From positions 1 to 34,292 of IMG/VR virus record IMGVR_UViG_3300025674_000178: 34,292 nt of DNA. One strand, 5' to 3'. This document shows, in pieces, positions 1 to 34,292 of this stretch (its first letter is position 1; each line of letters starts with the position of its first letter). The position numbers and the translations under genes are program-made. This stretch comes from a virus. Under the pieces are notes generated by a model. It was not told where the DNA came from and searched no databases. It saw nothing but the letters and a program-made list of their open reading frames with translations.

Positions 1-346
1 AAGATGCTAGTTCATATCTTCCTGTAGCCAATTCACCAAACTTAGTTGTATTACCCGTCGATGCAATATCTAGATATTGAATACTAGAATTTATTGATGG
101 TGTAACTCCACCACCAAAAATACCTGTAACTGCTGGTATCTCAGTCAAAAGTCTCCATTGAGATCCATTATAAACTTCAATTTTAGCTAATGTAGTATTA
201 TATCTTATATCACCAGATACAGGAGATGCTGGTCTTGCTGGAGTTGTTCCACTACCAAAACTTAAATCATCAGTTCCAGTTACGGAGACTCCTGTTATGT
301 TTCTACTATTGTCAACAACAGTTGTTCCATTAATTTGTAATGCCAT
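1..346 (-). CDS. Small fibre-like virion protein, 3' part cut by window edge
   Basis: The frame opens at ATG 346-344 and stays open for 115 codons to the window edge, so the C-terminus lies outside. The N-terminus MALQINGTTVVDNSRNITG closely parallels the next gene (MAYQISGNTVIDDSRNITG), and both continue with a TxARP(A/T)S...G.I.(F/Y)NT....EVYNGS.W block. The two are therefore tandem paralogues. The composition (short beta-strand-like, Gly/Ser/Thr-rich, no Cys) fits a small tail-fibre or virion decoration protein. The YNGS-x-W motif is common in phage fibre ends. AGGT lies 5-10 bases upstream of the start. Exact role unknown; it sits in the tail-fibre gene cluster. Confidence 0.65.
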   Translation of the reverse strand, partial: MALQINGTTVVDNSRNITGVSVTGTDDLSFGSGTTPARPASPVSGDIRYNTTLAKIEVYNGSQWRLLTEIPAVTGIFGGGVTPSINSSIQYLDIASTGNTTKFGELATGRYELAS

Positions 347-361
347 ATATTTTACCTGTTT

Positions 362-577
362 TTAAGCTGCAATAGTTGATACTCTTATCCAGGAAGAACC
401 ATTATACATTTCAAACTCATTTGTTTGAGTGTTAAAATAAATTGATCCTGTAGTTGAAGTGGGTCTCGAAGCAGTATTTCCCGAAGGTATATTAAAAAGA
501 TTAGATGCAGTTATGGTGGGACCAGTTATATTTCTGCTATCATCAATAACAGTATTTCCTGATATTTGATACGCCAT
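362..577 (-). CDS. Small fibre-like virion protein (71 aa), paralogue of its neighbour
   Basis: A complete 71-aa protein. It has the same layout as the partial gene downstream: an N-terminal IxGNTVIDDSRNITG segment, a TASRPTSTTGSIYFNT block (residues ~35-50) and MYNGSSWIRV near the end. It looks like the shorter, minimal version of that family. A late promoter GATAAATA (605-612) lies about 28 bp upstream, so it is probably made late with other structural genes. No enzyme motif or membrane segment is visible. Best guess is a small tail-fibre or virion-surface component; the family is common in T4-like cyanophages, but I cannot assign a specific function. Confidence 0.7.
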   Translation of the reverse strand: MAYQISGNTVIDDSRNITGPTITASNLFNIPSGNTASRPTSTTGSIYFNTQTNEFEMYNGSSWIRVSTIAA

Positions 578-604
578 CTTCGTTAAAACTAGATGCTTTT
601 GTAT

Positions 605-612
605 TATTTATC
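605..612 (-). promoter_or_regulatory. T4-type late promoter GATAAATA
   Basis: The minus strand reads TGATAAATAATAC. GATAAATA matches the T4-type late -10 element (TATAAATA) in 7 of 8 positions. It lies 28 bp upstream of the 71-aa gene start at 577. The TGA stop codon of the upstream fibre gene (613-611) overlaps the element. Confidence 0.65.
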
Positions 613-2917
613 ATGCTTTGCTTTCCAAGATCTCAACCTTTTCACTTAGTTCTTTCACAGCCTCAATAAGAACACCAATAAGTCCATTATAATTAACAGT
701 CTTATTTCCTTCAGTTTCAGTAACGAGTTCTGGTAAGATTTTTTCAATTTCTTGTGCAATGACGCCAATAGACTTTCTATCGTCCTTTTTCCATGTAAAA
801 TGAACACCATTTAATTGATTTACGGTTGCTAATGCATTTTCAAATGGTCTTATATCATCTTTCAAATTAATATCAGAAGTTGAATTCAAATCTACACAAG
901 TAATGACATTAGCAGCAAAGTCTCCACTTGCATCACGAGCAACAACTTTTGATGCAGTGTTTGTTGTTGTTGCGTCAACTGCCCAAGTTCTTGCTGTGGA
1001 ACCGTTGTAATTTGATCCAGTTAAATATGTTCCTCTAGTCAGAGTTGCAAGATTTCCTCCAAGAGTAACACCTGAAATTGTTGATGCTGCCAATTTAGAA
1101 ACTGCAATTGCCGCCGATGCACTTATGTCATTATTAACAATGACCCCAGCAGCAATTGCAGTTGCATTTCCAACAGAAATGACATCGCCAGTTAAGTTTG
1201 CATTTCTCGTAACTGTTGCGGCATTTCCACTGATACTTGCTCCAATTATATTTGAATCTGGGATATAAGTTAATCCAGTACTATCAACTCTTTGTGCTCT
1301 GTTTCCAGATGTTCCATCAACAAATGTAATATAGTGCGTAGATGCTGATGTTGTTGTATTAGTAATTGCAGTGTTTGTTGCATTTGTTGCTGTAGTTGCT
1401 GTAGTTGCACTAGTAGCATTTCCACTTAATGCGCCAGTAAATGTAGTTGCGGTTAAGTTATTTGTGCCGGCATTATAAGTAAGTCCAGAGTCGATAAATG
1501 GACTTTGATTTCCTGTTGATTGTGATCCAACTAATACTACTGATGTTGTAGTATCTGATGATGTAGTTGCGGAGATGTTTATATTTGTTGCATTAGTTGC
1601 ACTAGTCGCATTTCCACTCAATGCGCCAGTAAAGGTAGTTGCAGTTAAGTTATTCGTACTTGGAACATAACTAAGAGTTGAAGTATCAACTTTAAGTGCC
1701 TGACTGGAACTGGCACCTGTTGTAAATGTAATATAGTGTGTTGTTGCCGATGCAGTTTCGTCAGTTACAGCAATTTGAGTTGGTGTTACTGCACCACCAC
1801 CACCTTCAACATAAATTGTTGCGATTCCTGAAGATGCAGTGACTGTAGAAATTCCAGAACCTGTAAAATCAATAACAGTTACGCCAGCTCCAGCAATTGT
1901 TGATCCATCACTACGAATTCCAATACCATAAGTTACTCCAGCAAGTTTTGAACCATCCCCATAATAAGTTGCAATACCGGAAACTGCTTGAATTTGTCCA
2001 CTTTCAATTTCAATATTACTAATGGTTCCGATTCCACTATAGTTTAAATTAGTTCCGGACAGATAATCAATAGTTGCAACTGTAGTATCTAATGTTCCAA
2101 TACTACCAATACCTGTATAATTTAAATTAGTTCCACTAATATAAGTAACAATGCCTACATTAAAATATGCATTTTCAACATTTACATTAGATCCGGAAAT
2201 AATATTAACTGAAGAAAATGTAGAAATGCCAGTGTAATATAAATTAGTACCAGTCAAAAATCCAACAGTAGCAACTCCAACATTTGCATTAGTTGTGTCA
2301 AAGTGTGTGGATAATAACCTAGTAATTGTGCCAAAACCGGAGTTTACCTGACCATTAAATGTCGTGGCGGTAATAACTCCAGTTACTGTTTCATTACCAA
2401 ATACATGCAGTTCTGATGTTGGTTGTCCAGTCTGAACCCCAACCTTTCCATCATATGTAACGACAAATAATCCACTTGTAGTTGTTGTAAATCCTGTTGC
2501 ATTTGCACTTCCTACTTGGAATCTGTGAAGTGCATTTGTTGTTCCAATACCAACTTTTCCACCAGTAAGTGTAGTGATTGTTGTTCCTGCGGTTCCAACA
2601 CTTATATTTGCAGAAGTTGAAACTCCAGTTGTTACTGATGCTGTGGAGAGAGAAACTCCTATCAAATCGATAAAGTCTGCGTAAACTTCTGTCGCAGTAA
2701 CTACACCAACTTGAAATGATCCATCTACATTGACGCCATTAAATGTTGCTATTCCAGTGACATTTAAATCCGTAGCGCCGATACCACCGATTACATGTAC
2801 AGTGTAATCTATTGATGTTGTTCCAAATCCAACTTTAGAGTTTTCCGTATCAGTGAAGATGAGGTTAGTTGCAACCTCAAGACCGTTTTTGACAACAAAA
2901 TTCTTATTTACTGCCAT
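611..2917 (-). CDS. Tail-fibre-type protein with C-terminal S74 chaperone domain (768 aa)
   Basis: A long Gly/Thr/Ser/Asn-rich protein built of short beta repeats such as GIATFNG, GTNLNYTGIGSI and NLTATTFTGALSGNATSAT. The last block is present twice, around residues 425-445 and 485-505. The last 88 residues form a peptidase S74 / endosialidase intramolecular chaperone domain: S681-D682 at the predicted self-cleavage junction, then LKDDIRPFENALATVNQLNGVHFTWK, the GVIAQEIEKILPE helix and VNYNGLIGVLIEAVKEL, ending in a coiled coil. In known family members this domain trimerises the fibre and cuts itself off. A GGAG ribosome site precedes the ATG, and a late promoter lies at 2964-2971. Probably a trimeric host-binding or accessory fibre; receptor unknown. 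Confidence 0.8.
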   Translation of the reverse strand: MAVNKNFVVKNGLEVATNLIFTDTENSKVGFGTTSIDYTVHVIGGIGATDLNVTGIATFNGVNVDGSFQVGVVTATEVYADFIDLIGVSLSTASVTTGVSTSANISVGTAGTTITTLTGGKVGIGTTNALHRFQVGSANATGFTTTTSGLFVVTYDGKVGVQTGQPTSELHVFGNETVTGVITATTFNGQVNSGFGTITRLLSTHFDTTNANVGVATVGFLTGTNLYYTGISTFSSVNIISGSNVNVENAYFNVGIVTYISGTNLNYTGIGSIGTLDTTVATIDYLSGTNLNYSGIGTISNIEIESGQIQAVSGIATYYGDGSKLAGVTYGIGIRSDGSTIAGAGVTVIDFTGSGISTVTASSGIATIYVEGGGGAVTPTQIAVTDETASATTHYITFTTGASSSQALKVDTSTLSYVPSTNNLTATTFTGALSGNATSATNATNINISATTSSDTTTSVVLVGSQSTGNQSPFIDSGLTYNAGTNNLTATTFTGALSGNATSATTATTATNATNTAITNTTTSASTHYITFVDGTSGNRAQRVDSTGLTYIPDSNIIGASISGNAATVTRNANLTGDVISVGNATAIAAGVIVNNDISASAAIAVSKLAASTISGVTLGGNLATLTRGTYLTGSNYNGSTARTWAVDATTTNTASKVVARDASGDFAANVITCVDLNSTSDINLKDDIRPFENALATVNQLNGVHFTWKKDDRKSIGVIAQEIEKILPELVTETEGNKTVNYNGLIGVLIEAVKELSEKVEILESKA
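1404..1465 (-). repeat. Direct repeat copy 1 inside the fibre gene
   Basis: About 62 bp, nearly identical to 1597-1658 with a handful of mismatches. It encodes the TATTFTGALSGNATSAT module of the fibre. The period to the second copy is about 193 bp. In-frame duplication of a beta-strand module is the simplest explanation. Confidence 0.65.
1597..1658 (-). repeat. Direct repeat copy 2 inside the fibre gene
   Basis: Second copy of the repeat at 1404-1465, on the same strand and in the same reading frame. The differences are mostly at third codon positions, so the protein module is conserved while the DNA drifts. Confidence 0.65.
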
Positions 2918-2962
2918 TTTTGCTCCTGAGGTTCACTATCCCCTCGTTAGTTTGCCTTTTTA

Positions 2963-5900
2963 TTATTTATTCTTTAATTCATTTATCTCTTTTCTAAGTT
3001 CTTTCACCGCTTCAATCAGAACACCGATAAGTCCATTATAATTTACTGCTTTATATTTATCACTATCATCTACCAACTCTGGTAAAACTTTTTCAACATT
3101 TTGCGCAGAAACTCCAATAGATTTTTGACCTGTGGATTTCCATTCAAAATTAATTCCATTCAAATCACAAACCTTATCTAATGCATTTTCAACTGGAGAA
3201 ATATTTTTCTTCAGAGTAATATCTGAACTTGAATTGAAGTCAGTTGCGGTAATGATACCAGAAGCTGAAACATTAACTACATTTAGTTGACCTATAATTG
3301 TTGTTGCTGCTCCAACATTTAAGTTTCCTACACTTAAATTTCCACCAACAGTGAGGTCATTAGTAACTGACAATTGATCACTGACGGAAACAGACCCTCT
3401 AAAGGTAACATCATTGCTAGTATTTGGATAGTAGAATACAACCTCACTTGTACCAGCACCAGTTCTATAATATGCAATAGTATCATTTACTGCACCTATT
3501 GCATATGCTGGAGTTCCATCCCCAGTATAATAGACACCCCCACCAGTGATAGAGTTACTTCCAACAAATAATGCTCCAGAACCATTTGATTGTCCATAAG
3601 CCTCAAACTTTGAAATATTATTATCACCAGAAAGAACTCTTACAAATGAATTAGATGCTCTTCCATCACTGCCAACAACAATATCACCATTAAATGTTGA
3701 TATTCCAGCAGTAAATATGTCAATTTCTGCAAGATTTGTATCGATTGATGTTGATGTGATAGTATCTGCGGATATCCCTCCAGTTACATTGACGCCAGAA
3801 TTAATATCAACAGCAGAATTGAATGTTGAAATTCCACTATTAACTATTAAACCACCAGAAGTTATAGTAATTCCTGCTCCAATAATAACTTGAGAATTAA
3901 ATGTAGAAACTCCAGACACAACTAAGAAAGTTGGTGTCGATGCTCCAACAACTTCAAGATTTACAGTCGAAATTCCACTTATTGCATCATGTGTTTGTGA
4001 AATATCTACAGATCCAGAACTAAAGTTAATTGCTGTAGATATTCCAAATGCACCGCCTCCAGTTGAGACTCCAATTGAATTTGTTGGAGTTGAACCTCCG
4101 GAAGCAATTGCACCAAACTGTTCCCATACATTATTTGTAGTGTACACCCATCCAAGATATCCATTACTATCGGGATTTGCCTTATAAACTACATCTCCAG
4201 GATTTCCTGCAAGAGTTGGTTGAGTCTCACTTAGACTATATTTTCTTGATACTGTTGCATCTCCTTGAATAAAGAGAGAATTAACTTCAACACCTTTATC
4301 TGAGTTTGAAGTAATTTTATTATTAAAAACAACAGGACCATCAAATTCTGATATGATATTATTATCAGCACCACCTTCAACTCTTACGGAACGACTAATA
4401 GAAACCTCAAGTGGAGTAATAACATCAAATCCAATATTGAAAGCACCAGTTGATGGATCTTCTCCAGTAACAGAAGGAACTGGAGCATCAAATACTTCTT
4501 CCTGACCAGTGCTAGAACTTACTCTCTTATTTCCAACATAAAAATCACCATCGGCATTCATTCCAGTGAATACTACAATACCACCTTCTTGTTTGTTAGA
4601 TTGTGCAAGAAGTTCTTCCTGTGCTGTTACAGTTCTATCTTGTCTTTCTGGGAATGCCGTAGAATAATTTCCAGGACCAAAACCAAGATATTCAAATGTA
4701 TGTCCAGATGCACGGATAAGTGAATTTCTTCTAAATTCAATTGGAATTGGTTTAATCTTTCTTACAACAGCATTCTGAAGGTGAGTTTGAGTTGGTGAAC
4801 CAAGAACTCCTCTAAAAATTTGAACTGGATTTCCGGAAACTGTAGTTTTAATTCTTACAATTTCATCATCAATCTGAAGGTAATCACCAATCCTTAGATC
4901 TAGATTGCCAACGTTAGTAATACTACAAATACCTACAGTTCTAGTTGAAATTGGAGCAAGTAATGTAGTAGTTATTCCAGCATAAATGTACTTCAGTCTT
5001 CCACCAATATTTTCATTATCATCCGAAATAGTTCCTGAGTTTGATTCGAATCCAGTATCATAGATATAAATTGTTCCTGAAGTTGATGGGGATATTGTAG
5101 ATACTCCAATATTTGCTCTAAATGCAGTTAATCCGACAATACTATCAACAACGATTTCCCCATTATAGAATGAATTATCTGCACCACCAACTCTGACTTT
5201 ATTGAATACATTCAATCCATGACTTCCAACTGTAGTGAATGTTGCGATTCCAACATTATTATCATAAACAATTGATGATACATTAAGAGATCTGCCGGAA
5301 ATATATGCATTAGCATTTGTTGTTACAGTAGATCCCAAACCAGTTGTGTTTCCAACTGATATTGTTGATGCTGAGGATACATTAATTTCATTGTGAGTTG
5401 TAATTCCAGTGATTCTATAAGAGCTATTGAATTCCTCATTTTCAAAGTTTGAAACTCCAAAGATATTAATTACATCATTTACATTATTATAAATTTGAGT
5501 TACGGATACAATGCCGGGAATATGACTAGCAGTTGTAGCAACACCAACAATTGAGAATGAATGTCCGATTCCATATGCACTACCACCATCCATGATAGTA
5601 ACATCAGTTAACTGACCAGAACTATCAAAACTGACTCTTGCAGTTGCGTTTACACCTTGTTCAGTTCCAGCAAAACCAACTAATCTTGCATTATAAAGTG
5701 TTCCAGAAGTTCCAGAACCATAACCAAAACCAGTGCTAACAATACCAACTTTTGTGACTCTATTTAATCCATGATCAATTGCAGTATAGAAAGTATGCGA
5801 AGTTCCTACGGAGTTTGAAATAATATCAGTAAGTCCGATACCAATTCCAGAAGAATTAATTTGCTTCTCTAAGGTTTCTTTAGTAATACTTCTTTGTGGT

Positions 5901-8900
5901 TCATTAATTATAACTTGACCAATTGGATTTGCGACAGCAAATGAACTTGATGGTTTTGGATCTGATGTCGGATTATCTCTATTTGTTTGTGGATAAAGAT
6001 TTACAATTGGTTGCGAATAATTATCACTATTAAATGGAGTTACTGATGGTGAATTTGATGTATTGATTAGAAGTAGGTGATAAATACCATCTTGCGATCC
6101 TGGAACATACTTCTGTAGTTCTTGCGATCTATAAACAACATATGTCGTATCATATCTCTTTCTTTGGAAAGTTGGAAGAGATGTTGTTCTCAAAGAAACA
6201 TTATTTTGGAAAGTACCTGGATCAGTGGTAATTCCAATACTAAATTGTTTGGTGCTGCTAATTCCGGCAACACTAAATGTTCCATTAAATGCAGAATTTG
6301 CAATGCCAGTAGTATTATTAGAACTGATAATATTAACAATTTCAACTTGATCATTAATATTCAAATTATGGGGAAGTTCGGTATCAACAGTTGCAACTCC
6401 ACCAGACCAATTAGCCCCAGAAATAATTCTTGGGTTTCTTAATTGAGTTGAATTTGCAAGAGTTACTGAACCCGTATTAAATTGATAAGCAACTTCAGTA
6501 TTAGTATCTCCAAGAACACTACTTGATTCCTGAATGACATAACCATCAAGAGGTGGTCTTGCTGTGGTTGGAGAATCTGATGGAATAACAAATCTAGCTC
6601 TATAAACAGTATCAATTAAACCACGAGTATCTGGTTTTCTTGTAATGAAAGTTCTTGACGTTGCATCACCAAGAGATCCTGTGCCAAGAGAAATTACGGT
6701 AGGATAAATTGAATTCTCTGTAGCAGCAGTGGCGACATTTACATACCAATGATTATTAGTAGAGTCCCACTGAATTGGATGTCCAATGTCTCCAGATTTT
6801 TTGTCTGATACTCTACTTACTACATGAAGAATTCCACCTTTATCATTGAGAGTAATTTCAGTATCATCAATTGCATCATTTAGTGTTTTTGCAAGTTTAA
6901 TCTGGTCAGCGCTTACAATATTAGTTCCAGTTGTAATTACATGATAAACTTGATTGTTGTCAATACCATCTGGAAGTTCACCACTCTCACTAACAACTCT
7001 TACAGTTTCTCCATTTACAAATGAATGACTTTGAGTTAATGTGAGTACATTTGTTGAAATACTATTAATTCCAACTAATCTTCCAACAGTATAATCCTTT
7101 TCGTAAGTAATTTCATTTCCACTATATGCGGTATTCGGCATAATAATTCTAGCCGAATACTGAGTTGTTACTCCAGAATTTGATACAAGTACATTTAATT
7201 GATCATTTGATTTCGCACCTATTCTATAACCTTCGATTATACTATCGGGTGCAATACTTTCATTTTCATAACCATATAAGAAGAGTTTGCTAGCATCTGC
7301 TACAGATACGGTTTTATCGACATCAACAGAAATAAATTCGATGCTCGTTTCTGTAGAGTCGAGATATTTTGGTGGAATGATGTGCGTTATGTATCCAACA
7401 TCATCTCTTGGGAAAGCAGTACTTCTAAATCCTCTTGCTACAAGAGATCTAGCACCAAAGTTGGAGTTTGAGTTGTTAATTGACTGGTCTCCACCAGAAT
7501 CTGCTAAGAAATGATTTGCATATCCAATTGCAAAGACTGAAACAATCTGAAGATATGCATCATTATCACACTTAATGTGGAAGTTTTCATACTCTGGTTT
7601 GAATCTTGCTAGAGAATCTGTATGAATATTTTCGTTTCCTGCTGCAGTAAAGTCTTGATAAGTTCCTGTTGTTGTATCATACTTTACGAAGGCTTTATCA
7701 TCCTTCTGAAGTCCAATACCAGTAAACTGAGCAACGACCATGGACTTGAATCCATCAGCCTTATTTCCATCTGCATGGAGACCACACATACCATAAACAG
7801 ATCTCAATGAGATGTTAAAGATATATGGTGATGCTGATGTTACCGTATCAACAGAAATATTCAGAGTTGCTCCAGATACTGTAGGCAATGGATTTAATGG
7901 AGCATTTTGCACTTGATACTCAATCTCAATTTGAGTTCCACTAGTTACTACTTCAGATACTACATACTGACCATCATATCCTGCTGCACCAACTCCATTG
8001 ATACGAATTGGGGTATCTACATCAAGTCCTTCTAATGGTTCTGTTAAAGATACTGTAATTATAGTTGAGGATACTACACCATCTCCAGCACGAATGCTGC
8101 TGATTCCAACTTCAGCACCTCTTGATCCAACAATTCGATACTCATCAACTTTCGTTTGAATATCAAGTGAGGATGAAGGATAATCCGGAGAAATTGGTCT
8201 ACCACTCGAAGTACCATATGCGAGACCAATTTTCTCATAATACATATCCAAATCAGTACGATTTGTTGTATATGTTTGGAATGTATCTGAAATGCTTACT
8301 CCATTTACACCATCAGCATATTCAAAAGCAGTAAGTTTGTGGTGTGAAAAATTAGGTACAAAATTATTTTGAGTGTAATCCTTATAGCAAGTAGAAGTTG
8401 GATTTGCGTCAAGGAAAGTAAACTGCCAGAAGTAACATGCACCAGTTACTCTAAAGATTGCAGCTCTTTCAATATTATCATTCTCAGGATCTGGAACATA
8501 TGTTGGACGGATCTTGGTCTTACGAAGATCCATGCCAACAATTGAAGTTCCTCTTGGAATTATTACACCACCATGAACACTATTAAACTTATAAAGTGCA
8601 TTATCTGCAACAGTAAGATCAAAAGTACTTGTAAGATCTAATGGTGGAAAATCTGCTGATGTTGCACCACTTCTAAGTCTAAAATTGTTTGTCCCATCTG
8701 GAATCCAACCAGGTCTGTTATCTACAACATGCTCTCCAGGATAGAGCATGATAGTTGTTTTTCCAAATCTATCGTTATCAAGACCACTCTGATATGAAAA
8801 TCTTGCAGATTCAATCAGTGCCCTTTGAATTGTTTTAAAGGGTCTCGCAAGTGAGTTACCTTGATTTAAAATACTGTCTGTAGAATCTATATTGGAAGGA

Positions 8901-8962
8901 TCTACATAAAGAATTTCTCCACGGGAATTCTTTAAAAAATTATCCAGACGACTGAGACCCAT
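2963..8962 (-). CDS. Very large virion protein: beta-helix-like N-terminus, S74 chaperone C-terminus (1999 aa)
   Basis: The N-terminus (residues ~15-260) carries VDPSN...GNSLARPFKTIQRALIESARFS, then GEHVVDNRPGW and GGVIIPRGTSIVGMDLRKTKIRPTYVP. This pattern is typical of pectate-lyase-like right-handed beta-helix domains of phage tail proteins. The middle is a long series of beta repeats, including glycine-rich VGIVSTGFGYGSGT-type modules and many SGISTFNS repeats near residues 1660-1800. The last 87 residues are an S74 chaperone domain (S1913-D1914, GVSAQNVEKVLPE, VNYNGLIGVLIEAVKEL), paralogous to that of the neighbouring fibre. A late promoter (8994-9001) precedes it and a terminator (9007-9036) separates it from the upstream island. 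Most likely a trimeric long fibre or baseplate-attached tailspike; glycan binding or depolymerase activity is not shown. Confidence 0.75.
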   Translation of the reverse strand: MGLSRLDNFLKNSRGEILYVDPSNIDSTDSILNQGNSLARPFKTIQRALIESARFSYQSGLDNDRFGKTTIMLYPGEHVVDNRPGWIPDGTNNFRLRSGATSADFPPLDLTSTFDLTVADNALYKFNSVHGGVIIPRGTSIVGMDLRKTKIRPTYVPDPENDNIERAAIFRVTGACYFWQFTFLDANPTSTCYKDYTQNNFVPNFSHHKLTAFEYADGVNGVSISDTFQTYTTNRTDLDMYYEKIGLAYGTSSGRPISPDYPSSSLDIQTKVDEYRIVGSRGAEVGISSIRAGDGVVSSTIITVSLTEPLEGLDVDTPIRINGVGAAGYDGQYVVSEVVTSGTQIEIEYQVQNAPLNPLPTVSGATLNISVDTVTSASPYIFNISLRSVYGMCGLHADGNKADGFKSMVVAQFTGIGLQKDDKAFVKYDTTTGTYQDFTAAGNENIHTDSLARFKPEYENFHIKCDNDAYLQIVSVFAIGYANHFLADSGGDQSINNSNSNFGARSLVARGFRSTAFPRDDVGYITHIIPPKYLDSTETSIEFISVDVDKTVSVADASKLFLYGYENESIAPDSIIEGYRIGAKSNDQLNVLVSNSGVTTQYSARIIMPNTAYSGNEITYEKDYTVGRLVGINSISTNVLTLTQSHSFVNGETVRVVSESGELPDGIDNNQVYHVITTGTNIVSADQIKLAKTLNDAIDDTEITLNDKGGILHVVSRVSDKKSGDIGHPIQWDSTNNHWYVNVATAATENSIYPTVISLGTGSLGDATSRTFITRKPDTRGLIDTVYRARFVIPSDSPTTARPPLDGYVIQESSSVLGDTNTEVAYQFNTGSVTLANSTQLRNPRIISGANWSGGVATVDTELPHNLNINDQVEIVNIISSNNTTGIANSAFNGTFSVAGISSTKQFSIGITTDPGTFQNNVSLRTTSLPTFQRKRYDTTYVVYRSQELQKYVPGSQDGIYHLLLINTSNSPSVTPFNSDNYSQPIVNLYPQTNRDNPTSDPKPSSSFAVANPIGQVIINEPQRSITKETLEKQINSSGIGIGLTDIISNSVGTSHTFYTAIDHGLNRVTKVGIVSTGFGYGSGTSGTLYNARLVGFAGTEQGVNATARVSFDSSGQLTDVTIMDGGSAYGIGHSFSIVGVATTASHIPGIVSVTQIYNNVNDVINIFGVSNFENEEFNSSYRITGITTHNEINVSSASTISVGNTTGLGSTVTTNANAYISGRSLNVSSIVYDNNVGIATFTTVGSHGLNVFNKVRVGGADNSFYNGEIVVDSIVGLTAFRANIGVSTISPSTSGTIYIYDTGFESNSGTISDDNENIGGRLKYIYAGITTTLLAPISTRTVGICSITNVGNLDLRIGDYLQIDDEIVRIKTTVSGNPVQIFRGVLGSPTQTHLQNAVVRKIKPIPIEFRRNSLIRASGHTFEYLGFGPGNYSTAFPERQDRTVTAQEELLAQSNKQEGGIVVFTGMNADGDFYVGNKRVSSSTGQEEVFDAPVPSVTGEDPSTGAFNIGFDVITPLEVSISRSVRVEGGADNNIISEFDGPVVFNNKITSNSDKGVEVNSLFIQGDATVSRKYSLSETQPTLAGNPGDVVYKANPDSNGYLGWVYTTNNVWEQFGAIASGGSTPTNSIGVSTGGGAFGISTAINFSSGSVDISQTHDAISGISTVNLEVVGASTPTFLVVSGVSTFNSQVIIGAGITITSGGLIVNSGISTFNSAVDINSGVNVTGGISADTITSTSIDTNLAEIDIFTAGISTFNGDIVVGSDGRASNSFVRVLSGDNNISKFEAYGQSNGSGALFVGSNSITGGGVYYTGDGTPAYAIGAVNDTIAYYRTGAGTSEVVFYYPNTSNDVTFRGSVSVSDQLSVTNDLTVGGNLSVGNLNVGAATTIIGQLNVVNVSASGIITATDFNSSSDITLKKNISPVENALDKVCDLNGINFEWKSTGQKSIGVSAQNVEKVLPELVDDSDKYKAVNYNGLIGVLIEAVKELRKEINELKNK
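2964..2971 (-). promoter_or_regulatory. T4-type late promoter AATAAATA
   Basis: The minus strand reads GAATAAATAATAAAAAG. AATAAATA lies about 47 bp upstream of the fibre start at 2917 and overlaps the TAA stop (2965-2963) of the 1999-aa gene. Confidence 0.55.
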
Positions 8963-8993
8963 TTTATTAGTTCTTATAGTTTCCGTTATGGAT

Positions 8994-9001
8994 TATTTAT
9001 C
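8994..9001 (-). promoter_or_regulatory. T4-type late promoter GATAAATA
   Basis: GATAAATA on the minus strand lies 32 bp upstream of the 1999-aa gene start and just downstream of the terminator at 9007-9036. The pair cleanly separates the late fibre operon from the accessory island. Confidence 0.7.
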
Positions 9002-9006
9002 ATATG

Positions 9007-9036
9007 AAAAAAGAGGAGACCCATAAGGACCTCCCC
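9007..9036 (-). terminator. Intrinsic terminator after the Mom-like gene
   Basis: On the minus strand, GGGGAGGTCC-TTAT-GGGTCTCCTC forms a 10-bp stem (three G-T pairs) followed by six T. It lies 28 bp after the stop of the Mom-like gene. Confidence 0.8.
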
Positions 9037-9063
9037 TTCGCACTTCCTTCACACCATATCATT

Positions 9064-9684
9064 TTACCACTTCTCTTCTTCCCATGTCAAGCGTTTTTTG
9101 AGTTCCTTATCAAATACCATTAGATATCTATGTTTTCTACTTCTTTCTCTCCATTCACCCTCTATACCTTTTGTCGGACCCCTTGAATGTTTAATAAATG
9201 ATCCATCGGATTGTTTAATCCAAAAGTCAGATTTCTTATCGGTCAAGCCATAGTACTTGAAATTTGCTGCACGATATATGACTCCAGTGTGGTGAGCAGA
9301 GTCAGCATAGCTAAGAATGCAAGAAACGCGGGCATCTTTTCTAAATCTCTTTATACAACGACTAACGAACCAAGATGTAATATTATGCTCTTCTTTTTGA
9401 ATATCTGGATGTATGCAAAGTCTTGAGAGTTCGTAAATACCCTCTTGTTGATTTCTCTCTAAACCAAATGCACCTACTGCTATTTCTGGAACTGGGAGAC
9501 TAGTAAAAACGCAGCAGCCAATAGACCCGCCAATATTAAGGATATCTGTGAATGACTTGCGGTAAAGTGAGTAATTGTATCCACTTTTAAAATCTTTAGA
9601 TTCGTCTTTAAGATAATGATAGGTATAAAGAAGTTCTTTGACTTCTTCCTTACCTACCTTATCTATATAAAAATCTGATTTCAT
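9064..9684 (-). CDS. GNAT-fold acyltransferase resembling phage Mom DNA-modification proteins (206 aa)
   Basis: Motifs seen: TYHYLKD (residues 21-27), AVGAFGLERN (69-78), YELSRLCIHP (84-93), then SYADSAHHTGVIYRAANFKYYG (125-146). An early (Y)HYL, an ELSRL strand and a YAD...HxGxIYxAxNFxYxG block are the hallmarks I associate with the Mom-like branch of the GNAT superfamily. Phage Mu Mom modifies adenines in phage DNA so that host restriction enzymes cannot cut. If that holds here, the product would act on phage DNA in the infected cell; the substrate is inference. No clear ribosome site is seen. The gene is followed by a strong terminator and flanked by tiny unknown genes. Alternative: a generic N-acetyltransferase. 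Confidence 0.6.
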   Translation of the reverse strand: MKSDFYIDKVGKEEVKELLYTYHYLKDESKDFKSGYNYSLYRKSFTDILNIGGSIGCCVFTSLPVPEIAVGAFGLERNQQEGIYELSRLCIHPDIQKEEHNITSWFVSRCIKRFRKDARVSCILSYADSAHHTGVIYRAANFKYYGLTDKKSDFWIKQSDGSFIKHSRGPTKGIEGEWRERSRKHRYLMVFDKELKKRLTWEEEKW

Positions 9685-9694
9685 CTAAGTATTT

Positions 9695-9868
9695 TTACTC
9701 ACTTTGTTTGCATTCTAACATATACTCTACAGTATTTGCAACATCGTTCATTGCATCACGAAGAAATGGTTGTTGCCCAGATTCTTGTTTGCGAATAGGA
9801 CGTGAAGAATCAGTCAAAGTCCATCTCCACTGCTTCATTCCCTCACAGTACCAAAGATTAATTTTCAT
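9695..9868 (-). CDS. Conserved small cyanophage-type protein, 57 aa, function unknown
   Basis: The start chosen is ATG 9868 (MKINLWYCEGMKQWRWTLTDSSRP...). A longer frame upstream reads through the neighbouring gene in another phase and looks non-coding. The protein has an aromatic-rich N-terminal strand pair (LWYCEGMKQWRWTLTD) and an acidic helix (LRDAMNDVANTVEYMLECK). It overlaps the upstream 52-aa gene by 11 bp and ends 10 bp before the Mom-like gene, suggesting one transcript. I recognise the style of this protein from cyanophage genomes but know no function. Confidence 0.65.
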   Translation of the reverse strand: MKINLWYCEGMKQWRWTLTDSSRPIRKQESGQQPFLRDAMNDVANTVEYMLECKQSE

Positions 9869-10016
9869 GTTTGAAATGTTCGAGTTCGACCCAATTGAGG
9901 AGAGTTTGGAATGCTGTGATGGAAGCATCTGTGCAATTATTGTCCTTAAGTGTCTGAACATAATACTCAAGTGCTTCGATGACCATCTCACGGTCTTTTT
10001 GTGAAATAAGTGACAT
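9858..10016 (-). CDS. Small protein, 52 aa, function unknown
   Basis: The start is set at ATG 10016 (MSLISQKDREMVIEALEYYVQTLKDNN...) because the longer open frame upstream runs through the tRNA-Thr gene. The sequence predicts two amphipathic helices (residues 7-25 and 30-48) and contains one Cys. It lies 20 bp downstream of tRNA-Thr and overlaps the next gene by 11 bp. No recognised domain; a small helical hairpin protein, probably expressed with the tRNA and Mom-like genes. Confidence 0.6.
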   Translation of the reverse strand: MSLISQKDREMVIEALEYYVQTLKDNNCTDASITAFQTLLNWVELEHFKHEN

Positions 10017-10036
10017 TTGGAGTTTTATAGAACTCA

Positions 10037-10108
10037 AGCCCCCGACAAGATTTGAACTTGCGACATCGGCTTTACAAAAGCCGCGCTCTACCACTGAGCT
10101 ACAAGGGC
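10037..10108 (-). tRNA. tRNA-Thr (anticodon UGU)
   Basis: 72-nt cloverleaf on the minus strand. The acceptor is GCCCTTG/CGGGGGC (two G-T pairs), the D-arm GCTC AGTGGTA GAGC, the anticodon stem CGGCT/AGCCG with loop TTTGTAA (anticodon TGT), the variable region ATGTC, and the T-arm GCAAG TTCAAAT CTTGT. CCA is not encoded. It reads ACA codons, useful to an AT-rich phage in a host with different codon use. Confidence 0.92.
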
Positions 10109-10109
10109 A

Positions 10110-10379
10110 TTAATCCGTTGGCATCATTTCTGGATTTTCCAGTTCGACTTCAAACAACATCGGATGACACTCTTCATCTATAAGATAAAAAGATGTTCTG
10201 TATAAATCATCAGGTTCAAATCGTCGTTCATTGTCTGCCAACTTAATCAATTCCAGGTCATAAATGGATTCATCTGGAAGTTCATCAAAAGTAAATGGAA
10301 CCTGATTTATGAAATACATAAGAACTATTTGAGATCCTCGATTGTACCAACAATATCTGGCATCGATACGGTATTTCAT
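10110..10379 (-). CDS. Hypothetical protein, 89 aa
   Basis: ATG 10379 starts MKYRIDARYCWYNRGSQIVLMYFINQVPFTFDELPDES. The protein is acidic, with a hydrophobic beta-rich N-terminal half and a C-terminal ELENPEMMPTD. The stop codon ends 1 bp before the first base of tRNA-Thr, so gene and tRNA must share a transcript and be separated by processing. A weak GGAAC site precedes the start. I recognise no domain; no transmembrane segment is convincing. Confidence 0.6.
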   Translation of the reverse strand: MKYRIDARYCWYNRGSQIVLMYFINQVPFTFDELPDESIYDLELIKLADNERRFEPDDLYRTSFYLIDEECHPMLFEVELENPEMMPTD

Positions 10380-10411
10380 AAGGTTCCGTACTTTTGGTTA
10401 TTTAGAGGGTG

Positions 10412-10876
10412 TTAATTTCTCTTGTTTTTGCCTCTATATGTCTCGGTTTGTGCGTGACAGTTGGGGCAAAGAAGACGAAGATTTTCTAAACGATTATCGT
10501 GGTGATTTCCGTTTATGTGGTCCAATTCAATAGGAGTAGGTTGACTCCTCCATTCTACTATGCCACATTCTTCGCATTTATGTTCTTTTATACCTTCAGC
10601 AATAAGTCTATTACGAAGTCTAAAAGATTGAACAACAGTATTCTCCTTTAGATATTCTTCAATAGGTCTTTTTGGACCTATTTTCTTACCTTTATTCCAC
10701 GATTGTCCGTGAAAATGAGAAGTATCAATACCTAACTTAGATATTCTTCTGTGAGTTGTTTGATAATTTCCCCCTGCTGGTATTATCTTAAGTTTTTGTA
10801 AAACTTGTCTAATACTACCAGAAGTTTTTACCGCCTCACGAAGTTCATCTTCAGTATAAGTATATCGTGTGTTCAT
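10412..10876 (-). CDS. HNH homing endonuclease, free-standing (154 aa)
   Basis: The N-terminal part (residues ~5-55) looks like a helix-turn-helix DNA-binding module (YTEDELREAVKTSGSIRQVLQKL ... RRISKLGIDTSHF). The C-terminal part is a classic zinc-ribbon HNH nuclease: CEEC (101-104), PIELDHINGNHHDNRLENLRLLCPNCHAQT (116-144) with the catalytic His in DH and the second Cys pair CPNC (137-140). Such enzymes nick or cut cognate DNA lacking the element and spread by gene conversion. It sits between tRNA-Leu and tRNA-Thr. Its start codon lies in one arm of a 15-bp inverted repeat with a late promoter in the loop, so expression is probably confined to late infection. Confidence 0.88.
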   Translation of the reverse strand: MNTRYTYTEDELREAVKTSGSIRQVLQKLKIIPAGGNYQTTHRRISKLGIDTSHFHGQSWNKGKKIGPKRPIEEYLKENTVVQSFRLRNRLIAEGIKEHKCEECGIVEWRSQPTPIELDHINGNHHDNRLENLRLLCPNCHAQTETYRGKNKRN

Positions 10877-10923
10877 TTAAATGGTAAACTCTACAATTAT
10901 TTATAAAATTTACCATTTAAATG
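10874..10923. repeat. 15-bp perfect inverted repeat over HNH start codon and tRNA-Leu 3' end
   Basis: CATTTAAATGGTAAA (10874-10888) and its exact reverse complement (10909-10923) are separated by 20 bp that hold a TATAAATA late promoter. One arm contains the HNH start codon; the other contains the last two bases of tRNA-Leu. In read-through RNA the arms would pair and bury the start codon. Confidence 0.9.
10898..10905 (-). promoter_or_regulatory. Consensus late promoter TATAAATA for the HNH gene
   Basis: An exact TATAAATA on the minus strand lies inside the loop of the inverted repeat. The predicted start (about 6 nt downstream, near 10892) gives an mRNA lacking the upstream arm, leaving the HNH start codon unpaired. 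Confidence 0.8.
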
Positions 10924-11005
10924 GGAGTGACGGGACTCGAACCCGTAAGGCACTACTGCCACCGGTTTTTAAGACCGGAATGTTTACCGATTTCATCACA
11001 CTCCC
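10922..11005 (-). tRNA. tRNA-Leu (anticodon UAA)
   Basis: 84-nt class II tRNA. The acceptor is GGGAGTG/CACTCCC, the anticodon stem CCGGT/ACCGG with loop CTTAAAA (anticodon TAA), the long variable arm GGCAGTAGTGCC, and the T-arm ACGGG TTCGAGT CCCGT; the discriminator is A and CCA is not encoded. It reads UUA. A terminator-like hairpin ends 3 bp upstream of its 5' end. Confidence 0.93.
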
Positions 11006-11007
11006 AT

Positions 11008-11030
11008 AAAAACTCAGAAGAAACTGAGTT
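11008..11030 (-). terminator. Terminator-like hairpin between the 59-aa gene and tRNA-Leu
   Basis: AACTCAG-TTTCTT-CTGAGTT (7-bp perfect stem) followed by TTT on the minus strand. The hairpin contains the final codons and TGA stop of the 59-aa gene and ends 3 bp before tRNA-Leu. A weak terminator or a processing signal is possible. Confidence 0.5.
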
Positions 11031-11193
11031 GATTGTCAGACTTTAGTACATAAGTGGGTGGATGTAAACGGCAGTATTCATTAAATGTAATCTTCATCTC
11101 CTTAGATGTAAGACCACAGTTTGCTGCCGCCTTGGGAATATTCCATTTTGCTGAAAACAGCATTTCCATTGATTCTCGTGTTTCGGGTCTCAT
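11014..11193 (-). CDS. Small cyanophage protein, 59 aa, possible HTH-like
   Basis: Reads MRPETRESMEMLFSAKWNIP, then KAAANCGLTSKEMKITFNEYCRLHPPTYVLKSD, ending LSFF. ATG 11193 overlaps the stop of the upstream gene as ATGA, a typical coupled start. The segment IPKAAANCGLTSKEMKITFNEYC (residues 19-41) has the spacing of a helix-turn-helix (KAAA-x-CGLT-x-EMK), so a DNA-binding role is possible but unproven. The sequence style (RLHPPTYV) is familiar from cyanophage genomes. The last codons lie in a terminator-like hairpin. Confidence 0.72.
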   Translation of the reverse strand: MRPETRESMEMLFSAKWNIPKAAANCGLTSKEMKITFNEYCRLHPPTYVLKSDNQLSFF

Positions 11194-11372
11194 AGAGGAT
11201 TTGCATAAGAAAGGGTTTCTTCATCCACTGTAGCACGAACGAAGTCTAACACATTCATAAACTCTTTCACGGTATCACAGACCACTTCTTTTTCTGACCC
11301 CTCACTGGAATACAGATATACGGTTCGTTTGATTGGGTCCACCACGCATCGTGTCAGATACTCATCTTGCAT
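11190..11372 (-). CDS. Small protein, 60 aa, function unknown
   Basis: MQDEYLTRCVVDPIKRTVYLYSSEGSEKEVVCDTVKEFMNVLDFVRATVDEETLSYANPL. A predicted antiparallel strand pair (TRCVVDPIKRTVYLYSSEG) is followed by a helix (VKEFMNVLDFVRATV); no known domain. A consensus host-type promoter (11398-11426) starts a transcript about 19 nt upstream, and a GGA sits 8 nt before ATG. It is the first gene of a short unit: 60-aa gene, 59-aa gene, tRNA-Leu. Confidence 0.65.
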   Translation of the reverse strand: MQDEYLTRCVVDPIKRTVYLYSSEGSEKEVVCDTVKEFMNVLDFVRATVDEETLSYANPL

Positions 11373-11397
11373 TCGGTCATCCGTTGATTACCTTAAT

Positions 11398-11426
11398 AGT
11401 GTATCAGATCTCGGCGTCCTTGTCAA
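11398..11426 (-). promoter_or_regulatory. Sigma70-type promoter TTGACA-17-TACACT
   Basis: -35 TTGACA (11421-11426), 17-bp spacer, -10 TACACT (11398-11403). It is embedded in the end of the upstream structural gene, whose TGA stop directly abuts the -10. It drives the 60-aa/59-aa genes and probably tRNA-Leu. Confidence 0.75.
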
Positions 11427-12120
11427 GGGGGTTTTCGAGATATTCTCGAACCATTTCTTGAATAAGATTTTTTACATAGTTGTGTTCAAAATTAAATGAG
11501 TAACCTTCATTTCCATTTGGATAATCTTCATGAGTTTTACCTTCATATTCTACTATAAGATCATCATCAAATCTTGACGCATGAATTATGTAATAATACT
11601 CAATATCAACACCAGAAGTTTGCCAATTTGATTCAATATAAACTTTATTATCTTCTATTTTTTCAACATAGATCACATATGGGTTTCCAATTGGAGTTAA
11701 ATTGACACTGATCGTTTCTTGTTTTACAAGACCTCTCCAATAATCTGGCAGTTCTATAATTTTTCCCTTTCCTTTACCATGAAGATAAACACCAATCTCT
11801 GGACCTTCTAAGCAAACATGACGCAATCTCCAACCTTCTTTGGTTGGATGTGGCATATCAAATGGAAGGTTCTTTTTATTGGAAAGAATGTGAGATCCTC
11901 CATTTGAAGTAACATCTCCTCCAGCAACAACCGTAGAATCAACTTGAAGTGCTGCAAATCTTCCATTAACTTGAAGATATCTTTCACAGGCATCTTCGGG
12001 ATAGTCGTCATCACCAGTTGTTGATCGGTGAATATAATCAAAATCTGGATGGGGAATTCCAATTACTGGACCATCACAATTCTTATTTCCAAAAGCTCTA
12101 GGTACAAATGCGTTTGACAT
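11404..12120 (-). CDS. Virion structural protein, 238 aa, paralogue of the next gene
   Basis: The central block GGSHILSNKKNLPFDMPHPTKEGWRLRHVCLEGPEIGVYLHGKGKGKIIELPDYW (residues ~75-128) matches its neighbour (GGHILSAKKNFDIPHPTREGWRLRHTCPEGP.. VYYRG). Both continue with TISVNLTPIG and NKVYI(E/L)S and end in EGYSF/EYSV. The (F)DIPHP..GWRLRH...EGPE..VY.RG signature recurs in tail-fibre and structural proteins of marine T4-like phages. Ribosome site AAGGAG is well placed. It lies at the distal end of the baseplate hub operon, so it is probably a minor virion or fibre-attachment protein; exact position unknown. Confidence 0.7.
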   Translation of the reverse strand: MSNAFVPRAFGNKNCDGPVIGIPHPDFDYIHRSTTGDDDYPEDACERYLQVNGRFAALQVDSTVVAGGDVTSNGGSHILSNKKNLPFDMPHPTKEGWRLRHVCLEGPEIGVYLHGKGKGKIIELPDYWRGLVKQETISVNLTPIGNPYVIYVEKIEDNKVYIESNWQTSGVDIEYYYIIHASRFDDDLIVEYEGKTHEDYPNGNEGYSFNFEHNYVKNLIQEMVREYLENPLDKDAEI

Positions 12121-12122
12121 AA

Positions 12123-12899
12123 TTACTCCTTAACATCATAGTGATAACCAGAAACAGAATATTCATTATTGTTTCCTGGATAATCTGCTGGCGTTGTTCC
12201 AGGATATTCTGGAATTAATTTTTCACCATCTTTTCTTTCTGCAAAAATGTGATAATAACAATCAATTGGCATACCACCTTTTGATTGTAAGTATACTTTA
12301 TTATCACCGATTCTTTTTACAATTACATCTTGATGAGCACCAATCGGCGTCAATGAAACTGTAATTGTCCTTGGATCTACAAATTTTTCCCAATATTCTG
12401 GAAGTTCAATTTCAGTTTTGCTAGTGACTCTTCCTCTATAATATACATCATTTGAAGGACCTTCTGGACAGGTATGCCGTAATCTCCAACCTTCTCTTGT
12501 TGGGTGTGGAATATCAAAGTTCTTTTTAGCAGAAAGAATATGTCCACCACAACGAGACATTACTTCTCCCTGAGCAATGATATTTAATCCAGCATTAATA
12601 TTTAATGCAACATCTAATGTATTAAAAATTGCAGCATCACCATCAATTGCCAATGAATATGGATTATTAATTCCTGTACAAAGTGTTCCGGGAACAAATG
12701 GAGTTACTGCTTCACTATTTCTATTTGGACCAACCATTAAGGTCGCATAGTTAAATGGAAATGAAGTTGGTTCTCCAATAATTGCAGGACCTTCAATGTA
12801 AGCAGATCCTCTTGCTTCCAATGGACCAACTCCTAGTGCAATAGGATTTCCACATCCTACAAACAGTCTTTTTCCAACAAATAAATCAGGTACTTTCAT
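12123..12899 (-). CDS. Virion structural protein, 258 aa, paralogue of 11404-12120
   Basis: The N-terminal half (residues 1-125) is beta-rich and low in charge (GNPIALGVGPLEARGSAYIEGPAIIGEP...), like a repeated strand scaffold. The C-terminal half contains GGHILSAKKNFDIPHPTREGWRLRHTCPEGP, then ELPEYWEKFVDPRTITVSLTPIG and NKVYLQSKGG, shared with the downstream gene. ATG overlaps the stop of the spike-like gene (ATGA). The pair probably arose by duplication and then diverged in the N-terminal half. Role: late virion or tail structural protein, inferred from operon position. Confidence 0.7.
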   Translation of the reverse strand: MKVPDLFVGKRLFVGCGNPIALGVGPLEARGSAYIEGPAIIGEPTSFPFNYATLMVGPNRNSEAVTPFVPGTLCTGINNPYSLAIDGDAAIFNTLDVALNINAGLNIIAQGEVMSRCGGHILSAKKNFDIPHPTREGWRLRHTCPEGPSNDVYYRGRVTSKTEIELPEYWEKFVDPRTITVSLTPIGAHQDVIVKRIGDNKVYLQSKGGMPIDCYYHIFAERKDGEKLIPEYPGTTPADYPGNNNEYSVSGYHYDVKE

Positions 12900-13489
12900 A
12901 GTTTATTTTGAATTTCGTTTATGTATGGTCCGGAGCAGGGTTTAGATCCATTGACTTTTGTTGCACCATCAGCAGCATCAATAAGTCCTCCGTATATATT
13001 TAATATGGCTTTACCAATGACATCTACAGTCTTTTCTGAAAAAATCTTTGTAGATACTTTAGAATCTACAACGATCTGTGGTGCTTTAATAATTACCTTT
13101 TCATTACCATCAATCTGAATTACACCATTCTGACCATCAGCACCACTAGCAATTAACTCAATATTCTGAGCCCATATTGTAACACGACCATTTGGTGCTC
13201 CTATAAGTATATCACCATTTTCTGCAAGTTGGTAGATGGCTGGTGTTTCTTTCGCAACATCTCTTCCAGCTTTTACTGCAAAGGAACCTGGACAAACATT
13301 TATAGTAGACCCCTTTCTACCTTCATCAATACTACCACTAGAATCCATCGTCATATAGTGACGACCACCATCTTCTCCGGTTCTAAGCATGACACCGGAA
13401 ATATTATTATCATCATGAATATGGCCAAATCTTATTTCACCGTGATCATTTCCAGCTCTATTAAAATGATAATTTAGTCTTTCTGACAT
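12896..13489 (-). CDS. Baseplate spike-like protein (gp5 C-terminal-type beta-prism), 197 aa
   Basis: The N-terminus (RAGNDHGEIRFGHIHDDNNISGVMLRTGEDGGRHYMTMDSSGS) is followed by alternating short strands: GDILIGAPNGRVTIWAQNIELIASGADGQNGVIQIDGNEKVIIKAPQIVVDSKVSTKIFSEKTVDVIGKAILNIYGG (~100-175). This regular beta repeat resembles the trimeric needle of T4 gp5 and VgrG proteins. It lies directly downstream of the gp5-like OB-fold gene and starts by TAATG coupling. I infer that hub OB-fold and needle are separate polypeptides here. Confidence in a spike role is moderate; in its being a late structural gene, high. Confidence 0.6.
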   Translation of the reverse strand: MSERLNYHFNRAGNDHGEIRFGHIHDDNNISGVMLRTGEDGGRHYMTMDSSGSIDEGRKGSTINVCPGSFAVKAGRDVAKETPAIYQLAENGDILIGAPNGRVTIWAQNIELIASGADGQNGVIQIDGNEKVIIKAPQIVVDSKVSTKIFSEKTVDVIGKAILNIYGGLIDAADGATKVNGSKPCSGPYINEIQNKL

Positions 13490-15729
13490 TAGAATTTACC
13501 TACACAATCTACAACATTAACTACAGTTCCAGTTACTATAGTTACCTCTTCATCAGCAACTCTCTTCACATTGAAGATTGGAACAATCTTAGCATTATAA
13601 CCAGTATCACTTTCAATATAAATTTCTGGAATTTCAGCAAATCCTTGACCAGGACTTATAATATTTACCTTAGTAAGAGAACCTAAAGAATCATATTCTG
13701 GATTCATGACAGCACCATTATCTGGAACAATAACTATTTTATCATCAGGATTATATCCAAATCCAGGATCTGATATGTTAATGTCACCAATCTCAAGAAC
13801 TGCAGGATAATTTCCATTTGAGATGGTTGGATCTGGTCCAACATCAACTCTATTTGGATTACATGTTGGTGCAGTTATAGTTTTTGATTCCGTTACCAAT
13901 TCTGGTGGATTGCCGCAAGATTGAACAGTATCTCCGGGAAGTAAATCTATAATAGATCCAGCAGTGTATGGAGTATCATAAATTCCATTTGCTCTTTGAA
14001 CGATTGTATCTCCAAAGTTAGCCCAAGTTCTACCATCTCCACCAAGACTTCCATCGAATTTTGGTAGGTAATCTTTCCCAGACTCATCAATAATTACGTT
14101 TACAACTTGACCATTTTGCACAATTGCTCTTCCACTTGCACCACTCCCCTTTCCACAATTGTCTCTGAAATTCACAAATGGCGCTGAAGAGTATCCGGAT
14201 CCTGGAGAAATAATATCAACCCCAAGAATATCTCCAGCGGCACTTATTATCGCATTTCCAGAAGCTCCAGAACCACCTCCACCATAAAACTCCACGATTG
14301 GAGGACCGCATAAAATTGGACCAACATTACATGCTCCCAAAGAATCAAATACGTCATCAAATCCCAAATCAAAATCAAAGTTATCTGGATCAATTGCTTG
14401 AGTAACTGTACTTGCTACAGATTGAACTTTACTAACGATTGAATTTAGATCAATTGAAACTGGAGCACCAGATCCTGACCAAATACTCCACTCATCTTTT
14501 TCCGAACAAGACGGTTCTTCTTCACAAGAAAGGAATGAAAGAACATCTGTGATGAAACTTAAAATTCCACCAGCAAGATCAAATGCTCCACCAACGATTG
14601 CTTTTACTGGACCTAAAATAGCATCAACTCCAGATGTAATTAATCCAGCAAGATTACCAACTAAAGATCCAACAAAATTCTCAACAGCACAAAGTGGAGT
14701 ATTGATAAATCTATCAACTGCTTTCAATAAGAAATTGCCAACCATTTTTAAAAGATTACTAACAATCTTTCTAAACAAACAAGCAATCAAATCATTTGCA
14801 GTTTCGACTGCTGCTTTAAGTCCAGGTCTTTGATTTGGAAATAAAAGATAATAAGTGTCCTTTAAGGTGTTATTGATTTTATTTGTGGTGTATTTTTGCA
14901 CTTCATTAATCAACCACTTTACACCACCAGAAATAAATTCAGTGGCTTTGGCGACTGCCTTACTAATTTCTTTTTCAATATTATTAATTTTTGTCGTAAC
15001 TTTTGTTTCCCAGTTACTTGCTGTTTTTTTAATTCTTTCAATATCTGCAATTAAGTTTTTTATTTTTTTCTGAATTGCACCAAGAGGAACTGGTTCACAT
15101 GTTGATGGTTTTGGTGTTGGTTCTTTTACCTCACCATTTTTCTTGTTTTCTCCAGAAGCTCCTTCATCCTTTTCAATTACACTCTCTTGAACTTTTGTAT
15201 TACTGGGTGGTTTATTGGAACCAGTCTGTGTTGCTTGTGGTTTTTCACCATCATTTTGATTTAATGAATATCTCGCAACAGTATCTCTGTTTGTGTATCC
15301 ACTGAAGGGGAAAAATGCTATGGTTGGATCGTCGGATTTGGAAATTGCAGTATATTGATTTGTACCCAACACACCAATAATAACTGGTTGCTGAGCATCT
15401 TCACCATCTAGGAAGAAACCAAATACAAAATTACCTTGACGAATTGCCGAGTTAGTCCAAGTTCCAGCAGCACCAGAACCAGCAGTAACTGGATACATGA
15501 GGGAAGCCCAAGGCAACTGATCATCGGTAAGTTCATTTTTAATCGCAGTATGATATCCCATAATGCGAACTTTATATCTTTCACCAAAACCCCTATGATC
15601 ACCTGTAGTTGAACTTCTATATGCTGGGATATTTCCAGACCACTTTTCTTCGGAGACTACCTGACCAACCCACCAGATAAATCCGTCCCTTCCAACAAAG
15701 TGTCTCTTAAAAAGTCCTTGTTCAATCAT
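13489..15729 (-). CDS. 5: gp5-like baseplate hub protein, OB-fold without lysozyme domain (746 aa)
   Basis: Residues ~15-125 match the T4 gp5 N-terminal OB-fold: WWVGQVVSEEKWSGN, RYKVRIMGYHT, DDQLPWASLMYPVTAGSGAAGT, then FVFGFFLDGEDAQQPVIIGVLG. T4 gp5 continues with a lysozyme domain; none is visible here. Instead come a charged/coiled-coil stretch (~195-290), Ala/Ile/Leu-rich amphipathic segments (~300-410), and repeats with GSGASGNAIISAAGDILGVDIISPGSGYSSAPFV (~485-640). In T4 this protein binds gp27 and caps the tail needle. The gene is flanked by the gp27-like and spike-like genes. Loss of lysozyme fits with peptidoglycan-cleaving domains in the tape-measure-like proteins upstream. Confidence 0.8.
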   Translation of the reverse strand: MIEQGLFKRHFVGRDGFIWWVGQVVSEEKWSGNIPAYRSSTTGDHRGFGERYKVRIMGYHTAIKNELTDDQLPWASLMYPVTAGSGAAGTWTNSAIRQGNFVFGFFLDGEDAQQPVIIGVLGTNQYTAISKSDDPTIAFFPFSGYTNRDTVARYSLNQNDGEKPQATQTGSNKPPSNTKVQESVIEKDEGASGENKKNGEVKEPTPKPSTCEPVPLGAIQKKIKNLIADIERIKKTASNWETKVTTKINNIEKEISKAVAKATEFISGGVKWLINEVQKYTTNKINNTLKDTYYLLFPNQRPGLKAAVETANDLIACLFRKIVSNLLKMVGNFLLKAVDRFINTPLCAVENFVGSLVGNLAGLITSGVDAILGPVKAIVGGAFDLAGGILSFITDVLSFLSCEEEPSCSEKDEWSIWSGSGAPVSIDLNSIVSKVQSVASTVTQAIDPDNFDFDLGFDDVFDSLGACNVGPILCGPPIVEFYGGGGSGASGNAIISAAGDILGVDIISPGSGYSSAPFVNFRDNCGKGSGASGRAIVQNGQVVNVIIDESGKDYLPKFDGSLGGDGRTWANFGDTIVQRANGIYDTPYTAGSIIDLLPGDTVQSCGNPPELVTESKTITAPTCNPNRVDVGPDPTISNGNYPAVLEIGDINISDPGFGYNPDDKIVIVPDNGAVMNPEYDSLGSLTKVNIISPGQGFAEIPEIYIESDTGYNAKIVPIFNVKRVADEEVTIVTGTVVNVVDCVGKF

Positions 15730-15944
15730 CAGTCTTCATATATCCTGCACTCTAATGCATTAGGATTTTCATCACAAAACATCTCAAATCCAGATGGATC
15801 GTGATCAGTATCTGGATGATTAGCTTGATATTTTTCAAGGTGCTCTAACTCATCTTCTAAATGACGACGACGTTGCCCACTCGTATTTGGATTATCAATT
15901 TGATCCTTGTCGTCATTGATATGTTGTTGTAGTGTTCTGTCCAT
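15729..15944 (-). CDS. Small acidic hub-operon protein, 71 aa
   Basis: MDRTLQQHINDDKDQIDNPNTSGQRRRHLEDELEHLEKYQANHPDTDHDPSGFEMFCDENPNALECRIYED. Very hydrophilic, one predicted helix (residues ~25-40), two Cys near the C-terminus (FCDENPNALEC). The stop overlaps the gp5-like start (TGATG), and it starts 2 bp after the gp27-like stop. Its fixed place between gp27- and gp5-like genes suggests a small hub component or assembly chaperone. No known domain. Confidence 0.65.
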   Translation of the reverse strand: MDRTLQQHINDDKDQIDNPNTSGQRRRHLEDELEHLEKYQANHPDTDHDPSGFEMFCDENPNALECRIYED

Positions 15945-15945
15945 G

Positions 15946-17295
15946 TTACTTAAACGGTTTTCTGCCGAATGTGTCTCTCACCAATGAGAGACTTGTAAAT
16001 GTGTCTCTAGGTGTAATCCTATGACACAAACTTGCTATCATATATATGCCACTACTTTGCTTGTTTAAATAAGTATTTTTATCAACTGTCAATTCAGCAA
16101 AATTGCAGTGAATGAGATCACCTGCTCTTAAACTAAAATCACCAGGAACAACAACATTTACTTTGATAGTAAACATTTGATTGTATCTCATGATGGATTG
16201 AACCATCGTATTTGCAGCATCATAAGTTGGATCAAATGGAGTATTTTTCCAAGTTGATAACTGAGAATTAATATCTTTGCCAGATGGTAATGTTCCAACA
16301 TCCAAAACGTGATTCATTAATCTTGAAGTTGGAATTCTAAATTCATCAGCAACATAAGTCACTTCCTGAGAACCAGCATTTACAATCTTATCCTTCTGAT
16401 GATCATCGACATTATAGTTTCTTCTTCTATAATCCATTGCATAAAAATCAAAGAAGATACTTGAGTTGGAATAAGTTCCCAGTGTCAGATTTTGTTGCAA
16501 ATCAATGTCTCTTTCAATATTGTAAGATAAAATTTTGTCATCATACCCATCAGGTTTATTTGCGTTATTTGTATAGATGTATTTTTTAATCGCACTTTGT
16601 TGAAATAATTTATCAATAGATTTAAATTTAAATCCATCATATGTTTCATAAAATAAGTATCCAGCTGCTCCACCTTTAGATGATTTACCATCTACAGATA
16701 GTTCTGGAACAGATTTTGATGCTAACCAAGTATTAACATAAAATGGCTTTCTATCATTTCCAATGAAATTATAGTTAATCAAAGTAGAATCTGCTTCAAT
16801 ATTCTTTTGAGTTTTTAATACCCTTGTAAGTATAGAACTTACACTATCAGATATCTTACCATCATATCTTCTTACAACCCTAGTTTGCTCATTTGCAATG
16901 AACTCTTTTGTACACAAATCAATTGAGTATACATCCTTTTGAGTTCCTGGATCAATGTCACGAACACGATTAACATAAAAAGAAGTATCAGTTTTGAATG
17001 ACAACTTATTGGGAGTTTTCTGATTATCCTCAACTACTAAGAATACTTGTTCACCACCACGAATTGGAAGAGTATCTATAATTCCAGTAGTTTTAGTTTG
17101 TCCAGATAGTATTTTATCAGAAAATCCAGTTTCAACTATAACTGCAGTGGCAGAAATTGAGTTTGATAATACATTCTCGTAATAAGATATTTCAACTGCT
17201 CCTGCAGAAACATCAACAGATTCACCATTATTCTTTGCTTGGTAAATCTGAAATTTACTTATATTACCTGCTCTTGTTGTGGAATTATCTGCCAT
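15946..17295 (-). CDS. 27: gp27-like baseplate hub protein (449 aa)
   Basis: The N-terminus (AGNISKFQIYQAKNNGESVDVSAGAVEISYYENVLSNSISATAVIVETG) is the typical opening of phage hub proteins that form the trimeric ring under the tail tube. The C-terminus has FTIKVNVVVPGDFSLRAGDLIHCNF, the strand set seen in gp27/gpD-type hubs, and ends CHRITPRDTFTSLSLVRD. Its neighbours are a tape-measure-like protein upstream and gp5-like OB and spike proteins downstream, as expected for gp27. Identity with T4 gp27 is too low to read by eye, so the call rests on layout plus these motifs. Confidence 0.65.
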   Translation of the reverse strand: MADNSTTRAGNISKFQIYQAKNNGESVDVSAGAVEISYYENVLSNSISATAVIVETGFSDKILSGQTKTTGIIDTLPIRGGEQVFLVVEDNQKTPNKLSFKTDTSFYVNRVRDIDPGTQKDVYSIDLCTKEFIANEQTRVVRRYDGKISDSVSSILTRVLKTQKNIEADSTLINYNFIGNDRKPFYVNTWLASKSVPELSVDGKSSKGGAAGYLFYETYDGFKFKSIDKLFQQSAIKKYIYTNNANKPDGYDDKILSYNIERDIDLQQNLTLGTYSNSSIFFDFYAMDYRRRNYNVDDHQKDKIVNAGSQEVTYVADEFRIPTSRLMNHVLDVGTLPSGKDINSQLSTWKNTPFDPTYDAANTMVQSIMRYNQMFTIKVNVVVPGDFSLRAGDLIHCNFAELTVDKNTYLNKQSSGIYMIASLCHRITPRDTFTSLSLVRDTFGRKPFK

Positions 17296-19424
17296 TATCC
17301 TTGCTTGTATAAGAACCCATTGAGTTGAGCTTGATAGTAACTATTTAATAATTCTTTTTTACTAATTCCGAAAGGCAATGGAACAACTCCACCACTACCA
17401 TAAGAACCACCAGAAGGTTGAGATCCACCACCACCAAGAATTACAACTGGAGATGTTTGTTGTTCGTAAGATGCTTGTTGTGTTAAACCTACAGAACTTC
17501 TTGTGGATTGTTGGGGAGACACTTGCACTTGCTGGGGAGTTTGTGGTTGTGGGTTTGGTTGTATTTGCGGTGAAGTTGGTTGTGAAGGTGATGTAGATAC
17601 TCCACCTAAATTCGGAGCATTTGCTGGTCCGGGATTGGATTGTCCATATGATAAAGATCCGGGACCAACCCAAAATCCAAATCTATGCCCATGCCTCTTT
17701 ACTACTGAAATTGCATTTGCTGGATCATTTTTATAAACACCCAAGGAATTAAAATCAGTCCTACCACCAACAAATGCTTTAGCCTCTTGTTGTAGTTGTG
17801 GATTGTTAATATTCTGTGCTGCATTACTAACCATTCTTGCAGCATTAACTCCACCTCTACGATGTGATGCTACTGCAGCAATTGCAGTTGATTCATCAAC
17901 AATTGCTGCCCATTTTGATGGATCACTTTCATGAACTGGAGAATATTGGCTTGGTGCTGTAATTATATTTTTTATACTCTTTCCACCAGGGAAAATTCCA
18001 GCAGATGCTCTATTGTAAATAGATTGTGCAACATCTGCTTGCCCCTGAGGATTCCCACTTTCCAGAGAAGCAATTGCTGCAAGTGTCCAAAAATCAGCAT
18101 TACCTCCAGAAACTTGTCCCTGAACTTGTCCTATCTGCCCACCCATGGGTCCAGTTCCCACATTTCCAGCAGGCATTAAATCACTTTGGGGTGGGTTGAT
18201 TTGAGTTATTTGTCCACTAAGTTTTTTGTATATTTCCTTTCCAGCCCAATCACCAACAATACCACCCAAAAATCCACCAGCAAGAGTTCCAAGTCCGGGG
18301 AAAAGAACACTACCAACACCAGCGCCAATTGCAGAACCTAATGAAGCACCAGCAGCGCCTGCTATTGCATTATCCAATCGTTCGCCCATTGCAAGATCAA
18401 TACCAATTCCAATTAATGCACCAATAAAAGGTATCTTTTTAAAAACTTTAGATACTTTTCCAAGATGTTTCGTTCCCTTATCAGAAAATAGTTGTTTTGC
18501 TCTATTGAGTACTGAAGGATTTGTCTGCTTAGGTGTTCCTGATTTTAATGGTCTGGGAGTTGCTCTTGGTTTTTTTGCCTTTGATGGATCAACTCTTTTA
18601 GAACCACCACCTCTAGTTCCAGATCCAGCTCCTGCAGCAAGACCTGCTATTCTTTTTATATTATTAACTACATATTTTCCAAGTCCTTTGAAAACATTCT
18701 TTATAGATTTTCCCAAGTTTTTGATTAAATTTCCAGTTAATTTTGCAGGACCTTTTAATAAGAACTTTCCAAGTTTAGCAACATTTTTAATAAGTCCTTT
18801 TGCACTTACAGATAGTGATATTATACCAATCCTAATTACATCCCAAATATTATTCAATCCACTTTGAATGTCATTGAATATATCAAATATTTTTTTACTA
18901 TTTTTCAATAGGAAAACTAATAAACTTCCAATAAGTATACTAGTAAAGAAATTTAATATACGATCTAGAAAACTAATATTTGATGCAGACGGTAAGGAAA
19001 ATCCTTTCGTCTTTGCTTTTTTATTCTCTAAATCAGATTCTCTCTTATTCTTCTTATCAATTTCTTCAGTTTTTCTATCCTGTTGAATTTCTTTATCAGT
19101 ATTTTTCTTTTTATTCTTAAAATATTTTATAACATTGTCGAGAACTTTTGAAATATAACTACCTTTGTCTCTTAAAGATTCCGTAGAAATTTTTTTTGGA
19201 CCACCTTTTAAAGTAGGTTTATCACTAGCTGGACTTAATAAAGAAACTTTTGGAGCTGGTGGAAGTAACTTAACAGATTTTTGTGTTATTTTAACACTTT
19301 CCTTCCCATCCTTTAAGTCACTCGACTTTAGGAGTTTTTCTTTACTTATTTTTTTATTTTTTGCAGTTGTAGATCCGGAAGGACCCAACATTTTCGTTGC
19401 TACGCCGGTAAGTAATGGTAACAT
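17295..19424 (-). CDS. Tape-measure-like tail protein with SleB-type cell-wall hydrolase domain (709 aa)
   Basis: Domains in order: a Lys-rich disordered N-terminus (1-145), a hydrophobic helical segment SFLDRILNFFTSILIGSLLVFLL (151-173), basic amphipathic helices (200-265), a Gly/Ala-rich membrane-active-looking stretch (333-395), then a hydrolase domain (444-530) with FWTLAAIASLESGNPQGQADVAQSIYNRASAGIFP and SIKNIITAPSQYSP, matching the SleB/CwlJ peptidoglycan hydrolase family. E455 is the likely catalytic acid. The C-terminus is Pro/Gln-rich. Such a protein would locally cut cell wall as the tail tube enters. It shares the SFxDRI..FF..ILIGS motif with the next upstream gene, so the two are sibling tail proteins. 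Confidence 0.72.
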   Translation of the reverse strand: MLPLLTGVATKMLGPSGSTTAKNKKISKEKLLKSSDLKDGKESVKITQKSVKLLPPAPKVSLLSPASDKPTLKGGPKKISTESLRDKGSYISKVLDNVIKYFKNKKKNTDKEIQQDRKTEEIDKKNKRESDLENKKAKTKGFSLPSASNISFLDRILNFFTSILIGSLLVFLLKNSKKIFDIFNDIQSGLNNIWDVIRIGIISLSVSAKGLIKNVAKLGKFLLKGPAKLTGNLIKNLGKSIKNVFKGLGKYVVNNIKRIAGLAAGAGSGTRGGGSKRVDPSKAKKPRATPRPLKSGTPKQTNPSVLNRAKQLFSDKGTKHLGKVSKVFKKIPFIGALIGIGIDLAMGERLDNAIAGAAGASLGSAIGAGVGSVLFPGLGTLAGGFLGGIVGDWAGKEIYKKLSGQITQINPPQSDLMPAGNVGTGPMGGQIGQVQGQVSGGNADFWTLAAIASLESGNPQGQADVAQSIYNRASAGIFPGGKSIKNIITAPSQYSPVHESDPSKWAAIVDESTAIAAVASHRRGGVNAARMVSNAAQNINNPQLQQEAKAFVGGRTDFNSLGVYKNDPANAISVVKRHGHRFGFWVGPGSLSYGQSNPGPANAPNLGGVSTSPSQPTSPQIQPNPQPQTPQQVQVSPQQSTRSSVGLTQQASYEQQTSPVVILGGGGSQPSGGSYGSGGVVPLPFGISKKELLNSYYQAQLNGFLYKQG

Positions 19425-19425
19425 G

Positions 19426-21750
19426 TTATCCTACCATATTGTAAATGGATTTTACAACCAAGGAAGTCATATTATTTGGATCTTCCGATGGGAAAGATGG
19501 GACATTAGATTGATTTCCAGAAGCAGAACTAACTGCTGGTGTGGAACTTTGTTGGGGAGATCCTCCTGGTCCACCAATATACATAGGAACAATATTTGAT
19601 GCTGATGAAGGTGCTTGAATATTGGTAGAGGGAGAAGATGCTGCTATTTGTGCTTGTTGTATTGGATTTCCAAGAAATGCAATAGGATCTAATGATCCTT
19701 CAAACCCACCATGAACTTTTCTTCTAATTTCGTAATGAATTACTCCGGTCTTACTTTCACCTTGAACGACTGCTTGCCCAGGAGATACTCTTTGACCAGC
19801 TTTTACTAATACTCTTGCAGCTTCTGCAATTCTTTCATATACCCCAAGTTGATCATTGAAAATATCTATTGCCCAACCATCAGCACCATATCTAAATGGA
19901 CTTCCATGAACCACTCCACCAATTCTACTATAAAACTTTTCATTACCACTGATATCAAAATCAACTCCAGCATGTTTTCTATCTGGTTTACCATCCCTAT
20001 TATCATCTCTTGGAGCTCCATATGCCTGACCACCACCAGGTAAAGTATTAGTTCTGGGTAAAGGTGGAAGTCTAGATTGCATACCAACAACCCCACCACC
20101 TTGCATGGCACTGATGCCCATGCTAGAAAACTTAGGTTTATTTGTACCTCCACCCATTGCGTTCATTGAAAGTAGAGTATCTCTTCCCCAATAATCACCA
20201 GCAGCATTGCTCATCATAACTTCACCGGGTTCTGCGGCAACTAATCTAGTATCCTTTCCAAGTCCACTGATTGTTATACCAGAATTATTGGTTATTGGAC
20301 CACCTCTGTTGAAAGCAATGTCTCCAACATTAACTACTTGCCCACCATCAGTTTGCTGTTGAACAGGAGCGTTCCAAGTTGGTATTTGTACTGGAGATTG
20401 TGTTGGAAGTGGTTTTATTGGTTGAGCACTAATTTGTGGTTGACCAAGAAGACTTAATGCACCATTAATAACTCTAATTGCTCCTTGAATCCCAGTGTTA
20501 ATTGAATTAATGACAAAGTTTATTGGAGTTATTACTGCATTCCATATCCAATTTATAATTCCATTCAAGAAATTGACGATACCATTTACCAAATTTCTCA
20601 ATGGATTTAAAATTATGCTAGGATTTTTAATTACATTAAGTAAAAAATTTATAGCAGATCCTATAAGGATTGCCATAAAAAATTGCTTAATTCTGTCGAA
20701 GAAACTTACGAATGGTTTTGTTACTTTATTAAAAATATTTGTTGCTTTTGACTTTGATTCTAAATTTGCTTCTCTTTTTTTCTTTTTTTCTTTTTCTTCC
20801 TTTCTTCTTTTTCCTTCTTTTTGCTTTTTTTCTTGAGTATCTTCTTCTCTTATGGTTTTAAGAAGTTCATCTAACTTTTCTCCTACAGTATCCAATTCAT
20901 CGATTATTGCTTCTTTAAAATCATCAACATCTTCTGCAGTTTTTTCTTCAACAATCGATGATGGTGGTAAAAGTTTTTTTGGATCTAACTGAACTTTTTG
21001 AGATGATGCTTTTTTTGACATCATCTTATTAATATCTACCTTTTTGGGTTTAACTTTAAACTTACCAGTCTTGCCCTTAACTCTTTTAAATTCTTCTGTA
21101 ACTAGTTCAATACTCTCAGTTGACATCTGAGAACCGGACATTCTCCCAGCAGCAGCAGCTGCTCTCAATTCTGTGGCATATTCTTCATAAGTTAAGTCAA
21201 AAACATCTTCCAATCCCAAGATTGAAAGAATTCTTGAGTCTATTTCTTCATCTACTAAATCATCCTCTTTTTTTGCAACAACAGCAAGTGCTGAAGATGT
21301 TGGTGGTGGAGAACTTGAACTTGAAGAAGAATTTCCTCCTCCACCACCTGCACCAACTTCTACTGCACTTTCTTCTCTAATAAGATTTAAAAGTTCATCT
21401 AGTCCCTCTGGACCGAGTTCTTCTTCGAGTTGCTTAGTTCCTTCTTTTTTTCTCCCCTCAAATCCTTCTTCTCTAGATTTAGTTAAATATCTTGCAACTA
21501 ACCATCTTTGATAATCTTCAGCTTTATCTGGTGCATTAGCTTCATCAAAAAAAGGAACTCCTTCAGGGTCTTTTTTTATATTACTTATTACCTCATCTGC
21601 TTCTTTATCAGATAACTTAACATAAGAAGTTTTTCTAGAAGTACCAGGATAATCCTTACCAGTCAACTGAGCTCTAAAAGAATTCCACCCCCTTTCACCA
21701 AGTGGAGAATTATACCATTTTACTATTCCTGATGGTGGATTAAGAGCCAT
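19426..21750 (-). CDS. Tape-measure-like tail protein with degenerate M23 peptidase-like domain (774 aa)
   Basis: Domains in order: a folded N-terminus (1-125, GIVKWYNSPLGERGWNSFRAQLTG), a Ser/Pro linker (135-153), charged helices including a Lys/Glu-only stretch (300-330), a hydrophobic helical bundle (345-435) opening with SFFDRIKQFFMAILIGSAINFLL, then an M23-like domain (~585-700). The latter has HAGVDFD (593), GGVVHGSP, AGQRVSPGQAVV and VIHYEIRR (673). Zn-binding HxxxD is present, but HxH is VxH, so activity may be lost or altered. Its size and place between gp26-type and gp27-type genes fit the T4 gp29 tape-measure position. Confidence 0.7.
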   Translation of the reverse strand: MALNPPSGIVKWYNSPLGERGWNSFRAQLTGKDYPGTSRKTSYVKLSDKEADEVISNIKKDPEGVPFFDEANAPDKAEDYQRWLVARYLTKSREEGFEGRKKEGTKQLEEELGPEGLDELLNLIREESAVEVGAGGGGGNSSSSSSSPPPTSSALAVVAKKEDDLVDEEIDSRILSILGLEDVFDLTYEEYATELRAAAAAGRMSGSQMSTESIELVTEEFKRVKGKTGKFKVKPKKVDINKMMSKKASSQKVQLDPKKLLPPSSIVEEKTAEDVDDFKEAIIDELDTVGEKLDELLKTIREEDTQEKKQKEGKRRKEEKEKKKKREANLESKSKATNIFNKVTKPFVSFFDRIKQFFMAILIGSAINFLLNVIKNPSIILNPLRNLVNGIVNFLNGIINWIWNAVITPINFVINSINTGIQGAIRVINGALSLLGQPQISAQPIKPLPTQSPVQIPTWNAPVQQQTDGGQVVNVGDIAFNRGGPITNNSGITISGLGKDTRLVAAEPGEVMMSNAAGDYWGRDTLLSMNAMGGGTNKPKFSSMGISAMQGGGVVGMQSRLPPLPRTNTLPGGGQAYGAPRDDNRDGKPDRKHAGVDFDISGNEKFYSRIGGVVHGSPFRYGADGWAIDIFNDQLGVYERIAEAARVLVKAGQRVSPGQAVVQGESKTGVIHYEIRRKVHGGFEGSLDPIAFLGNPIQQAQIAASSPSTNIQAPSSASNIVPMYIGGPGGSPQQSSTPAVSSASGNQSNVPSFPSEDPNNMTSLVVKSIYNMVG

Positions 21751-21907
21751 TTTGTTGTTGCTTTAATTTCTCTTCTTCAAGATGATTTTGAAGTAATGCG
21801 ATATAAATGTCCCTTTCCCAAGGAATCATATTTTCAATCTCTGTTAATGAATATTTATGGTACTGCATTAAAGCAAAGTTAATCTTATAGTAGTTCTCAA
21901 GGTCCAT
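21740..21907 (-). CDS. Small baseplate-hub/tail chaperone-like protein, 55 aa (gp51-position)
   Basis: MDLENYYKINFALMQYHKYS, then LTEIENMIPWERDIYIALLQNHLEEEKLKQQQNGS. The MIPWERDIYIALL motif (27-39) recurs in the second half of phage tail-assembly chaperones and in T4 hub assembly proteins. ATG 21907 has AGG 9 nt upstream; an in-frame ATG at 21916 lacks room for a ribosome site. It lies 11 bp after the gp26-family gene and overlaps the tape-measure-like gene by 11 bp, the place of a tail chaperone. In T4 the equivalent hub-assembly factor would be gp51; that identity is inference. Confidence 0.68.
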   Translation of the reverse strand: MDLENYYKINFALMQYHKYSLTEIENMIPWERDIYIALLQNHLEEEKLKQQQNGS

Positions 21908-21918
21908 ATGGACCATAC

Positions 21919-22635
21919 CTATGCGAAAAAACTTGATAACCCTTCTAATAATACAGTACTTTCAACTTTTGTTTTGGGGTTTGTAAATGTCACCTCGTGG
22001 GAAAGTTTAGGCATTGTTTGGAAAAACTTTTCAATTTGCTTAAACTGCATACTATTCATCTGCTCAAGAAAATCAATTAATTCTTTTTTGGTAACATCAT
22101 CAGTTGACCAAACTTCTTCTTCATTGTAAATTTTATCAACGCATGATGCAATCAAATCAAAAGATTGATCCATGTTATTTTCGGAAATATCAAAATTTGA
22201 TTTCACAAATTGCTCCAATGATGGATACTTCATTTCCATCATTAAATTATCATCAAGTTTTATATGCTTATCATGCTCTGGATTCTTTTGAACTTTAATT
22301 TCATCAATATTAATATCTACACTTACCGAAGTTACTCCATCATCTGGTGCAATAAGATTGACCTCAATTTGCTCCCCGACAGATTTACCTCGGATGTTTA
22401 GAAACAAATATTCAATATCAAAAGTAGGAAGTGATTCTACTCTGACACCTTTTGTCTGAATGCAATTTTTAAGAACTGCTTTAATTGCATTTGATATATC
22501 TTTAGTATCTTCAGATTCTAATGCAAGGACTAATAGTTTTTCTTCTTTAACTAAAAATGGTCTGTATTTAATTTGCTTTCCTGTAGATGGCAACTCAAGT
22601 TCATAAGTTGGCGTAGCAATTGTTGGTAAAGGCAT
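21919..22635 (-). CDS. 26: gp26-family baseplate hub protein (238 aa)
   Basis: MPLPTIATPTYELELPSTGKQIKYRPFLVKEEKLLVLALESEDTK is the signature opening of the T4 gp26 baseplate family, with DIEYLFLNIRGKSVGEQIEV (~73-92) following. The rest is an acidic region and a helical C-terminus (VTKKELIDFLEQMNSMQFKQIEKFF). In T4, gp26 takes part in hub assembly; family members also act as tape-measure chaperones. A late promoter (22663-22670) lies about 28 bp upstream. The gene order gp54-like, gp26, small PWER protein, tape measure supports the call. Confidence 0.82.
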   Translation of the reverse strand: MPLPTIATPTYELELPSTGKQIKYRPFLVKEEKLLVLALESEDTKDISNAIKAVLKNCIQTKGVRVESLPTFDIEYLFLNIRGKSVGEQIEVNLIAPDDGVTSVSVDINIDEIKVQKNPEHDKHIKLDDNLMMEMKYPSLEQFVKSNFDISENNMDQSFDLIASCVDKIYNEEEVWSTDDVTKKELIDFLEQMNSMQFKQIEKFFQTMPKLSHEVTFTNPKTKVESTVLLEGLSSFFA

Positions 22636-22662
22636 AATGTCCTATAAGAGTTTCAGTATGGT

Positions 22663-22670
22663 TATTTATT
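22663..22670 (-). promoter_or_regulatory. T4-type late promoter AATAAATA
   Basis: The minus strand reads CAATAAATAACC. The element overlaps the TAA stop of the gp54-like gene (22668-22666) and lies 28 bp before the gp26-family start. It could drive the whole hub operon down to 11404. Confidence 0.6.
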
Positions 22671-23514
22671 GTTGAAATGGAACCACTTGTAATCTGATTG
22701 GTCCTTGAGATCCTGACTGTGATGGTTGTTTTGCGGTTTTAAGAGCACCTTCCCAATACTCTTTCCCAAATTCTATTCCATTTATATTTCTATAAAATGG
22801 TTCATTTTCTCCAAGACCAAAATTATTGGTATTTTGTTCAACAACTCCTGGTGATCTTGGATCTGCAATAGATTGTGGAATAGAATTAAAAATTCTTTCT
22901 CTGACATATCTAGTATACGAGAAAGAAACTGTGCATTTTAACAATTGACTTTGCTCATAGGATATTGGCATTGAAATAATATTGGTTGGAAAAGCATTCA
23001 CGAATGTATATGTCATAGAATTTGTAACATTCTGATCTTTCTCAAATTTAACAATGTATAAAGTACTTCTATATTTTGTAGGATAGTTCATTCTATAATG
23101 AACATAAGGATCTTTATATTCTTCTCTAGAGAATGTAGTTCCCTCCCCAACAATATAGTTTATCCAACCATCAAAAAATTCAATTACATTGTAGTTTCTA
23201 TCAACATAAAAAGTTAAATCTATACTTTCATCATACAATCTTCTATATGCCATTTTTTCAGCAACACCATGATAATCATTAGTGACATCATGAGTTGCTA
23301 ATCCAGATCCTGGTAAAGATGCTTCAGAACATAAAAGTTCAATATCAGATATTGTTCTATCACTAATACCCCTAGCAGCATTTCCCAAAAATTCAGCAGC
23401 AGATGCTGGTAATCCAAACTTCACATGATAAACGGAAGTTTGGGCGATATTTAATATTCTACTTTTTAATTCACTTACAGAATAATGTCTTGGAGTTCCT
23501 GGTGCTCCTGCCAT
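22666..23514 (-). CDS. 54: gp54-like baseplate-tail tube initiator (282 aa)
   Basis: A tube-protein-fold signature lies at residues ~81-120: YHGVAEKMAYRRLYDESIDLTFYVDRNYNVIEFFDGWINYIVG. It is followed by STLYIVKFEKDQNVTNSMTYTFVNAFPTNIISMPISYEQSQLLKCTVSFSYTRYVRE, the same pattern as T4 gp19/gp54-type tube proteins (VAEKMAYxR; FxDxW; AYPxNI; vsFxYxRw). With gp48, gp26 and gp53 nearby, gp54 (first ring between hub and tube) is the likeliest identity. A divergent gp19-like tube paralogue is the alternative. The start codon lies only 32 bp from the divergently read gp4. Confidence 0.68.
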   Translation of the reverse strand: MAGAPGTPRHYSVSELKSRILNIAQTSVYHVKFGLPASAAEFLGNAARGISDRTISDIELLCSEASLPGSGLATHDVTNDYHGVAEKMAYRRLYDESIDLTFYVDRNYNVIEFFDGWINYIVGEGTTFSREEYKDPYVHYRMNYPTKYRSTLYIVKFEKDQNVTNSMTYTFVNAFPTNIISMPISYEQSQLLKCTVSFSYTRYVRERIFNSIPQSIADPRSPGVVEQNTNNFGLGENEPFYRNINGIEFGKEYWEGALKTAKQPSQSGSQGPIRLQVVPFQQ

Positions 23515-23515
23515 C

Positions 23516-23523
23516 TATAAATA
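23516..23523 (+). promoter_or_regulatory. Consensus late promoter TATAAATA for the gp4 operon
   Basis: An exact TATAAATA on the plus strand, one base after the start codon of the divergent gp54-like gene and 23 bp before gp4 ATG. The expected transcript start is near 23529. It drives gp4, the 126-aa gene, gp48 and gp53. Confidence 0.82.
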
Positions 23524-23546
23524 CTTCTACCGATATATTATGTATA

Positions 23547-23993
23547 ATGGCAGAAAGCATAAAGAGTCGTTATAAACCTGAGTATCCAAAGAAATATAAG
23601 GGAGATCCTAACAACATCATTTGTCGCAGTAGTTGGGAGCGTAAATTTGCTCGATGGTGTGATTTGAATGAAAGTGTTTTAGAATGGGGATCTGAAGAGT
23701 TTTTTATTCCATACTTTGACCCAACTACAAGTAGAGTTAGAAGATACTTCCCAGACTTTATTATCAAAGTTCGTGAGCAGTCTGGTGACATTAAAAAGTA
23801 TGTGATAGAAATCAAACCAAAACGACAAACAATGCCACCAGTTCAAACAAGCAAAAAAAGAACTAGAACATTCATTAACGAAGTGAAAACTTATGCTGTG
23901 AATGAAGCAAAGTGGAAAGCAGCAAAAGAGTGGTGTGCAGATAGAATGCTTGAGTTTCGTATTATCACGGAAAGTGAACTGAGTATTGGATAA
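23547..23993 (+). CDS. 4: gp4 head completion protein (148 aa)
   Basis: The start chosen is ATG 23547 (MAESIKSRYKPEYPKKYKGD), giving 148 aa, close to the 150 aa of T4 gp4. The longer frame from 23403 is antisense to the gp54-like gene and precedes the promoter. The family pattern is clear: YKPxxPxKYxGD, IICRSSWERKFARWCDLNESVLEWGSEEFFIPY, RRYFPDFIIKV, KKYVIEIKPKRQTMPP. The WE..F..WCD, PDF and EIKPK residues form the PD-(D/E)XK-like core of this protein. In T4, gp4 finishes DNA-filled heads before tail joining. First gene of the plus-strand late operon. Confidence 0.9.
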   Translation: MAESIKSRYKPEYPKKYKGDPNNIICRSSWERKFARWCDLNESVLEWGSEEFFIPYFDPTTSRVRRYFPDFIIKVREQSGDIKKYVIEIKPKRQTMPPVQTSKKRTRTFINEVKTYAVNEAKWKAAKEWCADRMLEFRIITESELSIG

Positions 23994-24373
23994 TGGCACA
24001 AGGTTTTGGGCAAGATGTTCAACGGCAATCTGCAAGAGTTTCTCAACTTAAGAGAAAACTCGATGGTTCTGAAGATGCGGACTTGATTATGATGAATATT
24101 TTGGAAGTGTTCAGAGAAATAGAGTATGTTCCAGACCCAGGAAACTATTATACTTTTGTATACATTCCCAAAACTCCTGATATTCAATATGATGAACATC
24201 CATTAGTTGCCGTGACTGAAGTTCAACGATGGGGTTTTCGAGGATTTAATTACCATTGGGGTATGATGAGAAATTATACTTGGCAAGAAGTTGCTGGAGC
24301 ACTTCATCTTGTCAGACAAAATGAGATTGATTATCTTCGTTCATTACCTTTCGGTAAAATCAGGACTAAATAA
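23993..24373 (+). CDS. Conserved cyanophage protein, 126 aa, between gp4 and gp48
   Basis: Starts by TAATG overlap with gp4. MAQGFGQDVQRQSARVSQLKRKLDGSEDADLIMMNILEVFREIEYVPDPGNYYTFVYIPKTPDIQYDEHP leads to a strongly aromatic C-terminal half (EVQRWGFRGFNYHWGMMRNYTWQEV). N-terminal helices (residues 10-45) are followed by a beta/aromatic domain. No known domain is recognised. Co-transcription with gp4, gp48 and gp53 from a late promoter suggests a virion or assembly protein, perhaps for baseplate or neck; this is inference. Confidence 0.75.
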   Translation: MAQGFGQDVQRQSARVSQLKRKLDGSEDADLIMMNILEVFREIEYVPDPGNYYTFVYIPKTPDIQYDEHPLVAVTEVQRWGFRGFNYHWGMMRNYTWQEVAGALHLVRQNEIDYLRSLPFGKIRTK

Positions 24374-24390
24374 CTAAAAAGTTAGTATAA

Positions 24391-25782
24391 ATGGCTTCGA
24401 TAGGAAAGTATGTAAGTAGTAATCAAGTAGAGACTACTCGAACTTGGCAAGGAATTCCTATTATTGTACTGACCAATGTAGAAACTGGTCAGGCAGAAGC
24501 TTTTATCAATGAAGGAATATTTGGAAATACAAAAATTGCCGAGGTTGGGGCAAATAATCAGTGGTCTTTGTCAAATCCAGATGATTTGGCAAAGAGACTA
24601 ACAAATAAAACAGGAACCACATATACATCCTCAACAGCAACTAGAGAATTTTTCTTAACGGGCGCTCCAAGATTCAATGAAGATAGGGGAACCGTAATCA
24701 ATCAAAACTCACCATATAATACAAGAACTTACCTAGCAACGAAACCAAATCCAGTTCCAAATGTAATTGATCCAAGAACAGGAATACAATCTACACAAAC
24801 CCAACAAACTCAACAACAAACTCAACAACAATCTCAAACAGCAGCATCAACAGCAGGTGGATCGGTACCAATAGATCCAGAATATCTTGACATAAATCCA
24901 ATACAGGGATCTGCAGAAGTTAAAAAATATGGAACTTTATATTATCCACTGAATAGAAGAAATCCCAATAACTATGATTATCTAAAAGTAACTGCAATCC
25001 AATTAACGCAAACTGGATTAAGAACTACTGCAGAAAGTTTTAATGTAGTATCTGTTCAAGAAAGATCTAGGGAAATATTGGGACAAATATTCTTACCAAT
25101 GCAACCAGGAATTTCTGATACTAATGGAGTTTCTTGGAATGAAGACTCGTTAAATCCATTCCAAGCAGCTCTTGGTGGTGTTGCTGCAGAAGCAATTATG
25201 ACTGCAGGTTCTGGTGATGTAGTTAATGCAGCAAAAGGTCTTGTCCAAGGATTAATTAATACCGCAACAGGAATTGCTAATGAAAAAGGTATGCAAAAAT
25301 ATATCTCAGCATATTTTGCAGGTCAAGCTGTTGGGACAAATTTAGTCGCAAGAACAACGGGAGCAGTTCTAAATAATAACTTAGAATTACTATTCAATGG
25401 TCCAAAACTAAGATCATTTAGATATAGTTTTAGATTCACTCCAAGAGAAGAAGATGAGTCTATTATGATTAAAAAAATAATTAGACTTTTCAAAAGAGAA
25501 ATGGCTGCAAGTAAATCGGATACTGGTTTATTTTTAACAACCCCAAGTGTATTTGAATTGGAATATAAAACCTTCAATGATGAACCACATCCATTCTTAA
25601 ATAAAATTAAGAGATGTGCATTAACTGATATGTCAGTAAATTATACCCCAGATGGATCATATATGACATATCAAGATCGTTCAATGACTTCATATGATTT
25701 GCAACTCCAATTTAGTGAACTAGAACCAATTTATAAAGAAGATTATGATAATGGTCCTGGAAAAGATGGCATGGGTTACTAA
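24391..25782 (+). CDS. 48: gp48-like baseplate tail-tube cap (463 aa)
   Basis: The C-terminal half carries the gp48 pattern: KLRSFRYSFRFTPREEDESIMIKKIIRLFKREMAASK, then FLTTPSVFELEYKTFNDEPHPFLNKIKRCALTDMSVNYTPDGSYMTYQDRSMTSYDLQLQFSELEPI. This is the tube-like fold that caps the central hub and nucleates the tail tube in T4. An N-terminal domain (1-120) is joined by a Gln/Thr-rich linker (about 130-150, CAA-repeat coding). A GA-rich helical stretch (ALGGVAAEAIMTAGSGDVV) lies mid-protein. It is longer than T4 gp48 (about 364 aa) because of the linker and N-terminal domain. Confidence 0.82.
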   Translation: MASIGKYVSSNQVETTRTWQGIPIIVLTNVETGQAEAFINEGIFGNTKIAEVGANNQWSLSNPDDLAKRLTNKTGTTYTSSTATREFFLTGAPRFNEDRGTVINQNSPYNTRTYLATKPNPVPNVIDPRTGIQSTQTQQTQQQTQQQSQTAASTAGGSVPIDPEYLDINPIQGSAEVKKYGTLYYPLNRRNPNNYDYLKVTAIQLTQTGLRTTAESFNVVSVQERSREILGQIFLPMQPGISDTNGVSWNEDSLNPFQAALGGVAAEAIMTAGSGDVVNAAKGLVQGLINTATGIANEKGMQKYISAYFAGQAVGTNLVARTTGAVLNNNLELLFNGPKLRSFRYSFRFTPREEDESIMIKKIIRLFKREMAASKSDTGLFLTTPSVFELEYKTFNDEPHPFLNKIKRCALTDMSVNYTPDGSYMTYQDRSMTSYDLQLQFSELEPIYKEDYDNGPGKDGMGY

Positions 25783-25784
25783 AA

Positions 25785-26456
25785 ATGACAAAACCTTATT
25801 TTAGACAAGTTCCAAACTTAGATTACGTCAGCAGAACTGCCGAAAATAAGGCAATCTCTGATTATATTCCCGTAAAGAACCTATTCAAAAAAGGAAAACT
25901 TCGTGAAGATATTTTTGGAAATCTTAACTTCTTTACGAAATACAAAATTGTAGGTGATGAAAGACCAGATAATGTTGCATATAAAATCTATAATGACGAA
26001 ACTCTTGATTGGGTGGTTCTTTTATCAAATAATATTCTGAATGTTCAGACTGAATGGCCTTTATCACAAACTTCATTTGATACTGTAATGCTTGAAAAAT
26101 ATGAATCTTATGCCAATCTAAATGCAACTCATCATTATGAAACTGTAGAAGTTAAAAATAATGCGGGTGCCATCATAATCCCACAAGGTCTTCAAGTTCC
26201 TCAAAATTACAGTGTTACTTATTACGATGCATCTCTTGGTGTTGAAGTAACCAAAACTAATATAACAAGAGAAGTGACGAATCTTCAGTATGAAGAAAAA
26301 ATTGAAAATGATAAGAGAAATATATTCATTCTCAAACCACAATATTTAAATATCATCTTCAATGATCTTGATGATATCATGCCATACAAAAAAGGTAGCA
26401 CTCAATATGTGAATGCTACCCTTAAGAGAGGAGATAATATCAGATTATTTGAGTAG
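25785..26456 (+). CDS. 53: gp53 baseplate wedge protein (223 aa)
   Basis: KYKIVGDERPDNVAYKIYNDETLDWVVLLSNNILNVQTEWPLS (residues ~47-90) matches the core of T4 gp53 (Y.I.G..RP..LA..IY.....YWV.L..N). The N-terminus MTKPYFRQVPNLDYVSRTAENKAISDYIPVKNLFKKGKLRED is typical of the cyanophage version. It starts 2 bp after gp48. Its last 17 bp overlap the 3' end of the convergent homing endonuclease gene, suggesting that the endonuclease arrived by insertion at the gene boundary. Confidence 0.88.
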   Translation: MTKPYFRQVPNLDYVSRTAENKAISDYIPVKNLFKKGKLREDIFGNLNFFTKYKIVGDERPDNVAYKIYNDETLDWVVLLSNNILNVQTEWPLSQTSFDTVMLEKYESYANLNATHHYETVEVKNNAGAIIIPQGLQVPQNYSVTYYDASLGVEVTKTNITREVTNLQYEEKIENDKRNIFILKPQYLNIIFNDLDDIMPYKKGSTQYVNATLKRGDNIRLFE

Positions 26457-26958
26457 ATTTTTTATTCCAAGGAACTCTACCCCTAGTAGATTCACTGATT
26501 TTTCTCTTAGTTTCTTCGGAATGTTTTTTTCCAGGTTTTCCTTTTCTTTCTTGTTGAATCCTTTTAAGTCTTTCCACACCCTCAGGAGTTTGTCTTGGTT
26601 TTCCTTTATTAGATTCTCCGATTTTTCTTTTATGACTTTCACTAAGTTTTTTGCCCTTTAAAGAGGCACACATTTTTCTTCGTTCTTCATCCATAAGAAT
26701 ACCAGGAACTCCTTCACCACCATTAGTTTTGTTATGAAGAATACCAGTTCTTAAATCTTTTCTACCAAACACAAAAATCATATAGATTTCGTGTTTAAAT
26801 GCTTGTTCTTCATTAAGGTTCTTCTTTAGAAATATTCTTCTACTTATTTCTGGTGGATAAAACCCACTATGTTTTTGATGGATTCTATTTCCTTTACCTT
26901 TGCCAATGTAATAAGGGGTTCCATCTTCACGCAAATATGCGTAAGTGTAGTATTCCAT
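26440..26958 (-). CDS. GIY-YIG homing endonuclease with NUMOD3 repeats (172 aa)
   Basis: The N-terminal nuclease has the degenerate GIY-YIG motif YTYAYLREDGTPYYIGKGKGNR (4-24), with Arg and His following. HEIYMIFVFG (56-65) supplies the conserved Glu (E57), and KTNGGEG (77-83) closes the domain. Two NUMOD3 DNA-binding repeats follow: SLKGKKLSESHKRKIGESNKGK (99-120) and RKGKPGKKHSEETKRKISESTRG (138-160). This matches T4 SegE/I-TevI-like free-standing endonucleases. It lies between gp32 and the convergent gp53. A consensus late promoter inside an inverted repeat precedes it, so it is probably silent until late infection. Confidence 0.9.
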   Translation of the reverse strand: MEYYTYAYLREDGTPYYIGKGKGNRIHQKHSGFYPPEISRRIFLKKNLNEEQAFKHEIYMIFVFGRKDLRTGILHNKTNGGEGVPGILMDEERRKMCASLKGKKLSESHKRKIGESNKGKPRQTPEGVERLKRIQQERKGKPGKKHSEETKRKISESTRGRVPWNKKSTQII

Positions 26959-26983
26959 AGTTCTACTCTGTAAGTCGCAGTAC

Positions 26984-26991
26984 TATTTATA
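26984..26991 (-). promoter_or_regulatory. Consensus late promoter TATAAATA for the GIY-YIG gene
   Basis: An exact TATAAATA on the minus strand, 25 bp upstream of the start codon and inside the inverted repeat. The expected start, near 26978, falls within the proximal arm, so late mRNA cannot form the long hairpin. Confidence 0.82.
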
Positions 26992-26994
26992 CAA

Positions 26995-27019
26995 GAAAAG
27001 GTGCCTAAAGCACCTTTTC
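26995..27019 (-). terminator. gp32 intrinsic terminator
   Basis: GAAAAGGTGC-TTTAG-GCACCTTTTC on the minus strand: a perfect 10-bp stem with a 5-nt loop, 31 bp after the gp32 stop. The T-rich 3' arm serves in place of a separate long U tract. Confidence 0.75.
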
Positions 27020-27050
27020 CACCCATAATGCGACTTACAGGTTTATCTAT

Positions 27051-27986
27051 TTAGTCGTTGGCAAGACGAGAAAAATATGTCAGAGCATCATCTTCATCTT
27101 CATCAGGAGTCTCAATCTTGGGAAGTGAAGGAGACTTGCTGCGAGCAAAAGACTGCTCCAATTCTGCAATCACTTCTTCTTCCTTAGAAGGAGTTTGTGC
27201 ATAAGAATCGTAATCATCTTCTTGCTCCTGGACTGCCTCACGAGCAGACTTCTGACCAAGAACATACTTCAGACGCTTTTCAAGATCTTCATAGGACTTG
27301 AATTGATCAGGAGCAACAATTGCGGAAAGAGAATACTCTTTCTTCCAGATTGCTTCCAGAGCATCATCATCATCCAGAAGAGGACCAGAACGATCAAACT
27401 CAGATTTATCGTAGTTCCAATAACCTTCAACCTTACGGATCTTCAGTCGGAAGTTTGCACCACCCCAGAAGTCGAAAGGATTGATTGGTTCTTCATCTTC
27501 AAACTCAGGTTGCATAGCATTCAAGATCTTATCAAAGATCTTTTTACCAAACTTAAAGAGAAAGACTTTACCTTCGTTCTCGGGATGTGCAGGATCTTTT
27601 ACAACATAGATGTTGCTGTAGTAAGACAGTTTACGCTTCTGCCTACGAACAGTTTCCTTATCTTTCTCACTACCACTATTCCACAGTTCACGATTGTGCT
27701 CGGAAACGGGATCTTTTTGACCAATAGTGGTCAGTGAGTTTTCAATGTACCAACCACCAGGACCTTGGAAAGCATGTGCATACATCTTTACCCAAGGAAG
27801 TTCTTCACCTTCAGGTGCTGGGAGAAAACGAATGATGGCAGAACCAACACCAGTCTTGTCCATTTCAGGTTTCCAGAAACGGTCATCTGGTCCACCACCA
27901 CTGGTGCTCATTTTCTCTACTTCTTTCACCAGTTTTTCGGTGAGAGAACCAAGTTTGGATTGCTTTTTCAGATTTTCGAAAGACAT
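27051..27986 (-). CDS. 32: gp32 single-stranded DNA-binding protein (311 aa)
   Basis: The N-terminal MSFENLKKQSKLGSLTEKLVKEVEK has the basic LAST-like cooperativity segment. The core has DDRFWKPEMDKTGVGSAIIRFLPAPEGEELPWVKMYAHAFQGPGGWYIENSLTTIGQKDPVSEHNRELW and YYSNIYVVKDPAHPENEGKVFLFKFGKKIFDKI, the T4 gp32 fold. The end is an acidic tail (TPDEDEDDALTYFSRLAND) that in T4 binds replication partners. The protein contains no Cys, so the T4 zinc site (three Cys, one His) is absent. GAGG precedes the start. It coats ssDNA in replication and recombination and works with gp59, encoded just upstream. Confidence 0.93.
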   Translation of the reverse strand: MSFENLKKQSKLGSLTEKLVKEVEKMSTSGGGPDDRFWKPEMDKTGVGSAIIRFLPAPEGEELPWVKMYAHAFQGPGGWYIENSLTTIGQKDPVSEHNRELWNSGSEKDKETVRRQKRKLSYYSNIYVVKDPAHPENEGKVFLFKFGKKIFDKILNAMQPEFEDEEPINPFDFWGGANFRLKIRKVEGYWNYDKSEFDRSGPLLDDDDALEAIWKKEYSLSAIVAPDQFKSYEDLEKRLKYVLGQKSAREAVQEQEDDYDSYAQTPSKEEEVIAELEQSFARSKSPSLPKIETPDEDEDDALTYFSRLAND

Positions 27987-28034
27987 TTGTATACCTCGGA
28001 TTTTTTATATTTGGCCTGTGTGTACCCCATCAGT

Positions 28035-28379
28035 CTACATGTCGGAACCAGTATTGTCAATACGTTCCTTCATAGTCTCAAGAAGTTGAGTCATGTTGTT
28101 GAATATGACATTCATATCCACATGAGGAGGAAGTCCCATCATTCTTGCAGATTCCTGAATTCTTTCTTTCATTTTGACTGCTTCAGGGTCATCAGAAAGT
28201 TTCAGTCTCGTATAAAGAATTTGCTGTTTATTCAACAGTTTTTCAAGGAGAGCAACATGAAATAACTTTTCCTCCTTAGTCATGCGAGGAAACTCAAATA
28301 CATTTCTGTAAATGTCCTCTTGAAGATCAGAAATTTCAGCCATCTCTGCACGGACAACTTCAGAATCAAAAAAACTCAT
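28035..28379 (-). CDS. DUF1825-like conserved protein (114 aa)
   Basis: MSFFDSEVVRAEMAEISDLQEDIYRNVFEFPRMTKEEKLFHVALLEKLLNKQQILYTRLKLSDDPEAVKMKERIQESARMMGLPPHVDMNVIFNNMTQLLETMKERID. All-helical; resembles DUF1825 proteins of cyanobacteria and cyanophages (FFDSEVV...; LSDDPEA; MG.P...D...F..M...L..M). Function unknown. It overlaps the gp59 stop by 4 bp (ATGA) and precedes gp32, so it is co-expressed with the replication genes. A replication accessory role is inference. Confidence 0.8.
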   Translation of the reverse strand: MSFFDSEVVRAEMAEISDLQEDIYRNVFEFPRMTKEEKLFHVALLEKLLNKQQILYTRLKLSDDPEAVKMKERIQESARMMGLPPHVDMNVIFNNMTQLLETMKERIDNTGSDM

Positions 28380-28966
28380 GTTCCTCCAACAACTTGCTTG
28401 AGTATTTTCTTGTAATGGAATACATCTATATGTAGGAAAGGAGAATATTTTTTAATTCTTAGACTTACGGTTTCCCACACAGGATCTTTCAGTTTTTTAT
28501 CAAAGTTTTTCCCGAACAGGAAAATCTTATCGTATATTACCATAGTTTCCAGGCTAATTTTACCAATCAGGAAACTCTTTAGAAGTAATGGATGTCCTTT
28601 AGAACAATCAAAAACTTCTTCAAATTTATTATCAAATAGTTGCTGAGATTCTTCCTTAAACAAATAAGAAAGAGATTGTATTCTTTTCTGCCAAGACTTA
28701 TATCTAGTCTCACCTTCTTTAATCATCTCACCAATCCACAGTGTTTGTGGGTCTGAGCATGATGTAAAGTTAGCAACAAAAAAATCTACTACTTCTTTAT
28801 CTTCCTTTTGTCTTGATAGTTTTTCAAACCAATACCTATCACGTCGTTTATAGAAAGATTGAAGAGATGCACGACTCTTACCTTGATACTTGTAATAATC
28901 ATAAGAATCTTTCGTAAAGTGATTCTTCAAAGCAAGATAAGTTTTATAAGTATCAAATGGCACCAT
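28376..28966 (-). CDS. 59: gp59 helicase loader (196 aa)
   Basis: MVPFDTYKTYLALKNHFTKDSYDYYKYQGKSRASLQSFYKRRDRYWFEKLSRQK parallels T4 gp59 (YKLYL..K.H....YD..KYN......YQKRRDKYFFQKLS). It continues FFVANFTSCSDPQTLWIGEM and ends with HYKKILKQVVGG. Length (196 vs 217 in T4) and all-helical character agree. In T4, gp59 loads the gp41 helicase onto gp32-coated forks. The neighbours gp32 and gp33 are the same as in T4. No good ribosome site is seen before ATG. Confidence 0.87.
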   Translation of the reverse strand: MVPFDTYKTYLALKNHFTKDSYDYYKYQGKSRASLQSFYKRRDRYWFEKLSRQKEDKEVVDFFVANFTSCSDPQTLWIGEMIKEGETRYKSWQKRIQSLSYLFKEESQQLFDNKFEEVFDCSKGHPLLLKSFLIGKISLETMVIYDKIFLFGKNFDKKLKDPVWETVSLRIKKYSPFLHIDVFHYKKILKQVVGGT

Positions 28967-29021
28967 TCAAAAAAAGTAATATGGGAAATTTTTGCCGGGA
29001 TTTTTTTCGACCAAAAATGGA

Positions 29022-29279
29022 TTAAAAGATCAATTTTGCTCTGGAGGTCTTCTTAAGGAAGTTCAACTCCATTGCTTCATACTTAATCTTTTCCTTGAGT
29101 GGTTTGGAAATAAGTTTCGGAACAGACTCAACATCAATACTATTCTTTTCACAGAAGTGAATGATAGCATCAATGTAGTTCATATCTTCATTATGTTGCA
29201 CGAGATTCTCAATCTCCTGGGCAAATCGAGAAGGACAGAAAAACTTATTCTCTAGTGCTTTTTCTAATTCATTCTCCAT
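29022..29279 (-). CDS. 33: gp33 late-transcription co-activator (85 aa)
   Basis: MENELEKALENKFFCPSRFAQEIENLVQHNEDMNYIDAIIHFCEKNSIDVESVPKLISKPLKEKIKYEAMELNFLKK parallels T4 gp33: the E.IE..V.....YI.A....CE.N.I....V.KLI...L..K...EA...N.L core contacts the RNA polymerase beta flap. With gp55 and the clamp it activates T4-type late promoters, which fits the late boxes in this window. ATG 29279 is preferred (AGG 4 nt upstream); a TTG at 29303 with GAGG 8 nt upstream would add eight residues. A host-type promoter lies at 29325-29353. Confidence 0.85.
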   Translation of the reverse strand: MENELEKALENKFFCPSRFAQEIENLVQHNEDMNYIDAIIHFCEKNSIDVESVPKLISKPLKEKIKYEAMELNFLKKTSRAKLIF

Positions 29280-29324
29280 TTGACCTAACACTGTGATGTA
29301 CAATCTTTTTCCTCAACTTTGTTC

Positions 29325-29353
29325 ATTCTAAAACATAAATTCAATATCGTCAA
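29325..29353 (-). promoter_or_regulatory. Sigma70-type promoter TTGACG-17-TAGAAT
   Basis: -35 TTGACG (29348-29353), 17-bp spacer, -10 TAGAAT (29325-29330). The TGA stop of the exonuclease gene (29352-29350) lies within the -35. It would drive gp33, gp59, the DUF1825-like gene and gp32. Confidence 0.6.
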
Positions 29354-30015
29354 GAAGTCTTATCGTTGACGAACTTTTTAATATATTGTGTCAACATTCT
29401 GATGTATTTTGCTTTATCTCGTTCTTCATATACTTCCACTTCACCATTCTCGCAGGTCATAATAATCACGAACTTTTTAACAGAAAGTCCTGTGAGTTCA
29501 TGAAGCATACACGCATATGCACAACACTGAACGAAATATCCATCAATCCACTCTCGTGGTTTTGGTTGTTTGGAAGTCTTAAAATCTATGATTGAAAGTT
29601 CTCCATCAAACTCTGCGATACAATCTACAGTGCCAGCAACACCTAAGTATTGACTATAAAGAGAACCTTCAAGTGCATGGATATTATTTATGCGACTTAA
29701 TGCTGGTTTAGCAATCTTGAAAAGATGCTCTGAAATCGGTTGAACTTTTGGTAGTTCTTGATTTAATAAGTGATGTTCAATTAAAGTATGTGCATCAGTT
29801 CCACGACTAGTGGCTCTTTTAGTAACTCTATTTGCTTCTTCTTCACCAACTTTCTCACGCCACTTAGCAAACTTTTCTCTACTAAAGTGACTGATAACTG
29901 ATGTGATAGAAACAAACTTTTGGAGTTCATTGTTGTTTGGAACTTTGTAATAACGAACTCCATCAATCATTTCCCTCTCAAGAGAGGGAAGATTCAATTC
30001 AACATGATTAAACAT
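29350..30015 (-). CDS. RecB/Cas4-type PD-(D/E)XK exonuclease (221 aa)
   Basis: Motifs: SVISHFSREKFAKWREKVGEEEANRVTKRATSRGTDAHTLIEH (39-81, GTxxH), E116 in ALEGSLYSQYLGVAGTVDCIAEF (D131), SIIDFKTSKQPK (D144, K146) and YFVQCCAYACML (Q163, Y167). These are the RecB-nuclease motifs in correct order, giving an Mg-dependent DNA exonuclease. The family is common in cyanophages next to phoH and gp33, possibly for host DNA recycling or recombination; in T4 the corresponding slot has different nucleases. ATG overlaps the phoH stop (TGATG). Confidence 0.87.
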   Translation of the reverse strand: MFNHVELNLPSLEREMIDGVRYYKVPNNNELQKFVSITSVISHFSREKFAKWREKVGEEEANRVTKRATSRGTDAHTLIEHHLLNQELPKVQPISEHLFKIAKPALSRINNIHALEGSLYSQYLGVAGTVDCIAEFDGELSIIDFKTSKQPKPREWIDGYFVQCCAYACMLHELTGLSVKKFVIIMTCENGEVEVYEERDKAKYIRMLTQYIKKFVNDKTS

Positions 30016-30764
30016 CAGAGATTCAATTCCATTTTAGCAACAAGATATTCCTTACAGAGACCAGAACGAACAATATCTTCTACACCAAATTCAATCATAG
30101 ACATCGAAGGCATTACTCGAAGAATCCTCATGAAGTCAACGATACCATTACGCTCATTTGTTTTCACAAGGTCTGACTGAGTAGCATCACCACAGAACAT
30201 AATCTTTGAGTTCTCACCAACACGGGTAATGATACTATCAAGTTCATGGAAGTTTAGGTTCTGGAATTCATCAACGATAATGATTGCGTTGTCCAGAGTA
30301 GTTCCACGAATAAAAGATGTGCTCCAGAAACTAATCGTACCTTGTGTTTTAAGATTTCCATAAAGCATTTCAAATGCAGAATCATCTGGCATTTCAAACA
30401 TATACTTCACCATATTCTTATAAGGAATCTGGTAAAGACTTGACTTATCTTCATGGTCTCCAGGAAGGAAACCAATTTCACGAGTTGCTACAAGAGAACG
30501 AACAAGATAAATCTTTTCATAAGGAGTTCTTTCATCCAGAACATCACGCAATGCATTATAAAGTGTGATGAATGTTTTGCCAGTTCCAGCAGCACCATAA
30601 GCAACAATATTTTGCTCTAGTTTATATGCTTTGAACAGTGCTTCTTGATTATCAGTCAACGGTTCAATCGTCTTCATGATATCAAGATTGATTGGTTTCT
30701 TTCGTTTCATTTGTCGATTACTCATTCCAAATGGTACTGGATTCGATGCTCTTTTACGTGCCAT
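30015..30764 (-). CDS. phoH: PhoH-like P-loop ATPase (249 aa)
   Basis: Walker A GAAGTGKT (57-64), KIYLVRSLVATREIGFLPGD (84-103), Walker B AIIIVDEFQNLN (160-171) and sensor FCGDATQSDLV (190-200) define a PhoH-family ATPase related to superfamily 1 helicases. The lysine-rich N-terminus (ARKRASNPV...MKRKKP) is short. phoH is a hallmark cargo gene of marine phages; despite the name, its link to phosphate stress in phages is not settled. It may supply an RNA or DNA helicase-like activity. No Pho box is recognisable in the 48-bp upstream gap. Confidence 0.9.
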   Translation of the reverse strand: MARKRASNPVPFGMSNRQMKRKKPINLDIMKTIEPLTDNQEALFKAYKLEQNIVAYGAAGTGKTFITLYNALRDVLDERTPYEKIYLVRSLVATREIGFLPGDHEDKSSLYQIPYKNMVKYMFEMPDDSAFEMLYGNLKTQGTISFWSTSFIRGTTLDNAIIIVDEFQNLNFHELDSIITRVGENSKIMFCGDATQSDLVKTNERNGIVDFMRILRVMPSMSMIEFGVEDIVRSGLCKEYLVAKMELNL

Positions 30765-30812
30765 ATATTAAATTTTGTTTAGGTGATTTGAAATTTTCAT
30801 AATGTGAATGGT

Positions 30813-31052
30813 TTAGATTTTTTTGATTTTTGATCCCGGCATTTTTTGAGCTCGTCCCAAAACATCGTTCCATGATGGGTGTTTATTAATTAATTTGTTT
30901 TGCCATTCTCCCACTTCACCAACGTTCATTTGTGTTGGAATTAGTGGTTTAAGGTGCGGATTTTCTTTGAGATATGGTTCTTTTTCTGCCATAAGCATCC
31001 ACTTTTCAAAGATTTCCCCCGTCTCAGTATCTTGAAATCTATAAGTTGGCAT
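30813..31052 (-). CDS. FmdB-like small protein without zinc cysteines (79 aa)
   Basis: Starts MPTYRFQDTETGEIFEKWMLMAEKEPYLKENPHLKPLIPTQMNVGEVGEWQNKLINKHPSWNDVLGRAQKMPGSKIKKI. MPTYxF...tGe.F is the opening of FmdB-type regulatory proteins, but the CxxC zinc ribbon is replaced by acidic/hydrophobic residues. The start was set at MPT (31052) on that basis; ATG 31061 would add three residues. No strong ribosome site fits either. It lies 24 bp after the late-promoter-like element near the thyX stop. Function unknown. Confidence 0.7.
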   Translation of the reverse strand: MPTYRFQDTETGEIFEKWMLMAEKEPYLKENPHLKPLIPTQMNVGEVGEWQNKLINKHPSWNDVLGRAQKMPGSKIKKI

Positions 31053-31076
31053 TTGTATCATTAATTGCGATGATGA

Positions 31077-31084
31077 TATTTATC
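31077..31084 (-). promoter_or_regulatory. T4-type late promoter GATAAATA at the thyX stop
   Basis: The minus strand reads CATGATAAATATCATC. The element overlaps the TGA of thyX (31085-31083) and lies about 25 bp before the FmdB-like gene. It could add late expression of the FmdB-like, phoH and exonuclease genes. Confidence 0.5.
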
Positions 31085-31847
31085 ATGGACTTAAACGAGC
31101 ACGATGTAACCTTTTTTCTTCATAATACTTCCACACATTTGGAGACCATTTTTGAAGGTGTGGAACAAACTGCTCACATAGTGATTGAATTTCGAGTTGA
31201 GCATCCATTTTTGCTCTCAAATCCATAATGTGAAGTACAGATCGAAGATTAAAAGAAACTACAAAATTTTGACGAATTGCTTGGGCAAGATAGTCACGAA
31301 TATGCTCTTCACACATTCCTTTTTCGTATTTTACTGCATATCGTTTACATCCTTCCAGGATGAAATTTAATTCATCCTGATAATCTTCTTGTGTCCAATC
31401 ATATTTTTTTCCATAACGATTAGTATAAAATCCAGGAGGACGAACATAAAAAACATCTTCCGGTTTTAGTTCTCCACTAGCAACTTTAATGACTCGTTTT
31501 CCAGTATATCGTTGAGATTGAACATCAAAACTTACACCTACTCTATGAGTCCTTGCTTGCATTGCAACGTTATGAACATACCCAGAGACCGAAAAGGTAA
31601 TTGCGGGGTGTTCTAGGGGTCCCCAGTGACCTTTCTCATTTGAAAGGAGTCTCTCTACAACCCATTCTCCACATTTTGATGGGGTAGGAATCTGTTGATT
31701 ATGAATGGGGGTTTCAGAATAATCACACTTTCCTGCTTGATAAATTACTTGTTCTGGAAGTGGATAGCACTGAAGCATTGCCACTTCAAGATTTTTATCC
31801 AGTTCCAAAAGATCTTTTGCTTTAATAGGTTTCATTTTTTCAATCAT
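31083..31847 (-). CDS. thyX: Flavin-dependent thymidylate synthase ThyX (254 aa)
   Basis: ThyX motifs: GPLEHPAITFSVSG (76-89) and the signature region MQARTHRVGVSFDVQSQRYTG (96-116). Here RTHR..SF...S.RY carries an inserted Thr relative to the usual RHR..S; S106 or S111 supplies the conserved Ser. QNFVVSFNLRSVLHIMDLRAKMDAQLEIQSL (204-234) forms the dUMP/FAD C-terminal part. It makes dTMP from dUMP using FAD, NADPH and methylene-tetrahydrofolate, feeding phage DNA synthesis. It overlaps the upstream 55-aa gene by 8 bp and is read from the strong promoter at 32030-32058. Confidence 0.93.
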   Translation of the reverse strand: MIEKMKPIKAKDLLELDKNLEVAMLQCYPLPEQVIYQAGKCDYSETPIHNQQIPTPSKCGEWVVERLLSNEKGHWGPLEHPAITFSVSGYVHNVAMQARTHRVGVSFDVQSQRYTGKRVIKVASGELKPEDVFYVRPPGFYTNRYGKKYDWTQEDYQDELNFILEGCKRYAVKYEKGMCEEHIRDYLAQAIRQNFVVSFNLRSVLHIMDLRAKMDAQLEIQSLCEQFVPHLQKWSPNVWKYYEEKRLHRARLSP

Positions 31848-32007
31848 CTAAATCACTATCCTCAAAGATTTCGTCATAGTCCGCAAGATGAGGAGCAATA
31901 TCCTCGTAGTTTAGGTAGGAATCAGTATCAGAATACACTTCAGACTTCAAACAGTCAACAAGAGATTCCAGGTTCCTTATGATTAACTTAAGCTTTTTTT
32001 TGTCCAT
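31840..32007 (-). CDS. Small acidic protein upstream of thyX, 55 aa
   Basis: The start chosen is ATG 32007 (MDKKKLKLIIRNLESLVDCLKSEVYSDTDSYLNYEDIAPHLADYDEIFEDSDLDD), with GAGG 10 nt upstream. The longer frame begins upstream inside the promoter. A basic helical N-terminus and a very acidic C-terminus (EDSDLDD); no known domain. It is the first gene after the promoter at 32030-32058 and overlaps thyX by 8 bp. The acidic tail could mimic DNA or bind a host protein, but this is speculation. Confidence 0.7.
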   Translation of the reverse strand: MDKKKLKLIIRNLESLVDCLKSEVYSDTDSYLNYEDIAPHLADYDEIFEDSDLDD

Positions 32008-32029
32008 CTCATTGAACCTCAACAAAGGT

Positions 32030-32058
32030 ATTATAGTTAAAAAAAAGAGGGGTGTCAA
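32030..32058 (-). promoter_or_regulatory. Perfect sigma70 consensus promoter TTGACA-17-TATAAT
   Basis: -35 TTGACA (32053-32058), exactly 17 bp, -10 TATAAT (32030-32035). The -35 lies across the loop of the terminator hairpin (32046-32067) and contains the TGA stop of the 51-aa gene. The spacer holds the terminator's T tract. Expected to be a strong early promoter for the 55-aa gene, thyX, phoH and the nuclease. Confidence 0.9.
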
Positions 32059-32067
32059 GACCCCTCT
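32039..32067 (-). terminator. Strong intrinsic terminator for the riboswitch operon
   Basis: On the minus strand, AGAGGGGT-CTTGAC-ACCCCTCT (perfect 8-bp, GC-rich) with an 8-T tract. The hairpin includes the last codons and stop of the 51-aa gene. Confidence 0.88.
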
Positions 32068-32210
32068 GATTTAAATAATTTTTCAAACCATTCCACTAGA
32101 TGAACACGGTAACAAGACCAATAACGACACCCACGATATGTTAAAAGATAACAAGCAGGACCCCTATTGTCCTTGTCCATATCATCATAGTGATAACGGT
32201 AATTTTCCAT
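32055..32210 (-). CDS. Tiny conserved cyanophage protein, 51 aa
   Basis: MENYRYHYDDMDKDNRGPAC then YLLTYRGCRYWSCYRVHLVEWFEKLFKSEGS. Aromatic-rich with three Cys and a TYRGCRYWS core, which echoes the YRG motif of the upstream DUF4278-like gene. ATG shares a base with the stop of the 28-aa gene (TAATG). Its stop codon is inside the terminator loop and inside the -35 of the next promoter. No function known; the sequence style is familiar from marine cyanophages. Last gene of the riboswitch operon. Confidence 0.75.
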   Translation of the reverse strand: MENYRYHYDDMDKDNRGPACYLLTYRGCRYWSCYRVHLVEWFEKLFKSEGS

Positions 32211-32296
32211 TACCTATTGAGTAATAGAACTTCAATATATATGAGATAAATGAATGCTGTTGATGCACCTGCAATAGCTGCAATCATGGCAATCAC
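32210..32296 (-). CDS. Tiny membrane-type peptide, 28 aa (GTG start)
   Basis: Reads (GTG)IAMIAAIAGASTAFIYLI then YIEVLLLNR. A single hydrophobic stretch (residues 2-24) followed by NR suggests one transmembrane helix. GTG 32296 is preferred because it overlaps the previous stop (GTGA) and has AGGA about 8-11 nt upstream; ATG 32287 (25 aa) is the alternative. The stop couples to the next gene (TAATG). The position between two conserved micro-genes with exact coupling argues that it is real. It may act at the host membrane. Confidence 0.6.
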   Translation of the reverse strand: MIAMIAAIAGASTAFIYLIYIEVLLLNR

Positions 32297-32391
32297 TTTC
32301 CTGCTCCTGCGTTTGCAAGCAGTGCTTGGTGACGACGTTGCTCTTTTTGCTTTTGCTCTTTAATGAGTTGAAGCACGTTGAGTTTTTTCAT
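32293..32391 (-). CDS. Tiny basic peptide, 32 aa
   Basis: Reads MKKLNVLQLIKEQKQKEQRR then HQALLANAGAGK. One highly charged amphipathic helix, net positive. The start shares a base with the DUF4278-like stop (TGATG) and the stop overlaps the next GTG start. The 3' end encodes the AGGAGCAGGAAAG ribosome site for the membrane peptide. No homologue is recognised; support comes from the unbroken chain of coupled junctions. Confidence 0.58.
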   Translation of the reverse strand: MKKLNVLQLIKEQKQKEQRRHQALLANAGAGK

Positions 32392-32528
32392 CACTTATGA
32401 CCCTCCTTAGTAAACTTAACACCACGATAGGTTTCGTTGTACTGTTGGGGTTGTTGCATCATCTGCTGTTGATACTCCAGACGCTTTTGGGTATCATACT
32501 CGATGCCACGATATACTACTTTAGCCAT
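32391..32528 (-). CDS. DUF4278-like small protein (45 aa), first gene after the riboswitch
   Basis: Starts MAKVVYRGIEYDTQKRLEYQ, then QQMMQQPQQYNETYRGVKFTKEGHK. Two YRG strands (VVYRGIEYD, ETYRGVKFT) joined by a Gln-rich helix match the DUF4278 pattern of cyanobacteria and cyanophages. The start was set at ATG 32528 because a perfect GGAGG lies 9-13 nt upstream; the longer frame runs through the structured leader. It is directly downstream of a glutamine-riboswitch-like RNA, where DUF4278-type genes are known to occur. Function unknown; regulation by nitrogen status is likely. Confidence 0.82.
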   Translation of the reverse strand: MAKVVYRGIEYDTQKRLEYQQQMMQQPQQYNETYRGVKFTKEGHK

Positions 32529-32555
32529 TAGGATTTTCCTCCAGAATGAGATTTT

Positions 32556-32658
32556 TAGGCCCCGTTCCTTCGGGCGGTTTGCGTTTGCTATTTGCGAATA
32601 GCAAATGAACGTTCCGTTCCGCCGTCCTACTTGCGTCAGAGTTTCCTCTGATGAACGT
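32556..32658 (-). promoter_or_regulatory. Glutamine riboswitch-like leader RNA (glnA / Downstream-peptide class)
   Basis: The minus-strand RNA begins at the predicted +1 with P1 strand CGTTC (32657-32653) and ATC, then hairpin CAGAG-GAAA-CTCTG (32637-32650), the conserved GACGCAAGTAGG (32626-32637), stem GGCGG/CCGCC (32619-32623 with 32573-32577) and the conserved CGAAGGAACG (32563-32572), whose GAACG closes P1. These elements, in this order, are the core of the glutamine riboswitch class. The P3 insertion holds an extra perfect 9-bp hairpin (32584-32605). A GGAGG ribosome site and the DUF4278-like gene follow. Confidence 0.82.
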
Positions 32659-32664
32659 AAGGTC

Positions 32665-32693
32665 ATTATAGACCCGATACTCTATCTATGCAA
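32665..32693 (-). promoter_or_regulatory. Sigma70-type promoter TTGCAT-17-TATAAT
   Basis: -35 TTGCAT (32688-32693), 17-bp spacer, perfect -10 TATAAT (32665-32670). The predicted +1 near 32658 coincides with the first paired base of the riboswitch, supporting both calls. Confidence 0.85.
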
Positions 32694-32730
32694 GTAGGTT
32701 TGTAAGATGTTATACCAATTTTATCATTTC

Positions 32731-32934
32731 TTAATTTTCTTCAATCTCCCAACACTTTTCAAATTTGTGTCTCAACTCATTTAACTTCATTTCTTCCCAA
32801 TAAGTTAAAAGATGGTGATTAATTTCTGTTTCTTCTTCTGTAAACTTTAAACGATACTTATTTTTAATATTAACCACCTTAAGCATGTCATCCATAAAAG
32901 TTGTTGGCATATCCAAAAACTCTTCGTATGTCAT
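32731..32934 (-). CDS. Hypothetical protein, 67 aa
   Basis: MTYEEFLDMPTTFMDDMLKVVNIKNKYRLKFTEEETEINHHLLTYWEEMKLNELRHKFEKCWEIEEN. Acidic and all-helical by eye, aromatic-rich C-terminus (YWEEMKLNELRHKFEKCWE). Start coupled to the upstream gene (TAATG). About 200 bp of leader and promoter separate it from the DUF4278-like gene; no terminator is seen between. No recognised domain. Confidence 0.68.
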   Translation of the reverse strand: MTYEEFLDMPTTFMDDMLKVVNIKNKYRLKFTEEETEINHHLLTYWEEMKLNELRHKFEKCWEIEEN

Positions 32935-33251
32935 TAGTCTCTTTGTCTCCAGTCGTCTGGTTTATCTCCAGTGAAGAAATCAATAATGTCATCAGCACTA
33001 TTAAATCCTGTTCTATGATTAGTTGGATCGGGATCCCCCAAATCCAAAGCATTCATAAATCCATCAAGACTATCTTCAGTCATATCTGGATTAGCAGCAC
33101 GGCGTCTTGCTTGTCTCAAAATAGTCGCAGCAGAACGATTTGATTTGGCAAGTTTTTCGGCCCAAATCATATCACCTAACTCTACTGATTCGCCTTTTAC
33201 AATACTTTCACAGATTGCTTCAAGACGCAAACGATATTGAGTAGAGAGCAT
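32934..33251 (-). CDS. Conserved hypothetical protein, 105 aa
   Basis: MLSTQYRLRLEAICESIVKGESVELGDMIWAEKLAKSNRSAATILRQARRRAANPDMTEDSLDGFMNALDLGDPDPTNHRTGFNSADDIIDFFTGDKPDDWRQRD. The N-terminal half is helical and basic (ILRQARRRA); the C-terminal half is acidic with Asp-Pro turns. CGGAG ribosome site 8 nt before ATG. A late-type box lies about 21 bp upstream. No known domain, though the sequence has the look of a cyanophage core-flanking protein. Confidence 0.75.
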   Translation of the reverse strand: MLSTQYRLRLEAICESIVKGESVELGDMIWAEKLAKSNRSAATILRQARRRAANPDMTEDSLDGFMNALDLGDPDPTNHRTGFNSADDIIDFFTGDKPDDWRQRD

Positions 33252-33271
33252 GTTTAATCTCCGTATAGATT

Positions 33272-33279
33272 TATTTATT
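33272..33279 (-). promoter_or_regulatory. Possible late promoter AATAAATA
   Basis: The minus strand reads TTAATAAATAAATC. It overlaps the TAA stop of the 67-aa gene (33280-33278) and lies 21 bp before the 105-aa gene. The AT-rich context makes chance occurrence likely enough for caution. Confidence 0.4.
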
Positions 33280-33481
33280 AATATGGAAGTGATTTCAATC
33301 CATCTAAAACATTCTGAAATCTTTCAGCACGACTTTTGTGGTGCTCTACATTTTCTTCAAGAACACTTACGATATCATCTAGAACAACGTCCAAAGAAGC
33401 ATCGGTGTCAAAATATTTTTGGATTGATTCGGCAAGATATCTACGCCTACTCCATTCCATACTATAAGGTTTATAGTCCAT
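33278..33481 (-). CDS. Hypothetical protein, 67 aa
   Basis: MDYKPYSMEWSRRRYLAESIQKYFDTDASLDVVLDDIVSVLEENVEHHKSRAERFQNVLDGLKSLPY. Helical, with a basic N-terminal SRRRYLAESIQKYF and an acidic central LDDIVSVLEENVEHH. It has its own host-type promoter (33504-33532) with a leader of about 16 nt and no obvious ribosome site. Function unknown; early expression likely. Confidence 0.72.
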   Translation of the reverse strand: MDYKPYSMEWSRRRYLAESIQKYFDTDASLDVVLDDIVSVLEENVEHHKSRAERFQNVLDGLKSLPY

Positions 33482-33503
33482 GATAAATTGTATATTTGGA
33501 TTG

Positions 33504-33532
33504 ATTCTACACCTTCTTTGTTAATCTGTCAA
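33504..33532 (-). promoter_or_regulatory. Sigma70-type promoter TTGACA-17-TAGAAT
   Basis: -35 TTGACA (33527-33532), 17-bp spacer, -10 TAGAAT (33504-33509). The TGA stop of speD (33531-33529) is part of the -35. It drives the 67-aa and 105-aa genes and those beyond. Confidence 0.8.
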
Positions 33533-33867
33533 CGCTCTATGTAGCTGAGCGTATGTTTTGTGGCATAAAGTTGTTGTATGATAATATCACAACCAATTTT
33601 AGGGTTGCAATCACCACAAGTATAGACATCTACTGCTGCCTTACCTTCCTCAGGCCAAGTGTGAATACTAATGTGACTTTCAGATAACAAACAAATCGCA
33701 GTGACACCCTGTGGTTCAAACTTCTTAGAGATAGTCTGAACCACAGTGGCACCACTTGCAACTGCAGCATTTTCTAATAAGTCAATAAGACATTTCTCAT
33801 CATCCAATAGAACGAATGAGCAACCATAAAGGTTGAGAAGATAATGCTTACCCATTGTCAGTGTCAT
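33529..33867 (-). CDS. speD: S-adenosylmethionine decarboxylase SpeD (112 aa)
   Basis: GKHYLLNLYGCSFVLLDD (6-23), then LLSESHISIHTWPEEGKAAVDVYTCGDCNP (57-86). Self-cleavage occurs at the Glu-Ser bond in SESHIS to form the pyruvoyl group; HTWPE and the CGDC cysteines complete the active site. The length matches the short bacterial/archaeal (B. subtilis-type) class. It makes decarboxylated AdoMet for spermidine synthesis and is a frequent cyanophage auxiliary gene; polyamines may help condense DNA or protect photosynthesis. Start at ATG 33867 (MTLTMGKH), overlapping the upstream gene by 20 bp; ATG 33855 is possible. Confidence 0.92.
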   Translation of the reverse strand: MTLTMGKHYLLNLYGCSFVLLDDEKCLIDLLENAAVASGATVVQTISKKFEPQGVTAICLLSESHISIHTWPEEGKAAVDVYTCGDCNPKIGCDIIIQQLYATKHTLSYIER

Positions 33868-34030
33868 TCAACAGTTCACTGACAATACTTTCTGTACCAT
33901 CAATAGTTTTGACTGCAAAAATAGGAGATCTCATATACTTTTTAATCTTCTTATATTTTTTAAGAAGATTTTTCACTTCATTTTTGTTGATTGCGACTTC
34001 AATCTTTTCTTCACTAAATCCTTCACTCAT
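33848..34030 (-). CDS. Small basic protein, 60 aa
   Basis: Reads MSEGFSEEKIEVAINKNEVK, then NLLKKYKKIKKYMRSPIFAVKTIDGTESIVSELLNDTDNG. A Lys-rich helix (NEVKNLLKKYKKIKKYM) is followed by a short strand-turn-strand. Start coupled to the upstream stop by ATGA; it overlaps speD by 20 bp. Nothing recognisable; a nucleic-acid-binding role would fit the charge but is unproven. Confidence 0.6.
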   Translation of the reverse strand: MSEGFSEEKIEVAINKNEVKNLLKKYKKIKKYMRSPIFAVKTIDGTESIVSELLNDTDNG

Positions 34031-34257
34031 CTTTTTTTCTTTTTATCAGGTGCTTTATATCCCCACAGTTTTGGGTTTACTCTTCCATATCCAAAATCAA
34101 TCTTGCGAACTGATCCTGGACCATACTTATCGTAATAGAAATCAAATAAGTCAACTCTCTTTCTACAACGAGTTACGTCCATAAAAGTTTCACCATCCAC
34201 ATCATACCAAATTAAATATGCATCATTTGGAAGTGATGAATCTTTTGCTTGAATCAT
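34027..34257 (-). CDS. Conserved cyanophage protein, 76 aa or longer (may start beyond the window)
   Basis: MIQAKDSSLPNDAYLIWYDVDGETFMDVTRCRKRVDLFDFYYDKYGPGSVRKIDFGYGRVNPKLWGYKAPDKKKKR. The DAYLIWYDVDG...DVTRC.KRVDLFDFYYDKYGPGSVRKIDFGYG..NPKLWGY pattern looks well conserved among cyanophages; function unknown. The frame stays open to the window edge (YGCEILFEKAK before the Met), so the true start may be outside. Alternatively, an upstream gene ends in MDAKSFLKKQR with its stop coupled by ATGA. No good ribosome site precedes 34257. Confidence 0.7.
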   Translation of the reverse strand: MIQAKDSSLPNDAYLIWYDVDGETFMDVTRCRKRVDLFDFYYDKYGPGSVRKIDFGYGRVNPKLWGYKAPDKKKKR

Positions 34258-34292
34258 CTTTGCTTTTTCAAAAAGGATTTCGCATCCATATT

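Follow-up and report, generated by a model that had tools for sequence, protein, structure and literature searches.

The window, a stretch of 34,292 nucleotides from the viral record IMGVR_UViG_3300025674_000178, encodes thyX, phoH and speD, and the isolated phages that it matches at DNA level are without exception Synechococcus phages. Its minus strand carries a glutamine-riboswitch element, preceded by a predicted promoter and followed by a run of small open reading frames (ORFs). The sequence elements named in the initial annotation, which gave no strand, are all present on this strand, GACGCAAGTAGG and CGAAGGAACG among them. In the direction of transcription, the features are:

32688..32693, minus strand: -35 box TTGCAT of a sigma-70-type promoter, from sequence (relatives TTGACT or TTGCAT, 16-18 nt from the -10 box)
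32665..32670, minus strand: -10 box TATAAT, inverted repeat GGTC/GACC on both sides (32661-32674)
about 32658, minus strand: predicted +1, the first base of P1
32653..32657, minus strand: outer P1, 5' strand, CGTTC #1 (RF01739; partner 32563-32567)
32636..32651, minus strand: P2a hairpin TCAGAG-GAAA-CTCTGA (two-sided changes among relatives)
32633, minus strand: N1 (C), paired over long range with N4 (G, 32562); all 282 of 282 unique doubles are complementary here
32628..32631, minus strand: AGTA, 5' part of the outer aptamer's AGTA/GAA motif (conserved alignment columns)
32622..32627, minus strand: shared P3, 5' strand GGACGG (covaries with 32572-32577)
32615..32619, minus strand: inner P1, GAACG #1, in the 3' half that serves the circularly permuted inner aptamer (RNAalifold; compensated variants)
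32614, minus strand: N2 (G), partner of N3 (C, 32581), complementary in 265/282, of which 8 are C-G
32607..32611, minus strand: inner P1, CGTTC #2 (RNAalifold; compensated variants)
32584..32605, minus strand: P2b hairpin (9 bp) of the inner aptamer, TTTGCTATT-CGCA-AATAGCAAA (two-sided changes)
32581, minus strand: N3 (C), partner of N2
32572..32577, minus strand: shared P3, 3' strand CCGCCC (covaries with the 5' strand)
32569..32571, minus strand: GAA, 3' part of the outer aptamer's AGTA/GAA motif (RF01739 match; conserved columns)
32563..32567, minus strand: outer P1, 3' strand, GAACG #2 (RF01739; RNAalifold; pair counts)
32562, minus strand: N4 (G), partner of N1
32538..32542, minus strand: Shine-Dalgarno sequence GGAGG, from sequence (in relatives the start codon lies about 30-34 nt past N4)
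32391..32528, minus strand: ORF1, 45 aa, two YRG repeats, DUF4278-like (Pfam and phrog matches)
32293..32391, minus strand: ORF2, candidate 32-aa basic peptide (reading frame only)
32210..32287, minus strand: ORF3, candidate hydrophobic peptide of about 25 aa (reading frame only)
32055..32210, minus strand: ORF4, candidate, 51 aa, one YRG (reading frame only)
32046..32067, minus strand: intrinsic terminator, 8-bp stem followed by seven T, from sequence

We take AGTA/GAA in the outer aptamer to be a loop-E-like motif. The promoter, TTGCAT-17-TATAAT (32693-32665, minus strand), ends 7 bases before P1. The proposal in the initial annotation that +1 coincides with the first base of P1 is supported by this spacing, and the end of the -10 box lies 7-8 nt from P1 in 67 of 121 relatives as well. 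The inverted repeat GGTC-TATAAT-GACC around the -10 box is also found upstream of many homologues, with many different arm sequences; flanking arms of at least 4 bp occur in 107 of 257 distinct homologous promoters and in 28 of 771 shuffled controls.

When the whole window is searched with Rfam models, positions 32659-32559 (minus strand) match the Glutamine riboswitch family RF01739 at 35.1 bits (E 4e-4), barely passing the gathering score of 35 bits. The glutamine-riboswitch leader of the initial annotation is thereby retained as a type 1 element, the glnA model giving a match above threshold, but its second candidate family is not: against Glutamine-II (Downstream-peptide, RF01704) the window reaches 22.8 bits for a cut-off of 33, and its second half alone is matched. 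RF01704 also stands ahead of small DUF4278-type ORFs, in marine picocyanobacteria; unlike it, the window has GAAGGAACG and AGTA/GAA, which are type 1 features. The outer core follows the order CGUUCA-P2-GACGNAAGUAGG-P3-GAAGGAACG with P1 pairing, and the homologue in S-H34 scores 43.7 bits against RF01739. With a covariance model built from 35 phage relatives, the window left out, the window scores 87.1 bits (E about 6e-18), and judged by such sequence scores the element is far beyond chance. Family membership suggests that the window RNA binds glutamine.

The RF01739 match joins CGUUCAUC...GACGCAAGUAGG to CCGAAGGAACG across 52 unmodelled bases, which contain GGAACG, a second CGTTCAT, a hairpin and ACGCAAA-CCGCCC. 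This single match bridges two aptamer cores and does not describe one aptamer with a decorated P3. The initial annotation had placed an extra 9-bp hairpin in a P3 insertion; the hairpin is real, but on comparative grounds it is P2b of a second, circularly permuted aptamer core, and the supposed insertion is that core, with P3 common to both. Cross-pairing of the halves is what the 282 unique phage homologues show: an outer aptamer from the first 5' half and the last 3' half, a permuted inner one from the first 3' half and the second 5' half, and one P3 helix that joins the two. The layout recurs in viral contigs, typically with GGAACG at about +35, CGTTC at about +44 and GGAACG at about +76 or +87; the same inner layout is found in S-PM2, S-H34 and S-CAM7.

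The N positions discriminate between this scheme and a tandem. In single aptamers the base after GACG is complementary to the base after GAACG in 39 of 40 cases. Among the unique doubles, the cross pairs N1-N4 and N2-N3 are complementary in 282 and 265 of 282, the tandem pairs N1-N2 and N3-N4 in 178 and 175; the C-G and G-C states of N1-N4 are clade-structured (tree minimum of 2 changes), so that these sequence counts overstate independence. Changes in P3 and at N2-N3 are more frequent than those at N1-N4, and smaller sets of 124-125 doubles give the same picture for both cross pairs. The quartets C,C,G,G and G,G,C,C (N1 to N4) both occur, which is explained by cross pairing only. From 67 doubles aligned by MAFFT without constraints, RNAalifold, unguided, recovers P2a, the outer P1 and, for the inner core, the GAACG/CGTTC hairpin. 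Counted over the dumbbell scheme, 99.7% of cells are paired, 10 pairs have two-sided changes, and two-sided cells number 172 against 47 in shuffles; a shift of one to three columns abolishes this signal. For the tandem scheme the two diagnostic pairs do not hold up, with 49% (N1-N2) and 48% (N3-N4) paired. The P3 arms covary between the cores in many forms, among them GGACGG/CCGCCC, AGCCGACT/AGCCGACT, AGCCGACG/CGCCGACT, GGTCG/CGACT and GGTTAACG/CGTTAATT.

Most search patterns fixed the letters of the inner P1, and its near-invariance is therefore partly by construction; P3, the N positions and the scans for P1 variants, in which the partner base could be any letter, escape this effect. The inner P1 variant scan gives 17 matches, 15 of them genuine doubles and 2 due to chance. 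All 15 genuine variants are compensated, as CAACG/CGTTG or AAACG/CGTTT (7 unique sequences among the 282), so that the cross pair is kept and tandem pairing is broken. In the sole outer P1 variant, L389, CGTTT pairs with AAACG past an intervening ORF. The phages L001, L003 and L087 carry apparent half elements in which N1 is G and N2 is not C; cross pairing forecasts a second half with C at both N3 and N4, and it lies past an ORF in each. A scan for GGAACGC gave some ordinary tandems, but most of its matches were due to chance.

How else might these data be read? Two complete aptamers in series, acting as a pseudo-cooperative switch (PMC9481103), would be an obvious candidate, given how common tandem glutamine riboswitches are in the literature, and true ordinary tandems do exist in the related viral contigs L044, L290 and L166. 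Each copy there has its own P3 and an intact GAAGGAACG, whereas in the doubles the P3 arms covary across both cores, the cross pairs outnumber the tandem pairs and the P1 variants abolish the tandem pairing; we consider this reading very improbable for the window. The same low weight goes to a lone glutamine aptamer with an irrelevant P3 insertion. Rfam scores the element in just this way, but the inner elements are conserved through compensatory change, and their layout is the same in S-PM2, S-H34, S-CAM7 and many viral contigs. The initial annotation had further proposed that the second CGTTC competes for the GAACG strand of P1; this CGTTC turns out to be the inner P1 partner of GAACG at 32619-32615. 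An exchange of strands between the two CGTTC copies, with the tandem fold as OFF and the dumbbell as ON, could draw on the mutual complementarity of the four P1 strands in most sequences and on an energy calculation that yields an alternative fold: the window's unconstrained minimum-energy fold is not the dumbbell and lies 2.4 kcal/mol lower. Against it, the tandem fold of the window is less stable than the dumbbell by 7.4 kcal/mol (-20.4 versus -27.8 kcal/mol), and the P1 variants, in which such an exchange would be impaired or lost, are nonetheless maintained in phages that carry the same operon. Because 15 of 15 inner P1 variants keep the inner pair and break the tandem pairing, strand competition can be no more than a secondary state, and as the main explanation it is improbable.

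Two further readings accept the fold and differ in what it does. Glutamine could bind in the outer pocket only, with the inner core as a structural clamp that stiffens P3. The inner core has no counterpart of the outer AGTA/GAA motif, so its binding may be weak or absent altogether, the simple N2-N3 pair is missing in 17 of 282 doubles, and P2b tolerates ORF inserts; but two-sided changes preserve N2-N3 (C-G in 8 of 282) and compensated ones the inner P1, and a mere clamp would have no need of the pocket position N2-N3. On balance we find a purely structural inner core somewhat unlikely. Alternatively, the glutamine-aptamer fold may have been retained for a different task, for instance in RNA processing, RNA stability or the binding of a protein. 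Glutamine binding is here argued from family membership, and ORFs and an endonuclease-like gene are inserted in the loops, which would suit such a role; the pocket-forming N pairs and the association with DUF4278, on the other hand, match a known gene-control family (PMC6316151), and we regard a different role as quite improbable.

The loops of the double aptamers tolerate insertions. P2b exceeds 60 bases in 137 of 282 doubles and P2a in 68, and in many relatives a small ORF replaces the P2b hairpin. The insert of L001, L003 and L087 is an ORF of about 50 codons, which starts at P2b and stops in the outer core's GAA. ORFs in P2a or P2b loops (phrog_504 and a related kind) are also seen in L005, L006, L370, L374, L382 and others; since such ORFs start at a P2 stem and stop inside the aptamer, the C-terminus of the peptide is encoded by the riboswitch. 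In L056 (near 1265, minus strand), a homing-endonuclease-like ORF (phrog_314, 9e-6) occupies the inner P1 loop. Closely similar hairpins of the TTCGCTATTCGCAAATAGCGAA type serve as P2a in some phages and as P2b in others (L373 and L376 compared with P2b of the window), which suggests an exchange of P2 modules. In L012 (6046-6167), L030 (11957-12082), L011, L023 and L046, single aptamers carry about 60-100 bases inserted in P3, and this insert is conserved; neither ARAGORN (4 loci) nor Rfam (3 rescanned) found a permuted tmRNA in these long-P3 single aptamers.

In the sets searched, the double form appears nearly confined to phage DNA. RF01739, as single aptamers, is found in 83 of 251 host-family genomes, the double model in one, and that genome has a phage-like contig. 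Six double matches in contigs of bacterial or archaeal genomes all lie beside T4-like phage genes by ORF reading; on this context, and with the 1 in 251 genomes, we reject a host-genome origin of the double.

A small ORF with a YRG motif comes first after the double in 115 of 120 cases, usually 29-37 nt downstream. ORF1 of the window reaches 19.9 bits (E 0.001) against Pfam PF14105 (DUF4278), below the cut-off of 25.3, and 1.5e-11 against phrog_5049; its homologue in L010 scores 51 bits against DUF4278. That the element tunes early genes, as initially annotated, is too broad a claim: a terminator (32067-32046) follows four small ORFs, and a separate promoter for the next genes comes after it. 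Since this terminator closes the run from ORF1 to ORF4, the most likely target of the switch is a short small-protein operon, as opposed to the neighbouring thyX or phoH. The second promoter, a 12/12 sigma-70 match, overlaps the terminator hairpin (32067-32030, minus strand) with its -35 box TTGACA in the terminator loop, and the end of one transcript is the beginning of the next. That the downstream ORFs might be related to the IF7 portion of the host inactivating factors was considered and dropped; the one solved-chain match of a YRG-fusion homologue is a designed protein (E 1.5). An expression platform common to all relatives was looked for and not found. Relatives with C at N4 (e.g. L251, L254) often have CTCTTT right after GAACG, overlapping N4 and complementary to AAGGAG at the Shine-Dalgarno site, a candidate anti-Shine-Dalgarno sequence; the class with G at N4, to which the window belongs, is without it.

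What the comparison establishes at sequence level is the pairing scheme, its conservation and its position between a promoter and a DUF4278-like ORF. We put a probability of roughly 0.72 on the reading that the element is a dumbbell of two type 1 cores with a common P3, acting as the glutamine-responsive leader of a DUF4278-like operon. According to this model, an early-type phage sigma-70 promoter would give an mRNA whose first ~96 nt fold into two facing glutamine-aptamer cores, the outer one built from 5' half #1 and 3' half #2, the inner, permuted one from 3' half #1 and 5' half #2, with a 3-nt loop closing the inner P1. Both pockets would bind L-glutamine, and occupation of one may favour the other via P3; we infer this coupling because P3 is common to both cores and the P3 of a single aptamer changes on binding. 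Coupled pockets would give a steeper response to a weakly bound ligand. Glutamine would then raise translation of the DUF4278-like operon, by analogy with the ON direction of host type 1 and type 2 switches, and the phage would make DUF4278-like peptides when its host is nitrogen-replete. Tentatively, and at somewhat less than even odds, we would go further and see in the dumbbell a single cooperative sensor with two pockets, one of them a natural circular permutant, that evolved in cyanophages, makes a sharp switch out of a weak, graded glutamine signal and sets it over peptides related to one domain of the inactivating factor of host glutamine synthetase. If so, translation of the loop genes that end inside the sensor might disrupt or read it.

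The glutamine riboswitch as such is already known from T4-like cyanophages, and so are tandems of it. Glycine riboswitch aptamers stand side by side and are not two junctions with a common helix, one of them permuted. As a dual aptamer, with two same-ligand aptamers per leader, the glycine riboswitch nevertheless resembles the window's element (PMC9481103). Glutamine tandems are common (157 doublets) and have been proposed to sharpen the response (PMC9481103); they too hold two cores per leader, but each aptamer is complete, whereas the window's element exchanges halves and has one P3 for both cores. Host glutamine aptamers mostly precede DUF4278 genes, the glutamine synthetase (GS) inactivating factor IF17 being the studied case, and activate expression upon glutamine binding (PMC6316151). 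RF01739, the glnA motif (host gifB/IF17 leader; S. elongatus glnA motif), shares with the window's outer core the consensus, the three-way junction and the loop-E-like motif, and both precede DUF4278-type genes; the window differs in its two cross-paired cores, single P3 and permuted inner core, in lying in viral DNA, and in a predicted transcript start at P1. Close precedents, of the same family and phage kind, are elements of cyanophages and other marine phages. The available portions of three papers describe RF01739 elements in S-CREM1 (PMC9964418), S-PM2 as an Rfam member of RF01739 whose family's single aptamer changes the shape of P3 on binding (PMC6806525), and glutamine riboswitches in Melnitz and Mosig, that of Melnitz linked to tmRNA (PMC9004378); in those portions they are Rfam matches without a paired architecture, and S-PM2 itself (L002) has the double form. 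Within the open-access literature searched, the cross-paired double with a common P3 seems new.

Single-aptamer covariance models misread doubles as insertion-bearing aptamers or borderline matches. A riboswitch doublet normally consists of one complete aptamer after another; exchanged halves and a common structural helix are a different way of coupling two binding sites, and the permuted core is a natural case of circular permutation in a riboswitch. Widespread marine cyanophages carry the double, and none was found here on host chromosomes. Two questions become testable: whether phages evolved a nitrogen sensor sharper than that of their hosts, and on which host pathway the DUF4278 peptides act.
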